A stretch of DNA of 64,000 nucleotides from Leptolyngbya sp. PCC 6406 (lineage in GTDB: Bacteria; Cyanobacteriota; Cyanobacteriia; Phormidesmidales; Phormidesmidaceae), in contig NZ_KI913949.1 in the NCBI RefSeq assembly GCF_000332095.2, positions 1,477,286 to 1,541,285 of the forward strand. The letters are read 5' to 3'. The translations under genes were made by a program, and so were the position numbers. The notes beneath the pieces are model-generated. The model searched no databases. It was not told where the DNA came from and worked only from the letters and a program-made list of their open reading frames with translations. Below, piece after piece: positions 1 to 64,000 of this stretch. How positions within the stretch are numbered: position 1 is the stretch's first letter; every line of letters begins with the position of its first letter.

Positions 1-42
1 ATCACCCCCCCACCCCATCACCCCCCCACCCCATCACCCCCC
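1..42. repeat. C-rich 'atcacccc' simple repeat before sdhA
   Basis: The first 42 bases are a short tandem run of a C-rich unit that ends against the proposed sdhA start. The same unit is common elsewhere in intergenic DNA here, for example 7905-7967. It leaves no recognisable ribosome binding site for sdhA. Confidence 0.6.
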
Positions 43-1953
43 ATGCCCAACCCCCACATCCCCTCCGGCCCCCTACGCGACAAGTGGAGCACTTTTAAGG
101 AGCACTGTCGCCTAGTCAGCCCTAAGAACAAGCAGCAACACACCATTCTGGTGGTGGGCACTGGGTTGGCGGGGGCTTCGGCGGCGGCAACCTTGGCGGA
201 ACTGGGGTATCGGGTCAAGAGCTTCTGTATTCAAGACTCCCCTCGCCGCGCCCACAGCATCGCTGCCCAGGGGGGTATCAATGGGACGAAGAACTATCCC
301 AACGATGGGGACAGCGTGTGGCGGCTGTTCTACGACACGATTAAGGGGGGTGACTACCGTTCCCGTGAGGCTAATGTCTACCGGCTGGCGGAAATTAGCA
401 GCCACATTATCGATCAGTGTGTGGCCCAGGGGGTGCCCTTTGCGCGGGAATATAGCGGCCTGCTGGCGAACCGTTCCTTTGGCGGAGCCCAGGTGTCTCG
501 CACTTTCTACGCCAAGGGTCAGACCGGACAGCAACTTTTGCTGGGGGCCTATAGTGCTCTGATGCGTCAGGTGCAGGTGGGGCAGGTGGAGGTGTTTGCC
601 CGTCGGGAGATGTTGGATCTGGTGGTGGTGAATGGACAGGCGCGGGGCATTATTACCCGCAATCTGATCACCGGGGAACTAGAGCGCCATGGGGGGGATG
701 GGGTGCTGCTCTGCACCGGGGGCTATGGCAATGTCTATTACCTCTCTACCAATGCGAAAAATTCTAATGTGACGGCGGCTTGGCGCTGTCATCAGCGGGG
801 GGCGTATTTCGCCAACCCCTGCTATACCCAGATTCACCCGACCTGTGTGCCTGTGTCGGGGGATTACCAGTCGAAGCTGACCCTGATGAGTGAGGGACTG
901 CGGAACGATGGTCGGGTATGGGTGCCGAAAACGCCGGGGGATCGGCGACCGCCCCAGGAGATTCCAGAATCGGAACGGGACTATTACCTGGAGCGGCGCT
1001 ACCCGGCCTTTGGCAATTTGGTGCCTCGGGATGTGGCTTCTCGCAATGCCAAGGCCATGACCGATGACGGGCGCGGTGTGGGGGAGACGGGGCTGGCGGT
1101 GTATCTGGATTTTCGGGATGCGATTCGGGAGCAGGGACAAGTTGCGATCGCGGCTAAATATGGCAACCTGTTCGATATGTATCAGCGCATTGCTGGGGAA
1201 GACCCCTACGAGGTGCCCATGCGGATTTATCCCGCCGTCCACTACACCATGGGCGGCCTGTGGGTGGACTATCACCTGATGAGCACGATTCCCGGTCTCT
1301 TTGTTCTGGGGGAGGCCAATTTCTCCGATCACGGGGCCAATCGACTGGGGGCCAGCGCCCTGATGCAGGGGTTAGCGGATGGCTATTTTGTCATTCCCTA
1401 TACCCTGGGGCACTACATCGCTGGGGTGGAGTTGCCAAAGGTCGGAACCGATCACCCCGCCTTTGCCGAGGCCGAGTCAGCGGCCCGCGATCGCATCTCT
1501 CGTCTCCTCGCCATCCAGGGAGAGAAAACGGTGATGGACTTCCACCGGGCACTGGGGCGCATCCTGTGGGATCACGTTGGGATGGCCCGGAATCGGGAAG
1601 GGCTGGAAGGGGCGATCGCCCGAATACAAGATCTGCGGGAGGAATTTTGGCAAAATCTGAAGCTGCCGGGAACCGCCAATACGTTGAACAAGAATCTGGA
1701 ATTTGCCGGACGGGTGGCGGACTTTATGGAGCTAGGGGAACTGATGGCACGGGATGCCCTGCACCGGGAAGAGTCCTGCGGTGGCCACTTTCGGGAAGAG
1801 TCCCAAACACCTGAGGGGGAAGCCAAGCGGGACGATGACGACTTTGCCTACGTTGCCGCCTGGGCGTATCGCGGCGAGGACCGCCTACCAGAACTCCACC
1901 GGGAGGCCCTTGTCTTTGAGAACGTTGAACTCACCCAACGCAGCTATAAATAG
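43..1953 (+). CDS. sdhA: Succinate dehydrogenase/fumarate reductase flavoprotein subunit
   Basis: FAD-containing catalytic subunit that interconverts succinate and fumarate at the membrane and feeds electrons to quinone. Residues 36-56 form the N-terminal dinucleotide fold ([20 protein letters not shown]), and [11 protein letters not shown] at about residue 71 carries the histidine that normally binds FAD covalently. The active-site stretch [10 protein letters not shown] and the FAD contact [14 protein letters not shown] follow. At 636 residues it matches the Bacillus/Bacteroides type (about 640), not the shorter E. coli type. No iron-sulfur subunit gene lies next to it; separate sdhA and sdhB genes are usual in cyanobacteria. 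The start is uncertain because the leader is a C-rich repeat without a Shine-Dalgarno sequence. Confidence 0.9.
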
Positions 1954-2079
1954 CCTCAGGAAATAACCTCAGGTTGGGCTCGGCGCTGCTCAGAGCCACA
2001 AGGATTTAGCGGAAAAACTCTAAAGGCAGTGATTTCACGGCCTATGGTTAGGATGGGATAGCTCTGTGGAGGTTCTGTT

Positions 2080-3042
2080 GTGTTTTTGAGCGTTGTCATT
2101 CCCACCTACAACCGCCAGCCGATTTTAGCGAAATGCCTGCGTGCCCTAGAGGCTCAGGTGTTTACCGCCGATAGCCCTGTGGAGCGCTACGAACTAGTGC
2201 TGGTGGACGATGGATCTACCGATGGCACAGTGGAATGGTTGGATCGCCATCGAGCCGAGTTTCCCCATGTGCGGCTGGTGCCCCAGGATCACAAGGGCAT
2301 CGCCGAGGCGCGAAATCTGGGGGTAACTAGCGCGGCGGGGGATGTGATTGTCTTTATCGATAGTGATGTCATTGTCCAGCCCACCTGTCTAGACAACCAT
2401 GCCCAGTTGCTCCACACCCGCGCCCAGGCAGGTCAGGAGAAATGCTTTACCTATGGTCAGTTGATCAGCACCTGTGATTTTGACAATCCCACGGCGGCTC
2501 AGGTGAAGGTGACGGACTTTTCAGCGGCCTTTTTTGAGACCAATAATGTTGCGATCGCAAAACACTGGTTAATCGAGGCAGGACTCTTTGACACCCAGTT
2601 CACCCAGTACGGTTGGGAGGATCTGGAACTGGGAGTACGGCTGAAAAATATGGGGCTGACGGTGGCAAAATGCCCCGCCGCCATTGGCTACCATTGGCAC
2701 GCCCCCTTTTCGGTCGCCGAGATCCCCAGCCTAATCGAAAAGGAAATTCAGCGGGGCCGCATGGGCGTGGTGTTTTATCAAAAACATCCCACCTGGAACG
2801 TGCGGATGATGATTCAAATGACCTGGCTGCATCGGGCTCTGTGGGGGCTGCTCTCCCTGGGGGGACGGTTGAATGAAAAGACGATGACCCCCCTCCTCCA
2901 ATGGATTGTGAATCAGGGGAAACCCCAACTGGCCCAGGAAATTGCCCGCATCTTTCTGAACTGGTACAACGTGCAGGGGGTGTACGCCGCCTACGCTGAA
3001 GGCCAAGTTGCCCAGGAGACAAGTAGAGAAGGGCAGGAGTAA
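2080..3042 (+). CDS. Family 2 glycosyltransferase
   Basis: Transfers a sugar from a nucleotide-sugar donor; the acceptor is unknown. The GT-A fold starts at residue 3 with VVIPTYNRQPIL, then DDGSTDGT and the metal-binding FIDSDV motif. The later GWEDLELGVRL segment (about residue 180) resembles the galactosyltransferase C-terminal module found in some GT2 enzymes. No membrane segment is evident, so it is probably cytoplasmic or peripheral. The GTG start is chosen because GGAGG at 2068-2072 sits about 7 bases upstream. It stands alone between sdhA and an unrelated membrane protein, so context gives no substrate hint. Confidence 0.8.
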   Translation: MFLSVVIPTYNRQPILAKCLRALEAQVFTADSPVERYELVLVDDGSTDGTVEWLDRHRAEFPHVRLVPQDHKGIAEARNLGVTSAAGDVIVFIDSDVIVQPTCLDNHAQLLHTRAQAGQEKCFTYGQLISTCDFDNPTAAQVKVTDFSAAFFETNNVAIAKHWLIEAGLFDTQFTQYGWEDLELGVRLKNMGLTVAKCPAAIGYHWHAPFSVAEIPSLIEKEIQRGRMGVVFYQKHPTWNVRMMIQMTWLHRALWGLLSLGGRLNEKTMTPLLQWIVNQGKPQLAQEIARIFLNWYNVQGVYAAYAEGQVAQETSREGQE

Positions 3043-3177
3043 GTAGGGCTTTCTTTGCCCGTGCGTAGCAGGCAGAAGACTGTATACACACATCTGGATT
3101 TGCCGGAATGGCCCCAATGGGCTCATCGCCGGGAGAATCTTGAGGGAAAATAGCAGGGAGCCCAGATGGAGTAACCC

Positions 3178-4056
3178 ATGACCGAGGAGCCCAAGTTCTC
3201 AGAGCCTAAGTTCTCAGACGATTCTCCTGCCCCACCCTCGGAGCGTCTGGATGATGCGGAAGAGATGCCAACCCCTGCCATTTCAGCGGCGGAGGCAGAA
3301 GACTGGGATTTGGACGATTCCACCTGGGAGACACCGCCATCAATGCCCCCACCGGAGCCGAAAGCGCCAGGGATGGCAATGGAATTTATGGGGCAATGGC
3401 GGCAGCTTTGGTCCCAGGGGCAAAGACTCTGGCAACACCTACTGGCGGGGGTGCGATCGCGGATTCCCGCCGCCGCCGCCCTCTCTGATGGGGTACTGGG
3501 GGGCGTGATCGTGGGTAGCTTGGTGCTGCTGCTGACCCTCATCAATGGCTTAGGGGGCAGTCCTGCCCCGGCAACGGAGTCTGGGTCGAGGCCCGAGATC
3601 ACCACCCGCCCCCCCTCAGATCTGAGGTTGCAGGAGCAGGAAATCGGGCTGGATCAAGGGCAGCTACAGGTGGAAGCAGAGGGCAGCGATGGTCAGAGAC
3701 CGGCCCAAATGGGCCATCGTATTGGAGAGATTCAGGCCCAACTGAAGGCAGTTTCCGCCCTCTATGGCGAGGGCTTGGTGCAGTCGGTACAGGCAAACTT
3801 GCCGCGATCGCGGTTGACCGTGAACCTCAGCGATGGCTGGTATCGACTGACGGCCACCGGACAGGACAATTTAGCAGCGGACCTACTGAAACGGGCCGGA
3901 GATCTACAATTTGGGGCACTGGAGATGCGGTCTCCAGCAGCAGATCTCCTCGCCCGCAGCCCCGTCGTGGGGAATCAGATGGTGATTTTGCAGCGCCAAC
4001 CCCTGCCGGAGGTCCCCATCCCCGAGCGCCCCCGCTACCGCATCATCGTGGATTAA
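3178..4056 (+). CDS. Conserved-type single-pass membrane protein of unknown function
   Basis: I do not recognise a named family. The first 85 residues are acidic and proline-rich, with a short duplication (PKFSEPKFS). One hydrophobic segment at about residues 107-124 (GVIVGSLVLLLTLINGL) is followed by a soluble C-terminal half with a predicted helix (GHRIGEIQAQLKAVSALYG) and an alternating segment near NLSDGWYRLTATGQDNLAADLL. The topology suggests a cytoplasmic disordered tail and an exported or lumenal domain. GGAG at about 3170 gives a plausible ribosome binding site. It converges on carB, whose stop lies only 8 bases away. Confidence 0.65.
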   Translation: MTEEPKFSEPKFSDDSPAPPSERLDDAEEMPTPAISAAEAEDWDLDDSTWETPPSMPPPEPKAPGMAMEFMGQWRQLWSQGQRLWQHLLAGVRSRIPAAAALSDGVLGGVIVGSLVLLLTLINGLGGSPAPATESGSRPEITTRPPSDLRLQEQEIGLDQGQLQVEAEGSDGQRPAQMGHRIGEIQAQLKAVSALYGEGLVQSVQANLPRSRLTVNLSDGWYRLTATGQDNLAADLLKRAGDLQFGALEMRSPAADLLARSPVVGNQMVILQRQPLPEVPIPERPRYRIIVD

Positions 4057-4064
4057 GCCAGGGA

Positions 4065-7334
<3,270 letters not shown>

Positions 7335-7973
7335 AGGTTCCCTAGGGGCACAGTGTTACAAATCCTGCCCATTTTAATGGCTATCAGACCCCAAGATCTG
7401 ACTTCTTCCATTGGAGAACGGTTTGAGAACATCGCCCCCATCCCCCATATTGATCGCCCGCCCACCGGGCAACCACAAGGGATTGCCCCTACGGTTCGGC
7501 AACATCCACACCCAATCACCCTGTCACCGTCTGCATTGGGCGCGGAAACCGCGCCCCTACGGGATATTCAATTCAAAATTCCTGCCACCTGTCACCGTCT
7601 GCATTGGGCGCGGAAACCGCGCCCCTACGGGATATTCAATTCAAAATTCAAAATTCAAAATTCAAAACTCAAAACTCAAAATTCCTGCCACCTGTCCCCT
7701 GTCACTCCCTGCATTGGGCGCGGCATCTCTACGGTGCATTGCTTCGCGTGGGCGAAGCCGCGCCTTAGCGCTATGCACCCTACAGGAAATTCAATTCAAA
7801 ACTCAAAACTTAAAATTCCTGTCACCCCATCACCCCTAAGCCCTCCGGGCGGGATCAATTCAAAACTCAAAACTCAAAACTTTCTGCCACCTATAACGCC
7901 AACACCCCATCACCCCAACACCCCATCACCCCATCACCCCATCACCCCATCACCCCATCACCCCCCCTCTGCC
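7335..7973. repeat. Repeat-filled spacer between carB and uppS
   Basis: No gene is supported in this 639-base gap. It contains two near-identical 68-base direct copies starting at 7523 and 7591, each with the palindrome GGGCGCGG-AAA-CCGCGCCC followed by A-rich 'attcaaaa' units, a third partial copy at about 7710, a copy of the 'ggtgcattgcttcgcg...ctatgcaccctac' element at 7731-7783, and a tandem 10-base 'atcaccccat' run at about 7905-7967. Open reading frames spanning it are translations of the repeats. Confidence 0.8.
7731..7783. repeat. Dispersed repeat family B, copy 1
   Basis: This 53-base copy starts GGTGCATTGCTTCGCG and ends CGCTATGCACCCTAC, so its two ends (GGTGCAT/ATGCACC) are complementary and can form a long hairpin. 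Longer copies lie at 15842-15913 (inverted) and 35479-35546; the extra bases are an internal palindromic segment (TTTCGCAAGCGATATAAAA) missing here. Confidence 0.75.
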
Positions 7974-8729
7974 CTACGAAGACACCTTGCCAAAGCGGCG
8001 ATCGCGACCCTGATAGGTTTGCAGGGCACGGTGGAACTCTCCCTCGTCAAAATCAGGCCACAGGGTATCGGTCACATAGATTTCGGCGTAGGCTAGCTGC
8101 CACAGCAGAAAGTTGCTAATCCGCATTTCGCCACTGGTGCGGATCAGCAGGTCAGGATCCTGGAGATCCGCTGTGTATAGGTGACGGCCAAAAAGATTTT
8201 CGTCAATGTCCTCCGGCTGAAGCACCCCTGCCTGCACCTGGGTTGCGATCGCACGACAGGCTTGCAAAATTTCCTGCCGCCCGCCATAGTTCGTCGCTAC
8301 AGTAAAGCGAATCCCGCGATTTTGGCGAGTTTGCTCCACCGCCCGGTCGATTTCCGTCTGGAGAGAGGCCGGCAGACCCGCTAGATTTCCCACAAACTGA
8401 ATCCGCACATTCTCCGCCATCATGTCCGTCAGTTCTTGGCGCAGCACCCGCTCAAATAGGGTCATCAGAAACCCCACCTCCTCCAAGGGGCGGCCCCAGT
8501 TTTCCGTAGAAAAGGCGTAGGCCGTCAGGGCTCCAATGCCCCAATCGCTGCACCGACGCAGGAGTTGTTTCAGAGTATCCACCCCTCGACGGTGCCCCAT
8601 CACTCGGGGCAACCCCCGCTGCTTGGCCCAGCGCCCATTGCCATCCATGATCACCGCGACGTGATAGGGCAAGCGCTCTGGATGCAAATCCACGGGCAAC
8701 GGCGATTTAACAGCAGGCTCAGCAGTCAT
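7974..8729 (-). CDS. uppS: Undecaprenyl diphosphate synthase (cis-prenyltransferase)
   Basis: Condenses isopentenyl diphosphate onto farnesyl diphosphate to make the C55 lipid carrier for peptidoglycan and polysaccharide synthesis. [20 protein letters not shown] contains the catalytic aspartate (about D29) and the phosphate-binding glycine/arginine residues. [14 protein letters not shown] and the C-terminal [20 protein letters not shown] motif are diagnostic. 251 residues is the usual size. Its start overlaps the end of cdaA by four bases (ATGA), so the two are probably translationally coupled in a lysA-cdaA-uppS operon. Confidence 0.96.
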
Positions 8730-9652
8730 CTTTTTTCACGGGAGGCTGAGGACGGGAAACGTAATAGTCGCTGAAAAAAGGCCAGGGCTTGACCCGGAAG
8801 CCGTTTACCGAGGCTCCACAACTGTGGGGTAACCGCATCTCGATCTACCCTCTTAGAGAGCCTAGCGTGCAACAACTCCCTCAGTTTACTGCTGGTCAGG
8901 GGGCGATTTAGTGTTCCCCTTTCTGCCAGAGAAATGGAGCCTGTCTCCTCCGACACAACTAGACAGATGCAGTGATCAACCCGCTCCGTGATCCCCATGG
9001 CGGCCCGATGACGGGTTCCCAGTTGGCGGGAGGCGACCCGCTCCGAAATGGGCAAAATCACCCCCGCTGCCAGTAACCGCGATCCCCGAATCAATACTGC
9101 GCCATCGTGGAGTAGCGTCGTGGTTTGAAAAATCGTTTGCAGCAGTTCTTTAGACATATCGGCATTGAGGCGAACCCCCGGCACCGAAAAATCCCGCTCG
9201 TCAATGGGACGATCTGTTTCCAGGATGATCAAGGCCCCGATCCGATTTTGGGACAGCTCCTTGATGGCGTCCACCAGTTCGTCTATGACGTTATCGGTCT
9301 GGGGGGGAGTCTCCTGCGGGTTGATGGCTAATAACTGTGCGAACTGCCCCCGGCCCATCTGCTCCAGCAGTCGTCGCAACTCCCCTTGCAAAATAAAGGC
9401 CATGGCGACGGCAGCCCCGATCACCAATTTGTCGAGGACAAAGGCCAGCAATCCCAGACCGATCCGCTCGCTGAGGGTGGCCGCTAATATCAGCACAATA
9501 AAGCCGCGCACCATCCACAGGTTACGGCGCTCCCCGATCAACACCAGCATGGCGTAGATCAGTAGCAGCACCAGGGTAATATCCAGGACAGGCAGCAGCC
9601 AGAGTCTCATTAGGTTGAGGATGATCTGGCCGTACTCCCAGAAATAACCCAT
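8726..9652 (-). CDS. cdaA: Diadenylate cyclase, membrane type (c-di-AMP synthase)
   Basis: Makes the second messenger c-di-AMP from two ATP. Three hydrophobic helices fill roughly residues 1-80 ([20 protein letters not shown] onward), followed by the DAC domain with its catalytic motifs [10 protein letters not shown] and [14 protein letters not shown] place the start at 9652, where the membrane domain begins, rather than at an upstream in-frame codon that would add 47 polar residues unlike the family. No strong ribosome binding site decides between this and the next Met ([11 protein letters not shown]). It lies downstream of lysA and overlaps uppS, an arrangement familiar in cyanobacteria. 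Confidence 0.92.
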
Positions 9653-9835
9653 GAGTAGTACTGTTGCGTGAACCCAACCCGTATGTGTGCAACGCCCCCG
9701 CCGCGAGGTCTCCCCGATTCCCGGCTCCGTCGCTGGGATCCCCTCTACCTCGATCCTAGGGGACTTCGAGAGATGCGGGCTTCCAGAGATCAAGGCAGAC
9801 CAATCTTAGCCCAGCGTTGTAGACCGACCGGTGAT

Positions 9836-11245
9836 TTACTGGGGCCTGGTTTCTGTCAGAGACTGGAGGTGGGCGGGAATACAGTCCTGACGAAGAAGAT
9901 CCTGGAGGGTTTCCCGCTGAATAATCAGATGGGCTTCTCCCTGCCCCACTAAAACAGCAGCGGGACGGGGAACCCGATTGTAGTTAGAGGCCATGCTGTA
10001 ATTGTACGCACCTGTCCCCGGTACGACGACAATATCTCCCGCCATTAGGGGGGGGAGTTGGGCTGCGGCGATGACCACGTCCCCAGATTCGCAGTGTTTA
10101 CCCGCTAGGGTGACGGTTTCCGTGAGGGGCGCGCCCATGCGGTTGGCCACCAGGCTGCGATAGACCGATTGGTAGGTGATAGGGCGGGGATTATCGGACA
10201 TGCCCCCATCCACCGCCACATAGGTGCGGATACCGGGGACGGTTTTTTGACTGCCGACGGTGTAGGCGGTGACACAGGCGGAGCCCACCAAGGAGCGTCC
10301 CGGCTCACACAGCAGGCGCGGCAGGGGAACGTCTTGGGCCTCGCAGGCTGCCGCGATCGCAGTGCCTACAGTTTGAACCCAGGCGTCAATAGTGGGGGGA
10401 TCATCAGCTTCGGTATAGCAAATTCCCAAGCCCCCGCCCACATCCAATTCCGTGACAGGTAAACCATACTGAGTGGCCTTTTGGAACCACTGCACCAACA
10501 CCCCGGCCAAATCCTCATGGGGCTGGAGTTCAAAAATCTGCGACCCAATGTGGGCATGGAGACCGATGCAACGCAGGGCGGGCTGCTGACTGACGTAGGC
10601 AAATACCGCTTCGATCTGATCGGGATCAAAGCCAAATTTACTGTCTAAATGGCCAGTGCGAATGTATTCGTGGGTATGGCATTCAATGCCGGGGGTGAGC
10701 CGCAACAGAATGGAAACCGGAGTCTCAGCCCCCACCAGCAGATCCACCAAGGTGTGTAGCTCATGCCAGTTGTCCACCACGATGCGACAGTGGGTCGCGA
10801 TCGCAAGTTCCAACTCTTCCCGAGATTTGTTATTGCCGTGGAAGTAGATGCGCTCAGGGAGAAACCCTGCCCCTAGAGCCGTCTGAAGTTCCCCCCCAGA
10901 CACCACATCAATACCCAAATTTTCGCTGCCTACAATAGCGCAGACCGCCAGACAACTCCACGCCTTAGAGGCATAGAGCACCAGGGATTCACCGGGATAG
11001 TGGCGCACCATCGCCTCGCGATACTGGCGGCAGGCAGTCCGCAGTGTGGTCTCATCCAGAATATAGAGAGGAGAGCCAAAGCGGGCCACCAAAGCAGGCA
11101 CATCACAGTCGCCAATGACCAGATGATCTGCCCCGGATACCGTAGCTGTCAGGGGCAAAAGGGACTGGTTGGGCGAAGGATTCGCGGTGGCCGTCAAGGG
11201 CAAATAGCGGTGGCTGGTAGGGGCAGACTCTAGGGTGGAGACCAT
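9836..11245 (-). CDS. lysA: Diaminopimelate decarboxylase
   Basis: PLP enzyme that decarboxylates meso-diaminopimelate to lysine, the last step of lysine synthesis. It has the fold III motifs: YASKAWS with the PLP lysine (about residue 92), the HIGSQI segment, the glycine-rich DVGGGLGI phosphate loop, CEPGRSLVG, the catalytic CESGD, and TGAYNYSMASNYN near the C-terminus. Length 469 is normal with a roughly 40-residue N-terminal extension. It is probably the first gene of the lysA-cdaA-uppS run. Confidence 0.96.
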   Translation of the reverse strand: MVSTLESAPTSHRYLPLTATANPSPNQSLLPLTATVSGADHLVIGDCDVPALVARFGSPLYILDETTLRTACRQYREAMVRHYPGESLVLYASKAWSCLAVCAIVGSENLGIDVVSGGELQTALGAGFLPERIYFHGNNKSREELELAIATHCRIVVDNWHELHTLVDLLVGAETPVSILLRLTPGIECHTHEYIRTGHLDSKFGFDPDQIEAVFAYVSQQPALRCIGLHAHIGSQIFELQPHEDLAGVLVQWFQKATQYGLPVTELDVGGGLGICYTEADDPPTIDAWVQTVGTAIAAACEAQDVPLPRLLCEPGRSLVGSACVTAYTVGSQKTVPGIRTYVAVDGGMSDNPRPITYQSVYRSLVANRMGAPLTETVTLAGKHCESGDVVIAAAQLPPLMAGDIVVVPGTGAYNYSMASNYNRVPRPAAVLVGQGEAHLIIQRETLQDLLRQDCIPAHLQSLTETRPQ

Positions 11246-11394
11246 GGGTCAAAGATAATAATGTCGATATTTCGATATTGAAGTGGCCGATATTGCAGTG
11301 AAGGAGGCCAACGGGAATATTTTCGCCAAGCTTCAACGCCCCTCATTCAGAGCGCGACGGATCGCTGGCGAGTCAACCCCCTGAACCGTTCTTT

Positions 11395-11475
11395 AGCAAT
11401 CATACGTTTCAAACGGGCCTTCAGACCGTATGGGCGGTTCAACACCCGCCCTACCCAGCAGCGGAAAATCCAGAA
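11395..11475. repeat. Diverged copy of repeat family C
   Basis: The spacer between lysA and rimI carries a partial copy of the element that elsewhere reads 'ggaggctcaaaacccgccctacccag' (34731-34816, 42746-42833, 48062-48153). Here the matching core is 'gggcggttcaacacccgccctacccag'. Its GGGCGG/CCGCCC arms form a hairpin. Confidence 0.55.
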
Positions 11476-11532
11476 TGGAGAGATTTTCGGCAACCCATGT
11501 AGAATTATCGCTGGCGGTCTCTTCGTCCTGAT

Positions 11533-12351
11533 GTGAACTCCTTGCGTTGCTGCCCTCTGACGGAATCCCATTTGCCAGCGGTCTTGGCCCTCGATCAGGT
11601 CTGTTTTGGCGGACTCTGGTCAGAGGCAAGCTATCGACGAGAGATGGATAGCCCCAACAGCGATATGCGCGTGCTCCTAATCCCAGGGGGTGCAGCTTCC
11701 CCCTGGGAGCAAATCAATGAAGGGCCTGCTATAGGTGGGGATCTTCCTATGAGCGGAAATCCCAGAGCTGAGGAAGGGGGGGCTAGCTATCCCAATATGG
11801 AGCCAAGCTCTGGGGATCGGGGTTCTGGTGGGGATCAGCCTGGAAGCCAGATACCGGCAGATCAAGCTAGGAATCCTTCGTCTGGGGACCGGGGGCCAGC
11901 GGCGGTGCTTCCCTATTCTTCCCAGTCCCCAGAAACGGTAATTGGCCTGGGTTGCTACTGGGCCATTCTAGACGAGGCCCACATTACGCTTCTAGCGGTA
12001 ACCCCCCCCTATCGAGGTCAGGGGTTGGGACGATGGTTGTTGCTCCATCTGCTACAGGGAGCCCGCGATCGCGGTATGGAACGGGCCACCTTAGAAGTGC
12101 GAGCCAGCAATGCTCCAGCCCTAGCCCTCTATAGATGCCTAGGCTTTAAGACCGCAGGCCGCCGCCGGGGCTACTACGACGATGGCGAAGATGCCCTTAT
12201 CCTCTGGTGCAACGGCCTTCAAACCCCACATTGGGCCGACGCCTGGGACCAGTGGCAAGACCAGAGCGATCGCCAGCTTCGCGCCCAAGGATGGCGGCTA
12301 CCCGTTCGTGCTGCTCCAGCCCTAGTCTCCGGGATCGCCGCTGCTGAATAA
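11533..12351 (+). CDS. rimI: RimI-like N-acetyltransferase with a long internal insertion
   Basis: GNAT acetyltransferase of the ribosomal-protein-alanine type, acetylating a protein N-terminus with acetyl-CoA. The N-terminal CPLTESHLPAVLALDQVCFG and the acetyl-CoA loop VTPPYRGQGLGRWLLLHLL, followed by LEVRASNAPALALYRCLGFK and YYDDGEDALIL, are typical of RimI. Residues of about 50-135 are an insertion rich in Gly, Ser, Pro and Asp, with the hexapeptide SSGDRG twice, lying between the second and third strands. The usual RimI is about 150 residues; this is 272, also with a C-terminal tail. Start is GTG at 11533 without a clear ribosome binding site. Confidence 0.8.
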   Translation: MNSLRCCPLTESHLPAVLALDQVCFGGLWSEASYRREMDSPNSDMRVLLIPGGAASPWEQINEGPAIGGDLPMSGNPRAEEGGASYPNMEPSSGDRGSGGDQPGSQIPADQARNPSSGDRGPAAVLPYSSQSPETVIGLGCYWAILDEAHITLLAVTPPYRGQGLGRWLLLHLLQGARDRGMERATLEVRASNAPALALYRCLGFKTAGRRRGYYDDGEDALILWCNGLQTPHWADAWDQWQDQSDRQLRAQGWRLPVRAAPALVSGIAAAE

Positions 12352-12508
12352 TGCTCTCTTGGCCTCCCGTACCCCGGTAGTGCGGTTACCCCTCTAGAAA
12401 TCGCCAAATCCCTTGATTCTACAGGCTGTTTGCTAGGCCACAGTTCCCCAATACCCCTGTGCTAGAATCAGCGTACCCAGCGCGCAGCAGGTATTTGGAT
12501 TTCCGCCA

Positions 12509-14980
12509 ATGTTTGAACGCTTCACAGAAAAAGCAATTAAGGTTATCATGCTCGCCCAAGAGGAGGCCCGCCGCCTGGGTCATAACTTCGTGGGTACCGA
12601 GCAAATCCTCCTGGGCCTCATCGGTGAAGGTACTGGTGTCGCTGCCAAGGTATTAAAGTCCATGGGCGTCAATCTCAAAGACGCTCGCATTGAAGTCGAG
12701 AAAATCATTGGTCGTGGCTCTGGCTTTGTGGCAGTGGAAATCCCTTTCACGCCTCGGGCTAAGCGCGTTCTAGAGCTATCCCTAGAGGAGGCCCGCCAAC
12801 TGGGCCACAACTATATCGGTACGGAGCACTTGCTCCTAGGGCTGATCCGCGAAGGCGAAGGGGTCGCCGCCCGTGTCCTCGAAAATCTTGGGGTTGATCT
12901 CTCCAAGGTCCGCACCCAAGTCATTCGTATGCTGGGGGAAACTGCGGAGGTATCTGCGGGGGGCGGCCAGGGCCGCACCAAAACCCCCACCCTGGACGAG
13001 TTTGGCTCCAACCTGACCCAAATGGCGGGAGAGGGCAAGCTGGATCCCGTTGTGGGTCGTCAGAACGAAATTGAACGGGTAATTCAGATTCTCGGTCGCC
13101 GCACCAAGAACAATCCGGTGCTGATTGGGGAACCGGGGGTGGGCAAAACCGCGATCGCGGAAGGTCTGGCCCAACGTATCTCCACCGGCGATATTCCCGA
13201 CATTTTGGAAGAGAAGCGGGTCGTCACCCTAGATATTGGTCTCCTCGTAGCGGGCACCAAATATCGCGGGGAATTTGAAGAACGCCTCAAAAAAATCATG
13301 GATGAGATCCGCTCAGCGGGAAATGTCATCCTGGTCATCGATGAGGTCCATACCCTAATTGGGGCCGGCGCTGCCGAGGGAGCCATTGACGCCGCCAACA
13401 TCCTCAAGCCCGCCCTTGCTCGGGGAGAACTCCAATGCATTGGAGCCACCACCCTAGACGAGTACCGCAAACACATTGAGCGGGATGCCGCCCTAGAGCG
13501 TCGCTTCCAGCCCGTGATGGTGGGCGAACCCAGCGTAGAAGAGACTATTGAAATTCTCCATGGCCTGCGCGATCGCTATGAGCAGCACCACAAGCTCCGC
13601 ATTGAGGATGAAGCCCTGAATGCCGCCGCAAAACTCTCCGATCGCTACATCAGCGATCGGTTTCTGCCAGATAAAGCCATCGACCTGATTGATGAAGCAG
13701 GCTCACGGGTGCGCCTGATCAACTCCCAACTCCCCCCCGCTGCGAAGGAACTAGATAAGGAACTGCGTCAGCTCCTGAAGGAAAAGGACAATGCCGTCCG
13801 CTCCCAGGACTTTGATCGGGCTGGAGAACTGCGGGATCGGGAAATGGAAATCAAAGCGGAAATCCGCACCATTGCCCAAGGTAAGAAGGCCGAAAGTGAA
13901 GACGGGGATGATTCTCCCGTGGTCACCGAGGAAGACATTGCCCACATCGTCGCCTCCTGGACCGGAGTCCCGGTAAACAAGCTCACCGAATCCGAGTCCG
14001 AAAAGCTGCTGCACATGGAAGATACCCTGCACCAGCGGCTCATCGGTCAAGACGAAGCAGTGAAAGCCATTTCCCGTGCTATTCGCCGTGCCCGTGTCGG
14101 TCTCAAGAGCCCCAACCGACCCATTGCCAGCTTCATCTTCTCCGGTCCCACCGGCGTTGGGAAAACAGAACTGGCTAAGTCCCTGGCCGCCTACTTCTTC
14201 GGCTCCGAAGAAGCCATGATCCGCCTAGACATGTCGGAGTTCATGGAACGCCACACCGTTTCTAAACTCATCGGCTCCCCTCCCGGCTACGTGGGCTACA
14301 ACGAGGGTGGTCAGCTTACCGAAGCTGTACGCCGTCGCCCCTACACGGTGATTCTGTTCGACGAAATTGAGAAAGCCCACCCCGATGTATTCAACATGCT
14401 GCTGCAAATCCTGGAGGACGGTCGCCTGACCGACGCCAAGGGTCGCACAGTGGACTTCAAAAATAGCCTGCTAATCATGACCTCCAACATCGGCTCCAAG
14501 GTCATTGAAAAAGGCGGCGGCGGTCTGGGCTTCGATTTCGAGGACAACCAAGCCGAGTCTCAGTACAACCGCATCCGCTCCTTGGTCAACGAGGAACTGA
14601 AACAGTACTTCCGTCCTGAGTTCCTCAACCGTCTAGACGAGATCATCGTCTTCCGTCAGCTCACCAAAGATGAAGTCAAGAGCATCAGCGACATTCTGCT
14701 GCGGGAGATATTTGGCCGTCTGACGGAACAGGGCATCACGCTGGAGGTCACCGAGCGATTTAAGGATCGACTAGTCGAAGAGGGGTACAACCCGAGCTAC
14801 GGAGCCCGTCCCCTGCGTCGCGCCATCATGCGCCTTTTGGAAGACACCCTGGCGGAAGAAATTCTGTCGGGCCGTCTGAAGGATGGGAGTACTGCCACCG
14901 TAGATGTAGACGACCAGGGCAAGGTAATGATTCAGGCCGGAGAGCGGCGAGAACTTTTGTTGCCCCAAGGGGCTGAGTAG
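12509..14980 (+). CDS. clpC: ATP-dependent Clp protease ATP-binding subunit ClpC
   Basis: Hsp100 unfoldase that feeds proteins to ClpP; ClpC is the essential form in cyanobacteria and chloroplasts. The double Clp-N domain occupies residues 1-145, with its two repeats starting [17 protein letters not shown] and [17 protein letters not shown]. Walker A motifs are GEPGVGKTA (first AAA module) and GPTGVGKTE (second). The UVR motif between them ([20 protein letters not shown], about residue 430) separates ClpC from ClpA/ClpB. Length 823 is standard. A clear intrinsic terminator follows at 15014-15062. Confidence 0.98.
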
Positions 14981-15013
14981 CGCTAGCCCTATATCCACCG
15001 TCCGCAGAACAAC

Positions 15014-15062
15014 CTAGAATGCCCGTGGGCAGTCTCAAGACTGTCCACGGGCATTCTGTTTA
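15014..15062 (+). terminator. Rho-independent terminator of clpC
   Basis: An 18-base inverted repeat (AGAATGCCCGTGGGCAGT / ACTGTCCACGGGCATTCT, one G-U pair) with a short loop is followed by a T-rich tract, 34 bases after the clpC stop codon. Confidence 0.85.
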
Positions 15063-15203
15063 CGAAGTTTTATAACCGCTTTCCTGAGAATCCTTGCGTT
15101 GTCGTAACGCAAAATCTGATAATGACAAACAAGCGTAACGGCTTGTATCATCGGTTGCCCCAGCGGTAATCCCCTCAAGACGACCTCGGGAGTCCTAAGA
15201 GTC

Positions 15204-15593
15204 ATGGGTTTAGTGAAAAAGATTTTTGGTAGTATTTTTGCCCTCATCGGCGGCCTATTGGGAGCGGTGGGCGGTGTGTTTGGCTTGGGCAAGAAGTCTG
15301 AGTTTTTCATGGAACTAGATGAGTCAGCGGCTCCGGCGGAGACCCCCGCATCCCCGCCCGCCAAGGTGGAAAAGGTAGCGAAACCTGAGGCCCAGACTAC
15401 GGCTCCGGTGGCTCCGGTAGCTGAGTCTAAGCCGGTTACGGTGTCGGCGTCGGCCCAGCCAGCCTTAACCTTTGCCCCCAACTTTTTGGTCAACCCCGAT
15501 TTGACCTTCACCAGTCGGCGGCGTCCGGGGCCTAGCCTGTCTCCCTTTAGAGATATGGCCCGTAACGTGAAGAAGGCTCCGTCTGCGGGTTAA
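15204..15593 (+). CDS. Small protein with Gly-rich amphipathic N-terminal helix, unknown function
   Basis: I do not recognise a characterised family. The first 32 residues are hydrophobic and glycine-spaced (IFGSIFALIGGLLGAVGGVF) between lysines, which suits a membrane-associating amphipathic or glycine-zipper helix. The remainder is Ala/Pro/Val-rich and probably disordered, ending in a basic stretch (SRRRPGPSLSPFRDMARNVK). The start follows GGGAG. A terminator lies 20 bases after the stop, so this is a monocistronic unit and likely a genuine gene. Confidence 0.65.
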   Translation: MGLVKKIFGSIFALIGGLLGAVGGVFGLGKKSEFFMELDESAAPAETPASPPAKVEKVAKPEAQTTAPVAPVAESKPVTVSASAQPALTFAPNFLVNPDLTFTSRRRPGPSLSPFRDMARNVKKAPSAG

Positions 15594-15615
15594 GGGATCG
15601 GTAAATTCGTCCCAT

Positions 15616-15658
15616 TCAAAAGCCCCGTCCCCTTTATAAAGGGGACGGGGCTTTTGTT
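15616..15658 (+). terminator. Rho-independent terminator after the 15204-15593 gene
   Basis: AAAAGCCCCGTCCCC and GGGGACGGGGCTTTT form a perfect 15-base stem around a TTTATAAA loop, ending in a T-rich tract. A run of A's on the other side makes it potentially bidirectional. Confidence 0.9.
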
Positions 15659-15666
15659 CTTCAGAT

Positions 15667-15730
15667 GACTCACGGCGGTTAAAACCGCTGCTATACAAAC
15701 GAAGTCGGCCTTCGCCGACTCACCAACCCG
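15667..15730. repeat. Dispersed repeat family D (double hairpin), copy 1
   Basis: A 64-base unit with two palindromes, GCGGTTAAAACCGC and AGTCGGCCTTCGCCGACT, separated by 'tgctatacaaacga'. A second copy with four mismatches lies at 19137-19200. No coding potential. Confidence 0.8.
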
Positions 15731-16054
15731 CGCAATCGGGTTTGGACTGTGCGGCGTAAATAGCCTTTCCGTTTTCTAACGACGAGGCAGAGCCTCGGTT
15801 AGGATTCCCAGGCAGAGCCTGGGAACCAGGACAGAAGTTTCGTAGGGTGCATAGCGCTAAGGTGCAGCTTCGCCTTTTATGTCGCTTGCGAAACGCGAAG
15901 CAATGCACCGTAGCAATGCACCGCCTAGGGGAAATGGACTGTTCTGTCGCACCAGCCCAACACTTCCCGGTCCCCTCGCCCCTTGGGAGAGGGAGAGGGA
16001 GAGGGGTCGAGGTGTGACACGATGAAACGGCCAGAGTATTGACGCTGCCCAGTA
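15731..16054. repeat. Palindrome-rich spacer before the PEP-CTERM gene
   Basis: No gene is supported. It holds two small hairpins (GAGGCAGAGCCTC near 15783 and CCCAGGCAGAGCCTGGG near 15808), an inverted family-B repeat at 15842-15913, and a 'gggagagggagagggagagggg' purine run near 15984-16005. Confidence 0.6.
15842..15913. repeat. Dispersed repeat family B, copy 2 (inverted)
   Basis: Runs GTAGGGTGCATAGCGCTAAG to GAAGCAATGCACCGTAG, the reverse orientation of the copies at 7731 and 35479. It includes the internal segment absent from the first copy. Confidence 0.75.
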
Positions 16055-16792
16055 CTAGTCTTTGCGCCGCTTGTTGCTGAAGCCTAGACCCATTGCGATC
16101 GCAGTGCCGAGAACGGTGATCGGCTCCGGTACGGACTGGGGCGCTGTCGGTTGCTCTACAACGGGAGGCGCTACAACAACGGGAGGCTGTTCAACAACAG
16201 GAGGCTCCTCAACAACGGGAGGCTGTTCAACAACGGGAGGCTCCTCAAAGATCGGGGGCTGCTCAACAGGAGGCTGCACAGTAGGGGCAAAGCTGAAGAA
16301 ACTGGCATGGGATAGCCCTTGAGCTTGACCGTTATTGTTCGTTGACGTGCCGAGGGTATTGAAGTCAATAGAAAGAAGCCCCTCATCACCCCCATCAAAC
16401 AGATAGAAGCTGAAGGCATTGGCAGCTTTCAGAGAAACCACAAAGAACCCTTTCTGAACGGTATCAAAGGTGAGCTTTCCCGAGGTACTGCTTGGGTTGC
16501 TGGTAAAGATGCCATTTCCGGCAGCATCGGATTTATTGGCCCCGCTATAGTTCCAGGCTCCCTCTCCCAATATGGATCCAAAATCAGTGGTGAGCTGCTG
16601 CAAAATGGCGGGAATCTGATTGGAGTCATTCCCCTGCCAAGACCCACTACAGGCCACGAAGCTCATCCCGGTAGCGTTGCTACAGCTCGCGCCGGAGGGC
16701 GTCAAGCTGGCGGCTTCAGCCATTCCCGGCACAAACATCATGAGTCCCCCGGTAAAGGCAGCAGCGGTGGAAAGACGTTTTATTGAAAACAT
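16055..16792 (-). CDS. Exported PEP-CTERM protein with Pro/Glu/Val repeat
   Basis: A secreted protein with an N-terminal signal peptide (basic SIKR, hydrophobic core, cleavage after GMAEA) and a C-terminal PEP-CTERM sorting tag: VPEP, a hydrophobic segment (ITVLGTAIAMGLGF) and a basic end (SNKRRK). Such tags are known to be processed by exosortase when proteins pass to the cell surface. Before the tag lies a degenerate repeat of EEPPVVEQPPVV, about six units, likely an extended spacer. The globular part is unassigned. The ATG at 16792 is preferred to the one at 16801 because AGGAG (16802-16806) abuts the latter. Confidence 0.85.
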   Translation of the reverse strand: MFSIKRLSTAAAFTGGLMMFVPGMAEAASLTPSGASCSNATGMSFVACSGSWQGNDSNQIPAILQQLTTDFGSILGEGAWNYSGANKSDAAGNGIFTSNPSSTSGKLTFDTVQKGFFVVSLKAANAFSFYLFDGGDEGLLSIDFNTLGTSTNNNGQAQGLSHASFFSFAPTVQPPVEQPPIFEEPPVVEQPPVVEEPPVVEQPPVVVAPPVVEQPTAPQSVPEPITVLGTAIAMGLGFSNKRRKD

Positions 16793-17455
16793 GGATCTCA
16801 TCTCCTAGCTCAGAGTCGTCTGAAGTGATGTATGGCGACCCAGCCGGGTCATGTATTAAACATACCCATTGCGTGCAGGGAAGTAATCTTTGACACCAAA
16901 AGTTTATCAAGTCATCACGTAGGCTCTAACAAGATAAAGATTAGGTGTAAGCTACCGAGCTAGGCCCTTCAAGGATCCAAAGAGGAGATTCTCTCCACTG
17001 AGCCTATTACCCAGAGCCTTTTATTTCAGGGGGCTACGTGGATTTCCGTAGAACTTATAGAAGGATGGGGTCTGTTTATGGAATTCGAGATCGCACTTCT
17101 ACCGAGGTGTCTGATGCCACTCCACTGCCCTTGTAATTGATGTTTTATTTTATACTTTATTTTTCTAGAAACCGGGTGTGATTGTGGAGGAATTGGAGTG
17201 AGAGAGTTCAGTGGAATTCCAGGAACACCCTGAACATTATTCCTGGGATCTATCTATTAGAATCCATGGCCGGATCCATCTATGGATCCATGGTCAACGT
17301 TTTTAGCAGTTAATCCTGCGGGTGAATTCTCCCCGTTTTCCTAGGACCGCCTACAGGGGCTGAGTTCCTGAATTCCCGATGCTTCCCCAGGCTGGTCTGG
17401 GAGTGCTACGGTTGAATATTGGGAAAAGAGCTTCAGTCACAGAACGCAGAGTTGA
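16793..17455. other. Non-coding spacer upstream of metF
   Basis: About 660 bases with no convincing gene or RNA. The only local structure I see is a pair of overlapping palindromes around 17262-17294 built on GGATCC and CCATGG. It probably holds the divergent promoters for the PEP-CTERM gene and metF. I cannot place them. Confidence 0.4.
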
Positions 17456-18385
17456 ATGGTAGCGGCATCAACACAGGAGTATGGGGTGGGGCAGGAGTTT
17501 CGACGAGCGGTTAAAGCCGGGGAATTCCTTATCACAGCGGAGGTGATGCCGCCGAAGGGGGGGGATCCTAGCCACATGGTGACCATGGCCCAAGCCCTTA
17601 AGGGACGGGTTCATGCTGTAAATATCACTGACGGTAGCCGCGCTGTCATGCGGATGTCGTCCCTGGCTTCAGCGGTGATCTTGCAACGCCACGGCATCGA
17701 AGCAATTTGCCAAATGGCTTGCCGCGATCGCAACCGCATTGCCCTCCAGGCCGACTTAATGGGAGCCCACGCCCTGGGGCTACGCAACATTCTGGCCTTA
17801 ACCGGAGATCCCGTTAAAGCGGGAGATCATCCCGATGCCCGCAGCGTGTTCGACCTGGAATCAGTTCGGCTGTTGCGGGTGATCCGCCAGCTTAACCATG
17901 GGCTAGACATTCAAGATCGGCCCCTGACGGATCAACCCACCGACCTCTTTGCCGGGGCCGCTGTAGATCCCCAAAGTTCCAGTTGGTCTGGCCTCCAGCG
18001 CCGCTTTAACAGCAAGGTAGAGGCGGGAGCCCAATTTTTCCAAAGCCAGCTCATCACTGATTTCGAGCGGTTGACCAAATTTATGGATCAGGTGGCGGCG
18101 GGGTGTGATCGCCCGGTGCTGGCGGGGATCTTTCTGCTCAAATCCGCCAAAAACGCCCAGTTCATTAACCGCAATGTTCCCGGTGTCCAGATTCCCTCAG
18201 GAGTGATTGATCGCCTTGCCGCCGCCGTCGATCCCCTCCAGGAGGGGATCCGCATCGCCGCAGAGCAGGTGCAGGCTGCCCGTCATATTTGCCAAGGGGT
18301 CCACCTGATGGCGGTGCGACGGGAGGATTTGATTCCCCAGATTCTAGACCGAGCGGATATTCCCCCCCTATCCTGCGACGCTTAG
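17456..18385 (+). CDS. metF: Methylenetetrahydrofolate reductase
   Basis: FAD enzyme that reduces 5,10-methylene-THF to 5-methyl-THF for methionine synthesis. A TIM barrel is indicated by FLITAEVMPPKGGDPSH at the start, followed by VNITDGSRA, AICQMACRDRNRIALQADL, ALGLRNILALTGDP and the late AGIFLLKSAKNAQFINRNV segment. The ALTGDP and CRDRN motifs are characteristic. 309 residues is normal for the bacterial form without regulatory domain. The next gene starts 14 bases after the stop, so the two are probably co-transcribed. Confidence 0.93.
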   Translation: MVAASTQEYGVGQEFRRAVKAGEFLITAEVMPPKGGDPSHMVTMAQALKGRVHAVNITDGSRAVMRMSSLASAVILQRHGIEAICQMACRDRNRIALQADLMGAHALGLRNILALTGDPVKAGDHPDARSVFDLESVRLLRVIRQLNHGLDIQDRPLTDQPTDLFAGAAVDPQSSSWSGLQRRFNSKVEAGAQFFQSQLITDFERLTKFMDQVAAGCDRPVLAGIFLLKSAKNAQFINRNVPGVQIPSGVIDRLAAAVDPLQEGIRIAAEQVQAARHICQGVHLMAVRREDLIPQILDRADIPPLSCDA

Positions 18386-18399
18386 AGGTTGCAGAAGTC

Positions 18400-19083
18400 A
18401 TGGCCCATCGTGCCGATACCACCCCTATTCTCCGCGCCCTAATGGTGGCGGCAGGGATTCCCAGTTTTCGTGCCCTAGCCCGCGCAGCCCAGGTGTCTGA
18501 CTGGAGCGTGACCCAACTGCGGCAGGGGCAGATTCAGCAGATGCGGGTAGGGACGGTGACCGCCTTGGCAGAAGCCTTAGGCTTATCTGTGGTGGATCTA
18601 TTGCAGCGGTTTGGAATGTTAGATCTTGCCGTCATCTCTCAATCCGACAACCACGATAGTCAGAGACCGGCCCAAAAGGACCATCGCATCCCGGCCCTAG
18701 AAGCAGAATACCAGCGACTTCAGGCGGAGGTAACCCAACGGGAAGCAATCGCCCGCCAGACGTTACAACAGACCGCGATCGCCCAGCTTGAACCCTGGTT
18801 GCTCCAGTGGCCCACAGCGGTCCATGCCATTGCCAAAAATCCCGATCTCCCAGCCAAACGCCTCATACCCCTGGTCCAACCCGTCTTGGACTTGCTGCAC
18901 CAGTGGAATATCGAATCCCTGGCCTCCGTTGGCGCTGAAGTCCCCTATGATCCCCAGTTACACCAACTGATGGAGGGTAGCGCCCAAGCCGGAGATCTCG
19001 TCCGGGTGCGCTACACCGGATATCGACAAGGGGAACGGTTGCTCTATCGGGCCAAAGTCAGCCCAGTAGAGGCATCTCCCTAG
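18400..19083 (+). CDS. HTH (XRE-type) protein with a GrpE-like C-terminal segment
   Basis: Residues of about 8-70 form a helix-turn-helix domain (FRALARAAQVSDWSVTQLRQ, then VGTVTALAEALGLSVVDLLQ). A coiled coil follows (EAEYQRLQAEVTQREAIARQ). The C-terminal stretch YDPQLHQLMEGSAQAGDLVR...YRQGERLLYRAKVSPV resembles the end of GrpE (FDP.xHEA...G.V....GY.x.RLLRpAxV), though this is by eye only. I place the start at ATG 18400, just after metF; upstream in-frame codons overlap metF and look like shadow sequence. Possible role: a DNA-binding regulator; target unknown. Confidence 0.7.
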   Translation: MAHRADTTPILRALMVAAGIPSFRALARAAQVSDWSVTQLRQGQIQQMRVGTVTALAEALGLSVVDLLQRFGMLDLAVISQSDNHDSQRPAQKDHRIPALEAEYQRLQAEVTQREAIARQTLQQTAIAQLEPWLLQWPTAVHAIAKNPDLPAKRLIPLVQPVLDLLHQWNIESLASVGAEVPYDPQLHQLMEGSAQAGDLVRVRYTGYRQGERLLYRAKVSPVEASP

Positions 19084-19468
19084 TACTGCTTGGTGGAAGC
19101 CCTACCATCGTCGCGCCAGCGTCCCGCTTGCCGCTAGACTCACGGCGGTTAAAACCGCTGTTATACAAACAAAGTCGGCCTTCGCCGACTTACTAACCCG
19201 TGTTAACGTCAGTTTCAGATCAGATTTGCCGCCCCGCCGGGAATTTTGAATTCCCGGCTAACAGGCTCAAGTCCATTGAAAATGGACTGGGGGCAGGGGG
19301 GCAAGTCCGTTTTAACGGACATTTGTGGTGAGCCAGGGCAATTTATTCCCTGGCGGATGGGCAGCGCAGCCCAAGTCGAACTCAGGTATCACAGGTAAGA
19401 TAACGGATCTGGACGATTTAGCTGTATTCCAACCTTGGTGAGGTGACTGGCTAGATGTAGAGATCGAG
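19084..19468. repeat. Hairpin-array spacer
   Basis: This 385-base gap has no gene but a row of separate palindromes: family D at 19137-19200, then GCCGGGAATT..AATTCCCGGC (19236-19258), GTCCATTGAAAATGGAC (19271-19287), GTCCGTTTTAACGGAC (19305-19320), CCAGGGCAATTTATTCCCTGG (19333-19353) and a shorter TGGGC/GCCCA stem (19358-19372). Their stems are unrelated in sequence. Confidence 0.8.
19137..19200. repeat. Dispersed repeat family D (double hairpin), copy 2
   Basis: 64 bases matching 15667-15730 at all but about four positions; the differences fall in the spacer and the end, and both palindromes are kept intact. Confidence 0.8.
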
Positions 19469-20089
19469 CTAGAGTAGCTTGGGCGCTGTCGTTTCGGCCT
19501 CTTGCTTCAATGCTTTAATGGCAGAAAAACCCTGGATAAAGGCAAACAAAAAGGCAATCCGAATAGGCAGAACCACGCCGATGTTACCGCCGTTTGCCGC
19601 CTGGTTCACCAGAACAACTATCGTGTCCACACTGTAGATGATAGTGATCAGCACCAAGGCTGGCAGCGATCGTCGCTTATGGATCAAATACCCCAAAACG
19701 CCATAAATAACTGCCGTGATAATGGTGAGCAGAAGCAGTGCTCCCTGTTCAGGGTTCATAGCCACAAATACGAAACCGATAATCAAGTTCATGGCAGCCA
19801 GGAAATAGGCCATGAAATAGGCACCGGCAAGGGCTTTCATCGGATCCTGGGCCGAATCTGGCAAGGGCTGGCCATTGAGCCGCAGATCTAGCCCCCGTTG
19901 AAACTGCACGCTTAGGGTAGATCCATCCTCTAGGGTAAAGGTTTGGGCGGTGGCTAACGCCTTGCGATTAGGGTAGCTGGCGAGTTCCTGGCCATCCAGG
20001 GTGAGAACAATATTTTTCCACCCGCGATCGTAGGTAATGGTAAGGCGAGGGTCGGCCCCGCGACGGAGGGGGTGTTGAGTCGTCGGCAT
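19469..20089 (-). CDS. Predicted multi-pass membrane protein, unknown function
   Basis: No named family recognised. The first 80 residues are soluble, with a beta-type pattern (LTITYDRGWKNIVLTLDG, SYPNRKALATAQTFTLEDGS). Residues of about 87-195 contain four hydrophobic segments (AYFMAYFLAAMNLIIGFVFV, GALLLLTIITAVIYGVLGYL, ALVLITIIYSVDTIVVLV, IRIAFLFAFIQGF). The start is ATG 20089. The design, a small cytoplasmic domain ahead of a membrane bundle, gives no functional clue, and neighbours are unrelated. Confidence 0.65.
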   Translation of the reverse strand: MPTTQHPLRRGADPRLTITYDRGWKNIVLTLDGQELASYPNRKALATAQTFTLEDGSTLSVQFQRGLDLRLNGQPLPDSAQDPMKALAGAYFMAYFLAAMNLIIGFVFVAMNPEQGALLLLTIITAVIYGVLGYLIHKRRSLPALVLITIIYSVDTIVVLVNQAANGGNIGVVLPIRIAFLFAFIQGFSAIKALKQEAETTAPKLL

Positions 20090-20554
20090 AGTCTGATTAA
20101 AGCGTTCAGGACAAAAAGCGGCTTGAACTCAAGCCTGGCTAGGGTGATGCTACAACTTCATGAGCAGGAATTTCGAAAATTCCCTCAATAGTCCCTAGGC
20201 GCTTCCTTTCTGACCCGATGCATTGCTGCCAGATCCCAGGCAGAATCCGCCGCCGTTTCCCGGCAGAGGGAACCTCGATACTACCGCCCCCGACACTGCG
20301 ACGGCCCTGTACGGTAAAGTACAGGACCGTGACCTGGGTAATGTGCGCTGCGATCGCATTCCATATAGTCCCTATTCCCTTATGCCTCTCCCGAAGGGAG
20401 AAAACCGGGTTGGTCGGTACGTTATTTGACCGCAGACCCCTCAGAACAATTGCTGTTGCCGAAGTCAAAGGGAAAGGACATTTGTTTAAGAGTTGATATT
20501 TTGTCAGGAGACTTGCGCACTCACAAAAACTAAGTGCGCCTCCCGCATTAGAGC
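20090..20554. other. Spacer with no supported gene
   Basis: 465 bases. One small hairpin (CCTGTACGGTAAAGTACAGG near 20312) is visible. Short open frames on both strands lack any family resemblance or ribosome binding site. I see nothing firm here. Confidence 0.35.
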
Positions 20555-21118
20555 CTAATAAAGCTCAGTATCCATCAGCTTGGGCTGGGGTTGGGAGCCT
20601 ACTACCGATTTGGGAATAGGAATCACAGGCTGATCCAGAGCAATTTCGAGGGGAGCATCACTGGGATATCCGCCTGCGGTTTGGAGTAACCCACCGAAAG
20701 GACGCCCACCGATGGCTCCAGACAAGGTCCCGACAACAGCCACCGCTAAGGCTGCAAACCCTGCCATACAGGTAAGGTTAAAACGATGATTGAGGCGGTC
20801 TACAACCTTCTGAGCAGTGGCATCCGCTGCATTGGCTGACCAAGAAGATTGACACAACACATGAAAACCATTTCTGAGGTGAAGGAGTCGCTGGTACAAA
20901 CATTGAGTTGTAGGATCCTCTTCCAGCCATTGAAGTACTAGCCGACGCTCCTCAGGGGTAACCTCCCCATCTAGGTAAGCACTCAGTAACTCAAAGCGAT
21001 CTCGCTTCACCACATCCAGTTGCCGCGTCAGGGGCTCTTGTACCTGGGAGGTGCCTGGTGAACAGTCTTTTTCAGATTCAATCTTGGGCAGAGTAAATTG
21101 GTTGCGGTGTGCAGTCAT
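20555..21118 (-). CDS. Probable anti-sigma factor paired with the SigG-type sigma factor
   Basis: About 187 residues with a cytoplasmic anti-sigma-like N-terminal half and one membrane span. The segment FELLSAYLDGEVTPEERRLV followed by LQWLEEDPTTQCLYQRLLHL is the hallmark of the RseA/zinc-finger anti-sigma superfamily, but no HxxxCxxC zinc motif is present. The hydrophobic segment LTCMAGFAALAVAVVGTLSG lies at about residue 125; the C-terminal tail would be outside the cytoplasm. It lies downstream of, and in the same direction as, the sigma gene, as in other sigma/anti-sigma pairs including that of Synechocystis SigG. The start at 21118 is one of two possible. Confidence 0.75.
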   Translation of the reverse strand: MTAHRNQFTLPKIESEKDCSPGTSQVQEPLTRQLDVVKRDRFELLSAYLDGEVTPEERRLVLQWLEEDPTTQCLYQRLLHLRNGFHVLCQSSWSANAADATAQKVVDRLNHRFNLTCMAGFAALAVAVVGTLSGAIGGRPFGGLLQTAGGYPSDAPLEIALDQPVIPIPKSVVGSQPQPKLMDTELY

Positions 21119-21376
21119 ATTAATTGCCGTACCCTGTAATCGCAGAAAGCCCACCTTAGCTTTAGAAGCCTATGGCTCCAGTTCTGTTCCCAGAGCAACC
21201 TAGCTGCTAGCCTAGCTTGAGTCAAGCTAACACAGTCACGGACTACACGTAGGAACAATCAACCTCTGAATCCACTGGCCAATATTTTAATCGCATCCAA
21301 TCATACTCGGAAGATCTGCATACTGGAGGCATTCAGGATTGTTTTTTTTTACAGGGCCACCTCCTGAAGAAGGAAT

Positions 21377-22045
21377 TTAGGCCAATGCCTCATCGTGTAA
21401 ATATCCGTTTAAATCGTGCTGTAGCCGATGGCGGGCGCGGGCAATGCGAGATTTGACAGTACCGAGGGAAACACCTGTAATCTCTGCAATTTCCTCGTAG
21501 CTGAGGCCCTGAATCTCCCTCAGAACGATAGTGGTGCGAAAAACCTCGGGAAGGGTTGCGATCGCTTTATGTAATTGTCCGTAGAACTCGTCTGTCATCA
21601 TCGTGTCTACGGGGCTGGGCTCTTGGGAGGGCAGCTCCCAATCCACCTCACCATCATCCAAAAGGCGAGGTGCGTCTAGGGAGAGGGGAGACCTATGGCG
21701 CTTGCGCTTGCGCAACTCATCGTAAAACAGGTTGGTAGTAATTCGGCTGAGCCAGCCCTTAAATCGATTAGGCTCGTGGAGCCGATGGATGTGGCGATAG
21801 ACCCGAATCCATACCTCTTGGGATAGATCGGCACGATCAGACCAGTCTGGGGCCAAGTGATAGAGCAACCGCTCTACATGACTTTGGTATCGGCGGACCA
21901 GTTCTGAAAAGATGACCTTATCTGGACGGTTTTGGGTTTGACACTGTTGGATCAAGTCATAGTTAGACAGGTTGGCTGGCCGAACCTGTCTGAGCACAAC
22001 GGGAAATGGGGAAGAAGACCAGAGCGCGGATAATGACTGACTCAT
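21377..22045 (-). CDS. sigG: ECF (group 4) RNA polymerase sigma factor, SigG-type
   Basis: Redirects RNA polymerase to a stress regulon. Region 2 is seen in DRADLSQEVWIRVYRHIHRL followed by FKGWLSRITTNLFYDELRKR, and region 4 in LPEVFRTTIVLREIQGLSYE followed by EIAEITGVSLGTVKSRIARA. The linker is acidic and proline-rich. The start is placed at 22045 (MSQSLSALWSS); an in-frame extension to 22258 would add 71 residues unlike sigma factors. The adjacent anti-sigma gene suggests release on an envelope signal. The SigG assignment rests on this pairing and overall look. Confidence 0.85.
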   Translation of the reverse strand: MSQSLSALWSSSPFPVVLRQVRPANLSNYDLIQQCQTQNRPDKVIFSELVRRYQSHVERLLYHLAPDWSDRADLSQEVWIRVYRHIHRLHEPNRFKGWLSRITTNLFYDELRKRKRHRSPLSLDAPRLLDDGEVDWELPSQEPSPVDTMMTDEFYGQLHKAIATLPEVFRTTIVLREIQGLSYEEIAEITGVSLGTVKSRIARARHRLQHDLNGYLHDEALA

Positions 22046-22469
22046 AGGTGTAGATCCAGTAATCGCGGCGGAAACAAAAACAAATGGGATGGCCCTGGCC
22101 CAGATAGGGGCAAAGCCCGGATATATAAACCTTGACCAACTCCAGAAGCGGGGTTTTCCCGGTGGGGAAACTCCAGATTTCGAGCTGGACTTGGTATAGC
22201 TTTGGTCAATTTGCTGAGGACACTGGGGACATCGCTGATGCTTAGTGTCAAAGCACATTGCCTTTTAGTCTTGTCCTAACGGGACTGGCGACTGCTATGA
22301 AGGGCGATGCACTACAGGTGTTAGTTGAGTTGTACTGTGATTGTCTATCCCCGTCATAGTGGTCATGTGCCTCTCATTTTTTTGGCACATCTACAAACTC
22401 TACCTTCAGCCTCTGCTGAAGACCGGGAAAGGGAGAGGTATACTCAAGCCGTAACCGTCTGAAAGGCCC
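22046..22469. promoter_or_regulatory. Divergent intergenic region between sigG and the 22470 gene
   Basis: 424 bases between two oppositely transcribed genes, so it should hold both promoters. Part is open as an upstream extension of the sigG frame, but its sequence is not sigma-like. No operator or promoter is distinct enough to mark. Confidence 0.3.
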
Positions 22470-22940
22470 ATGCGATACCTGGCAAAGGTGGATAAAGCCT
22501 CTTTCCTCGGGGGGGCAACGTTACAGCTCCTAGCACAGCAAATAGAAGGCTATATGTGGGAACGCTTGGCGGAGCCCCAGAGGCTGGAGACCGATAGTCC
22601 CATTGGGTTTTCTGAGGCTACCCTAGTGCTGTTACGCCTCAATCCTGACGACATGACAGTCCAGGCTGTTGAAGACGCCCTGCCCTGGGTGTTGGAGTTG
22701 ATTGACACCTTCTTGGCGCGGGGCATCACGCCTGATTTTCTGGAAAAGGAGGTAGAGCGGGCAGAACAATGGCGGCAGTCCCTCACCTTAGAAAGTCAAG
22801 AGGTGGATCGGCGCTCCTTAGAAGCAGCAGCACGGCGCGATGAAATTCAGGAACTAGAGAAGAGTCTCAAGGTAGAGCGGGCGGACCTAGAGCGGCGTGA
22901 AGCCGAGCTTCAGGGTCCCCGTGAGGGGCAGGAGGATTAA
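22470..22940 (+). CDS. Cyanobacterial hypothetical protein with C-terminal coiled coil
   Basis: 156 residues, no named family recognised. The first 90 residues look globular (MRYLAKVDKASFLGGATLQL, then VQAVEDALPWVLELIDTFLA). Residues 90-150 are highly charged and heptad-like (EVERAEQWRQSLTLESQEVD, LEKSLKVERADLERREAELQ), consistent with a coiled coil. There is no membrane segment. It stands alone, followed by a spacer containing a MITE-like repeat. Confidence 0.65.
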   Translation: MRYLAKVDKASFLGGATLQLLAQQIEGYMWERLAEPQRLETDSPIGFSEATLVLLRLNPDDMTVQAVEDALPWVLELIDTFLARGITPDFLEKEVERAEQWRQSLTLESQEVDRRSLEAAARRDEIQELEKSLKVERADLERREAELQGPREGQED

Positions 22941-23010
22941 GGGCTGGTCCGAGCGAAGTGAAACGGAGAGAGGAATCTCGATCCCTCAGCGTAGTCCGAG
23001 ATCCTTAGCA

Positions 23011-23115
23011 AGGAGTCAGAATCCAGAATCCAGGAGTCAGAATTCAGTACTCTCCTAGATTCTGGCTCCTAACTCCTGAATTCCTCGGAGCCCATATTGT
23101 CTCGGCTTACGTTGA
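23011..23115. repeat. MITE-like element 2, truncated copy
   Basis: Inverted relative of the element at 28860-28994. They share GAATTCAGGAGT, TAGGAGCCAGAATC and GTAAGCCGAGACAATAT (read on the other strand), but the terminal repeat here is cut after GTTGAT. The internal 'ggagtcagaat' units can fold into an imperfect hairpin. Confidence 0.65.
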
Positions 23116-23123
23116 TGTCCTCT

Positions 23124-24650
23124 TCAAGAAGATTCGGGGCGGAGACGATTTTGTAATTGGGTGCTGAGGTCGCTGTTGCGGGAGGCAAGGCGGGCACGGC
23201 CAGCGGCAGCCCAGTCCTTTAGGGCTTCAATTTGCTCCTGGGCGGTGCGGGCTAGGGGAATCATCTGGCTGACCGCCTCTAGGATATCTTCGGTGGTGAA
23301 GTCCCGGTTTTGGCTGAAGCCCAAATGCATGGCTTCGATAATTGCCTGTTCAATCTCGGCTCCGGAGAAGTCGGGAGTTTCGTAGGCCAGACGGGGGAGG
23401 TCGTAACTCTGGAGGTTATGGGCTCGGAGCCGAGAGAGGTGAACATTGAAAATGGCGCAGCGTTCTTCTTGGCTGGGTAACCCAACAAAGAAAATTTCGT
23501 CGAACCGTCCGCGCCGTAGCATTTCTGGGGGTAGAGTCTGGATGTTATTGGCGGTGGCGACGACAAAAACGGGGGAGGTTTTTTCTGCTAGCCAGGTGAC
23601 AAAGGTGCCAAAGACTCGGTTACTGGTGCCGCCATCTCCCCGACCGTCAACAGCAGCAAAGGCTTTGTCGATCTCGTCGATCCAAAGGATGCAGGGGGCG
23701 AGAGCTTCACTAATTTGGATCATCTGACGGGTGCGGGATTCTGATTCCCCTACCAGCCCTGCAAACAGACGGCCCACGTCCAAGCGCAGGAGGGGCAGGT
23801 GCCAATGGTGGGCAATCGCCTTGGCCGTCAAGGATTTTCCCGTGCCCTGGATGCCCACCAGCAAGAGTCCGCGAGGATGGGGTAGACCGTACTGGCGGGC
23901 TTTATCGGAAAAGGCTTGACCTCGGCGTAGGAGCCAGTCTTTGAGGTTGTCTAGACCACCGATATCGGCAATGCTCTCTGTGGCGGGATAGAAGTCGAGA
24001 ATTTGGGTCTGGCGAATAGTTTGGCGTTTTTCCTCTAGGACGAGGTCGATGTCTTCGGGGCGAAACTTGCCGTGGGCGGCAATACCTCGGGCTAAGACCC
24101 GGCGGATGCGTTCAATGGAGAGTCCCTGGCAGGACCGGACCAGTGCTTCAGTATCGCGATCGCGCAGGCGGGTACCACAGGCGTCTAAAAGGCGGGTGAC
24201 TTCGGTGCGAATGGTTTCGGCGTCGGGGAGGTCGAAGGATACCACGGTCACGACTTCGCTGAGGTCGTCGGGGATGGTGACTTGGGGAGCTAAGATGACC
24301 AAGTTCTTGGGCTGGGACTTGAGACGACGGGCTAGGTTACGCAATTGACGTGCGATCGCAACATCATCCAGAAAGCGGTGGAAATCCCGCAGCACAAAAA
24401 CGGCAGCGACGGTGGCAGGGAGCTTCTCCACCTGCTCTAGGGCCTGGAGGGGATTGCGACGGGCCGCTCCGGCATCGTTGGGGTTGCCCTGATACCCATC
24501 GACAAAGTCCCATACATACAGGCTGCGGTTGCCCTCCTGACGAGCACAGTGGGCAATAGCCTGCTCTGCCCGCTCCTCCTCCTGGGTGGCCAGATAGATG
24601 ATCGGATAGCGGGCTCGTAGGAGCAGAGTTAGTTCATCAATAAAGCCCAT
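23124..24650 (-). CDS. ycf46: Ycf46 AAA+ ATPase
   Basis: AAA+ protein conserved in cyanobacteria and encoded in some algal plastids. Function is not settled; work in Synechocystis has linked it to photosynthetic carbon uptake. The N-terminal 250 residues form the family-specific domain (GFIDELTLLLRARYPIIYLA, VFVLRDFHRFLDD). The ATPase has Walker A GIQGTGKS, Walker B CILWIDEIDKAF, a sensor motif (VATANNI) and the arginine-bearing LRRGRFDEIFFVGLP. Length about 508 is typical. It starts 7 bases after the yceD stop and so probably ends the long rpmH-to-ycf46 run. Confidence 0.93.
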   Translation of the reverse strand: MGFIDELTLLLRARYPIIYLATQEEERAEQAIAHCARQEGNRSLYVWDFVDGYQGNPNDAGAARRNPLQALEQVEKLPATVAAVFVLRDFHRFLDDVAIARQLRNLARRLKSQPKNLVILAPQVTIPDDLSEVVTVVSFDLPDAETIRTEVTRLLDACGTRLRDRDTEALVRSCQGLSIERIRRVLARGIAAHGKFRPEDIDLVLEEKRQTIRQTQILDFYPATESIADIGGLDNLKDWLLRRGQAFSDKARQYGLPHPRGLLLVGIQGTGKSLTAKAIAHHWHLPLLRLDVGRLFAGLVGESESRTRQMIQISEALAPCILWIDEIDKAFAAVDGRGDGGTSNRVFGTFVTWLAEKTSPVFVVATANNIQTLPPEMLRRGRFDEIFFVGLPSQEERCAIFNVHLSRLRAHNLQSYDLPRLAYETPDFSGAEIEQAIIEAMHLGFSQNRDFTTEDILEAVSQMIPLARTAQEQIEALKDWAAAGRARLASRNSDLSTQLQNRLRPESS

Positions 24651-24657
24651 AGCGATT

Positions 24658-25173
24658 CTAAAGCTCTGGCAGTTGCCCTTTTAAGGCAGCAAGGGCGGCC
24701 CAACGGTGATCGTGCTCCTCCATTGTCGGTGCAGGATTGTCATCTTTTAAGGGAATGCCCTGACACAGGTCATCACAGATTTTCCGCTGGGGTAGCGCCA
24801 AGCACAGTTGCTCATAGAGCCAGGTTTCAGGGTCGAAATGCCCTCGGGGAGCCAGGGTTTCCACCAAGTCTTCCGTACTGACCTCCCGTTCTAGGGGCAA
24901 GGCTTCGCCCTCTGGCAGAGGTTCCTCTAACCAGATCAACTCAGAGGTGTCTAGAGAGAGACGATGGTTGTACTGTTGGAGACAGCGATCGCAGGTGAGG
25001 GTAACAATGGTTTCCGCCCGCCCCCTGACCTCCAAATAGGTGGTACAGTGCCTTACTCTCACCTCTCCCCGCACCGGCATTAGGGTATCCAAATCAGGAA
25101 ACCGGGTTTCTAAGGCAAGGCTACGTTGCCGTTCTGGCGCGCTTAGCAGATGGGGAATGTAGATCGAATTCAT
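24658..25173 (-). CDS. yceD: YceD/DUF177 protein
   Basis: DUF177 (YceD) protein; the family is linked to 23S rRNA maturation or accumulation in bacteria and plastids. The two cysteine pairs that may bind metal are visible, LTCDRCLQQY and the later KICDDLCQGIPL. The N-terminal MNSIYIPHLLSAPERQ is typical. Of two consecutive Met codons I take the second (25173). It lies between jag and ycf46 on the same strand. In most bacteria yceD precedes rpmF, which is not seen here. Confidence 0.88.
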   Translation of the reverse strand: MNSIYIPHLLSAPERQRSLALETRFPDLDTLMPVRGEVRVRHCTTYLEVRGRAETIVTLTCDRCLQQYNHRLSLDTSELIWLEEPLPEGEALPLEREVSTEDLVETLAPRGHFDPETWLYEQLCLALPQRKICDDLCQGIPLKDDNPAPTMEEHDHRWAALAALKGQLPEL

Positions 25174-25241
25174 CACGGGTCTTCCGAAGATCCACAGACG
25201 GGGCCTGAGAGCAGCCCCAATTTATCGCTAGAAATGTATGG

Positions 25242-25730
25242 CTAAGGTACAGGCCGCACGACTAAGCGCCGGTCCGGCTCCTTCCCTCGACTGAAGGTTT
25301 CCAGTCCTTCATAGCCCTTCAGAATATGGTGCATCTGCCGCCGTTCTGCTGAAGACAACGGTTCCACTTCATATTCCTCACCCGTAGCGCGAACCGTTTC
25401 CGCCGCTGCCGCTGCCAGAGCTTTGAGGGCTTCCTGTCGTCGGGCGCGATATCCCGCTAGCTCGATGGTATAAGCCTGCTGCTGCTCCGGCGATCGCCCC
25501 AGATTGAGAATGGTATTGGCCAGATACTGCATTGCATCCAGCACTTCACCCCGATCCCCCTGGAGTTGAGCCACCTGTTCTGGGGAAAATGCCCCCTCAT
25601 CTAGAGTGAGCCAACAGCTTGACCCCGCCTCATCCTCTACCCAAGCCGCTGTAATCGATGTAGAAAGGCCCTGGAGTGCCACTAGGCGCTCCAACCAGTC
25701 AACACCGATTTGCTTCGCCTGCTCACCCAT
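25242..25730 (-). CDS. jag: KhpB/Jag-type RNA-binding protein
   Basis: RNA-binding protein with a KH domain and an R3H domain, as in KhpB (Jag/EloR), which acts on small RNAs and cell-wall growth in other bacteria. The KH-like half contains DRGEVLDAMQYLANTILNL. The R3H half contains YRARRQEALKALAAAAAETV and PLSSAERRQMHHILKGYEGL, with the R-x3-H signature as RRQMH. There is no N-terminal Jag_N domain, so at 162 residues it is the short cyanobacterial form. It follows yidC by two bases, a classic pairing. Confidence 0.9.
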   Translation of the reverse strand: MGEQAKQIGVDWLERLVALQGLSTSITAAWVEDEAGSSCWLTLDEGAFSPEQVAQLQGDRGEVLDAMQYLANTILNLGRSPEQQQAYTIELAGYRARRQEALKALAAAAAETVRATGEEYEVEPLSSAERRQMHHILKGYEGLETFSRGKEPDRRLVVRPVP

Positions 25731-25732
25731 GG

Positions 25733-26884
25733 CTAGGATGCCTTCTTCTTGGAACGTCCTGGTTCAAAGGGTAGAGTCTGACGTCCACCCTCTTCTTTAG
25801 ACTTACCACTTTCCTGAGCATCCACAATTTTTTGGAGGTTTTCCGGCAGGGGTTCCCGCGACAGAATAAAAGTTTGGAGGGTCTGGAACATGTTGGCAAT
25901 CAGCATGTACATCAGCACCCCGGCAGGGAGGGGGAAGAAAAGAAACATGCCGGAGAAAATGATGGGGGTGAACTTGTTAATGGCGTTCTGCTGAGGATTG
26001 TCGCTCTGCTGGCCTTGGCCCGAGAGCAGTTGGTTCACATAGAGACTAACCCCGAAGAACAGCACCATAATCAAGATGTCCCAGTGGATGGTGCCATCAT
26101 CTCCAGTTACTCCCACTCGTCCAAGGGCTTTGATAAAAAGGAAGCCCTTGTTGGAGGCCAATCCCGATACCTTGGCCTGGACCGTGACATCTCCCGGCGC
26201 GATCGCGGTGATGTGGCCCTCGGGGCTAACAGCGACTAGTTCTTGACCCTTGGTGACCTGCCATTGCAGATCTAGGGGATGACTGGAATCGTACTCTTCC
26301 GTTAGGGTGCCTAAGCTTTTGCCTTCAGAGGTCTGGAGGGTTACATCGGTTTGGTCACCCACCGCCAGTCGGTTACCACTGGGCACCACCGCTGATACAG
26401 GAAAGTGAATACCATCAGTGATGTAGAGACTCTTGGGACCACTGGTCAAAGGTTGGATTTGAACCTGCTCGATCTGCTCCTGGGGCACAATTTGCAGATT
26501 CACAGGGTACGTAATGTCAGCGAAGGGTGATCCCCGCAGGGTCGCAAACAGGGCAAACAGTACTGGCATCTGCAACAGCACTGGGAAACAGCCTGCAAGG
26601 GGGTTGCCAAAGTCCTTATAGACCTTGCTCATTTCCTCTTGGAGCTTGGTTGGATCATCCTTATAGCGATCCTGGACCTCCTTCACCCGCTTCTGCATCA
26701 CGGGCTGGGCGACCTTCATCCGGCGCATATTGCGGATAGATCCCGCGTTCAGCGGATAGAGCGCAAATCGGATCACCAAGGTCAGCGCCACGATCGCGAG
26801 TCCGTAGCTCGGCACAACCCCGTAGAAAAAATCCAGGATTGGCAGCATGATGTTGTTCGACAGGAATCCGATCCCAAAATCCAT
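25733..26884 (-). CDS. yidC: Membrane protein insertase YidC/Oxa1/Alb3
   Basis: Inserts and folds membrane proteins, including thylakoid ones. Core segments are [20 protein letters not shown], the cytoplasmic [20 protein letters not shown] loop, [40 protein letters not shown] and [20 protein letters not shown]. Between the second and third segments there is a roughly 130-residue insertion whose end ([20 protein letters not shown]) looks like a bacterial Ig-like (Big-2) fold. This lies in the rpmH-rnpA-PH-yidC-jag cluster. Length 383 is normal for cyanobacteria. Confidence 0.95.
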
Positions 26885-27041
26885 GCGTGCTCTACCTCAA
26901 CCTGCCTGGTGTTTATACAACTTTAAGTCTGACCCTACTCTATCGAAAAGCGTCACATCCTGGGGAAGCTGTAGTGAGTGACCCCCAAAAACTTTTGGTT
27001 CACTCCCAGAAATATTTCTAAGATGGGTGGAACCTTAAAGC

Positions 27042-27174
27042 CTAGGGCGTGTGGACAATTAACGAGAAAACCCTTGCGAGGTAGGTCTGATCACGCCCCG
27101 CCCTACGGAATCAAGCTAGGGGCTGGAACCGCCCCATAAGCAGGAATCCGACTGTGATTGTCCACAGCCCCTAG
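27042..27174. mobile_element. MITE-like element 1, copy 1
   Basis: 133 bases with terminal inverted repeats CTAGGGCGTGTGGACAAT (left) and ATTGTCCACAGCCCCTAG (right), beginning and ending in CTAG. Copies at 49130-49260 and 53003-53134 share the interior, including TTCCTGCTTATGGGGCGGTT and 'accccgcaagggtttt' (read on the opposite strand). No transposase is encoded. The right end lies on the last codon region of the PH gene and supplies its TAG stop. Confidence 0.8.
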
Positions 27175-27563
27175 CTGCCAATTGCCCCGCTGGCGGCTTG
27201 GGCTTTAGGTGAAATCTTGTCGTTGATGTAGTCAGAGAGATCTCTGAACTTGGGTATGGCTCGCAGTTCGAGGCGACTCCCATCCTTGAGGGTGACCACC
27301 ATATCACCCCAAAAGCCAAAGCCCCGAGGCACTGTGACCACCTTAGCCACCTCTGAGTAGATGATGTCGGAGCGGGTCTGACCCATCCATCCACCGCTCA
27401 CCGAAATGCGCCGATTGGTGATGCGATAGCGCAACCAAAATGCCCGCACAATGGCTCCCACCGTCAAGGGTAGGCAAATCACTGTGAAGCCCAGTAACAC
27501 ATTGAGAATCAAATCCCCGATGTGGGGGCCACCCTCATAGTAAACGTCCTCTCGAATCCCCAT
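27171..27563 (-). CDS. PH-domain membrane protein in the rnpA-yidC gap
   Basis: 130 residues. Two adjacent hydrophobic segments (LILNVLLGFTVICLPLTVGA) precede a bacterial PH (YdbS/DUF304-like) domain: RYRITNRRISVSGGWMGQTR, then IIYSEVAKVVTVPRGFGFWG and DMVVTLKDGSRLELRAIP. A PH protein between rnpA and yidC is the usual cyanobacterial order. The frame overlaps rnpA by 29 bases. Its TAG stop lies within the terminal repeat of MITE-like element 1, so insertion may have set or trimmed the C-terminus (ending AASGAIGS). Confidence 0.85.
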   Translation of the reverse strand: MGIREDVYYEGGPHIGDLILNVLLGFTVICLPLTVGAIVRAFWLRYRITNRRISVSGGWMGQTRSDIIYSEVAKVVTVPRGFGFWGDMVVTLKDGSRLELRAIPKFRDLSDYINDKISPKAQAASGAIGS

Positions 27564-27915
27564 CGATCACCTCAAGATCTGCCAACAATTGACTCAATTC
27601 TCGCAGAAATTGACGGTAGGTGCATTCCACCGCTGGAGGACGCACCACTACCACTACCCAGTAGCTGTTCTGGATCGCAGGCAAAAGCTGCTGAAGAGCG
27701 GCGCTAATCTGACGCTTAAGACGATTGCGAACTACAGCTCGCTTACTCACCTTTTTGCTCACTGTGATGCCAAAGCGGGAGGAGTGGGGCTCTGGGGAGT
27801 TGCGGATAGGCAAAACTCCCACGCTGAGGTGATCAGAGCGACGACGACGCCCCTGTCGATGCACAGCGGAGAAGGCATCAGAACGATGGAGGCGGAGAGA
27901 CTTAGGCAGGGCCAA
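27535..27915 (-). CDS. rnpA: Ribonuclease P protein component
   Basis: Protein cofactor of the RNase P ribozyme that trims tRNA 5' ends. The N-terminal LRLHRSDAFSAVHRQGRRRR and the signature VSKKVSKRAVVRNRLKRQIS (the RNR motif on the RNA-binding face) identify it. Length 126 is normal. It follows rpmH by 66 bases, the near-universal order, and its end overlaps the PH gene. Confidence 0.95.
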   Translation of the reverse strand: MALPKSLRLHRSDAFSAVHRQGRRRRSDHLSVGVLPIRNSPEPHSSRFGITVSKKVSKRAVVRNRLKRQISAALQQLLPAIQNSYWVVVVVRPPAVECTYRQFLRELSQLLADLEVIDGDSRGRLL

Positions 27916-27981
27916 GGTGCTGGGTAGAACCGATATGGGGGCAATCTGTCAGGGTCTAGAGCCTCAAGAAAAGTAGAGAAT

Positions 27982-28119
27982 CTAGACCGCCAGTCGAGCC
28001 CGCCCTCTACGTCGCCGGGTGGCAATCACCCGCCGTCCGGTTGGCGTTCTCATCCGGGCACGGAAGCCAGAAGTCCGCTTGCGCTTGCGAACCGTTCCTC
28101 CCAAAGTGCGCTTAGTCAT
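27982..28119 (-). CDS. rpmH: 50S ribosomal protein L34
   Basis: 45-residue basic ribosomal protein: [20 protein letters not shown] at the start and [13 protein letters not shown] at the end are the L34 pattern. It begins at ATG 28119; longer in-frame starts add 17 residues that do not belong to the family. It heads the conserved rpmH-rnpA-PH-yidC-jag-yceD run. Confidence 0.97.
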
Positions 28120-28262
28120 AGCTGTTTTTCTCCAGATGGGTGCAGGTGTTTTGGCTAACCAAAGACACAATCCGTAATTGTATCATCATCAGCTCCTTGT
28201 CTAGGGTTACTGATGTGTTGGCATTGATATTGATATAGACCTATCGGGCTTCGGTGAGGAGA

Positions 28263-28832
28263 TCAACCGCCAGCAAATTCGTGTTTGAGCTGGCGATTGA
28301 TCTCCTCTAGGTCAAACGCTTCTGGATCGAAGCTACCCCCCACCCATTCCAGCATGGAGTCATGGTCATCCTGGCTGGGATCTTGGATGGTTGTCAGAAA
28401 TTCGGCATAGCCCCAAATCCCACCGCAGTCCTCTGGAGGGCAGGCTCGCTTGCCCTTGACGCAGAGGGGATATGACACTTCAGGGTCAGGGGGTAGGATT
28501 TTTTCCACCAGAATCTGGTGATCCCAGCCATCTCCCATGTCATATATGTAGGAAAACTTGAATTTCTCCCCTGAAATCACCTTGTCCAGCCGGATGCGGC
28601 CTTCATCTTTAATGCCAAACTCATCATATTCTGGCATTGGCTGGCCATAGGTTTGACCCTGAATCTCAAATTCATGGAGGTGACAGTTGTACCAGCCCAT
28701 GCTGGTCTGAATCACCTGATGGAGTTGAGCCAGGGTTATGGTGCTGGGCACCTGGATTCGTCGCCAGATCGGCGGACGGCTGCCTCTCAGGGCGACTTTG
28801 AGCTGGTAGATGGGCTGTTTGCGAGCAGGCAT
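28263..28832 (-). CDS. PRiA4b ORF-3 family protein
   Basis: A 189-residue member of the plasmid pRiA4b ORF-3-like family, whose function is unknown. The N-terminal YQLKVALRGSRPPIWRRIQV, the HQVIQTSMGWYNCHLHEFEI segment and FKFSYIYDMGDGWDHQILVE are family hallmarks. A cysteine group (YPLCVKGKRACPPEDCGGIW) may bind metal. The family is common on plasmids and near mobile DNA; here a MITE-like element lies 28 bases upstream of the start. Not an enzyme I can assign a reaction to. Confidence 0.88.
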   Translation of the reverse strand: MPARKQPIYQLKVALRGSRPPIWRRIQVPSTITLAQLHQVIQTSMGWYNCHLHEFEIQGQTYGQPMPEYDEFGIKDEGRIRLDKVISGEKFKFSYIYDMGDGWDHQILVEKILPPDPEVSYPLCVKGKRACPPEDCGGIWGYAEFLTTIQDPSQDDHDSMLEWVGGSFDPEAFDLEEINRQLKHEFAGG

Positions 28833-28859
28833 TAGAACAATAGGGGAAAAAGACTATTT

Positions 28860-28994
28860 TTGGGTATCAACGTAAGCCGAGACAATATTGGTTCCGAAGA
28901 ATTCAGGAGTCAGAATCCACTACTCTCCTGGATTCTGGCTCCTAACGCCTAACTCCTCCCCAAGAGATTTGTCCCGCTTTGAGTTGATACCCAA
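28860..28994. mobile_element. MITE-like element 2, intact copy
   Basis: 135 bases bounded by perfect 12-base inverted repeats, TTGGGTATCAAC at 28860-28871 and GTTGATACCCAA at 28983-28994, with no coding capacity. Its interior matches the truncated inverted copy at 23011-23115. Confidence 0.7.
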
Positions 28995-29064
28995 GAATCC
29001 TCATTCCTTTGCGAGAAACGGCCTAATCAGGCTTTACCCCATACCCCGACTGACCCAATTGGGT

Positions 29065-29646
29065 CTACTGAGCAGCCACGTCTAGGGGCCAAACGCCGAC
29101 AAAGCGCCGGAAGCTGTCTCCCTGGAACATGGCGTCTAGATTAAAGTTGTGCACGCCAAAGTTGTTGGGGTTGCGGACGCTGGAGATCACCACCATAAAG
29201 TTGCGATTTCCAGGGATGGGATTTTCAGGATAGATCTCGATCATGTTGCGATCGCTATCGACCACGACTTCGCTGATGGGAATCGTGGCACCCCCTCGGC
29301 CTGTCCCTTCCCGCAGTTCAATGGTGGCGTTGTTAAAATGTCCCCGCTCCTCTTCAAAGGCTTCAGGGTAGCTAATTTGTAGCTCAATGATGTCGCGGGT
29401 AAAGGTGCGTCCCCCCACATACAGGTAGTAGCGGGCGCGGGTATTGCGACGGCTGTTGTTGTCTAGGCAGTAGCCCAGACGATATTCACTCTCAACCCCC
29501 CCAAAGAGGGTGAGGCCCTGACAGGTTTGGGTGAGCTGGGCTAGAGCCGGGGTAGCCTGGATGGCGGTTTGTCCGCCCACGACGCCGAATCCGGCGACAG
29601 CGATGGCGCTTAAGGTCAAATTACGAAGCCAGCTTTTAGAACCCAT
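29065..29646 (-). CDS. Exported DUF2808 protein
   Basis: About 193 residues, DUF2808, a cyanobacterial secreted family of unknown function. A signal peptide is clear (basic start, then LTLSAIAVAGFGVVGGQTAI and an AxA site near TPALAQ). The mature part has YYLYVGGRTFTRDIIELQIS and RNFMVVISSVRNPNNFGVHN, the conserved parts of the family. The ATG at 29646 is preferred because GGAGG lies 7 bases upstream, inside the alternative TTG-started frame. It is probably periplasmic or outer-membrane associated. Confidence 0.85.
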   Translation of the reverse strand: MGSKSWLRNLTLSAIAVAGFGVVGGQTAIQATPALAQLTQTCQGLTLFGGVESEYRLGYCLDNNSRRNTRARYYLYVGGRTFTRDIIELQISYPEAFEEERGHFNNATIELREGTGRGGATIPISEVVVDSDRNMIEIYPENPIPGNRNFMVVISSVRNPNNFGVHNFNLDAMFQGDSFRRFVGVWPLDVAAQ

Positions 29647-29839
29647 GTGTTGAACCTCCAATTGGATTTGCGTTCCCAGAACGTTTCTTCTCTGCTGTCC
29701 CCATGACGCGGGCGTAGGCTATCAAGTGCCCTTGCTGACAGGAGACTGGGCTAGGGGCAGCGTCAACGCTGGCTGCTTAACCGATGCCTTTGGTTCTGCG
29801 ATGGAATTTTAACATTGTTCATGGTGACCGTTGGGCGGG

Positions 29840-31057
29840 TCAGGGTGACTCTTGGGGGGCATTGGCCAGGGGGCGACCCCGCCAAGTCCAACCCCAGCCA
29901 GTTTCTACTTTGATGATGGAGACGAGGGGAATGGCGGTCATCAGTAAGCCCCCCAGCCAGCCCAGCCAAAGGTATCGGGGGGGGACGCCCAGTTGTTGCG
30001 CTAGGGAAAGGCGCAACCGCAGGTGCAGGGCCAGGATGCTGATGCCGACTAGGGCAATCGCGGCTGTTGTGGGAGCGGGGTTTGCGATCGCAACCAGTCC
30101 TGCCCCTAGGGCCAAACTCCAGGGCAGGACAAAGATTAGCTTTACTGCTAGGGCAGCGAAGAGGGTTGTTCCGACCTGACGATTGGCTCCTAGGTGAAAG
30201 TTTTTGGTCCAGCCCTCCCAGAGCCCAGCAAAATTTTCGTACATGCGGACCTTAATGGGAGCCCCTGCCAGCACGTAGCGCAGTTTGAGCCCTGCTGCCT
30301 TGATGCGTCGAGCTAGGGTGACATCCTCTAGGGCGGTGGCGGCGACGGCCCGATGGCCGCCAATTTGGTTGTAGGCGCTGGGGCGAAATAGCATAAAAGG
30401 CCCAGCGGCAAAGGCTTTGTCCGGCTGGGCAGGATCATTGACTGGGGTGAAGTCAAAGCCTACCGCAATCAGGGCAATCACGAGGGGTTGTACCAGCCAT
30501 TCCGCTAGGCAGCCGCAGAGGATGGTGGGGGCGCAACTGAGGAGGTCTGCTTGGGTGCGTTCCGCCTCCATCACCGCAATCGCGATCGCATCTGGTTCTA
30601 ACCGTACATCGGCATCGATGAATAGCCAATAGTCCCCCGTGGCCCGCTCCACGCCATTGGTGCAGGCCCAGTTTTTCCCCTGCCATGCCACATCGGTGGG
30701 GCGCGGTGGCACCGTGAAGGCGGTGATGCGGGTATCGCAGGCGGCGAAGTGCTGCGCGATCGCGGCGGTCTCATCGGTGGACTCATCATCCGCGACAATG
30801 ACCTGGAGATGGCTGGGGTCTGGTAGGTGGCTGGCTAGCACCGCCTCTAGGCAGGGCCTCAGGTTCACCGCTTCGTTGTAGGCGGGGATGACCACCGTGA
30901 CTCTGGGGAGTTGTGGAGGCAGGTCTTTTAGGGGCAGCAAGACGGGGGCTGATTTGAGCGAGCGATTCAACCGAGATTGAAAAATCAAATTCGCCGCGAT
31001 CGCAACTACCGCTAATAGCCCCCAGGTTCCAAACCCCCATGCCACGATGATTTGCAT
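29840..31057 (-). CDS. Membrane-bound family 2 glycosyltransferase (CruC/HpnB-like)
   Basis: 405 residues: an N-terminal membrane anchor, a GT2 domain, and two to three C-terminal membrane helices. GT motifs are VTVVIPAYNEAVNLRPCLEA, VIVADDESTDET, the DxD-type FIDADVRLEP and the late ALEDVTLARRIKAAG segment. The layout resembles enzymes that glycosylate carotenoids or hopanoids (CruC, HpnB). That substrate is an inference; no carotenoid or hopanoid genes adjoin it. It is divergent from mtnA, with 56 bases between their starts. Confidence 0.8.
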   Translation of the reverse strand: MQIIVAWGFGTWGLLAVVAIAANLIFQSRLNRSLKSAPVLLPLKDLPPQLPRVTVVIPAYNEAVNLRPCLEAVLASHLPDPSHLQVIVADDESTDETAAIAQHFAACDTRITAFTVPPRPTDVAWQGKNWACTNGVERATGDYWLFIDADVRLEPDAIAIAVMEAERTQADLLSCAPTILCGCLAEWLVQPLVIALIAVGFDFTPVNDPAQPDKAFAAGPFMLFRPSAYNQIGGHRAVAATALEDVTLARRIKAAGLKLRYVLAGAPIKVRMYENFAGLWEGWTKNFHLGANRQVGTTLFAALAVKLIFVLPWSLALGAGLVAIANPAPTTAAIALVGISILALHLRLRLSLAQQLGVPPRYLWLGWLGGLLMTAIPLVSIIKVETGWGWTWRGRPLANAPQESP

Positions 31058-31113
31058 TCCTAGAGTCCGCTAACATCACTACGGGGAATCATAAACGTTT
31101 GGAGGCAATCGCC

Positions 31114-32163
31114 ATGGCTACCCTACCTACCAGCATCCACTGGGACGGCGCAGATCTGTACCTTTTGGATCAGACTCAGTTGCCCCTGGCAACGGTGATT
31201 GAGAAACAGGACACTGTGGAGCAGGTGTGGGATGCCATCAAGCAACTCAAGGTGCGGGGAGCTCCCGCCATTGGTATTGCTGGAGCCTATGGTTTGGTGG
31301 TGGGACTGCGATCGCAGATCCAGTTGTCCCCCCCCGATTTCCTCGGGGAACTAGAGCGCCTTGCCGCCTACCTGGACAGCGCCCGTCCCACCGCCGTGAA
31401 TTTGCACTGGGCGCTGACCCGTATGGTCACTGTCGCTCGGAGACTGGGGGAGGAAGATCCGGCAACGATTTTGATCACATTGGAACAGGAGGCGATCAAA
31501 ATCCATGACGAAGATCGCCGTCTCTGCCGTGCCATTGGTGAGCACGGTCTGCCCCTGATCCAGCCCGGAATGGGGATACTCACCCACTGTAATGCCGGAG
31601 CCTTGGCTACCTCGGAGTTGGGGACTGCCCTAGCGCCGCTGTACTTGGCCCACCAGCAGGGGGTGGAGTTTCGGGTCTATGCCGATGAAACCCGACCCCT
31701 GCTCCAAGGAGCCCGACTGACCAGTTGGGAACTCCAGCAGAGTGGCCTGGATGTAACTCTGATCTGTGACAACATGGCTGCCCATCTCATGGGTCAGGGA
31801 TTAATCGATCTGGTGATTGTAGGGACCGACCGGGTGGCGGCAAATGGAGATGTGGCCAACAAGATTGGCACATTAGGAGTTGCGATCGCGGCCCAATATT
31901 TCGGCATTCCCTTCTATGTCGCTTGCCCCTACTCCACCATCGACTTTGCCACCGCCGAGGGCCGCACCATCGTGATTGAGGAGCGCGGCGAGGCGGAGGT
32001 GACCCACTTTGGGGATCGCCGCACTGCCCCCTTGAACATCTCCGTGCGCAACCCCGCCTTTGATGTCACCCCCCATACTCTAGTGACAGGGCTAATTACG
32101 GACCGAGGCATTCTCCGTGCCCCCTACATCGAGTCCCTCAAACAGCACTATGCCAAGGTGTAA
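31114..32163 (+). CDS. mtnA: S-methyl-5-thioribose-1-phosphate isomerase
   Basis: Isomerises methylthioribose-1-phosphate to the ribulose form in the methionine salvage pathway. Family signatures are VRGAPAIGIAGAYGL, the catalytic cysteine segment GILTHCNAGALATSELG, VYADETRPLLQGARLTSWEL, and the acidic residue in VIVGTDRVAANGDVANKIGT. The ATG at 31114 has TTTGGAGG 7 bases upstream and is preferred to an in-frame TTG at 31099. A second salvage gene is not present nearby. Confidence 0.95.
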   Translation: MATLPTSIHWDGADLYLLDQTQLPLATVIEKQDTVEQVWDAIKQLKVRGAPAIGIAGAYGLVVGLRSQIQLSPPDFLGELERLAAYLDSARPTAVNLHWALTRMVTVARRLGEEDPATILITLEQEAIKIHDEDRRLCRAIGEHGLPLIQPGMGILTHCNAGALATSELGTALAPLYLAHQQGVEFRVYADETRPLLQGARLTSWELQQSGLDVTLICDNMAAHLMGQGLIDLVIVGTDRVAANGDVANKIGTLGVAIAAQYFGIPFYVACPYSTIDFATAEGRTIVIEERGEAEVTHFGDRRTAPLNISVRNPAFDVTPHTLVTGLITDRGILRAPYIESLKQHYAKV

Positions 32164-32213
32164 GGCAGGATTCTGTGCTGGGATGCCTAGGGGAGCCATC
32201 GAGAACGAATTGT

Positions 32214-32440
32214 GAAATAAATGTATCGAAGGCAACAAGGTTTGGTGAAGTGTATCACATCAGACCTGATGCTAGGGCAAGCTAGAACCATAGCAACGGT
32301 GAAGAACCCCACATACCGTAAGGAGATGGACCGTAAAGGTCAAGGGTTCTCAAGTTGTTCCCTGAAGATGACGAGAGCACGAGCACTCCCAAGAAACGTA
32401 CTAACAACTCCCCGGCTGTACCCCAGTCGGGGATTTTTTT
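32214..32440 (+). ncRNA. Candidate structured RNA ending in an intrinsic terminator
   Basis: Downstream of mtnA is a stretch with several exact long-range complementarities: AGAACCC (32303-32309) with GGGTTCT (32344-32350), and AGTTGTT (32353-32359) with AACAACT (32403-32409) directly before the terminator stem. No open frame here looks protein-like. It could be an independent small RNA or an extended mtnA 3' end. I match it to no known RNA class; ends are approximate. Confidence 0.35.
32410..32440 (+). terminator. Strong Rho-independent terminator downstream of mtnA
   Basis: CCCCGGCTG and CAGTCGGGG form a 9-base stem (one wobble pair) with a five-base loop, followed directly by ATTTTTTT. 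Confidence 0.88.
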
Positions 32441-32536
32441 CGCAAATCCCTAACCTGGAAATCGGTATGCTGAGGGCAACGGGCACATAGGACACGCCGT
32501 TCCCCAGCCCTTCCCCAGCCGGACTTGACCTGCCCC

Positions 32537-32905
32537 ATGAATGACCTACCGCCCCTAACCACCGATACCCTCTGGGATATCCTCAACGAGGTTCTGGATG
32601 ACGCTACCGTGAATGCTCTGGTGTGGCATCACCTAGGCTATGGCTACGATGATGCCGCCGACACCTGGCAAGCGGGACCGTCCACGCCTCCCCAGTGGGC
32701 TGAGAAGTATCCCCAAGCCCCTAACTTTATCGAGAGCCGTCCCGCCACGGTGCAGCTTACCCGCTCCATTCCCCCGGAGAATAAACAGCTTTTGAAGGAT
32801 GTCCTAGGCTTCAAGGGCTATTCCGTAGATCAGCTTATTCCCCGGCTTACCCGGCGGGCGACCATGGCGAATTGGTTGCTGAGTCGGATGAAGGAGGAGG
32901 GGTGA
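32537..32905 (+). CDS. DUF1823 family protein
   Basis: About 122 residues of a small family found mainly in cyanobacteria and plants (DUF1823), function unknown. TDTLWDILNEVLDDATVNAL, the tryptophan-rich GYGYDDAADTWQ and WAEKYPQAPNFIESRPATVQ, and LLKDVLGFKGYSVDQLIPRL are the conserved blocks. No signal peptide or membrane segment. The ATG at 32537 is chosen over an in-frame TTG four codons earlier. Repeats begin immediately after the stop. Confidence 0.8.
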   Translation: MNDLPPLTTDTLWDILNEVLDDATVNALVWHHLGYGYDDAADTWQAGPSTPPQWAEKYPQAPNFIESRPATVQLTRSIPPENKQLLKDVLGFKGYSVDQLIPRLTRRATMANWLLSRMKEEG

Positions 32906-33059
32906 TGGGGTGTTGGGTGGGGTGACAGGTGACAGGCGACAGGTGACAGGAATTTTGAATTTAATATCCCGTAGGGGCGCGGTTTCCGCGCCCAATGCAG
33001 AGGGTGACAGATAGATCTCATAGGGGCAATCCCTTGCTTGCCCTGTTCGCGTAGCGGCT
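32905..33059. repeat. Left part of a composite repeat split by IS110
   Basis: After DUF1823 comes a 'ggtgacag' run, a family-A palindrome (GGGCGCGG-TTT-CCGCGCCC near 32967-32985), then 'agatctcataggggcaatcccttgcttgccc' ending at GCGTAGCGGCT (33059). The same sequence continues without break at 47830-48010. Here it is interrupted, and the remainder resumes at 34651. Confidence 0.85.
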
Positions 33060-33060
33060 T

Positions 33061-34416
33061 CTAAGAAACTTCCGGGAGCGGGGGTTTAGGGACAAGCTCG
33101 AACCCCATCTGCTGGGCTCGCTGTTTAAGGTGCTTAAGCACTCGTTGCTGATACTGCTGTTCATAAGCATCAGCTCCAATATCGACATAAGCCTCGCCAG
33201 TTGACCATAACCGATAGAAGAGGCATGCCAGTTTGTGCGCAGTTGCGGTAACGGCTTTCGGTGCCCCAAGGCGATTGCGAATCCGTCGATAGAACGCGCC
33301 CATAGCAGTCTGACTATGAGCCAACGATTGTGCCGCTATCCGAAACGCCTTTGCCGCTCGGTTGACAACTTTACGGGTTTTGGAGCTCAAGACTTTACCC
33401 CCACTGACTCGGCTACCGGGACAGAGCCCTAACCAAGAGGCGAAGTGTTTCACCGACGGAAAGCGCCTGGGATCAAGTCCGACTTCGGAGAGAATCGTTT
33501 GCACGGTTAGCACTTCGAGACCATCAATCTGGGTGAAGTCAATGCCACAGAGGCGATAGAGATGGGAGCGCAGGTCAAACTGGGGCGCATTGCGACTGGG
33601 CTTTCGACCTTTAGGTCTTGGCGGCAACGGCGCATCCGGAGCACTCTTATCCTCAAAGGTCTCCAGACAGGCTTGAATCTGGTCGTCGCACCGGGCAATT
33701 TGCTGAAGGTAGGTGTCATATAACAGCAATTCTTGCTCCAGCACAAACACGTGTTCCCCCCGGTAGTCCCCCTCTAAAGCTGCCGCAATCTCGTCCGTAC
33801 TGCGTTTGGTGCGTGGGTCTCGCATCGCCGCTAACTGGAGCGGGTCTCGTTGACCCGCCACAATGGCGCGAATAATCTTCATGCCAGTTACCCCCGTAAT
33901 GTCGCTGACCACCCGAGGTAGCTGCAGATTCATTTCCGTCAACGCCTTTTGCATCCGTTGAATATGAACGCTGGCACACTCGGTCAGCCGCTCGCGCTGC
34001 CGGATATAGCTTCGTAAGACGCAGATGGCATCGTCGGGACGAAACGCCGCTGCCAGTAGGCCATAACTATGCAACTGCCGCAACCACTGGCAATCTAAGA
34101 CATCACTCTTTCGTCCCGGTACCGTTTTCAGATGATGCGCGTTGACCAAGCAGACCTCAAACCCTCGGATTTCTAGGATTTGAAACACCGGTATCCAATA
34201 GACTCCGGTCGATTCCATCGCGACGCTGGTGATACCACATTGTTGCAGCCAGTCCGCTAACCCATGGAGATCATTGGTAAAGCACCCAAACGGGCGGACG
34301 GGCTGCCGATCTCGCTCAGGCGGCACACTGACCCAGTGGGTATCTGCACCAATGTCAATTCCGGCGGCGTTAGGACAGAGCTGATGCACCGAACTCTTGG
34401 TAGATGGCTGAGTCAT
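33061..34416 (-). CDS. IS110-family transposase (DEDD, Tnp_20)
   Basis: 451-residue RNA-guided recombinase of the IS110 family. The N-terminal RuvC-like domain shows AAGIDIGADTHWVSVPP, SVAMESTGVYWIPVFQILE and VNAHHLKTVPGRKSDVLDCQ, which carry the DEDD acidic residues. The C-terminal Tnp_20 domain contains FASWLGLCPGSRVSGGKVLS with the catalytic serine region. The frame is intact and of normal length (family about 320-460), so the element may be active. Start is ATG 34416. Confidence 0.95.
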   Translation of the reverse strand: MTQPSTKSSVHQLCPNAAGIDIGADTHWVSVPPERDRQPVRPFGCFTNDLHGLADWLQQCGITSVAMESTGVYWIPVFQILEIRGFEVCLVNAHHLKTVPGRKSDVLDCQWLRQLHSYGLLAAAFRPDDAICVLRSYIRQRERLTECASVHIQRMQKALTEMNLQLPRVVSDITGVTGMKIIRAIVAGQRDPLQLAAMRDPRTKRSTDEIAAALEGDYRGEHVFVLEQELLLYDTYLQQIARCDDQIQACLETFEDKSAPDAPLPPRPKGRKPSRNAPQFDLRSHLYRLCGIDFTQIDGLEVLTVQTILSEVGLDPRRFPSVKHFASWLGLCPGSRVSGGKVLSSKTRKVVNRAAKAFRIAAQSLAHSQTAMGAFYRRIRNRLGAPKAVTATAHKLACLFYRLWSTGEAYVDIGADAYEQQYQQRVLKHLKQRAQQMGFELVPKPPLPEVS

Positions 34417-34651
34417 GGCAATTCTAGGAGAAGATAAGGGGCTCTAACCTGGGACGGTTGTTAGAGAGTCTTCTAAACGGGATAGCTAGGGCTTCACCAG
34501 TGTCATCACCATATATCCCAGGACCATGCTCCGTAACGGGCACTGAGGCACCAGTGGCGCTGCGGCCTTAACTGTTAGAGCTTACGATTACGATAGACCC
34601 ATCCCCCTGTTTCTTCCGTGCATTACCCAACATTTTGGGTTGGGTCTGGTG
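34417..34651 (-). ncRNA. Predicted IS110 bridge-RNA locus
   Basis: This 235-base non-coding end lies upstream of the transposase, where the IS110 group (for example IS621) encodes the bridge RNA that pairs with target and donor DNA. On the minus strand it contains several stems, including GCCACTGGTG near 34548-34557 and CCCAACCCAAAATGTTGGG near 34625-34643. A short CCGCAG at 34560-34565 is complementary to CTGCGG beside the insertion core; six bases could be chance. Boundaries and loops are not resolved. Confidence 0.6.
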
Positions 34652-34816
34652 CTCCGCAGGAGCAACCTAGTCGTAGGGTGGTTGCCCGGTGCGCGGGTGA
34701 CCGATATTGGGGTGTGTGGGTGATGGGGTTAATCCCGTAGGGGCGGGTTTAGCTCGTATCTGCTGGGGAATCTGGAATGGAAGGCTCAAAACCCGCCCTA
34801 CCCAGTGTCGGGTAAT
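34652..34816. repeat. Right part of the split composite repeat, with family C copy
   Basis: Resumes the repeat cut by IS110 (GCTCCGCAGGAGC hairpin, then 'ctagtcgtagggtggttgcccggtgcgcggg') and continues into family C at 34731-34816, whose GTAGGGCGGGTTT-type and AAACCCGCCCTAC-type ends are complementary. The same order occurs at 47830-48153. Confidence 0.8.
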
Positions 34817-35216
34817 CCTAGCGTGCAAGAGGTCGTTAGCCGTCCAGGGTGCACTGCCAAGGTAGTAGAGCGTTTCAGCAAAGGCTTTCTGGTTGCGTAC
34901 CCCGGTTCGATGCACAGCGCCAACAAAGGCCAGTTGGGGCCACTTTGCTTCCAGTGCTGGACTGGGGGGAAACACCTGAGCGTGCCGTTGTTCGTCGCAA
35001 GGTGGAATAGGAGGGCATAGGTTGGGCATCGGCTAACCTATGCAGCTCACGCAACTGGGCCTCATGTTGCTGGGCGAAGTCAGCCAGCGGGCGATAGCCA
35101 CGATAGCCGCAGAGAAAGCCTAGCAAACTCAGGATTAGCAGCATCCACAAGGGGTGGCGACGCCCCCGCAGATGGCGATGGTCGGGAATTTGTTTTAATT
35201 GCTCTATGAGGGTCAT
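34817..35216 (-). pseudogene. ISAs1-family transposase remnant
   Basis: The N-terminal part (from 35216) reads LIEQLKQIPDHRHLRGRRHP then LWMLLILSLLGFLCGYRGYR, the DDE_Tnp_1-associated domain of ISAs1-type transposases. After about 70 residues the frame is lost, and another frame shows the family's C-terminal part (KWPQLAFVGAVHRTGVRNQK, ETLYYLGSAPWTANDLLHAR). The catalytic middle, roughly 180 residues, is deleted, and a dispersed repeat now forms the downstream end. Not functional. Confidence 0.8.
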
Positions 35217-35654
35217 GGGCTGAGGCTCAAGATCATGACTCAGCCCATCCTCATTTTTCTACGCTGGCTGGTATGAAACCACCTTGCTCGTTCGAAGGTA
35301 GGGGGGGATGTGAACGGTTACCCATCTCACATCTCATGCTCACCGCAGCAGGACTATGGAACTTTTATTTGCATGCTGCTTAATTCGCCAAGGGAAGGGA
35401 AAGACAGTCTGTGTCTTGCTTCTAAGACCTCTTAGGGACTCGCAAGAAAATAAGGTACCAATTGCCACCTTGCCTATTGGTGCATTGCTTCGCGTTTCGC
35501 AAGCGATATAAAAGGCGAAGCCGCGCCTTAGCGCTATGCACCCTACCAGTGCTCAACGGTTCCGGTACTTTATTTAGGCGCACGTCCCTTATTAAGCAAC
35601 AAGTCTAATATCCACCCGTTCTGTAGACTTTCTCCAAAGAGATCTGCATGGCAA
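35217..35654. repeat. Spacer with inverted-repeat IS edge and family B copy
   Basis: No gene. ATGGGCTGAG near 35216 and CTCAGCCCAT near 35246 form a hairpin that is probably the outer end of the dead ISAs1 copy. GCTCGTTCGAAGGTAGGGGG near 35288 recurs inverted at about 44022-44039 next to the IS1-like remnant. A full family-B repeat lies at 35479-35546. Confidence 0.6.
35479..35546. repeat. Dispersed repeat family B, copy 3
   Basis: 68 bases, GGTGCATTGCTTCGCG through CGCTATGCACCCTAC, with the internal palindromic TTTCGCAAGCGATATAAAA segment. It ends about 110 bases before the next gene. Confidence 0.75.
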
Positions 35655-37400
35655 ATGACCAACAGAAAAAAACGGGACAGTCTGGCTAGATTTTTCCGAG
35701 CTTCAGGGTTTGGATGGCTTGGATTTGGGTGTCTAATAATCGCGATCGCACTAGGCACCCTCCTGCGGTTCTATCACCTCAGCTTCAAACCTCCCTGGCA
35801 CGACGAAATCTTCACCCTGATATGGATTTCAGGACTGTCTCCCAATGAGATCAAAACCCAGACTTTTTCAGGGCTTCCCCTGTCCCCGTCGGAATTAGTA
35901 TCTTTGCTATCGCCCCAACCCGGCACTACCCTAAGCGATACCTTACACAACCTAGCCCTACGAGATCCCCAACATCCCCCCCTGTACTATGCTGGAGCGC
36001 GGCTCTGGGCCATTATGCTAAACTCCGCTGTCATCGGGATGCGGGGTCTAGCCGCCCTGGGTGGAGCCTTGGTCATTCTAGGAGGGTATTGGCTAGGACG
36101 GGAATTATTTCCCCATGCTAGAACCGCCTTGATGCTAGCGGCCCTATTGGCCCTCTCCCCCTTTCACCTAATCTATGCCCAAGAGGGCAGACCCTTTAGC
36201 CTCTGGACCTTGATGATCGTAGTGGCCAGTGCCGCCCTACTGCGGGCAAGGCGCTTAAATACGATCCCCAGTTGGCTAATCTACGCCATCACCATAGCCC
36301 TAGGACTCTACACCTTTCCCTTCTTTCTCTTTACAGTGCTGGGCCATGGCCTCTATTGCCTGGGAGTAGATGGGCTCCCCCTGCGGCAACTAACCCGGCG
36401 CTATGGTCTGAGTGGACTACTAGGAAGCGTTGCCTTTATCCCTTGGGCCTGGGTAATGGTAGAGGGACTACAGCAGGCCCAGGCGGCAACCAGATGGACA
36501 GCCCAGCCAGTACCCTGGACCACCCTGGTAAAAACCTGGGCGGCAAATACCAGTCGTCTGTTCTTTGACCTCAACTTTGACGTAGAGGATCCGCTCCTGC
36601 TCAGTGCACCGGGGGTACTAGTGATGGGATGCCTAGTCGCCTATAGTCTCTATTCCTTTAGTCGGGAGGCTCCCAAGCAAGCTCAGATATTCCTATGGTT
36701 ACTGATCGGCACCAGTGCTCTGCCCCTGGTCGGAGCAGATCTACTGCTGGGGGGCCAGCGCTCTGCCATCGCCCGCTACCTACTCCCGACGGCACTAGGA
36801 TTTCAAATAGCCGTCGCCTATGTCCTAGCCAGTCATTGGCAAACCAGAGAAGGGTCGAACATCCAGAGGCGTTCACTATGGCAGGGGATCACTCTTCTGG
36901 TCATAGGAGCTGGGCTCGTGTCCTGTATGACAATTTCCCAGTCAGAGACCTGGTGGACCCAGAAGATTAGCCACCACCATCCCGAAATTGCCCGTCTAAT
37001 TAACGCTTCGCCCCAGCCTTTAGTGATAGCCAACACCTATCGGCAGAACTTTGGGGAGGTTCTAGCTCTAAGCTACAGCTTAGAAGGAACCGTAACCCTG
37101 CAATTATTTCCAGAAGAGGAGGGTTTTGAACGACCCACCCTAGAGGACTACAGTGATGTGTATCTACTAAGGCCATCACGCACCCTACGTCAAACCCTAG
37201 CGGCGGATCCAACTCTCCACATGGAGGAAGTCTATCCGGGTAACTGGCTTTGGGCCTTAAAAAGCTCAGATTATGGCCATTATCGTCAAGCGCCGAAGGC
37301 TGCCTTCATTCCCCATGCAAGGGGAATGGGTGTGGAGCGCGGGGACATTGCCGTTACAGGCCAGGTATCGTTACAGTTTTGGCAACCATCCTGGTGGTGA
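35655..37400 (+). CDS. GT-C membrane glycosyltransferase (PMT/ArnT-like)
   Basis: 581 residues with about ten membrane helices, and a first periplasmic loop carrying the acidic motif FKPPWHDEIFTL, as in lipid-linked-sugar transferases of the GT39/GT83 type. The second signature, LRDPQHPPLYYAGARLW, follows at about residue 108. The last 130 residues are a soluble domain. It would transfer a polyprenyl-phosphate sugar to a glycan or protein outside the cytoplasmic membrane; acceptor unknown. A second, distinct enzyme of this class lies at 44872-46431. Confidence 0.8.
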   Translation: MTNRKKRDSLARFFRASGFGWLGFGCLIIAIALGTLLRFYHLSFKPPWHDEIFTLIWISGLSPNEIKTQTFSGLPLSPSELVSLLSPQPGTTLSDTLHNLALRDPQHPPLYYAGARLWAIMLNSAVIGMRGLAALGGALVILGGYWLGRELFPHARTALMLAALLALSPFHLIYAQEGRPFSLWTLMIVVASAALLRARRLNTIPSWLIYAITIALGLYTFPFFLFTVLGHGLYCLGVDGLPLRQLTRRYGLSGLLGSVAFIPWAWVMVEGLQQAQAATRWTAQPVPWTTLVKTWAANTSRLFFDLNFDVEDPLLLSAPGVLVMGCLVAYSLYSFSREAPKQAQIFLWLLIGTSALPLVGADLLLGGQRSAIARYLLPTALGFQIAVAYVLASHWQTREGSNIQRRSLWQGITLLVIGAGLVSCMTISQSETWWTQKISHHHPEIARLINASPQPLVIANTYRQNFGEVLALSYSLEGTVTLQLFPEEEGFERPTLEDYSDVYLLRPSRTLRQTLAADPTLHMEEVYPGNWLWALKSSDYGHYRQAPKAAFIPHARGMGVERGDIAVTGQVSLQFWQPSWW

Positions 37401-37448
37401 CTGCAAGCCACCCTAGGGTAAGAGAATAGGAACCGGAGGAAGCCAAGG

Positions 37449-38870
37449 ATGGTCCACAGATTAAGGTTTTGGTTGCCACTGGGGGCGATGGCCCTTTTGG
37501 GTCGGTCCCTGACCATTGCCCTCTGGGCAGGGTTAGCCAACGTACCTGCAATTTCCCTAGCCGCGCCTGCATGGCCAACCCCCGCGCCCGAGGGTTTAGA
37601 TCGAACCGAAGCCACGCCCCGTCATACTCCCCTGATTGTGCGCCGTCATCACTACAACCGTTATCGCCAAGTCATTGAGCGCACCCAAGCCATGGTGTCA
37701 GACCCCATGGCCCGCCAACTGGCGGACGCCCTAGACCTGAATATCCTCAACGTTACCTGGGAAGATACAGGGCGTTTTTACGGATCTGCGGTCGGCCCCA
37801 ACATCAGCGATATGACTATCCAGGTTCAGCAGCAGGATCCCGATACAGAACGGTATCAACTGCACCTGATGCCCGTCATCCGCCATCCCAACTTTGCCGA
37901 CCTGAGTGCCGATATTCCCCTAGAAAACTTCTTTGTGCGAGTCGGGAACGAAAAGGGTGAAGACCTGCGGCGGGTGTCTCTGGCTGAGGTACTGGGAGAC
38001 CTACGCAGCTACCTCCATACCCCCGACTCCTGGGCTGGACGATTGCAATCTCTATTGGCTCCGGAACGTGATAGCCACGTTCTCGTCAGTGCCCAGGCGT
38101 GCTTCCTGCCCATTCCCCAAGCGGGGATAGCCACCTTTAACCCAGTACTCTTCAACTACCAATCGCGTCCGGGAGATCCGGCAGTCTTGACGATTCTGGC
38201 CACCCGAGAGGGCACGAGTGTAACCATCATCGATAATCAACGCGATGGCTTTGAGGCGGGGCGAACTTGGGGACAGCGTCTCTTTTTCAACAAAAATGGT
38301 GAGCGGGCTAGCTTTACGGGGCAACGCCTCAGCGACTTTCAGGCTGACCAGGCATCAATCCCCGAGGCAGAGGGCACGGTGGATGAAGATACCGCTGGCC
38401 TCAACATGGTGCTGCTGATTCAGGTGCCGCTGAAACAGCGGGCTCCCTTTTCTCCCGCCTTCGCGGATGAGGCCATGCCACTGCCTCAAGCTGCGGCTCC
38501 GCTGGCCCGCCTGAGTGGTCCCAGTGATGTGGAGGAGGCGGTGATTGGTCATGGCGCAGTAGAGGGACCATTTACGGAAATTGATGGTCTTGCCATTGAG
38601 CGGGATCCGGCCTATCCGATTCGGGTGACGGTTCAGTTTTACAAGGCCACCAGCAATGGGGTGGTCACGGCGGCAGATATGGCGGAGATTCGTCAGCAGA
38701 TTGATCGAGTTTATGCCGATGCCGACTATGTAGGTAGCCTGGTACTAGATGGGCCGAGTGATCGCCCTACGGAACATGATGGCCCTAAGGATGAGCCCCC
38801 GGATTGGTGGCAAAGGTTCTGGGAATTTCAGCAAAACTGGGGTAATCGGGAAGGATTCCCTCAAGATTGA
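37449..38870 (+). CDS. Exported protein of unknown function
   Basis: 473 residues, not recognised. A long hydrophobic N-terminus (LPLGAMALLGRSLTIALWAG) followed by an Ala-rich cleavage region near ISLAAPA suggests a signal peptide. The mature part begins with a Pro-rich linker and a conserved-looking RRHHYNRYRQVIERTQAMVS. Beta-type segments follow (GTSVTIIDNQRDGFEAGRTW) and an acidic C-terminus. Its stop overlaps by 10 bases the end of the convergent DUF4157 gene. It starts 48 bases after the glycosyltransferase and may be co-transcribed. Confidence 0.65.
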   Translation: MVHRLRFWLPLGAMALLGRSLTIALWAGLANVPAISLAAPAWPTPAPEGLDRTEATPRHTPLIVRRHHYNRYRQVIERTQAMVSDPMARQLADALDLNILNVTWEDTGRFYGSAVGPNISDMTIQVQQQDPDTERYQLHLMPVIRHPNFADLSADIPLENFFVRVGNEKGEDLRRVSLAEVLGDLRSYLHTPDSWAGRLQSLLAPERDSHVLVSAQACFLPIPQAGIATFNPVLFNYQSRPGDPAVLTILATREGTSVTIIDNQRDGFEAGRTWGQRLFFNKNGERASFTGQRLSDFQADQASIPEAEGTVDEDTAGLNMVLLIQVPLKQRAPFSPAFADEAMPLPQAAAPLARLSGPSDVEEAVIGHGAVEGPFTEIDGLAIERDPAYPIRVTVQFYKATSNGVVTAADMAEIRQQIDRVYADADYVGSLVLDGPSDRPTEHDGPKDEPPDWWQRFWEFQQNWGNREGFPQD

Positions 38871-39703
38871 GTCCGCTTTTGCACGGTGGCACCATTTTGC
38901 TGGACCACATGGGTGAGTTCGTGGGCAAGGAGTTCTTGCCCACCGCGATCGCTGGGGCTGTAGGCTCCCTGCCGGAAGAAAATATCCTGCCCGGTGGTGA
39001 AGGCGCGGGCTCCTACGGCCTCATTAAGTTGGTGGGATTCGGCGGAATTGGCATGGACACGAACGCCACTGAAGTCGGCACCAAAGGCGGACTCCATTTT
39101 GCCCTGGATGTCTGAGGGGAGAGTTTGGCCCTGACCGCGAGATTGCTCAATTCTTTGCTCTACGTCGGCTGGAGCAGTCATGGCCTCTTGGCCACCTTGG
39201 CGTTGGAGGGATTTTCCCTGAAGGAGTTCTTCTTCCTCTATAGCTGCCCGTTGCAGGGAACTGTCCATGGATTTTCCCTGAAGGAGTTCTTCTTCCTCTA
39301 TAGCTGCCCGTTGCAGGGAACCCGCCATAGGCTTCATTTGCAGCTCCTCTTCTTCGGGCACTGCTTCCCGTTGCAGGGAACCCACCATGGGCTTCATTTG
39401 TAGCTCTTCTTCTTGGGCATCTCGCTGTACGGCGTCAGCAGCGGGGGAGTTGATGCGGTCCACCACTTGACTAGCGACTTGATCAGCTTCCTGCTCGTAG
39501 CGATCGCCTACGGGACCAACGGTCAGCTTGGCTTGGATGGGGGTGGATACAGGAATCTGGCTGAGTTCAAATCCCTGGGCGTGATTAGGGGGGTGCGAGC
39601 CATCTAAATGCTCGGCGCTAAAAGGTCGCTGGGTCAGGACTGCTGTCTGTAGCGTGGAAATCGTATCCCAACTGGCTGGTTTGATGGATTCCTGTGACTG
39701 CAT
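38861..39703 (-). CDS. DUF4157 protein with HELTH motif and 20-residue repeats
   Basis: 280 residues. The C-terminal DUF4157 domain has SAFGADFSGVRVHANSAESH, the A(R)AFTTGQDIFFRQGAYSP segment, and HELTH at about residues 261-265, a zinc-metallopeptidase-like HExxH. DUF4157 is found in putative toxins and effectors, including cargo of extracellular contractile injection systems. The middle has four copies of a roughly 20-residue repeat (EEELQMKPMVGSLQREA type); two are identical over 60 DNA bases. No separate toxin domain follows. AGGAGGG precedes ATG 39703 by three bases. No injection-system genes are in the window. Confidence 0.85.
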   Translation of the reverse strand: MQSQESIKPASWDTISTLQTAVLTQRPFSAEHLDGSHPPNHAQGFELSQIPVSTPIQAKLTVGPVGDRYEQEADQVASQVVDRINSPAADAVQRDAQEEELQMKPMVGSLQREAVPEEEELQMKPMAGSLQRAAIEEEELLQGKSMDSSLQRAAIEEEELLQGKSLQRQGGQEAMTAPADVEQRIEQSRGQGQTLPSDIQGKMESAFGADFSGVRVHANSAESHQLNEAVGARAFTTGQDIFFRQGAYSPSDRGGQELLAHELTHVVQQNGATVQKRTQS

Positions 39704-40046
39704 AGACCCTCCTATAACGATCTGCTCACTCCTTGAGGCTATAGTCACTAGTTTGGCACAGCACCTTAACTATTGGGCTATATCCAGACACCTGGGGGGA
39801 CATGAAAAAAGTGCCTCCCTCTTGTCATAACGCGCCATCCATGGGGAAACAGCATGGGGTGGATCTCACTCCGGTCCCGCTACTCCTTTTCTGGTAAGGG
39901 ATCTGCTAGTTGAGCGGAGTCGTAAGTCTTTCAGACAGGCTTAGCAAACGCTTTAGCGTCTCCCCAAGGGTGGGGAAAGCCCTGTCCGCAAGGGTTTCAG
40001 GATTATATATACACGGTAGATTTATAGGGGAATCAGCGCTGGATGA
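39704..40046. other. Spacer with small hairpins
   Basis: 343 bases, no gene seen. AACGCTTTAGCGT near 39947 and TCCCC/GGGGA near 39960-39976 form two short stems. It probably holds the promoter of the DUF4157 gene, but nothing is distinct. Confidence 0.35.
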
Positions 40047-40337
40047 TTAGCGTCCAAATTGGAAATCAAAACTGACCTGACTCGACTCGACCGGCAAATC
40101 TATTAACTCTGCTTCCAGAGATAGGGCATAGTCCGCAGGGAGGTGAGTGGAGGCTTGGTGGATGTAGACCATGTAGTTCCCCATCAGGAAATAAACGGTC
40201 ATCATAGCCGCTGCCGAGGATGCGACCAAAAATCCGGCTAGCATCAGCGAAAATTCTTGACTCTCAATGGCTCGCTCCATAAGACGGAGCGCCCAAGCCA
40301 CCAGAGCAATGACCATGATTAAAATCAACAGCAACAT
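40047..40337 (-). CDS. Small two-helix membrane protein, unknown function
   Basis: 96 residues. Helix 1 starts at the N-terminus (LLLILIMVIALVAWALRLME) and helix 2 at about residue 30 (FSLMLAGFLVASSAAAMMTV). The 40-residue tail is acidic and ends SFDFQFGR. No family recognised. The length and strong helices make it a likely real gene. Confidence 0.55.
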   Translation of the reverse strand: MLLLILIMVIALVAWALRLMERAIESQEFSLMLAGFLVASSAAAMMTVYFLMGNYMVYIHQASTHLPADYALSLEAELIDLPVESSQVSFDFQFGR

Positions 40338-40419
40338 GTTGTTGATGAGCAGACTCGGGAGCCTGAATATACTTCCCTATTAATTAAGCATTGTAACAGG
40401 GCTTTCAGAAATGTTGCTA

Positions 40420-41187
40420 CTATTGCCGCACTGGAACCGCTCGATCTGCTAAGTAGGCTTTGATTTCCGCCACGGTTAAGTGGCCGTAATGGAGTAGGGA
40501 CGCCAGTAACGCCGCTTCCGCTTGCCCCTCCGTCAGAATCTCATGAATATGCTGGCAGGTACCTGCTCCGCCGGAAGCAATGACGGGCACGGGTACCCGC
40601 TGGGCAATGGTTCGGGTTAAGGCTAGGTCGTAGCCGTTCTGGGTGCCGTCGGCGTCCATGCTGGTTACCAACAGTTCCCCCGCTCCTCGCTGTACTACAT
40701 CCTCTGCCCAAGCCAGAGCATCCAAACCTGTATTTTCTCGGCCCCCCCGCACGTAGACATCCCAGCCCGGATTGATCGGGTCGGGGCGGCGACGGGCGTC
40801 GATGGCCACAACAATGCACTGCCGTCCAAAGCGATCGCTGGCCCGGTTAATAAAGTCCGGATCTCGCACGGCGGCGGAGTTAATGCTGATCTTGTCGGCC
40901 CCTGCCCGTAGCAGTTGCTTAATCTTGGCTAGATCCTGAATGCCCCCTCCTACCGTCAGGGGAATAAAGACCTGATCCGCTGTGCGGTAGACCACATCAA
41001 TGAGAATGTCGCGGTCTTCATGGGTAGCGGTGATGTCTAGGAATACTAGTTCATCGGCTCCGGCCTCGTTGTAGACCTGGGCGAGCTCTACGGGATCGCC
41101 GGCATCCCGCAGGTCCACAAAATTGACCCCCTTGACCACCCGCCCCGCCTTCACATCCAGGCAGGGCAAAATGCGCTTTGCCAGCAT
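40420..41187 (-). CDS. hisF: Imidazole glycerol phosphate synthase cyclase subunit
   Basis: Uses ammonia from HisH to close the imidazole ring in histidine synthesis. A half-barrel duplicated TIM fold is evident. The catalytic aspartates are in [15 protein letters not shown] (D11) and [18 protein letters not shown] (about D131). VGGGIQDL and [14 protein letters not shown] are the two phosphate-binding loops. 255 residues is standard. No other his gene is adjacent. Confidence 0.97.
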
Positions 41188-41367
41188 AGTTTCGGTGTTT
41201 CCTGATTCCGCTTTTCACCATAGATCACGATGACACAAGACAGATCAAGATGGCACAAGACGCTGATAAACTGTGGGTTGGTTTTACGGATGCTCGGTCT
41301 AGGACTTTGGGCCTGCCAGGTACGGCCATGGAACCACATCGGCTTCAGCTATTTGGGATGAGAGGGC

Positions 41368-41565
41368 ATGAGTCTAGAGATTGGACAACGGGTAAAGGTA
41401 CGGCGATTGCGCGATCGCGTGGATAAGGACACCGCTGGACGACTGGGTAAAAGTGGTGTCATTCGCCAGTACAAGATGGTGGATGGCAGCGGTGTCGGCC
41501 TAGTGGTGGAGTTTGATGACAAGTTTTCCACTTGGTTTTTTGAAGATGAAATCACCCCTGAATAG
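41368..41565 (+). CDS. DUF2862 small protein
   Basis: 65 residues, DUF2862, a cyanobacterial family of unknown function. MSLEIGQRVKVRRLRDRVDK and a KSGVIRQYKMVDGSGVGLVV segment suggest a small SH3-like beta barrel. It ends 18 bases before the Get3-like gene and is likely co-transcribed with it, both divergent from hisF. Confidence 0.8.
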   Translation: MSLEIGQRVKVRRLRDRVDKDTAGRLGKSGVIRQYKMVDGSGVGLVVEFDDKFSTWFFEDEITPE

Positions 41566-41583
41566 GGGCATTTGAGTAGTACC

Positions 41584-42681
41584 ATGGCGCAACTTTTGAC
41601 CTTTCTGGGGCCGGATCGCACGGCCTGCGCTGTGGCCTCCGTGGCTATGGCCCGTCGCTTGGGGCAATCGGGCCAGCGGGTGCTGTGGGCCTCTCAGGAG
41701 GGTAGCCCCTGGTCTACCCAGCTCTGGGGAGCCCCGGTGTCTGGTACGCCTACCGCGATCGCAGAAGGGGTGCAGGCGGTGTACTTGGGGGCAGCGCCAT
41801 TGCTGGCCCATAGCTGGGATGTCGTTAAGACCCTAGAGGCCCAATATCTGCGGGATCCTCTGCTGAAGCAAGTCTATAGCCAGGAGCTGACAGTGCTCCC
41901 TGGCATGGATGAGGCCCTGGCGCTGAATGCGCTGCGGGAATTTGACGCTAGCGGGGACTACGACGCTATTGTGTTTGACGGTCGAGATGGTCAAACCACG
42001 CTCCGCATGTGGGGAATGCCAGATGGATTGGATTGGTATATCCGCCGCTTTCAGGAATTGATTCAGGCGTCAGAGTTGGCCCGCTCCCTCAGTCCCTTTA
42101 TTCAGCCCATTGCTGGGGTGATTTTTTCTGGAGGTGGCGGCTCCGATCGCTGGCAAGAACCCCTGGGCCAAGCCCGCACCTTTTTGGATGCGGGGCGCAG
42201 GGCGGTGCAGAATCCCCGACGGGTATTAGGCTTTCTGGTGACTTCGGATCAGCCTCTGGCAATCGCCGCTAGTCGCTACCTCTGGGGCAGTGCCCAACAG
42301 GTGGGTCTGACGGTCGGTGGAGTTCTGGCCCTGGAATCCGCCAATAGCACGGAATTGGCTGCTGCCTTTGAGCCGCTACCGATGCATCCTCTACCTGCTC
42401 TGAGCGATGGAAATTGGGATGCTGTGCTGGCGGCGCTACCGGATGTGGAGCGTGCGATCGCAACAGCCCCCCGTGCCATAACCATCGACGAAGCAGCAGG
42501 AACGGTACGGCTCTTTTTACCTGGGTTTGAAAAATCCCAAATCAACCTCACCCAGTCTGGCCCCGAGGTCACTATCGAAGCTGGAGATCAGCGCCGTAAT
42601 CTTTATCTGCCTGGAGCCCTCCGCAATCGCGCTGTGCGGGGCGCTAAATTCCAAGACAGCTACCTCAATCTTTCTTTTTAA
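41584..42681 (+). CDS. Get3/ArsA-like protein with alpha-crystallin tail and degenerate P-loop
   Basis: 365 residues. Fold and order match the photosynthetic-lineage Get3d type: an ArsA/Get3-like domain, then an alpha-crystallin-like beta sandwich at about residues 292-365 (VRLFLPGFEKSQINLTQSGP). The P-loop that should read GKGGVGKT is FLGPDRTACAV here, so it lacks the lysines and probably does not hydrolyse ATP normally. Later segments (YDAIVFDGRDGQTTLRMWGM) keep the switch-like position. Role, by analogy with Get3 as a membrane-protein targeting factor, is an inference. Start at ATG 41584 rather than TTG 41572. Confidence 0.75.
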   Translation: MAQLLTFLGPDRTACAVASVAMARRLGQSGQRVLWASQEGSPWSTQLWGAPVSGTPTAIAEGVQAVYLGAAPLLAHSWDVVKTLEAQYLRDPLLKQVYSQELTVLPGMDEALALNALREFDASGDYDAIVFDGRDGQTTLRMWGMPDGLDWYIRRFQELIQASELARSLSPFIQPIAGVIFSGGGGSDRWQEPLGQARTFLDAGRRAVQNPRRVLGFLVTSDQPLAIAASRYLWGSAQQVGLTVGGVLALESANSTELAAAFEPLPMHPLPALSDGNWDAVLAALPDVERAIATAPRAITIDEAAGTVRLFLPGFEKSQINLTQSGPEVTIEAGDQRRNLYLPGALRNRAVRGAKFQDSYLNLSF

Positions 42682-43042
42682 CTGCACAGTCCTAAGGGGT
42701 TTGCACAGAATCCCATCGGTAGGGGGGAGTGATGGGGTGTGGGGGTAAATCCCGTAGGGGCGGGTTTAGCTCGTGTCTACTGGGAAACCCCAAATGGGAG
42801 GCTCAAGGCCCGCCCTACCCAGTGCCGGGTGACCGATATTAATCTGGATCCGTAGGGGCAATCCCTTGCCTGTCCTGTTCGCTCCGTTGCTCCGGAGGAG
42901 CAACGGAGCCCTATAGCCCGGAGGGCTATAGGGCTCCGGCATGGCTACGCTAAGGCTAACGCTAGGGCGGAGCCTGCCCGGTGAGCGGGTGATCAATACC
43001 CTCCATCGATAGTCTCTCGCCTTGTCGGTTTCAGCCCTGGGG
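42682..43042. repeat. Repeat spacer with family C copy and stacked palindromes
   Basis: 361 bases without a gene. It carries family C at 42746-42833, then two large palindromes (42881-42909 and 42905-42937) and a further 'ggctacgctaaggctaacgctagggcggagcc' segment. The neighbouring 'gtaggggcaatcccttgcctgtcctgttcg' is shared with 32.9-33.0 kb and 47.9 kb. Confidence 0.75.
42881..42937. repeat. Two overlapping perfect palindromes
   Basis: GCTCCGTTGCTCC-GGA-GGAGCAACGGAGC occupies 42881-42909 (13-base stem), and GGAGCCCTATAGCCC-GGA-GGGCTATAGGGCTCC occupies 42905-42937 (15-base stem). They share five bases, so only one can form fully at a time. It is part of the same repeat class that IS110 has entered at 33.06 kb. 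Confidence 0.85.
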
Positions 43043-43393
43043 CTAGAGGCGATGCCCCAGGTCCAGGAGGGTGGTGCTGAGAACTCGCACTGGGGTAGTT
43101 GCTTCCCCGGAAAAGAGGGAGAAATCTAGCGGTCCCCAGTAGATTTGGGCTACCTCTGCCAGTTGCAGTAATAGGGGATGGCGCAGGCGAACCCGGCCTG
43201 GACACCGGAGCACCATTAGGGGAATACCGCCCTCCCCGGCTTGGGCGGTGAGGGTCCATTCGCAGGTATCTAACCAGTTCCCTACGGCCTCTGGCAGCCA
43301 TCCCTTAAACTCAGTTAGGGTCTGATACTGAGAGAGTAATGCTTGCCAAGAGTAGCCAGAATCAGCAGGGTTGAACATTACAGCCTGATCCAC
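43043..43393 (-). CDS. Small hypothetical protein
   Basis: 116 residues, no family recognised. Two tryptophan-rich helical segments (GYSWQALLSQYQTLTEFKGW and LPEAVGNWLDTCEWTLTAQA) precede a beta-type half (IPLMVLRCPGRVRLRHPLLL). No signal peptide or membrane helix. Start may be ATG 43393 or ATG 43378. It lies between repeat DNA and a dead IS; a recent or lineage-specific gene is possible. Confidence 0.5.
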   Translation of the reverse strand: MDQAVMFNPADSGYSWQALLSQYQTLTEFKGWLPEAVGNWLDTCEWTLTAQAGEGGIPLMVLRCPGRVRLRHPLLLQLAEVAQIYWGPLDFSLFSGEATTPVRVLSTTLLDLGHRL

Positions 43394-43460
43394 GGTTCTA
43401 CTTAACTTCCGAGTGTAGCTTTCCCTATTCAGGATAGACCTGAAGACTTTCTGTGAAGTG

Positions 43461-44022
43461 CTAACGTTGCTTAGCGTGTTCCGGCACTGGTCGCCTAAGA
43501 GGTGATGGCGTGGAACCTTCTGGTGGTGAGGATTTTATAGGTTGAAAGGGGCCGCTTGCAGTATCCCATGGCCAATAGCCCTCCGGGCATGGCTTCGCTA
43601 GAGCTGGGGTGGTTTTCTTCCCCAGACTGTAATGGGGGCGACACCAGTTGTAAATCAATCGTTGCACCTCTAATACCCGCTGTAACCCTGCTACCGTCTT
43701 AGCATAGAGATTTTGGCGACGGCGATAGGTACTACAACATCGTCAATTTTCATTGCTACTTCCAGACCTTCTCGCCAAACCTTGCGCCAGGAGTACTTCG
43801 CCGTCTGCGCGGCTGTTTGGATAGGTATCCGCTGGCTAAAGCCCATAGGGTTTTGCCATAACGTCGTTCACCGTCTGTGAACCAACGAATAAACCGGGCA
43901 GCTTGTGCCCATTGCCAAGTCTGTTCTGTGCCTGTGGTGAACAGCATCTCGTCTTTGTAGCCAGCGTGGGCGGTGACCCAATAACGACTCTGGCGCTCAA
44001 TAAAGGTAAGCGTCCACCCTGC
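43461..44022 (-). pseudogene. IS1-like transposase remnant
   Basis: Two frames on the minus strand give parts of one transposase. The upstream part reads TFIERQSRYWVTAHAGYKDE, then ARFIRWFTDGERRYGKTLWA; the downstream part (from about 43667) reads LIYNWCRPHYSLGKKTTPAL, the usual C-terminal motif. The start of the protein is missing and a frameshift lies near 43700-43755. The upstream flank (44022-44039) carries the sequence shared, inverted, with 35288. Non-functional. Confidence 0.72.
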
Positions 44023-44141
44023 CCCCTACCTTCGAACGAGGGATTAAGGGTTTCAGCGGTTTAGCCGGGGGGGGAGTGAATCATTACCCTAGCGAAGGTC
44101 ATAAACCCTCTGGGAATGTCAGAAAATGCAGGCGCGGATCG

Positions 44142-44822
44142 CTACGGCTGAAAGATCTGGAGTAGCCAGCGGGCGATCGCGCCATCATCTTCAGTGGTGC
44201 TGCGCCGCATTACTTCTTCTACGGTAGATAAGCCCAGCCCTGGTAAAGTCTGAGAGTCTCGAATCTCTCGACTGCCGCCCTGTTCTATCGCAAATGCCAG
44301 CACCTCTGATGTGGCCACATTGACGACCCAATATTCCTGAATTCCCAACCGTTCGTAGAGCAGACGCTTACGTCCCAAGTCATCGCTGAGAGTGGTTGAG
44401 GCAATTTCTATCACCAGATGGGGCGCACCGTAGTGCTCAATATCAACCGGTTGATTGGTTTGAGGCGGTAGTTTAAAGGTGTTCCCCAAATAAAAAGCAA
44501 TATCCGGTTGTGCTTCTCGATCGCCAGTTTTGCGAAATGACGTGTTAGTCAACTCGACCATGCGAATAATGCGAAGAGTCGCAAACAGGGAGATAACCTT
44601 AGACACGATGGAATTATCGCGACCGTGCCAGGGGCCTAAGGCTGCCATCTCGATCCGCATCCATCCGTTGTCGTAGTAGCACCGTGCTTTTTCGATAGCG
44701 GGGACATCTCCACCCTGATCCTTCTCTCCATCACAGAGAGCCACATACTCATCCCACCGGGCTGACACCCAGGCATTAGTTTCAATGCCCTTGGGCCGTG
44801 GATATGACGCCGTATCGACCAT
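44142..44822 (-). CDS. Uma2 (DUF820) family putative endonuclease
   Basis: 226 residues of the PD-(D/E)XK-like Uma2 family, greatly expanded in cyanobacteria and often near mobile DNA. Catalytic-type residues are in EAQPDIAFYLG (D), APHLVIEIASTTLSDDLGRK (E) and LLYERLGIQEYWVVNVATSE. The N-terminal third is longer than usual. Function and substrates of the family are unproven. It sits just beyond an IS1 remnant. Confidence 0.88.
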   Translation of the reverse strand: MVDTASYPRPKGIETNAWVSARWDEYVALCDGEKDQGGDVPAIEKARCYYDNGWMRIEMAALGPWHGRDNSIVSKVISLFATLRIIRMVELTNTSFRKTGDREAQPDIAFYLGNTFKLPPQTNQPVDIEHYGAPHLVIEIASTTLSDDLGRKRLLYERLGIQEYWVVNVATSEVLAFAIEQGGSREIRDSQTLPGLGLSTVEEVMRRSTTEDDGAIARWLLQIFQP

Positions 44823-44871
44823 GCCAGAACCTAAATACCTAAGCTCATCCTAGCGCCAGTGAGGCCATGCC

Positions 44872-46431
44872 TCACTGGCAGGTTTGGCCGTCTCCGGTGA
44901 AGGCGAGGGGATACTCCGGCGATAGGGGATAGCGGTCATTGGGGCCGGCGTGGAAGTTGTGCCCCCGAATCAGGGTGTAGCGTTTGATGAAAATGCCAAA
45001 TCGACTGATGGTGATCGGATCCAGAGTTTCCGTGGTGTCAAACATGGCCTCGTGGGTGGGGCAGATGGGATGCCAGTTGTCCCCTAAGAGCAGGGCATCG
45101 CGTCCCTCCATAGCCGCAGCGTCATACCACAGGTCGAATTGATCGCGCCGACCGGAGATGGCCATGACTTCAGGCTCCCTGAGCTGGTAGGCCAGGGCGG
45201 AGGCGGAGCGGTAGTCGGTGGTCAGTAGCAGGGGAGCGTCCGTTCCTAGGGCAACGGCTTCCGTTTGTATCCTGGAGCCAATGGTTTTCCAGCCAAACAG
45301 CATCCGCGAGTCTTCGTCGCCGTCTACGCCAATCAGGGCCGACAGCGGCACTAGGGTGAAGTGGACGAGGAGGATCGCGATCGCACCAATACCGATGATC
45401 TGGGCCGCCCGGAGCCCACCCCGGTAGCGGGATCGATGGTTCGCCGAAGGGGCGGAGATAAATAGCCCTGTCATTAGGGGAATCAGGAGGGGATAGGCCA
45501 GAATATTCCAGTAGTAGAGTACTGGAGCCTTGAGAGCCAGTAGGCTTAGGCAGCCGGTGGAAACCAGGAAAATCGCGATCGCGACCCGACGATAAGTGTT
45601 GCCAAAACCTGCCCCGAGACCTTGACGCAAAACCTGTGCCGTGGCCCAACTATGGATCGGGCCAAAAATAATCCCCGTCAGCAGCAAAAACTCCAGGGGT
45701 GCCCCCCAGCGGATCTGGCTGGTTTGTGCCCCAACACTGCGCCCCAAGTAGAAATTGAAGGAAGCCCAGTCGTTTTGGGCATTCCACACTAGCACCGGGC
45801 TGGCGACAAGGAGTGCGATCGCAATGCCTCCCCAGAAGCGTCCATCCCAGAGCAGAGGTCGCCAGGGTCGATAGCTGACAATTGCCGCCACCATGCCTAG
45901 GGCCAGAAACACCGCCAGGTATTTACACAGCGCCGTGATTCCCAGACAGAGGGTTGCTGCATAGAGCCACCCCCAGGACGCGCCCGTAGGGTAGCGATGC
46001 AAAAACCGCATCAGGCAATAGCTAGCCGTCGTCGCAAACAGCACCAGCCAATGGTCATGCCATGCAAAGGCGAGAAAAAGGAAGAATAACGGCGAGGTGA
46101 ATAGCAGTAGCACCGTCAGCTTCCATACCCCCCGCCGACCCCCGTAGAGGTCATGGCAGATCTGGGCATAGAGCCCCAGTAGCAGCCCATTGCTAATTAA
46201 ATTAGGCAATCGTAGGGTCCAGTTTGATCGCCCCAGCAGCGCTGTAAACGCCCCCTGTCCCCACGCTTGGAGGGGCGGATGGTCAAAATAGGACAAATTC
46301 CAATGCTGTCCCCAGAGCCAGTAATAGGCTTCATCGGGATTGGGAAAGGCCCCCAGCCAAAATCCCAGACGGAGCGCCGCCAAGAGCGCCAGGGGCAACG
46401 CCAAGGCCGGGAATGGACGTACCCCTATCAT
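44872..46431 (-). CDS. GT-C membrane glycosyltransferase (PMT_2 type)
   Basis: 519 residues with about ten membrane helices and a periplasmic C-terminal domain. The first loop carries FPNPDEAYYWLWGQHW, whose Asp-Glu pair is the catalytic-type motif, then LSYFDHPPLQAWGQG, as in ArnT/PMT_2 enzymes. It would use a polyprenyl-linked sugar. The ATG at 46431 overlaps the stop of the upstream MATE gene by four bases (ATGA), indicating translational coupling with that exporter; an upstream alternative start lies inside the MATE frame. Confidence 0.85.
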   Translation of the reverse strand: MIGVRPFPALALPLALLAALRLGFWLGAFPNPDEAYYWLWGQHWNLSYFDHPPLQAWGQGAFTALLGRSNWTLRLPNLISNGLLLGLYAQICHDLYGGRRGVWKLTVLLLFTSPLFFLFLAFAWHDHWLVLFATTASYCLMRFLHRYPTGASWGWLYAATLCLGITALCKYLAVFLALGMVAAIVSYRPWRPLLWDGRFWGGIAIALLVASPVLVWNAQNDWASFNFYLGRSVGAQTSQIRWGAPLEFLLLTGIIFGPIHSWATAQVLRQGLGAGFGNTYRRVAIAIFLVSTGCLSLLALKAPVLYYWNILAYPLLIPLMTGLFISAPSANHRSRYRGGLRAAQIIGIGAIAILLVHFTLVPLSALIGVDGDEDSRMLFGWKTIGSRIQTEAVALGTDAPLLLTTDYRSASALAYQLREPEVMAISGRRDQFDLWYDAAAMEGRDALLLGDNWHPICPTHEAMFDTTETLDPITISRFGIFIKRYTLIRGHNFHAGPNDRYPLSPEYPLAFTGDGQTCQ

Positions 46432-47819
46432 GGCTGCACCGAGAGCCGCCGCTGGCCCCGATTCAGTAACACCCAAAACCGCACCACGTAGGCGATCGCC
46501 GCCAAGGTCAGACCAATATAGGAGCCAATCCACACCCCAATTCCCGCTAGGGGAGTATGGAACCCCAACCAGTAGCTACTGGTCAACCCTACCCCCCAAT
46601 AGGCTATGACGCCAAACAGGAGGGGAACGCGGGTATCTTGCAACCCCTGCAAGACCCCATTGGCGGTGCGTTGAATGCCATCCACCACCTGCCCTACCCC
46701 CGCCACCATCAGCAGTGCTGTCCCCACCTGCAAGACCTCTTGGTTCATGGGATCCCCTAGATCCAAATACAGCCCAATTAAGGGTCGTGACAAGCTTATC
46801 AGGGCAATTGCAGCTATTCCCATGAACCCGGCAGATAGACCCACACTTGCGATCGCGGCTCGCCGCACCCCTAGCCAATCTCCCCGGCCAAACCATTGCC
46901 CCACCCGAATTGTGGCAGCATAGGACATGGCCAAAGGCACCATAAATACCACCACCACCGTTTGCAAAGCCAGTTGATTTGCTGCCAGTACCGCCGTCCC
47001 CAAAGCCCCCATCATGAAGGTGATTACGGTAAAGAGCCCATGTTCTAAAACCGTGGAAAAGCCAATGGGCAACCCTAAATTCAAGACCCGTCCCATCAAC
47101 GGCCAGTCCAGGTGATGGAGGCGTTGAAACAAACCATAGTCCGCCAGATGCCCCCGCAGATTCCACACCATGTAGCCCAGCAGTGCCAGAAACATGGTGC
47201 CGTGGGCCAGGGAACTGGCCAGGGCCAGCCCCTCCATCCCCAGGGCCGGAAACCCCAGCTTGCCAAAGGCCAACAGGTAATTGCCTGCGATGTTCAGCAG
47301 GTTCGCCGCCACCACAATCACCATGATCGGCTTGGCCTGGGAGAGGGCAGTCACGCTGCCCCGCAGCACCGCGAAGCCCAGGGCAGGCAGCAATCCCCAC
47401 CGAGCCATACCGAGATAGCGATCCGCCAGATCCACCACCACCGGATCTTGCCCGAAGTGGAGCATGAGACCGTCTAAGTGGGCGATCGCCGGTAGACTCA
47501 CCAGACTCAGCAGCACCGCTAACCAGAGACCCTGGTGGGTAATCGGTCCTACCTGCCGTCGTCGCCCCGCGCCATAGGCCGCCGCTACTAAGGGGCTAAT
47601 GCTAGACAGCACGCCTACCCCCGTAAACAAAAAGCTGGTGAACAACATCACTGCCAGCCCCCCCGCTGCCAGGGTCGTCTGCCCCAGCCAGCCCATCATT
47701 ACCGTATCCACAAATCCCGTCATCGCCTGCGCCACCTGGGCACTAGATAGGGGAATCGCGAGCTTTAGAAAGGCATGGGCTTCGGTGCGGAGGGCTGTTG
47801 TTTTGGAGAAGGCGAGCAT
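46428..47819 (-). CDS. MATE family efflux transporter (NorM/DinF-like)
   Basis: 463 residues, twelve predicted helices in two similar halves. The first half begins FLKLAIPLSSAQVAQAMTGF followed by VDTVMMGWLGQTTLAAGGLA, and the second has MGRVLNLGLPIGFSTVLEHG. These are the MatE repeats. It probably exports organic cations or metabolites in exchange for Na+ or H+. It overlaps the glycosyltransferase gene downstream, so the exporter could move a compound that enzyme acts on; that link is inferred from position only. Confidence 0.93.
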   Translation of the reverse strand: MLAFSKTTALRTEAHAFLKLAIPLSSAQVAQAMTGFVDTVMMGWLGQTTLAAGGLAVMLFTSFLFTGVGVLSSISPLVAAAYGAGRRRQVGPITHQGLWLAVLLSLVSLPAIAHLDGLMLHFGQDPVVVDLADRYLGMARWGLLPALGFAVLRGSVTALSQAKPIMVIVVAANLLNIAGNYLLAFGKLGFPALGMEGLALASSLAHGTMFLALLGYMVWNLRGHLADYGLFQRLHHLDWPLMGRVLNLGLPIGFSTVLEHGLFTVITFMMGALGTAVLAANQLALQTVVVVFMVPLAMSYAATIRVGQWFGRGDWLGVRRAAIASVGLSAGFMGIAAIALISLSRPLIGLYLDLGDPMNQEVLQVGTALLMVAGVGQVVDGIQRTANGVLQGLQDTRVPLLFGVIAYWGVGLTSSYWLGFHTPLAGIGVWIGSYIGLTLAAIAYVVRFWVLLNRGQRRLSVQP

Positions 47820-48394
47820 GGGGGGGAGTGGGGTGACAGGTGACAGGTGACAGGAATTTAATATCCCGTAGGGGCGCGGTTTCCGCGCCCAATGCAGAGG
47901 GTGACAGATAGATCTCGTAGGGGCAATCCCTTGCTTGCCCTGTTCGCGTAGCGGCTCCGCAGGAGCAACCTAGTCGTAGGGTGGTTGCCCGGTGCGCGGG
48001 TGACCGATATTGGTGTATTGGGGTGATGGTGTATTGGGGTGATGGGGTGATGGGGTATTGGGGTAAATCCCGTAGGGGCGGGTTTAGCTCGTGTCTACTG
48101 GGAAATCCCAAATGGGAGGCTCAAAACCCGCCCTACCCAGTGTCGGGTAATCCAGGATTGACGTTAATTGCGTTGGGAAATCCCTCAAAACCCGCCCTAG
48201 CCTGCCCGTTGGCAAGGAGCCTGCCGTTGGCATAGGGCTTAGGGGTAGGGGCGCGGTTTCCGCGCCCAATACAGGATGTCTCTATAGGGGCGCGAGGCTT
48301 CGCGCCCAATGCAGAATGCTGCCATAGGGGTGGGTTTGCCTTGTGTCTGATGGGAAATTCCGAGGCAACCACTAAAAATCTGCCCTGTCCGTGC
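47820..48394. repeat. Composite repeat block, uninterrupted copy
   Basis: 575 bases without a gene. In order: a 'ggtgacag' run, a family-A palindrome near 47869-47890, the segment 'atctcgtaggggcaatccctt...gcgtagcggctccgcaggagc' that is split by IS110 elsewhere, 'ggtgatggtgtattgggg' units, family C at 48062-48153, and two further family-A-type palindromes at about 48247-48270 and 48283-48312. It reads as the pre-insertion reference for 32.9-34.8 kb. Confidence 0.85.
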
Positions 48395-48934
48395 CTAAAC
48401 CAGCGATCGCACCATCACCAAATCGGTTTGCACGTCTTTGCTCAGGGGAAAAGATTGACGGCCCACTTCCCGAAAGCCAAACCGGCTATAGAAGCCACGG
48501 GCGCGGTGATTGTGCTCCCACACCCCCAGCCAAACCGTTTGATATCCCTCCGCCAGAGCCCGATCCAGACAGGCTTGCATCAGGGCACTTCCATAGCCCT
48601 GTCCGATGGCCCACTGCTCCAGATAAAACCGCATAATTTCCACCGGATGGGGATCCGTGACGCAGGGGCTAGAATCCCCCCCTAGCAAACGGGCGTAGCC
48701 TAGGGGCTGACCGGGGCGGCGGGTGTCATCGTAGGCCAACAGGAAAATAGAATGCAGCGTGTGAAATTCCGCCTCTATCTGTTTTATCTCGAAGGCTTCC
48801 GCCAGATAGGCAGCCATATCGGCGGGATCATTGGCGGCGGCGAAGGCGTCGTAGAAGGTGCGCCGACCGAGGTCCATAAGTAAGGGAATATCCTGACGAC
48901 AGGCATCCCGAATCGTGAGGGTGGGGGGCAGCAT
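48395..48934 (-). CDS. GNAT family N-acetyltransferase
   Basis: 179 residues. TIRDACRQDIPLLMDLGRRT is the N-terminal GNAT pattern; the acetyl-CoA loop is IGQGYGSALMQACLDRALAE, and VWEHNHRARGFYSRFGFREV near the C-terminus is typical of small-molecule or diamine-like acetylases. The ATG at 48934 (MLPPTLTIRDA) is chosen; longer in-frame starts add 46 residues unlike the family. Substrate unknown. Confidence 0.88.
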   Translation of the reverse strand: MLPPTLTIRDACRQDIPLLMDLGRRTFYDAFAAANDPADMAAYLAEAFEIKQIEAEFHTLHSIFLLAYDDTRRPGQPLGYARLLGGDSSPCVTDPHPVEIMRFYLEQWAIGQGYGSALMQACLDRALAEGYQTVWLGVWEHNHRARGFYSRFGFREVGRQSFPLSKDVQTDLVMVRSLV

Positions 48935-49129
48935 GGGTGACAGTTTTGGAGCCTGGAACAGGGAAAACCGCGATCGCAATTTTCCTAAGTTTAGAAATGA
49001 GCCAAAGTGACTATTGTAAAGCCCCCTTAACGATTCCCGCAGTCCAGAAAATATACACCCACAAAAAAGCACCCTCGCCCCTGCGTATAGTGCATCGAAG
49101 GCGAAGGCGCATTATGACTCTGTAGAGTC

Positions 49130-49260
49130 CTAGAGTTTGTGGGCAATCGAAGCCAGATTCCTGGCTAGGGATCGGTTACAGCCCCTAGCTGGCTTCAGTA
49201 GGGCGGGCGTGGTTATGTCTACCCCGCAAGGGTTTTCTCGTTAATGACTCATACGCCCGA
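49130..49260. mobile_element. MITE-like element 1, copy 2 (diverged)
   Basis: About 131 bases. The left end CTAGAGTTTGTGGGCAATC and right end TTAATGACTCATACGCCC match the 27042 and 53003 elements with several changes. The interior 'cagattcctggctagggatcggttacagcccctagct' and 'accccgcaagggttttctcg' are shared. Its right end runs into the 3' end of the carotenoid-protein gene and supplies its stop. Confidence 0.7.
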
Positions 49261-49755
49261 GGGTGTAGCAGGCCCGGTGACGGCTACAGCCCCTTTGAAA
49301 ATGCCCACTAGCTCATTAAAATCGCGCCGATCCAGATCCTCCAACACCGCCTCCATGGGGCCACGTCCCTGAAGATGGGTCAACTGGGCTCCCATCGCCA
49401 TCCGCGAACTGTCATTGACCAAGCGATACCAAAATGCCAACTTCATATTCGCATCTAGGGTGACGTAGGCTTCAGCAAGCCGGGTATCAGCCCCAGACAC
49501 CATATCTCGCAGGGCATCTAGGCGGTCTTCACGACGGACTTGGTAGAGCTGCCGGATAAGTCGCTGTACCACTTGGGAAAAGATGGCAGCGGGAACCGCT
49601 GTGGTAGATGCCTGCTGGAGACGCTTGGCCATCATCCAAAGCATGACGAGGCGAGTATCGGTATCGGCTTGCTGAAAGTGGTCAGCGGCGGGAAGAATGC
49701 GCTGAGCCAGATCGATAGTAGAGGACAAATCGAGGGTTATGTTGGCGACTGGCAT
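49249..49755 (-). CDS. Helical carotenoid protein (OCP N-terminal domain homolog)
   Basis: 168 residues matching the alpha-helical, carotenoid-binding N-terminal domain of the orange carotenoid protein; free-standing versions (HCPs) bind carotenoid and can quench singlet oxygen or act on the phycobilisome. The pattern is seen in TDTRLVMLWMMAKRLQQA (W40), RREDRLDALRDMVSGADT and ANMKLAFWYRLVNDSSRM (W109). No OCP C-terminal domain follows, and no free C-terminal homologue lies nearby. Start at 49755 follows AAGAAAGG. The stop TGA and last two codons come from MITE-like element 1. Confidence 0.85.
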   Translation of the reverse strand: MPVANITLDLSSTIDLAQRILPAADHFQQADTDTRLVMLWMMAKRLQQASTTAVPAAIFSQVVQRLIRQLYQVRREDRLDALRDMVSGADTRLAEAYVTLDANMKLAFWYRLVNDSSRMAMGAQLTHLQGRGPMEAVLEDLDRRDFNELVGIFKGAVAVTGPATPSGV

Positions 49756-50274
49756 AGATAGACCTTTCTTAAATGGTGTTTTCGCAAATAGTGTTTTTGC
49801 AAATGGTGTTTTTGCAAAACCGGGAGTAGAACACAAAAATCCTTTGGTATTTAAGTGGGGCAGTCTACCAAAGGCGGCTTTAATAAAACAGATGATCTAG
49901 GGCGATGCTCCTAATCATCGCCACCATCGCAGTAGCACAGTATCTTCAAAAATGGGGGGAATAAAATGAACCTGTCATAGAAACGCCATTCAAAATACCT
50001 CTGGCAACAGGGTATTCCAGACAACATTTCCAGGCCCTTAGTCGTTCGATCTATCCCCTCAAGGCTATAAAATCAGCCTATTTATATTGATCCCCGTTAA
50101 ATCCTTAAGAAGGGTTTTTCTTAGGGTTTTCTTCGCTTTTGCTTCTCCCCTCCCCAGGCGGAATATAGGGGTACCTCGAAAAAACCAGGTTTTTCTGAAA
50201 GTATTAACGCGATTTCAAGGGTTTCAGCCTCTTGTAATGCACCTGATTGCCATTCATGGGTGCATCTGCTGAGA
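49756..50274. repeat. Leader with three 15-base tandem repeats
   Basis: 519 bases between the carotenoid-protein gene and mreD. Next to the gene are three 15-base units (49773-49787, 49788-49802, 49803-49817), consensus ATGGTGTTTTTGCAA, in its 5' leader. The rest is moderately AT-rich with no supported gene. The promoter of the carotenoid gene should lie in it. Confidence 0.65.
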
Positions 50275-50859
50275 TCAAATGCTGGGGGGCATCGTGTGAC
50301 GCTCCAGGTAAGACCACCAGCGATTGAGGGGATAGTACAGCACCGGAGCCCACAGACTACTGAGAATCGCGGAGCTGAGGGCAATGCGCTGATGTTGCAG
50401 CCAAATTTCCGTCAGCACAGGATAGAGGGAGTCGGGCTGGGTAAAGCGGTGGGCCGTAATCTGGACCGCCATAGCGGTTTGGGCCATGACCACCATGCCA
50501 AAGACAATCAAAGCTACGGAGACAAAGTCTTCCTGGATGAACCGCTGTTTTTGAAGCCGTGCCGTGACGATGCCTACTATCACCAGACTGACTACATGAC
50601 TCGGGTAAGGCCCGGTCATGGCATCCTGTATTAGTCCCAGAACTAAACCCGCGATCGCGCCTTCCCAGGCCGTTCGTTTTACACTCCAAGCCACCACCCA
50701 GATCAGGAGCCAACTGGGACCAACCCCGAGGATTTCCATTCCTGGCGGGCGGATGGGCAGCACCAATAAACAGAGGGCCACGGAACCGATAATGATGAGT
50801 AAATTGAGGCGACGATAGTGGGCCGCCCTAGCGGGGGATACGGGTAGGATGGCGGTCAT
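50275..50859 (-). CDS. mreD: Rod shape-determining protein MreD
   Basis: 194 residues, about five membrane helices (LLIIIGSVALCLLVLPIRPP, WLLIWVVAWSVKRTAWEGAI, LVLGLIQDAMTG). The GLVLGLIQDAMTGPYPSHVV segment is the family signature. It connects the cell-wall elongation machinery in the cytoplasmic membrane. Its start overlaps the mreC stop by four bases, in a mreB-mreC-mreD run. Confidence 0.9.
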   Translation of the reverse strand: MTAILPVSPARAAHYRRLNLLIIIGSVALCLLVLPIRPPGMEILGVGPSWLLIWVVAWSVKRTAWEGAIAGLVLGLIQDAMTGPYPSHVVSLVIVGIVTARLQKQRFIQEDFVSVALIVFGMVVMAQTAMAVQITAHRFTQPDSLYPVLTEIWLQHQRIALSSAILSSLWAPVLYYPLNRWWSYLERHTMPPSI

Positions 50860-51677
50860 GGAACTTCAAAGTCCCCCAAACCATTTTCCTCTGAGTCTTG
50901 GTCAATTGCGGGGAGGGGGAGGGGCTCACCCTCTGTCGGTGCTGCAAAGGGCAGCACCTGTACCCATTCCAAAATATTCAGCGGGGCAGAGAGTTCCACC
51001 GTCACCTCCGGGGCCGGACTCTTGCTGAGATCCAACTCTACGACCCGGCCAATGGGCATGTCTTGGGGAAACAGACGGCTGTAGGCGGAGGTCATAACGA
51101 CATCTCCTACCCGCACATCGGGCATTTTGTCGAAAAACTCCATCACCACCTGTTGCCCGGTCTGACCGCGAATATAGCCTGTAGACCGACTGCGACTGAT
51201 GCGGGCTCCGACGCGGCTCCTAGCATCACTCAATAACAGGACGCGGCTACTGGTGGGATACACCGCCACGACCCGTCCCACCAATCCTCCTGGACCTGTA
51301 ACAATGTAGCCGACTTGGATGCCGTCACGGCTCCCTCGGCTAATGACAATCTGCTGCCACCAATCCCCAGCACTGCGACCAATCACCGCTGCCGGAATAT
51401 CGTTGAGGGGCACTGAGGGCTCGGTTTCCACCATCTGGCGCAGGTTTCGATTCTGCACCTCCAGTTCCACAATGCGCTGCTGAAGCTCCTGGGTGTAGCT
51501 GCTCTCCAGCAAGGCTTGGCGAGAAGGTCCGGGCTGCAACGGACTTGTTACCCAGCGGTAGGTCTCATACACCAGAGCCCCTTGGGTTTGGCGCATTCCC
51601 CAGGCCGTTGCGATCGCAAGCGCGATCAACCCCGTCCTCAGGGCATGTTGATTCCACCATTGTCGCAGTGCAAACAT
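50856..51677 (-). CDS. mreC: Rod shape-determining protein MreC
   Basis: 273 residues: one N-terminal membrane anchor (RTGLIALAIATAWGMRQTQG), a coiled coil (TQELQQRIVELEVQNRNLRQ), and the periplasmic beta domain with VIGRSAGDWWQQIVISRGSR, IVTGPGGLVGRVVAVYPTSS and VVMTSAYSRLFPQDMPIGRV. It links MreB to periplasmic wall enzymes. Middle gene of mreBCD. Confidence 0.95.
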   Translation of the reverse strand: MFALRQWWNQHALRTGLIALAIATAWGMRQTQGALVYETYRWVTSPLQPGPSRQALLESSYTQELQQRIVELEVQNRNLRQMVETEPSVPLNDIPAAVIGRSAGDWWQQIVISRGSRDGIQVGYIVTGPGGLVGRVVAVYPTSSRVLLLSDARSRVGARISRSRSTGYIRGQTGQQVVMEFFDKMPDVRVGDVVMTSAYSRLFPQDMPIGRVVELDLSKSPAPEVTVELSAPLNILEWVQVLPFAAPTEGEPLPLPAIDQDSEENGLGDFEVP

Positions 51678-51696
51678 ACTCTAGTGCTCTGCTGGC

Positions 51697-52737
51697 CTAC
51701 ATATTGGAGCTGCCGCTGAAAACCCGACCCATTTGGCTAAAGTTCTCGATCACCCGCCCTGTGCCCAGCACAACGCAGCTTAGGGGATCCGCCGCCACAT
51801 GCACCACAATGCCAGTCTCATGGCTGAGTAGGGTATCTAGGCCATGGAGTAAGGCTCCGCCCCCCGCCAGCATAATGCCGCGATCGATGATGTCCGCCGC
51901 CAGTTCTGGGGGTGTCCGTTCTAGGGTACGTTTCACCGCTTCCACAATCACCGAGAGCGGTTCAGCCATGCTCTCGCGGATTTCTCCGGCCTTGACCGTC
52001 ACTGTACGGGGCAAGCCCGACAGCAGGTGCAGCCCCCGCACATCCATCATGGTTTCGCCATCATCGGCACTGGGGTAGGCAGAGCCAATCTTGATCTTGA
52101 TTTCCTCGGAGGTGCGCTCCCCGATGACCAGGTTGTGAACCTTCTTCATGTACTGGGAGATGGCCTCGCTCATCTCATCCCCGGCGACCCGCACCGACTC
52201 GCTCAGCACAGTGCCCTGCAAACTCAGCACAGCAACCTCAGTAGTGCCACCGCCGATGTCAATCACCATGTTGCCGGTGGGTTCCGCCACGGGTAAACCC
52301 GCCCCAATGGCAGCAGCTACAGGTTCATCGATCAGGTACACGGTGCGGGCTCCCGCCTGTTGGGCAGCATCCATCACCGCCCGCCGCTCAACCCCGGTTA
52401 CACCGCTGGGAATACCAATGACGATTCGGGGGGAGACCAGAGTCCGTCCGTCATGAACTTGGCGAATAAAATGCTTCAGCATTAGCTCAGCGGTGTCAAA
52501 GTCCGCAATTACGCCGTCCCTCAGGGGGCGTAGTGCGATCACGTTGCCGGGGGTACGCCCCAGCATCCGCTTGGCTTCTTCCCCGACCGCTAGGGGCTTT
52601 TTGTGGACTTGCTCAATGGCGACGACAGAGGGTTCTTGCAGCACTACCCCCTTGCCGGAGACATAGACAAGGGTGTTGGCGGTACCGAGGTCGATACCCA
52701 TATCCCGAGATAAGGAAAAGCGATCAAAAAAACCCAC
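51697..52737 (-). CDS. mreB: Rod shape-determining protein MreB
   Basis: Actin-like filament protein directing elongation of the cell wall. ATP-binding motifs are [20 protein letters not shown] (phosphate 1), [18 protein letters not shown] (phosphate 2) and [18 protein letters not shown] (adenosine). I prefer GTG 52737 ([18 protein letters not shown]), giving 346 residues, as usual; an ATG at 52755 adds six residues. Together with mreC and mreD it suggests rod-shaped or filament cells. Confidence 0.96.
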
Positions 52738-53232
52738 GAGTCTATACGCCCCCAAAACCTGTGAAGTGTAGTAACAGCGAAATTGCCAATTGGTCTGCGC
52801 TAAAGCGTAAATTATCGACTTTATATCAACGGGCTAGACCTTGGAGTCACCCTAGCATCGAAACAGAGCAACTGTTGGAGGAATGATGGCTAGAAATTGC
52901 GCCGTTCAATCGAAGTGGATTCTATTACGTTTCGTATCGGTTCGTCTAGCGATACGTTCTGGGGCCAGATCCAATTTCTTTCTCCTAGGAAAATCCGTTG
53001 AGCTAGGGGTTGGGGACAATCAAAACCAGATTCCTGCTTATGGGGCGGTTACAGCCCCTAGCTTGATGCAGTAGGGCGGGGGTGGTCATGCCTACCCCGC
53101 AAGGGTTTCCTCGTTAATTGTCCACACGCCCTAGCTCCATCAAAAATCTATGACTGATTTTTCGACAAGGCCCACGCCTGTCAGGATAGTATTCCATAGA
53201 AGCGGAGCAGTGATCAGGAGTCATTTTCTTCC
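52738..53232. other. Divergent region between mreB and ssb
   Basis: 495 bases holding the promoters for mreB (leftward) and ssb (rightward) and a MITE-like element 1 copy at 53003-53134. CAGGAG about 12 bases before the ssb ATG is its ribosome binding site. Nothing else is clear. Confidence 0.5.
53003..53134. mobile_element. MITE-like element 1, copy 3
   Basis: 132 bases with CTAGGGGTTGGGGACAAT at the left and ATTGTCCACACGCCCTAG at the right. About 90% like the reverse complement of 27042-27174 by eye. Confidence 0.8.
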
Positions 53233-53601
53233 ATGAGCATTAATACAGTGACCCTGGTGGGTCGAGCCGGTCAGGATCCCGATGTACGCTACTTCGAGTC
53301 AGGAAGTGTGGTGTGCAAGTTTTCTCTAGCGGTGGATCGCCGCAGCCGCAATAATGATCAACCGGATTGGTTCACCTTGGAGATGTGGGGGCGCACCGCC
53401 GAAGTGGCGGCTAATTATGTGCGTAAGGGCAAATTGATAGGGGTGACAGGGTCTCTTAAGCTAGATAGTTGGACCGATAGGGCCACGGGGGCGCAACGGT
53501 CTACTCCAGTGATTCGGGTGGATCGCTTGGAACTCCTGGGCTCGAAGCGGGACAGTGAAGGGGATGCACCGAGTTACTCGACTGCCGACGATGAGTTTTA
53601 G
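53233..53601 (+). CDS. ssb: Single-stranded DNA-binding protein
   Basis: 122 residues with one OB fold: SINTVTLVGRAGQDPDVRYF, CKFSLAVDRRSRNNDQPDWF and MWGRTAEVAANYVRKGKLIG. It protects single-stranded DNA in replication and repair. The acidic tail ends DDEF instead of the usual DDDIPF, and the linker is only about 15 residues long, so this may be a secondary or shortened SSB. It converges on sppA. Confidence 0.95.
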   Translation: MSINTVTLVGRAGQDPDVRYFESGSVVCKFSLAVDRRSRNNDQPDWFTLEMWGRTAEVAANYVRKGKLIGVTGSLKLDSWTDRATGAQRSTPVIRVDRLELLGSKRDSEGDAPSYSTADDEF

Positions 53602-53622
53602 GGGGTTCCCAGACATTCAGGG

Positions 53623-55431
53623 CTATTCAATTTCGGTATTGAAGGGCAGGCGGGTGTAGATTCCGTGGGGATCGGAGAGGGACTCTAGCAGGGTCCACTG
53701 GGCCTGGGCGCGCTGGAGTTCCATGAGAACGGGGTGGGTTCTTTGACCCTGAAGGCGACTGACCACGTTGCCAAAGAGACGCTCGAAGATTTCGTCGCTG
53801 AGGGTCCGGGGCTGGGGATATTCTTGGACCCGCCAAGTGTCTAGCTCCGCCGCCTCTGCTGCTGCCGCGATCGCAGCTTCTATCCCGCCGATTTCGTCTA
53901 CCAAACCTGCTTGAAGGGCATCATTACCAGCCCAGACCCTGCCCTGGGCTACAGACTCCACGCGGGCCTTGGTGAGATCCCGCCCCTCTGCCACCAGCGT
54001 GACAAAGCGATCGTAGAGTTGGGTTACCACCGCCTGTTGCAGGGCGAGTTCCTCAGGGCTCTGGGGACGGGCGATAGTGCCCATGTCAGCAAAGCGGGCC
54101 GTTTTAACCACATCCCAGGTAATGCCATTGCGGTTGGCCAACTCTTGAAGATTCAAGATCAGGCCAAAGACGCCAATGGAGCCAGTGATGGTGTTGGGAG
54201 CGGCATAGATACGCTCCCCCGCTGCTGCCATCATGTAGCCGCCTGACGCGGCCAGATTGCCCATAGACACGATCACGGGCTTCTCTGCTTGGAGTCGTTT
54301 AACTGCATCGGTAATGATCTCGGAGGCAGTAGCGCTGCCCCCTGGGCTATTGATTCGCAAGACTACGGCCTTGATATCGTCATCCAGACGCAAATCTCGG
54401 AGGCTGCGAGATAAGCTATCGGAGCCGATCACCCCCATTCCCCCCTCACCCAAAATAATTTCCCCCTCAGCATAGAGAACGGCTACCACGTCGCGGGAGC
54501 GGCCATGGTCTGAGGAGACAGTATGGCTGTAGGACACCAGATCAATGGCGGGAATATCTTCCCCTAGGTCGGCATCGCTTTCAGTGAGGGCTTGGAGATC
54601 CGTCAGCACATCCTCGTAGTAGGCCACTCGGTCTACTAGCTTGGCGGTTTCCGCCTCCGTCGCCATCAAAATGCCCCCCGCATCGGCAAGCTGCTGGAGA
54701 TCCGTGGGGGTAGAGTCCCGACTTTCCGCTACCACCGTCAAAAATTCCTGCCAGAGGCTGGCTAGTAGAGCCTCTGTCTGTGCCCGATCTTCAGGGCTAT
54801 TGTCGCTGCGGGTGAAGGGCTCGACTGCGGATTTGTAGCGTCCTGCCTGGAGCACCTGGACCCCCACCCCATATTTTTCCAATGCTCCGGCGAGGAACTG
54901 GGTTTCTGCCTGAAAGCCATTGAGTTCCAAAATGCCGGTGGTATCCAGCACCAGGGTATCCGCTAGGGAGGTGATGTAATAGTCGCGCTCAGACCAGCCC
55001 ACCTCGTAGGCCACAATGGGTTTGCCAGACTCTTGGAAGTCAGTGAGGGCCTGCCGTAGCTCCCAGAGGGTTGCAAACCCCGAGTCCGAGTTGCCGTAGA
55101 TAAACAGGCCGGAGATGTCGTCATCCGTTGCAGCCTGCTGAATCGCGTTCAGGGCTTGGTAAACAGAGATGGATTGGGTGGTGGTGCCAGCAAGGGTGTC
55201 TCCAAACACGATTCCCGCGCCAGAGGGGGGAATCGAGTCGCGGATATCCGTGGCCAGATCCAGCACTAGCATGGAGTTGGGCTCCAGGGTGGTTTCCGTT
55301 TCGCGACTGGTGGAGGCGATGATCAGAAACAGTAGGCTACCGGCCCCGATGCCCACTAGGGCTGTAAAGGTGACGAGGCCCACTAGGGTGCCGAGGGCGC
55401 TAGCCGCCATCCATTTGAAAAATTCACGCAT
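53623..55431 (-). CDS. sppA: Signal peptide peptidase SppA, 67-kDa type
   Basis: 602 residues, membrane-anchored serine peptidase with the double SppA domain. An N-terminal hydrophobic segment (LVGLVTFTALVGIGAGSLLF) precedes the N-terminal repeat carrying the catalytic lysine (LQAGRYKSAVEPFTR). The C-terminal repeat has VLRINSPGGSATASEIITDA and the nucleophilic serine in VSMGNLAASGGYMMAAAGER. It degrades cleaved signal peptides; the Synechocystis homologue affects phycobilisome changes in high light. The ATG at 55431 is preferred to TTG 55443. Confidence 0.93.
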   Translation of the reverse strand: MREFFKWMAASALGTLVGLVTFTALVGIGAGSLLFLIIASTSRETETTLEPNSMLVLDLATDIRDSIPPSGAGIVFGDTLAGTTTQSISVYQALNAIQQAATDDDISGLFIYGNSDSGFATLWELRQALTDFQESGKPIVAYEVGWSERDYYITSLADTLVLDTTGILELNGFQAETQFLAGALEKYGVGVQVLQAGRYKSAVEPFTRSDNSPEDRAQTEALLASLWQEFLTVVAESRDSTPTDLQQLADAGGILMATEAETAKLVDRVAYYEDVLTDLQALTESDADLGEDIPAIDLVSYSHTVSSDHGRSRDVVAVLYAEGEIILGEGGMGVIGSDSLSRSLRDLRLDDDIKAVVLRINSPGGSATASEIITDAVKRLQAEKPVIVSMGNLAASGGYMMAAAGERIYAAPNTITGSIGVFGLILNLQELANRNGITWDVVKTARFADMGTIARPQSPEELALQQAVVTQLYDRFVTLVAEGRDLTKARVESVAQGRVWAGNDALQAGLVDEIGGIEAAIAAAAEAAELDTWRVQEYPQPRTLSDEIFERLFGNVVSRLQGQRTHPVLMELQRAQAQWTLLESLSDPHGIYTRLPFNTEIE

Positions 55432-55467
55432 GGAACCGTTCAACCGAAAAGGGAGTCAAGAATGCCT

Positions 55468-56544
55468 CTATGGTAGTCGCTGAAGGGTTGGAGCCGCCTG
55501 TAATTCCGACAGGGTCGCCTGTCCGGTGCAAAACAACGCGGTGATCAGTTCCTCTCGCAGCAGCGAGACTAGGGTTTCTAAGGCGTCGGTGGACTCATCG
55601 GCAGCCCGGAGAAAGGGATAGGCCAGCCCTACGAGGTCTGCCCCTAGGGCGATGGCCTTGGCTACATCTAGCCCGGTGCGGATGCCACCAGAGGCGATCA
55701 GGGGCAGGGTGGGGGCGATCGCCCGCACAGCGGTAATGCAATCGGCGGTGGGCAATCCCCAATCGGCAAAGGTTTGACCCAGACGACGTTGGCGCAGATC
55801 CCGCGCTCGCTCTCCTTCCACCTTGGCCCAGGAGGTGCCCCCAGCTCCGGCTACATCGATGGCCTGTACCCCCGCATTGATCAGGTGCTGAGCCATGGGG
55901 GCGGAGATGCCATTGCCGACCTCCTTCACAATGACGGGGACCGACATGCGATCGCAGAGGGCTTCAATCTTGCCTAAAAGCCCCTTGAAGTTAGTATCAC
56001 CCTGGGTTTGCACACTTTCCTGCAAGGGATTCAGATGCAGGATCAGGGCATCGGCAGCCAAACCCTCCACAGCCCGCTGACACTGGTCGAGGCCATAGCC
56101 GTAGTTGAGCTGGACCGCCCCCAAATTGGCAAATAGGAGGCAGTCGGGGGCCTCGTCTCGAATGGCAAAGGTCTTCATCAGGGGGGTATTTTCCACCGCC
56201 ACCCGCTGAGACCCAACTCCCATGGCGAGGCGGTGGCGCTGGGCCACTTGGGCAAGGCGACGATTGATAGTATGGGCCTGATCGGTGCCCCCAGTCATAG
56301 AAGAGATCAGCAGGGGAGATCCCAGCCGCTTGCCGAGGAAGGACGTTTCCAGGCTGATCTCGGCCCGATTCAGTTCCGGTAGGCAGCAGTGGGTAAAACG
56401 ATACCGCTCTAACCCCGTTGTCACCTGACGACACTGGACATCTTCCTCTAGGCACACCCGCAGATGATCGGCCTTACGGGTTTGGGTTTCGATGCCAGGG
56501 GCAAATGCCCCGTTAGACCCTTTAGAAAATGAGTTAACCGTCAT
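55468..56544 (-). CDS. fni: Type 2 isopentenyl-diphosphate delta-isomerase
   Basis: FMN enzyme interconverting isopentenyl and dimethylallyl diphosphate for isoprenoids, including carotenoids and chlorophyll phytol. FMN-binding and catalytic parts are [51 protein letters not shown], the [14 protein letters not shown] loop and [20 protein letters not shown]. 358 residues fits. Same strand as sppA (24 bases between) and may share a transcript. Confidence 0.95.
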
Positions 56545-56664
56545 GCCCAGCCCCTCAATCCGTCACGGTGACAGGATTAGTGTCCCATGGCGCAGATCCC
56601 AAGGACCACTCTTTTACCTGCACGACCTCTTGAGGGGAAATTTCTGATTCTATTAACCGTCAGC

Positions 56665-57474
56665 TTACAGCCGTGCTTCAATCACCAACCCCGCATTGCG
56701 CAGGGGCGGCAACTGGCTGAACCAAGGCACCCATCGAAAAATACCGATGCGATCGCGGTAGCGGCAGTTTTCTTGCAGCAGCGATCGCACCTCCATCAGT
56801 CGTAGCCCCATTGCTACTACATCGGCTTCGTTTTTGACAAACCACTTCAGAGGGGCTCCTAGCCTCGCCAACTGCTTAGATCCTTGGCCATGGGTTACCC
56901 CGCCCACAGCATCAAAGGCTAGGGTCGCACCAGGAAAACGCTGCTTGAGGTGAGCAATCAATGCCTGCACTTGAGCCTTTTCAAAATACATCAGCAACCC
57001 CTCAGCAATAATCAGCCGTGATGCGGGTAGACCATCGGGCACAGTATCCATCCAGCTAGGGTCAAGGGCCGAGGCACTGACAAAACGGTGGCGATCACTC
57101 TCGTGGTCAAAATAGCGGCGTAGCTCCGTCACCTCGGGCAGATCTAGCTCGATCCAACGGTGGCAACTCTGCCCCACCCGGTAGTAGCGAGTCGATAGCC
57201 CCGCCCCCAGTTCCACCACCGTGGCATCGGTGTAGGTGCCCAGATGTCGCTGCACAATTTGATCAAATAGATAGGCTCGCACCGCCCAAGTGAGCTGGGC
57301 AATGGGGTTGTACATCGAGTCTAAAGCCTCATCCCACTGTAGAGTAGGCCACCATTCTGCGATCGTGGGATCACGAAATAGACCATCGTCTCGTTGGTGC
57401 TCTTCAACCCGAGCCCGAGTGGTCATCAGCATCGTGCGGGGTACGCCGGAGAGGGGGAGGTTGGTGGAGGGCAT
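56665..57474 (-). CDS. LCMT-type SAM-dependent O-methyltransferase
   Basis: 269 residues of the leucine-carboxymethyltransferase-like family. SAM motif I is VVELGAGLSTRYYRVGQSC, then RWIELDLPEVTELRR and LIIAEGLLMYFEKAQVQALI (motif equivalent to AEGvLmYL). In bacteria members methylate small acids or polyketides; the substrate here is unknown. It sits between fni and a repeat-filled spacer downstream of the antenna genes, with no clear link to either. Confidence 0.85.
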   Translation of the reverse strand: MPSTNLPLSGVPRTMLMTTRARVEEHQRDDGLFRDPTIAEWWPTLQWDEALDSMYNPIAQLTWAVRAYLFDQIVQRHLGTYTDATVVELGAGLSTRYYRVGQSCHRWIELDLPEVTELRRYFDHESDRHRFVSASALDPSWMDTVPDGLPASRLIIAEGLLMYFEKAQVQALIAHLKQRFPGATLAFDAVGGVTHGQGSKQLARLGAPLKWFVKNEADVVAMGLRLMEVRSLLQENCRYRDRIGIFRWVPWFSQLPPLRNAGLVIEARL

Positions 57475-57784
57475 GGGAGGGGTATCGGGTTTTGGGTACT
57501 CGGGAATGGATGAGTTTTGAGTTCTTAGTTTTGAGTTTTGAGTTCTTAGTTTTGAGTTTTGAGTTCTTAGTTTTGAGTTTTGAGTTCTTAGTTTTGAATG
57601 GGTTGTTCAACTTAAAATTCACAACTCAAAATTTGAAACCTCATTATATCAAGTCTGTTTAATTAGCCACAAAAATCTATTGGTTGCTTAGTAGGGGCGA
57701 ACCGCTGTTCGCCCTGTTCAAAATTGTGGGCAATTAGCCGAAAACGATATTAATTCTGATGTTCTGGGATCCAGCACCTAACAC
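57475..57784. repeat. Spacer downstream of cpcL with four 21-base tandem repeats
   Basis: 310 bases. Four perfect copies of GTTTTGAGTTCTTAGTTTTGA occupy 57514-57597. Nearer to cpcL is a perfect hairpin, GGGCGAAC-CGCT-GTTCGCCC (57695-57714), which might slow transcripts leaving the antenna operon but lacks a T-run on either strand. No gene is supported. Confidence 0.75.
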
Positions 57785-58498
57785 CTATTTCGGCGCTGCT
57801 ACAACAATCAGCGTGGCCAGCAGTACAGCGACCGAGGTGGCAGGCACCAGAAAGATGACGCGGCGATAGACTACGGCGCTGCGATCGACGATGTCGGGGA
57901 TGGGCGATCGCAGTTGTCCAGAGCGCAGCAATTGATCAAGGTGGTGACTGTCGTAGCGGGCCATGCGCGCAAAGGGCAACTCTCCCTGAGCCCGCTGAGG
58001 CAGAATGCGGCGACGTTGGTGGGGCACGCAGGCATCGCCAAAATGATTTAGGTATTCTTCGCTGTCGAGCAGAGCATTCACAAATCCGGCCAATCCTTTC
58101 GTCGCTAGCACAATTGACCAGGCTAGAGGCTCTCGCTGGTTATAGATAGACCGCCCCAGTACCCGCTGAATGCACAGCTCGGCAAAACGATAGTTGCTGT
58201 TGGTGTCAAATACCAGCCGCCGAAACGAGTCCGACAGCAGCAGACCGCGAATAAAATCGCGCACCGTCAGTTGGCCATTACACAACTGTGACTCCAGCGC
58301 CACTTGGCGATGGGCTGCAATCATCTGCTGTTCGTTGAAAATCTGTCGATAGGCCGCTCGGATGAGGTCATCCATCTCGACACTATCTAGCGCATTATCC
58401 AAGGAAAACACCCTTGGTTGCTCATCCCCAGGGATTTCAAAGTTCTGAACCCGCTGGTTTTGGCTGGAGGGGGAGTAGGAGAGGAGAGGGAGGGTCAT
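57785..58498 (-). CDS. cpcL: CpcL-type phycobilisome linker with membrane anchor
   Basis: 237 residues. Residues 1-185 are the phycobilisome linker (PBS_linker_poly) domain: the CpcG-like N-terminus LPLLSYSPSSQNQRVQNFEI followed by PGDEQPRVFSLD, then IRAAYRQIFNEQQMIAAHRQ, LTVRDFIRGLLLSDSFRR and LVLGRS-type segment IQRVLGRSIYN. Instead of a core-binding tail, the C-terminus ends in one hydrophobic helix (IFLVPATSVAVLLATLIVVA, about 214-233). That is the CpcL (CpcG2) form, which attaches rod-only phycobilisomes to PSI. No phycocyanin genes adjoin it; it follows the PsaL-fusion gene by 97 bases. Confidence 0.9.
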   Translation of the reverse strand: MTLPLLSYSPSSQNQRVQNFEIPGDEQPRVFSLDNALDSVEMDDLIRAAYRQIFNEQQMIAAHRQVALESQLCNGQLTVRDFIRGLLLSDSFRRLVFDTNSNYRFAELCIQRVLGRSIYNQREPLAWSIVLATKGLAGFVNALLDSEEYLNHFGDACVPHQRRRILPQRAQGELPFARMARYDSHHLDQLLRSGQLRSPIPDIVDRSAVVYRRVIFLVPATSVAVLLATLIVVAAPK

Positions 58499-58595
58499 TT
58501 TGGGTGAATGGGTGAATGGGTGAGAGAGGTGGGTTTTGACTTCTTAGCTTTGAGTTTTGAATTGATAACTAAAAAATCCAAAACTCAAAACTTAC

Positions 58596-60158
58596 CTACC
58601 CAATTCCCGCCCGCTGAATCTCAAGCAAAATAAAGCAGGCAAAGGTGACGCCGCCGAGGCCACCGATCAGGAAGCCGGATGTAAACAGGCTCCAGTCTTT
58701 GTAGGTGGCGATGTTGCCCGGAAGTTCGCCTTTTGGTTTGGCGCGCCCCTGGAAGACGGCACCGCCGTAGAGGAAGAGACAGACACTGAGAATCACCACT
58801 AGGCCAGAGGCACCGCCGAAACCGGCAGGGAGAGCAACATCGGTGTTGCGCAGAGGGCCAAGCTTAAGGAACGGCCCTAGTAGCAGGTAGCCGTGGGCCA
58901 TGCCGATTTCTAGACCTCGGGTGATGGGAGCGAGCCCTGGGCGGTAGATGGGTAGGTTTTTGACCCAGGTGAGGGTAAGGCCGCTGCTGTTGAGGGGGGT
59001 AGCTAGGTTGCCCTGTTGGGGGTCTTGGCGGAAGGGTTGAACGATGCCCTGGACTAGGGGGCCGTTGTTGAACTGGGTGTCACCGTAGAGGGCATCGGGG
59101 TTAAACCGCATTTGGCTGAAGTTGTACCCGGCGGCAATGGCCCGCGATCGCAGCCCATGCCAAAAGTGCCCCGCTAGTAGCAGACTGGCAAAAACAACGT
59201 GAAACAGCATCAGCCAGGTGCGGGCGGTGATCGCCCCGCCTACTGTCGTCGTAGCGACTGGGCCGTAAAATACCTCTGGGTAAACGGTGCCATTCACCCA
59301 GACAAAGTAAGCGGCAAAAAAGCCCATATAGGCTAGAGCCGCCTGACTGTAGGCCAGGTAGGCTTCCCCCGACCAGACAAACAGCCCTTTGGCCCAGGGG
59401 GTGGGCTCAGTGCGGATGTGCCAAATGCCGCCCAGGATAGCGATTGCCCCAATCCACAGGTGACCGCCCACCACATCTTCCAGATTATTCACCGCTGCCA
59501 TCCCCTGGAAGCTCCAACCATTGGGGGTGATGCCCACCAAGTAGCCAAAAATAGTCAGGGGATTGAGGGTGGGCTGGGTAATTTGGCGCACATGAGACAG
59601 AGCTGGATCGTAGAGGCCGCCGAAGGTCGTTGCCTTCACCACCAGTAGCAGCGCCCCCACCCCCAGCAGCACCAGATGAATCCCCAAAATCGAGGTCATC
59701 TTGCGGCCATCCTGCCAGTCGTAGCCAAAGCCCTTGGGGTCGAGCTTATCTGGGCCAAGGACCGTATGGTACAAGCCCCCGGCTCCTAGCACAGCGGAGC
59801 TAATTAAATGCACCACCCCAATTACAAAATAGGGATAGGTGCTAGTAATTTCGCCCCCGGTCCCCACCCCAATGCCTAGATTGGCCAAGTGGGGCAGCAG
59901 GATTAGCCCCTGATCGTACATGGGCAGGGTGGGGTCGAATCGGGATAACTCGAACAGGGTCATGGCCCCGGCCCAAAGCACAATCAATCCGGCATGGGCG
60001 ATGTGGGCTCCCAGCAGCTTGCCCGACAGGTTGGCAAAACGGAAGTTGCCTGCCCACCAGGAATAGGGGTTCAGCGAGTCTGCCACATAGTTGGTGGCCA
60101 GGGCCGTATCGGTGGAAAAGCCGAGGGGCTTGAGGGGATTTGCTTCAGTAACGGTCAT
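58596..60158 (-). CDS. CP43-like chlorophyll antenna fused to PsaL
   Basis: 520 residues. Residues 30-345 are a six-helix CP43-like antenna: [97 protein letters not shown] and [20 protein letters not shown], with paired histidines that bind chlorophyll. The large lumenal loop of true CP43 is missing. Residues of about 372-520 are a complete PsaL ([57 protein letters not shown]). Such fusions are known in some cyanobacteria. Start two bases after the previous gene's stop. Confidence 0.93.
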
Positions 60159-60160
60159 GG

Positions 60161-61192
60161 CTAGCTCACCTGCCCTCGTGTTGACTGCACGACTCTACCT
60201 TCCTTGAAGCTGTAGCCCGCTGCCCGCAGGGCGTGGAATAGGTGTCCCTGTAAGAAGAAGAACCCTAGCCAGAAGTGGGCATTGGCCAACCACACCCGCG
60301 CCGTCAGGGCACCATCGATGCTGCGAAACACCGGGAACCGGTCAAACACCAACTGCAACGGTGGCCCATAGAACTCGGTGGGAAATACCAGGGTATTGAC
60401 CGACACAAACAGCGTGGCCACGAAGGCCATCAGGCTCACTGCCCCGATACTGTAGGAGAGATAGGCTTCTCCCGACCAGACAAACAGCCGCTTTGCCCAG
60501 GGCCAAGGAATGGTGCGCATGTGCCAGATGCCCCCCAGCATGCACATTAGCCCCACCCAAATGTGACCACCGACAGCATCCTCTAGGGTGTCCACACTGG
60601 CCAGCCAAAACCGACCTTGGGTGCCAAACAAATAGCCAAAAATCGTCAGCGGATTCAGGGTGGGATTAGCAATCACCCGCACCTGCTGCACCGTTGGGTC
60701 GTACAGGCCGCCAAAGATCATGGCCTTCGTCACTAGCAAAAAGGTTCCCAGCCCCAGCAGCACCAGGTGAATGCCCAAAATCGTCGTCATCTTATCGGCA
60801 TCGTCCCAGCGATAGCCAAAGAAGGAAAATTTACCCTCCAGCTTGGCGGGGCCTCGCAGGGCATGGAAAATACCGCCCGCCCCCAGAAAGGCCGAGCTAA
60901 TCAGGTGCAGCGCCCCAATTACAAAGTAGGGGTAGGTATCGACAATCTGGCCCCCTTCACCCACCCCCCAGCCCAACCGGGCCAGGTTCGGCAGCACAAT
61001 TAGCCCTTGCTCGTACATTGGGCGCGCCGGGTCAAACCCCGCTACTTCAAACAGGGTAATTGCTCCGGCCCAGAATACGATCAGCCCCCCATGGGCCACA
61101 TGGGCACCGAGCAATCGCCCCGACAAATCCACCAGCCGAGCATTACCCGCCCGCCAGGGAATTTGAGATGTTGATTCCATCGTGATGGTCAT
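60161..61192 (-). CDS. IsiA-like CP43-type chlorophyll-binding protein
   Basis: 343 residues, six helices. It is the most IsiA-like of the three: [40 protein letters not shown], the loop [20 protein letters not shown] and the last helix [20 protein letters not shown] match the IsiA pattern. IsiA forms rings of antenna around PSI under iron stress. The long CP43 lumenal loop is absent. The next gene begins two bases downstream, so they are co-transcribed. Several Met codons occur at the start ([10 protein letters not shown]); 61192 is the first. Confidence 0.9.
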
Positions 61193-61271
61193 AGATAGAG
61201 ACTCCTTATTGAATTCAGTCTTTGAGTAGAGAGTGGATGGGTGGATGGATGGGTCGGCTGATTGTTCGGAC

Positions 61272-62333
61272 TCACACCCTCACACCTGCCATCCCCGACT
61301 CCTTCGCCATCACGTCAAAGAAAGTGCCCCAGGCTATGCCTCGGACGGCGGCGCGGGCGCGGCAGGCGTGCCAGAGGTGGCCAAGTAGGGCCAAGAAACC
61401 GAGTCCGGCGTGGACGCTGGCCAGGGCAGCGCGGACAGAGGGAGTACCGTTGACGGGGCCGTAGAAGACACTGGGGTAGGCGATGTCGTTGACGGAGACA
61501 AAAACGGCGACGCTCAGACCGGCGATCGCTAGGGCTCCCAGGCTATAGCTGAGGTAGGCTTCGCCCGACCAGATCAGGCGCTGATCGGCCCAGACAAAGG
61601 GTTTGGACATAATGTGAAAGAAGCCGCCGCCCAGGCAGAGTAATGCGACCCAAAAGTGACCGCCCACCAGATCCTCCAGGTTGTCAACGCTGGCCATGCC
61701 CGCCGGGGTCCAGCCCTGGGGGCCAAAGCCAAACAGGTAACCGAAAATGCGGATCGGGTTGAGGTTAGGTTGTACCAGCCGCACTTGATCCACTAGGGGA
61801 TCGTAGAGGCCACCAAAGTACGCTCCCTTCAGCACCAACAGCAGCGCCCCAATGCCCAGCAGCATTAGGTGAATGCCTAGGATGGTGGTCATCTTGCTGC
61901 CATCATTCCAGCGGTAGCCGAAGCCTTTCTCATCCAGCCGCTCTGGCCCCAGGACGGCGTGGTAGATGCCTCCGGCTCCCAACACGGCGGCGCTGATCAA
62001 ATGCACCATGCCAATGGCGTAGTAGGGGTAGGTGTTAAGAATTTGGCCCCCTGCCCCGATCCCTAGGCCCAGGGTGGCCAGATGGGGCAGCAAGATCAGT
62101 CCTTGGTCGTACATGGGTAGCGCTGGGTCAAACTGGGACAGCTCAAACAGGGTCATGGCCCCGGCCCAAAAAACAATCAGCCCAGCGTGGGCCACATGGG
62201 CACCGAGCAGTCGCCCGGATAGGTGTTTGAAACGATCATTACCGGCTAGTAGGGGGGCACCGACCTGATCGGTGACGCGAAACGACCAGCCTAGAGATCG
62301 CAGCAAAGGCATCCAAAATAATCCTTGTGCCAT
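61272..62333 (-). CDS. Pcb/CBP-type CP43-like chlorophyll-binding protein
   Basis: 353 residues from ATG 62333, six helices with chlorophyll-ligand histidines ([120 protein letters not shown]). It differs from its IsiA-like neighbour by a shorter fifth-to-sixth-helix loop ([20 protein letters not shown]) and a distinct N-terminus. First gene of the antenna run, 79 bases before the IsiA-like gene. Start at 62333 has GAGG upstream; an earlier codon at 62363 would add ten residues. Confidence 0.9.
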
Positions 62334-62810
62334 CAATACATCCTCACATCCTCTCTGGGGCAATCATGGGTATTGTTATTGATACTAAAAGTCAACAGTA
62401 ATGATTGAGACTTTGGCCCTAGACCAACCTTGTCCAACAGGACGGAAGTAGTTCATAAAGCAATCGCTGACGCGACAGAACAGGATGGATGATTCTAAGA
62501 CGAAAGATTCACGACATGCCTTAAGGCATGGGCTTGGCCATAGACCCTGCTCCATCAACCCGAAGACTCACGCTTAACCGATCCAGCTCTATTGACTTAC
62601 GATGTCAATAAGTATCTCACCATAGATCGGATTTATTCTCAATAAGTTGCCAATTAAGTTTTATTGCCTTTCAGTAGCGTGGGGGGTAGTATCCCCGATG
62701 TCAGGGATCTGGATAAAACAAAAAAATGGACAAATCCCTTGCGTCGATATTGGGTCGGTGGTGGGGTGTTATTCAATTACACGTCCCTCATATAGCAGCC
62801 ATATCGCAGC
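62334..62810 (-). promoter_or_regulatory. Leader/promoter region of the antenna operon
   Basis: 477 bases between the CHAT gene and the first antenna gene, with no supported gene. Inverted repeats visible: GTATTGTTATTGATAC (62370-62385), TATTGAC-N7-GTCAATA (62590-62610) and TTATT-CTC-AATAA (62633-62645). The last resembles cyanobacterial Fur boxes (TTCTCAATAA type). A TTGACT (minus strand, about 62390) could be a -35 box. Iron control would fit IsiA-like genes, but is unproven. Confidence 0.5.
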
Positions 62811-64000
62811 TCATTGGGCGGGGCTACGCCTGACCCCGTCACCGACGACGATGAAGCCAGCCCAAGCAGAGGGAGTTGGATAGCGATCGCGGATTTGGAT
62901 CATGGCGGTACGGAGGGCGTGGGCTGTGTCTGCGCCGGATTGCAGGGCGGTGTAGAAGGCCGTCATCAGGTCAGCGGTGGGCTGGTCGGGCACCTGCCAG
63001 AGGGAGACGACGAGGCGGGGAACTCCCGCTGCTAAGAGCGATCGCGAGAGGCCAATCACGCCATCCCCAGTTATCCGGCCCCGTCCCGTGTCACAGGCAC
63101 TCAACACCACTAAGTCCGCCCGTAGGGATAGGGAGAGTAATTCCGCCGCTGTAAGTAGGCCATCATCCTGAGCTGACGGGGTAAGGGCAATGGCGCTGCT
63201 GAGTCCTTGGGTTTCATCCAGTAGCCCATGGGTGGCTAGGTGAATCAGCCGCGCCGATCGTAATTGGGCCTTCACTGCTGTTTCCGTAGCCTGGGCACCC
63301 AGTAGGGGTGACACCCCCAACAACTGACCGATGGCGATGGCCTCCGTCTCTGTACCCGGTAGGGGCGGCAGGGACTGGGGCGCGGCCCCAAAGCTGGGGG
63401 CCACACTAGGCATCTGGGGATTCCCCACAATTAGCGTGTTTTCGCTCCTGACAACGTTTTGGGAACCAGAATCCAGGCGGGTCGAGAGGTCCAATGCCTG
63501 GAGCGACGGCACCACAATTAGGGTGTGCTGGTCAATCAGGGTGTGCCCATCTGCTGTGGGTAAGGCGGCAAAGGGAACCAGAAAGAGCTCCGCTTGGGGC
63601 ACGATGATGACAGGTTGTTCAGGATCTGACGGCAGCAGATCGGCAATGGGATCAATCAGCACTGTGGAGAGTCGGGCTAACCGTGAGGTGGAGAGGGCCG
63701 GATCTCCGGAGGAGGCATCCCTGATAGAGGCGGAGGCGACGGGCGTGGCGGCAATGCCGAGCCCCCGTGCGCCGATCGCAAGGCGGCTGATCCACACCAA
63801 TTCCTGTAGGGAACCGGAGCCCGTGGGCAAGGTCTCTGCGAAGGGCACTTGGCGGGCAGTGATGCTGCCCTCGGGGGAAATAACCCAGATGGCAAGGCGG
63901 TTTGGCTGGCTCCCCTGGGCAGCGGGGGCTGACAGGAGGGAATATTCGACCAAGGTGGCTTGGCGATCGCGGGCCAGTGTCTTGAGCTGCTCTACGGTGG
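62811..64000 (-). CDS. CHAT-domain protein, 5' end beyond window
   Basis: Partial; the frame stays open to the window edge (before LVEYSLLSAP come TVEQLKTLARDRQAT), so the N-terminus, usually TPR repeats, is outside. The CHAT caspase-like peptidase domain has its histidine in LIHLATHGLLDE and cysteine in LVVLSACDTGRG, with IVPQAELFLVPFAALPTADG and RSLLAAGVPRLVVSLWQVPD also typical. CHAT peptidases act in defence or regulated proteolysis; here no partner is visible. Transcribed toward the antenna genes, 450 bases upstream of them. Confidence 0.88.
   Translation of the reverse strand, partial: TVEQLKTLARDRQATLVEYSLLSAPAAQGSQPNRLAIWVISPEGSITARQVPFAETLPTGSGSLQELVWISRLAIGARGLGIAATPVASASIRDASSGDPALSTSRLARLSTVLIDPIADLLPSDPEQPVIIVPQAELFLVPFAALPTADGHTLIDQHTLIVVPSLQALDLSTRLDSGSQNVVRSENTLIVGNPQMPSVAPSFGAAPQSLPPLPGTETEAIAIGQLLGVSPLLGAQATETAVKAQLRSARLIHLATHGLLDETQGLSSAIALTPSAQDDGLLTAAELLSLSLRADLVVLSACDTGRGRITGDGVIGLSRSLLAAGVPRLVVSLWQVPDQPTADLMTAFYTALQSGADTAHALRTAMIQIRDRYPTPSAWAGFIVVGDGVRRSPAQ

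Follow-up and report, generated by a model that had tools for sequence, protein, structure and literature searches.

The isiA-isiA-isiA/psaL-cpcL locus

The window analysed here is a 64,000-nucleotide stretch of the Leptolyngbya sp. PCC 6406 genome, in which a gene encoding a CP43/IsiA-like antenna joined to PsaL is the third member of a cluster with the order isiA-isiA-isiA/psaL-cpcL (Table 1). The position given for the fusion gene in the initial annotation was borne out and needs only its strand: the plus strand frame over the gene is full of stops, and the coding frame on the minus strand is open throughout, with no stop or frameshift between the antenna and PsaL parts. The start listed for the first isiA of the cluster is a TTG at 62363, but an ATG at 62333 is more plausible.

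Table 1. Features of the cluster and its upstream region (window coordinates).
Feature	Position	Strand	Size	Remarks
Putative promoter/operator block	62617..62644	-	28 nt	TATTGAGAATAAATCCGATCTATGGTGA; upstream of the cluster; within the genome common only to the isiA1 promoter
isiA paralogue (isiA2-like)	61272..62333	-		First gene of cluster
isiA paralogue (isiA3-like)	60161..61192	-	343 aa	Second gene of cluster; 2 bp upstream of the fusion
isiA/psaL fusion gene (CBPV / IsiA4-type)	58596..60158	-	520 aa	Stop included
CP43/IsiA-like antenna domain	59109..60071	-		Residues about 30-350, with six membrane helices and lacking the large lumenal loop of CP43
Clade-specific linker motif	59070..59105	-	12 residues	Residues 352-363; conserved among long-type sequences and absent from the Anabaena-type clade
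Complete PsaL domain	58599..59045	-		Residues 372-520; three membrane helices; 11-residue motif intact
cpcL/cpcG2-type phycobilisome rod linker	57785..58498	-	237 aa	C-terminal helix hydrophobic; separated from the fusion upstream by about 97 bp

The gene downstream of the fusion carries the phycobilisome linker domain PF00427 at residues 39-162 and ends in a hydrophobic C-terminus (VIFLVPATSVAVLLATLIVVAAPK). Its best match was the NCBIfam 'exception' model for CpcG2, NF058512, at 228.7 bits against a cut-off of 420 and over the linker domain only; since the cut-off was missed, we name the gene CpcL-like by its architecture and not as a member of the model. Besides this protein the genome encodes two CpcG proteins, one of which has a hydrophobic tail while the other lacks it, so the CpcL of the cluster is an extra copy. 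On both sides of cpcL (window 57500-57650 and 58520-58590) there are AT-rich short repeats (TTTTGAGTTCTTAG and similar), which look like a dispersed simple repeat.

Domain structure of the fusion protein

The initial annotation had described an antenna followed in frame by a complete PsaL of three helices, and both the Pfam matches and the AlphaFold model agree with this and with the domain limits it gave. The Pfam PSII profile covers residues 32-303 (whole-protein E 1.2e-72) and the PsaL profile (PF02605) residues 373-513, the latter match spanning profile positions 2-147 of 150 (E 2.7e-52); the PsaL domain is thus essentially complete, full-length and in frame. The model, of moderate confidence (pLDDT 71, pTM 0.55), has six and then three membrane helices. 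As to the type of antenna, the fusion scored 365.7 bits with NCBIfam TIGR03041 (IsiA/Pcb antennae), above the cut-off of 335, and 376.7 bits with the psbC equivalog, below its cut-off of 603.05. Solved CP43 chains match the fusion in two pieces, and the ∼110 residues lying between these pieces are missing from it.

The two halves had been described as joined by a Pro/Gln linker. In the alignment that segment instead falls on the N-terminus normally found in free PsaL, which contains QP..DPQ.GN-like text similar to the Pro/Gln stretch of the fusion. The true linker corresponds approximately to residues 348-371 and, in the clade to which this fusion belongs (below), is ∼20 amino acids longer than in other fusions. 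Trp333 is the counterpart of the PsaA-contacting Trp313 of Anabaena IsiA2 and is invariant in the alignment, and among the fusions the PsaL core motif RGLE-GMAHGY hardly varies. The initial annotation had proposed a comparison of PsaL trimer contact residues as a check, and one position was compared. At the trimer calcium-ligand position (Asp70 of PDB 1JB0) the fusion has Asn, as do 5 of the 14 free PsaL rows; fusions and free PsaL each include sequences with Asn and sequences with Asp, and the position was rejected as a trimer marker because it is not diagnostic.

Among all solved structures, the top match of the fusion was Anabaena IsiA2 (7y3f_1), along both domains. The same chain was the top fold match of the model, with 58% identity in the fold alignment and an rmsd of 24.9, the two domains being misplaced relative to each other in the single-chain model. 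Our search of solved structures found none from the long-type clade.

Stand-alone psaL and other antenna genes of the genome

The genome (5.78 Mb, 99.96% complete) contains one stand-alone psaL, an intact gene of 160 amino acids at C1:4258787-4259212, which adjoins an apparent psaF (read from the sequence; the candidate has no NCBIfam match). The initial annotation had suggested that the fusion might replace free PsaL and that a stand-alone copy be sought elsewhere in the genome; the intact copy rules out replacement of the psaL gene. Ordinary isiA1 and true psbC genes are also present. A further IsiA paralogue, of 474 amino acids with a long C-terminal extension, lies beside two allophycocyanin-like genes (L006:1150-2574; genome C1 about 59.6-61.0 kb), an arrangement consistent with the low-light operon of IsiX and far-red allophycocyanin (LoLiP) that PMC10038336 describes.

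Distribution and descent of the fusion

A fusion-length PsaL frame was found in at least 23 of 386 sampled genomes of the phylum, each of which has at least one further PsaL match (of known size for all but five). Within the family, 13 of 39 genomes have a fusion-length frame, one with an in-frame stop, and all 13 have a free-length psaL. The stop is a single TAG in the frame at G418:C280:19441-19887, possibly reflecting a pseudogene or a sequencing error. Recurrence in dozens of genomes argues that the fusion is neither chance nor an assembly error. Since psaL is intact here and the other fusion genomes have a further PsaL match, the fusion is an addition to psaL and not a substitute for it; the idea that it had displaced psaL was rejected for this genome and for the fusion-bearing genomes counted.

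At nearly all loci of the genome collection that encode the long form of the fusion (about 520 amino acids), the order isiA-isiA-fusion-cpcL is kept. The exceptions are L043, with no cpcL within 8 kb downstream, and L011, for which only 1.5 kb of downstream sequence is available. No cpcL was found near the short-form loci within the flanking sequence covered.

In a tree of PsaL domains that included 14 free PsaL rows, one branch parts all fusions from free PsaL (support 99/97), and the same branch was recovered with 31 free rows (99/92). This fits a single ancient fusion event, as far as unrooted PsaL trees can indicate one. Independent, repeated fusions were considered and are not supported, given the single branch between fusions and free PsaL in trees for which no root was inferred. 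The fusion studied here falls in a clade of 24-26 sequences (100/99 and 100/100), and the Anabaena type lies outside it.

A quick tree of the antennae makes the cluster's first isiA the sister of the long-type fusions (SH-aLRT 90), which suggests that one copy arose by duplication and lost the PsaL half, or that the change went the other way; the isiA at 61272-62333 may therefore be a fusion that lost its PsaL. Close relatives of the fusion antenna that have no PsaL domain were also seen in Richelia, Scytonematopsis and Calothrix (L079, L080, L082 and L083), near other isiA genes. Because the antenna tree places these relatives within the fusion clade, it is likely that at these four loci the PsaL half was lost.

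Upstream block and regulation

With three mismatches allowed, the 28-nt block upstream of the cluster has exactly two sites in the 5.8 Mb genome, one before the cluster and one before isiA1; as the pattern was drawn from these same two sites, the informative part of the result is that there is no third. A reversed control of the pattern had zero matches genome-wide. A similar block occurs in the upstream regions of many relatives and, in most of them, scores above shuffled sequence. These observations point to a shared iron-stress promoter of the cluster and isiA1. The classical 19-bp Fur consensus upstream of the cluster was no better than background, and standard promoter and terminator scans were likewise at background level. 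The counterpart cluster is reported to be iron-regulated in Trichodesmium and JSC-1 (PMC12090762); in Trichodesmium, on iron addition, the three isiA genes and cpcG2 fall by over 300-fold and 30-fold, respectively (PMC12090762).

Opposite each gene of the isiA family the Rfam IsrR model gives a match (window 59540-61910 and locus L004). An IsrR antisense RNA opposite the three isiA genes of the cluster was discounted. The psbC gene gives the highest score (162.7 bits), which indicates that the match follows coding conservation and is not a proven antisense RNA.

Proposed role and alternative explanations

We consider it very probable that the fusion is an iron-stress IsiA paralogue whose PsaL domain acts as an anchor, competing with PsaL for its site on photosystem I (PSI) and keeping PSI monomeric. 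Under iron starvation the isiA-isiA-isiA/psaL-cpcL cluster would be switched on, and in newly made PSI monomers the fusion would take the PsaL site, competing there with the ordinary PsaL that the genome still encodes. The antenna half would then lie beside PsaA, where it would block the contacts through which trimers or tetramers form, and would start a partial IsiA belt built with the paralogues. The neighbouring CpcL would add a phycocyanin rod to the same PSI. This study itself shows how the gene is built, that its domains are complete, that psaL is retained, that the cluster is conserved, that the promoter block is shared and to which family the protein belongs. That PsaL is replaced, that PSI is monomeric and that iron regulates the genes is taken from published work on homologues, and we infer that this protein acts in the same way and that CpcL works on the same particle. 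In the Anabaena structure (7Y3F) IsiA2 has nine membrane helices, PsaL is absent and the C-terminal domain of IsiA2 is in the PsaL position (PMC9938196); PSI with IsiA2 is monomeric and has six IsiA subunits (PMC9938196). The initial annotation had expected an antenna fixed at the PsaL interface with effects on trimer formation. This holds for the homologue Anabaena IsiA2 (PMC9938196), but the condition set there, that the fusion replaces free PsaL, does not hold for the psaL gene. That the solved homologue lies outside the clade of the fusion and has a shorter linker counts against our explanation. Participation of CpcL in the fusion-bearing particle is plausible given that, in Anabaena under iron deficiency, CpcL has been detected together with both monomers and dimers of PSI, as reported in PMC11165356, which cites Shimizu et al. 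2023.

A different placement, in which the fusion attaches next to a PsaL already in place, by PsaL-PsaL contact, and replaces nothing, has been proposed for Chro_2988 of Chroococcidiopsis (PMC8827656), and the additional ∼20 amino acids of the long-clade linker would allow it. The solved Anabaena structure, however, shows replacement (PMC9938196), and the near-invariance of RGLE-GMAHGY is what would be expected of a domain seated in the PsaL site, so we regard binding beside PsaL as improbable. Far less credible still is that the fusion is the only PsaL of the cell, placing a fixed antenna on all PSI: the completeness of the PsaL domain would permit this, but it is refuted at the gene level by the intact stand-alone psaL and, in the other fusion genomes counted, by a second PsaL match in each.

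As to the controlling signal, the abundance of Chro_2988 in white light exceeds that in far-red light about 80-fold (PMC8827656), which indicates that the trigger of such fusions is not always iron. The light-dependent abundance of Chro_2988/2989 (PMC8827656) would favour control mainly by light here too; the promoter block common to the cluster and isiA1 and the iron regulation of the Trichodesmium counterpart stand against this, and we think it unlikely. Returning to an iron-induced anchor that competes with PsaL, we would add, as a tentative and rather doubtful extension, that the long-type linker motif and the co-encoded CpcL might be a docking pair, giving a PSI monomer with an IsiA belt and a phycocyanin rod at the PsaL position. 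If so, iron starvation would produce a combined membrane-plus-rod antenna that is not seen in the solved Anabaena particle.

The occupant of the PsaL site sets the oligomer state of PSI and its antenna size, and the fusion gene is a clear and complete case of an antenna able to compete for that site. The gene is real and complete, and known biology explains it well; its design is known and not new, and the idea of an antenna at the PsaL site is already published (PMC3610870, PMC9938196, PMC12090762). What is new here is modest, namely the long-type clade, its linker motif, the near-constant cpcL neighbour and the shared promoter block. The aspect that merits pursuit is this clade, with its particular linker and its rod-linker partner.

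Comparison with known systems

By its sequence the fusion is a protein of known type, CBPV or IsiA-PsaL (IsiA4-type), alongside CBPV, Anabaena IsiA2 and the IsiA4 of JSC-1 and Trichodesmium. What defines the CBPV class is an IsiA/CP43-like antenna that bears PsaL as its C-terminal domain (PMC3610870), and the PsbC-PsaL hybrids of this class, such as Nodularia Nsp37500, share that arrangement with the fusion; the Nodularia members in our set differ in lying outside its clade and in their gene neighbourhood. IsiA2 of Anabaena sp. PCC 7120 (All4002, PDB 7Y3F chain 1) is likewise a single chain of antenna plus PsaL with nine helices and the same domain order. Unlike the fusion, it is outside the clade in the PsaL trees, its shorter linker is without the 12-residue motif, and its near relatives in our set have no cpcL within the flank covered. 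Chro_2988 of Chroococcidiopsis thermalis, compared by description only, is an IsiA-PsaL homologue that is also thought to affect PSI oligomers (PMC8827656), but its reported change is with far-red light (PMC8827656). The JSC-1 cluster of Leptolyngbya, again compared only by its description, has a further isiA5 after cpcG2 (PMC12090762), whereas none was seen here. The order isiA2-isiA3-isiA4-cpcG2 has been described in both Trichodesmium and JSC-1 (PMC12090762), and it is IsiA4 of Trichodesmium erythraeum (Tery_2485) from which the fusion shows no clear difference, the Trichodesmium sequences in our set sharing with it the clade, the linker motif and a gene order that ends in cpcG2/cpcL.
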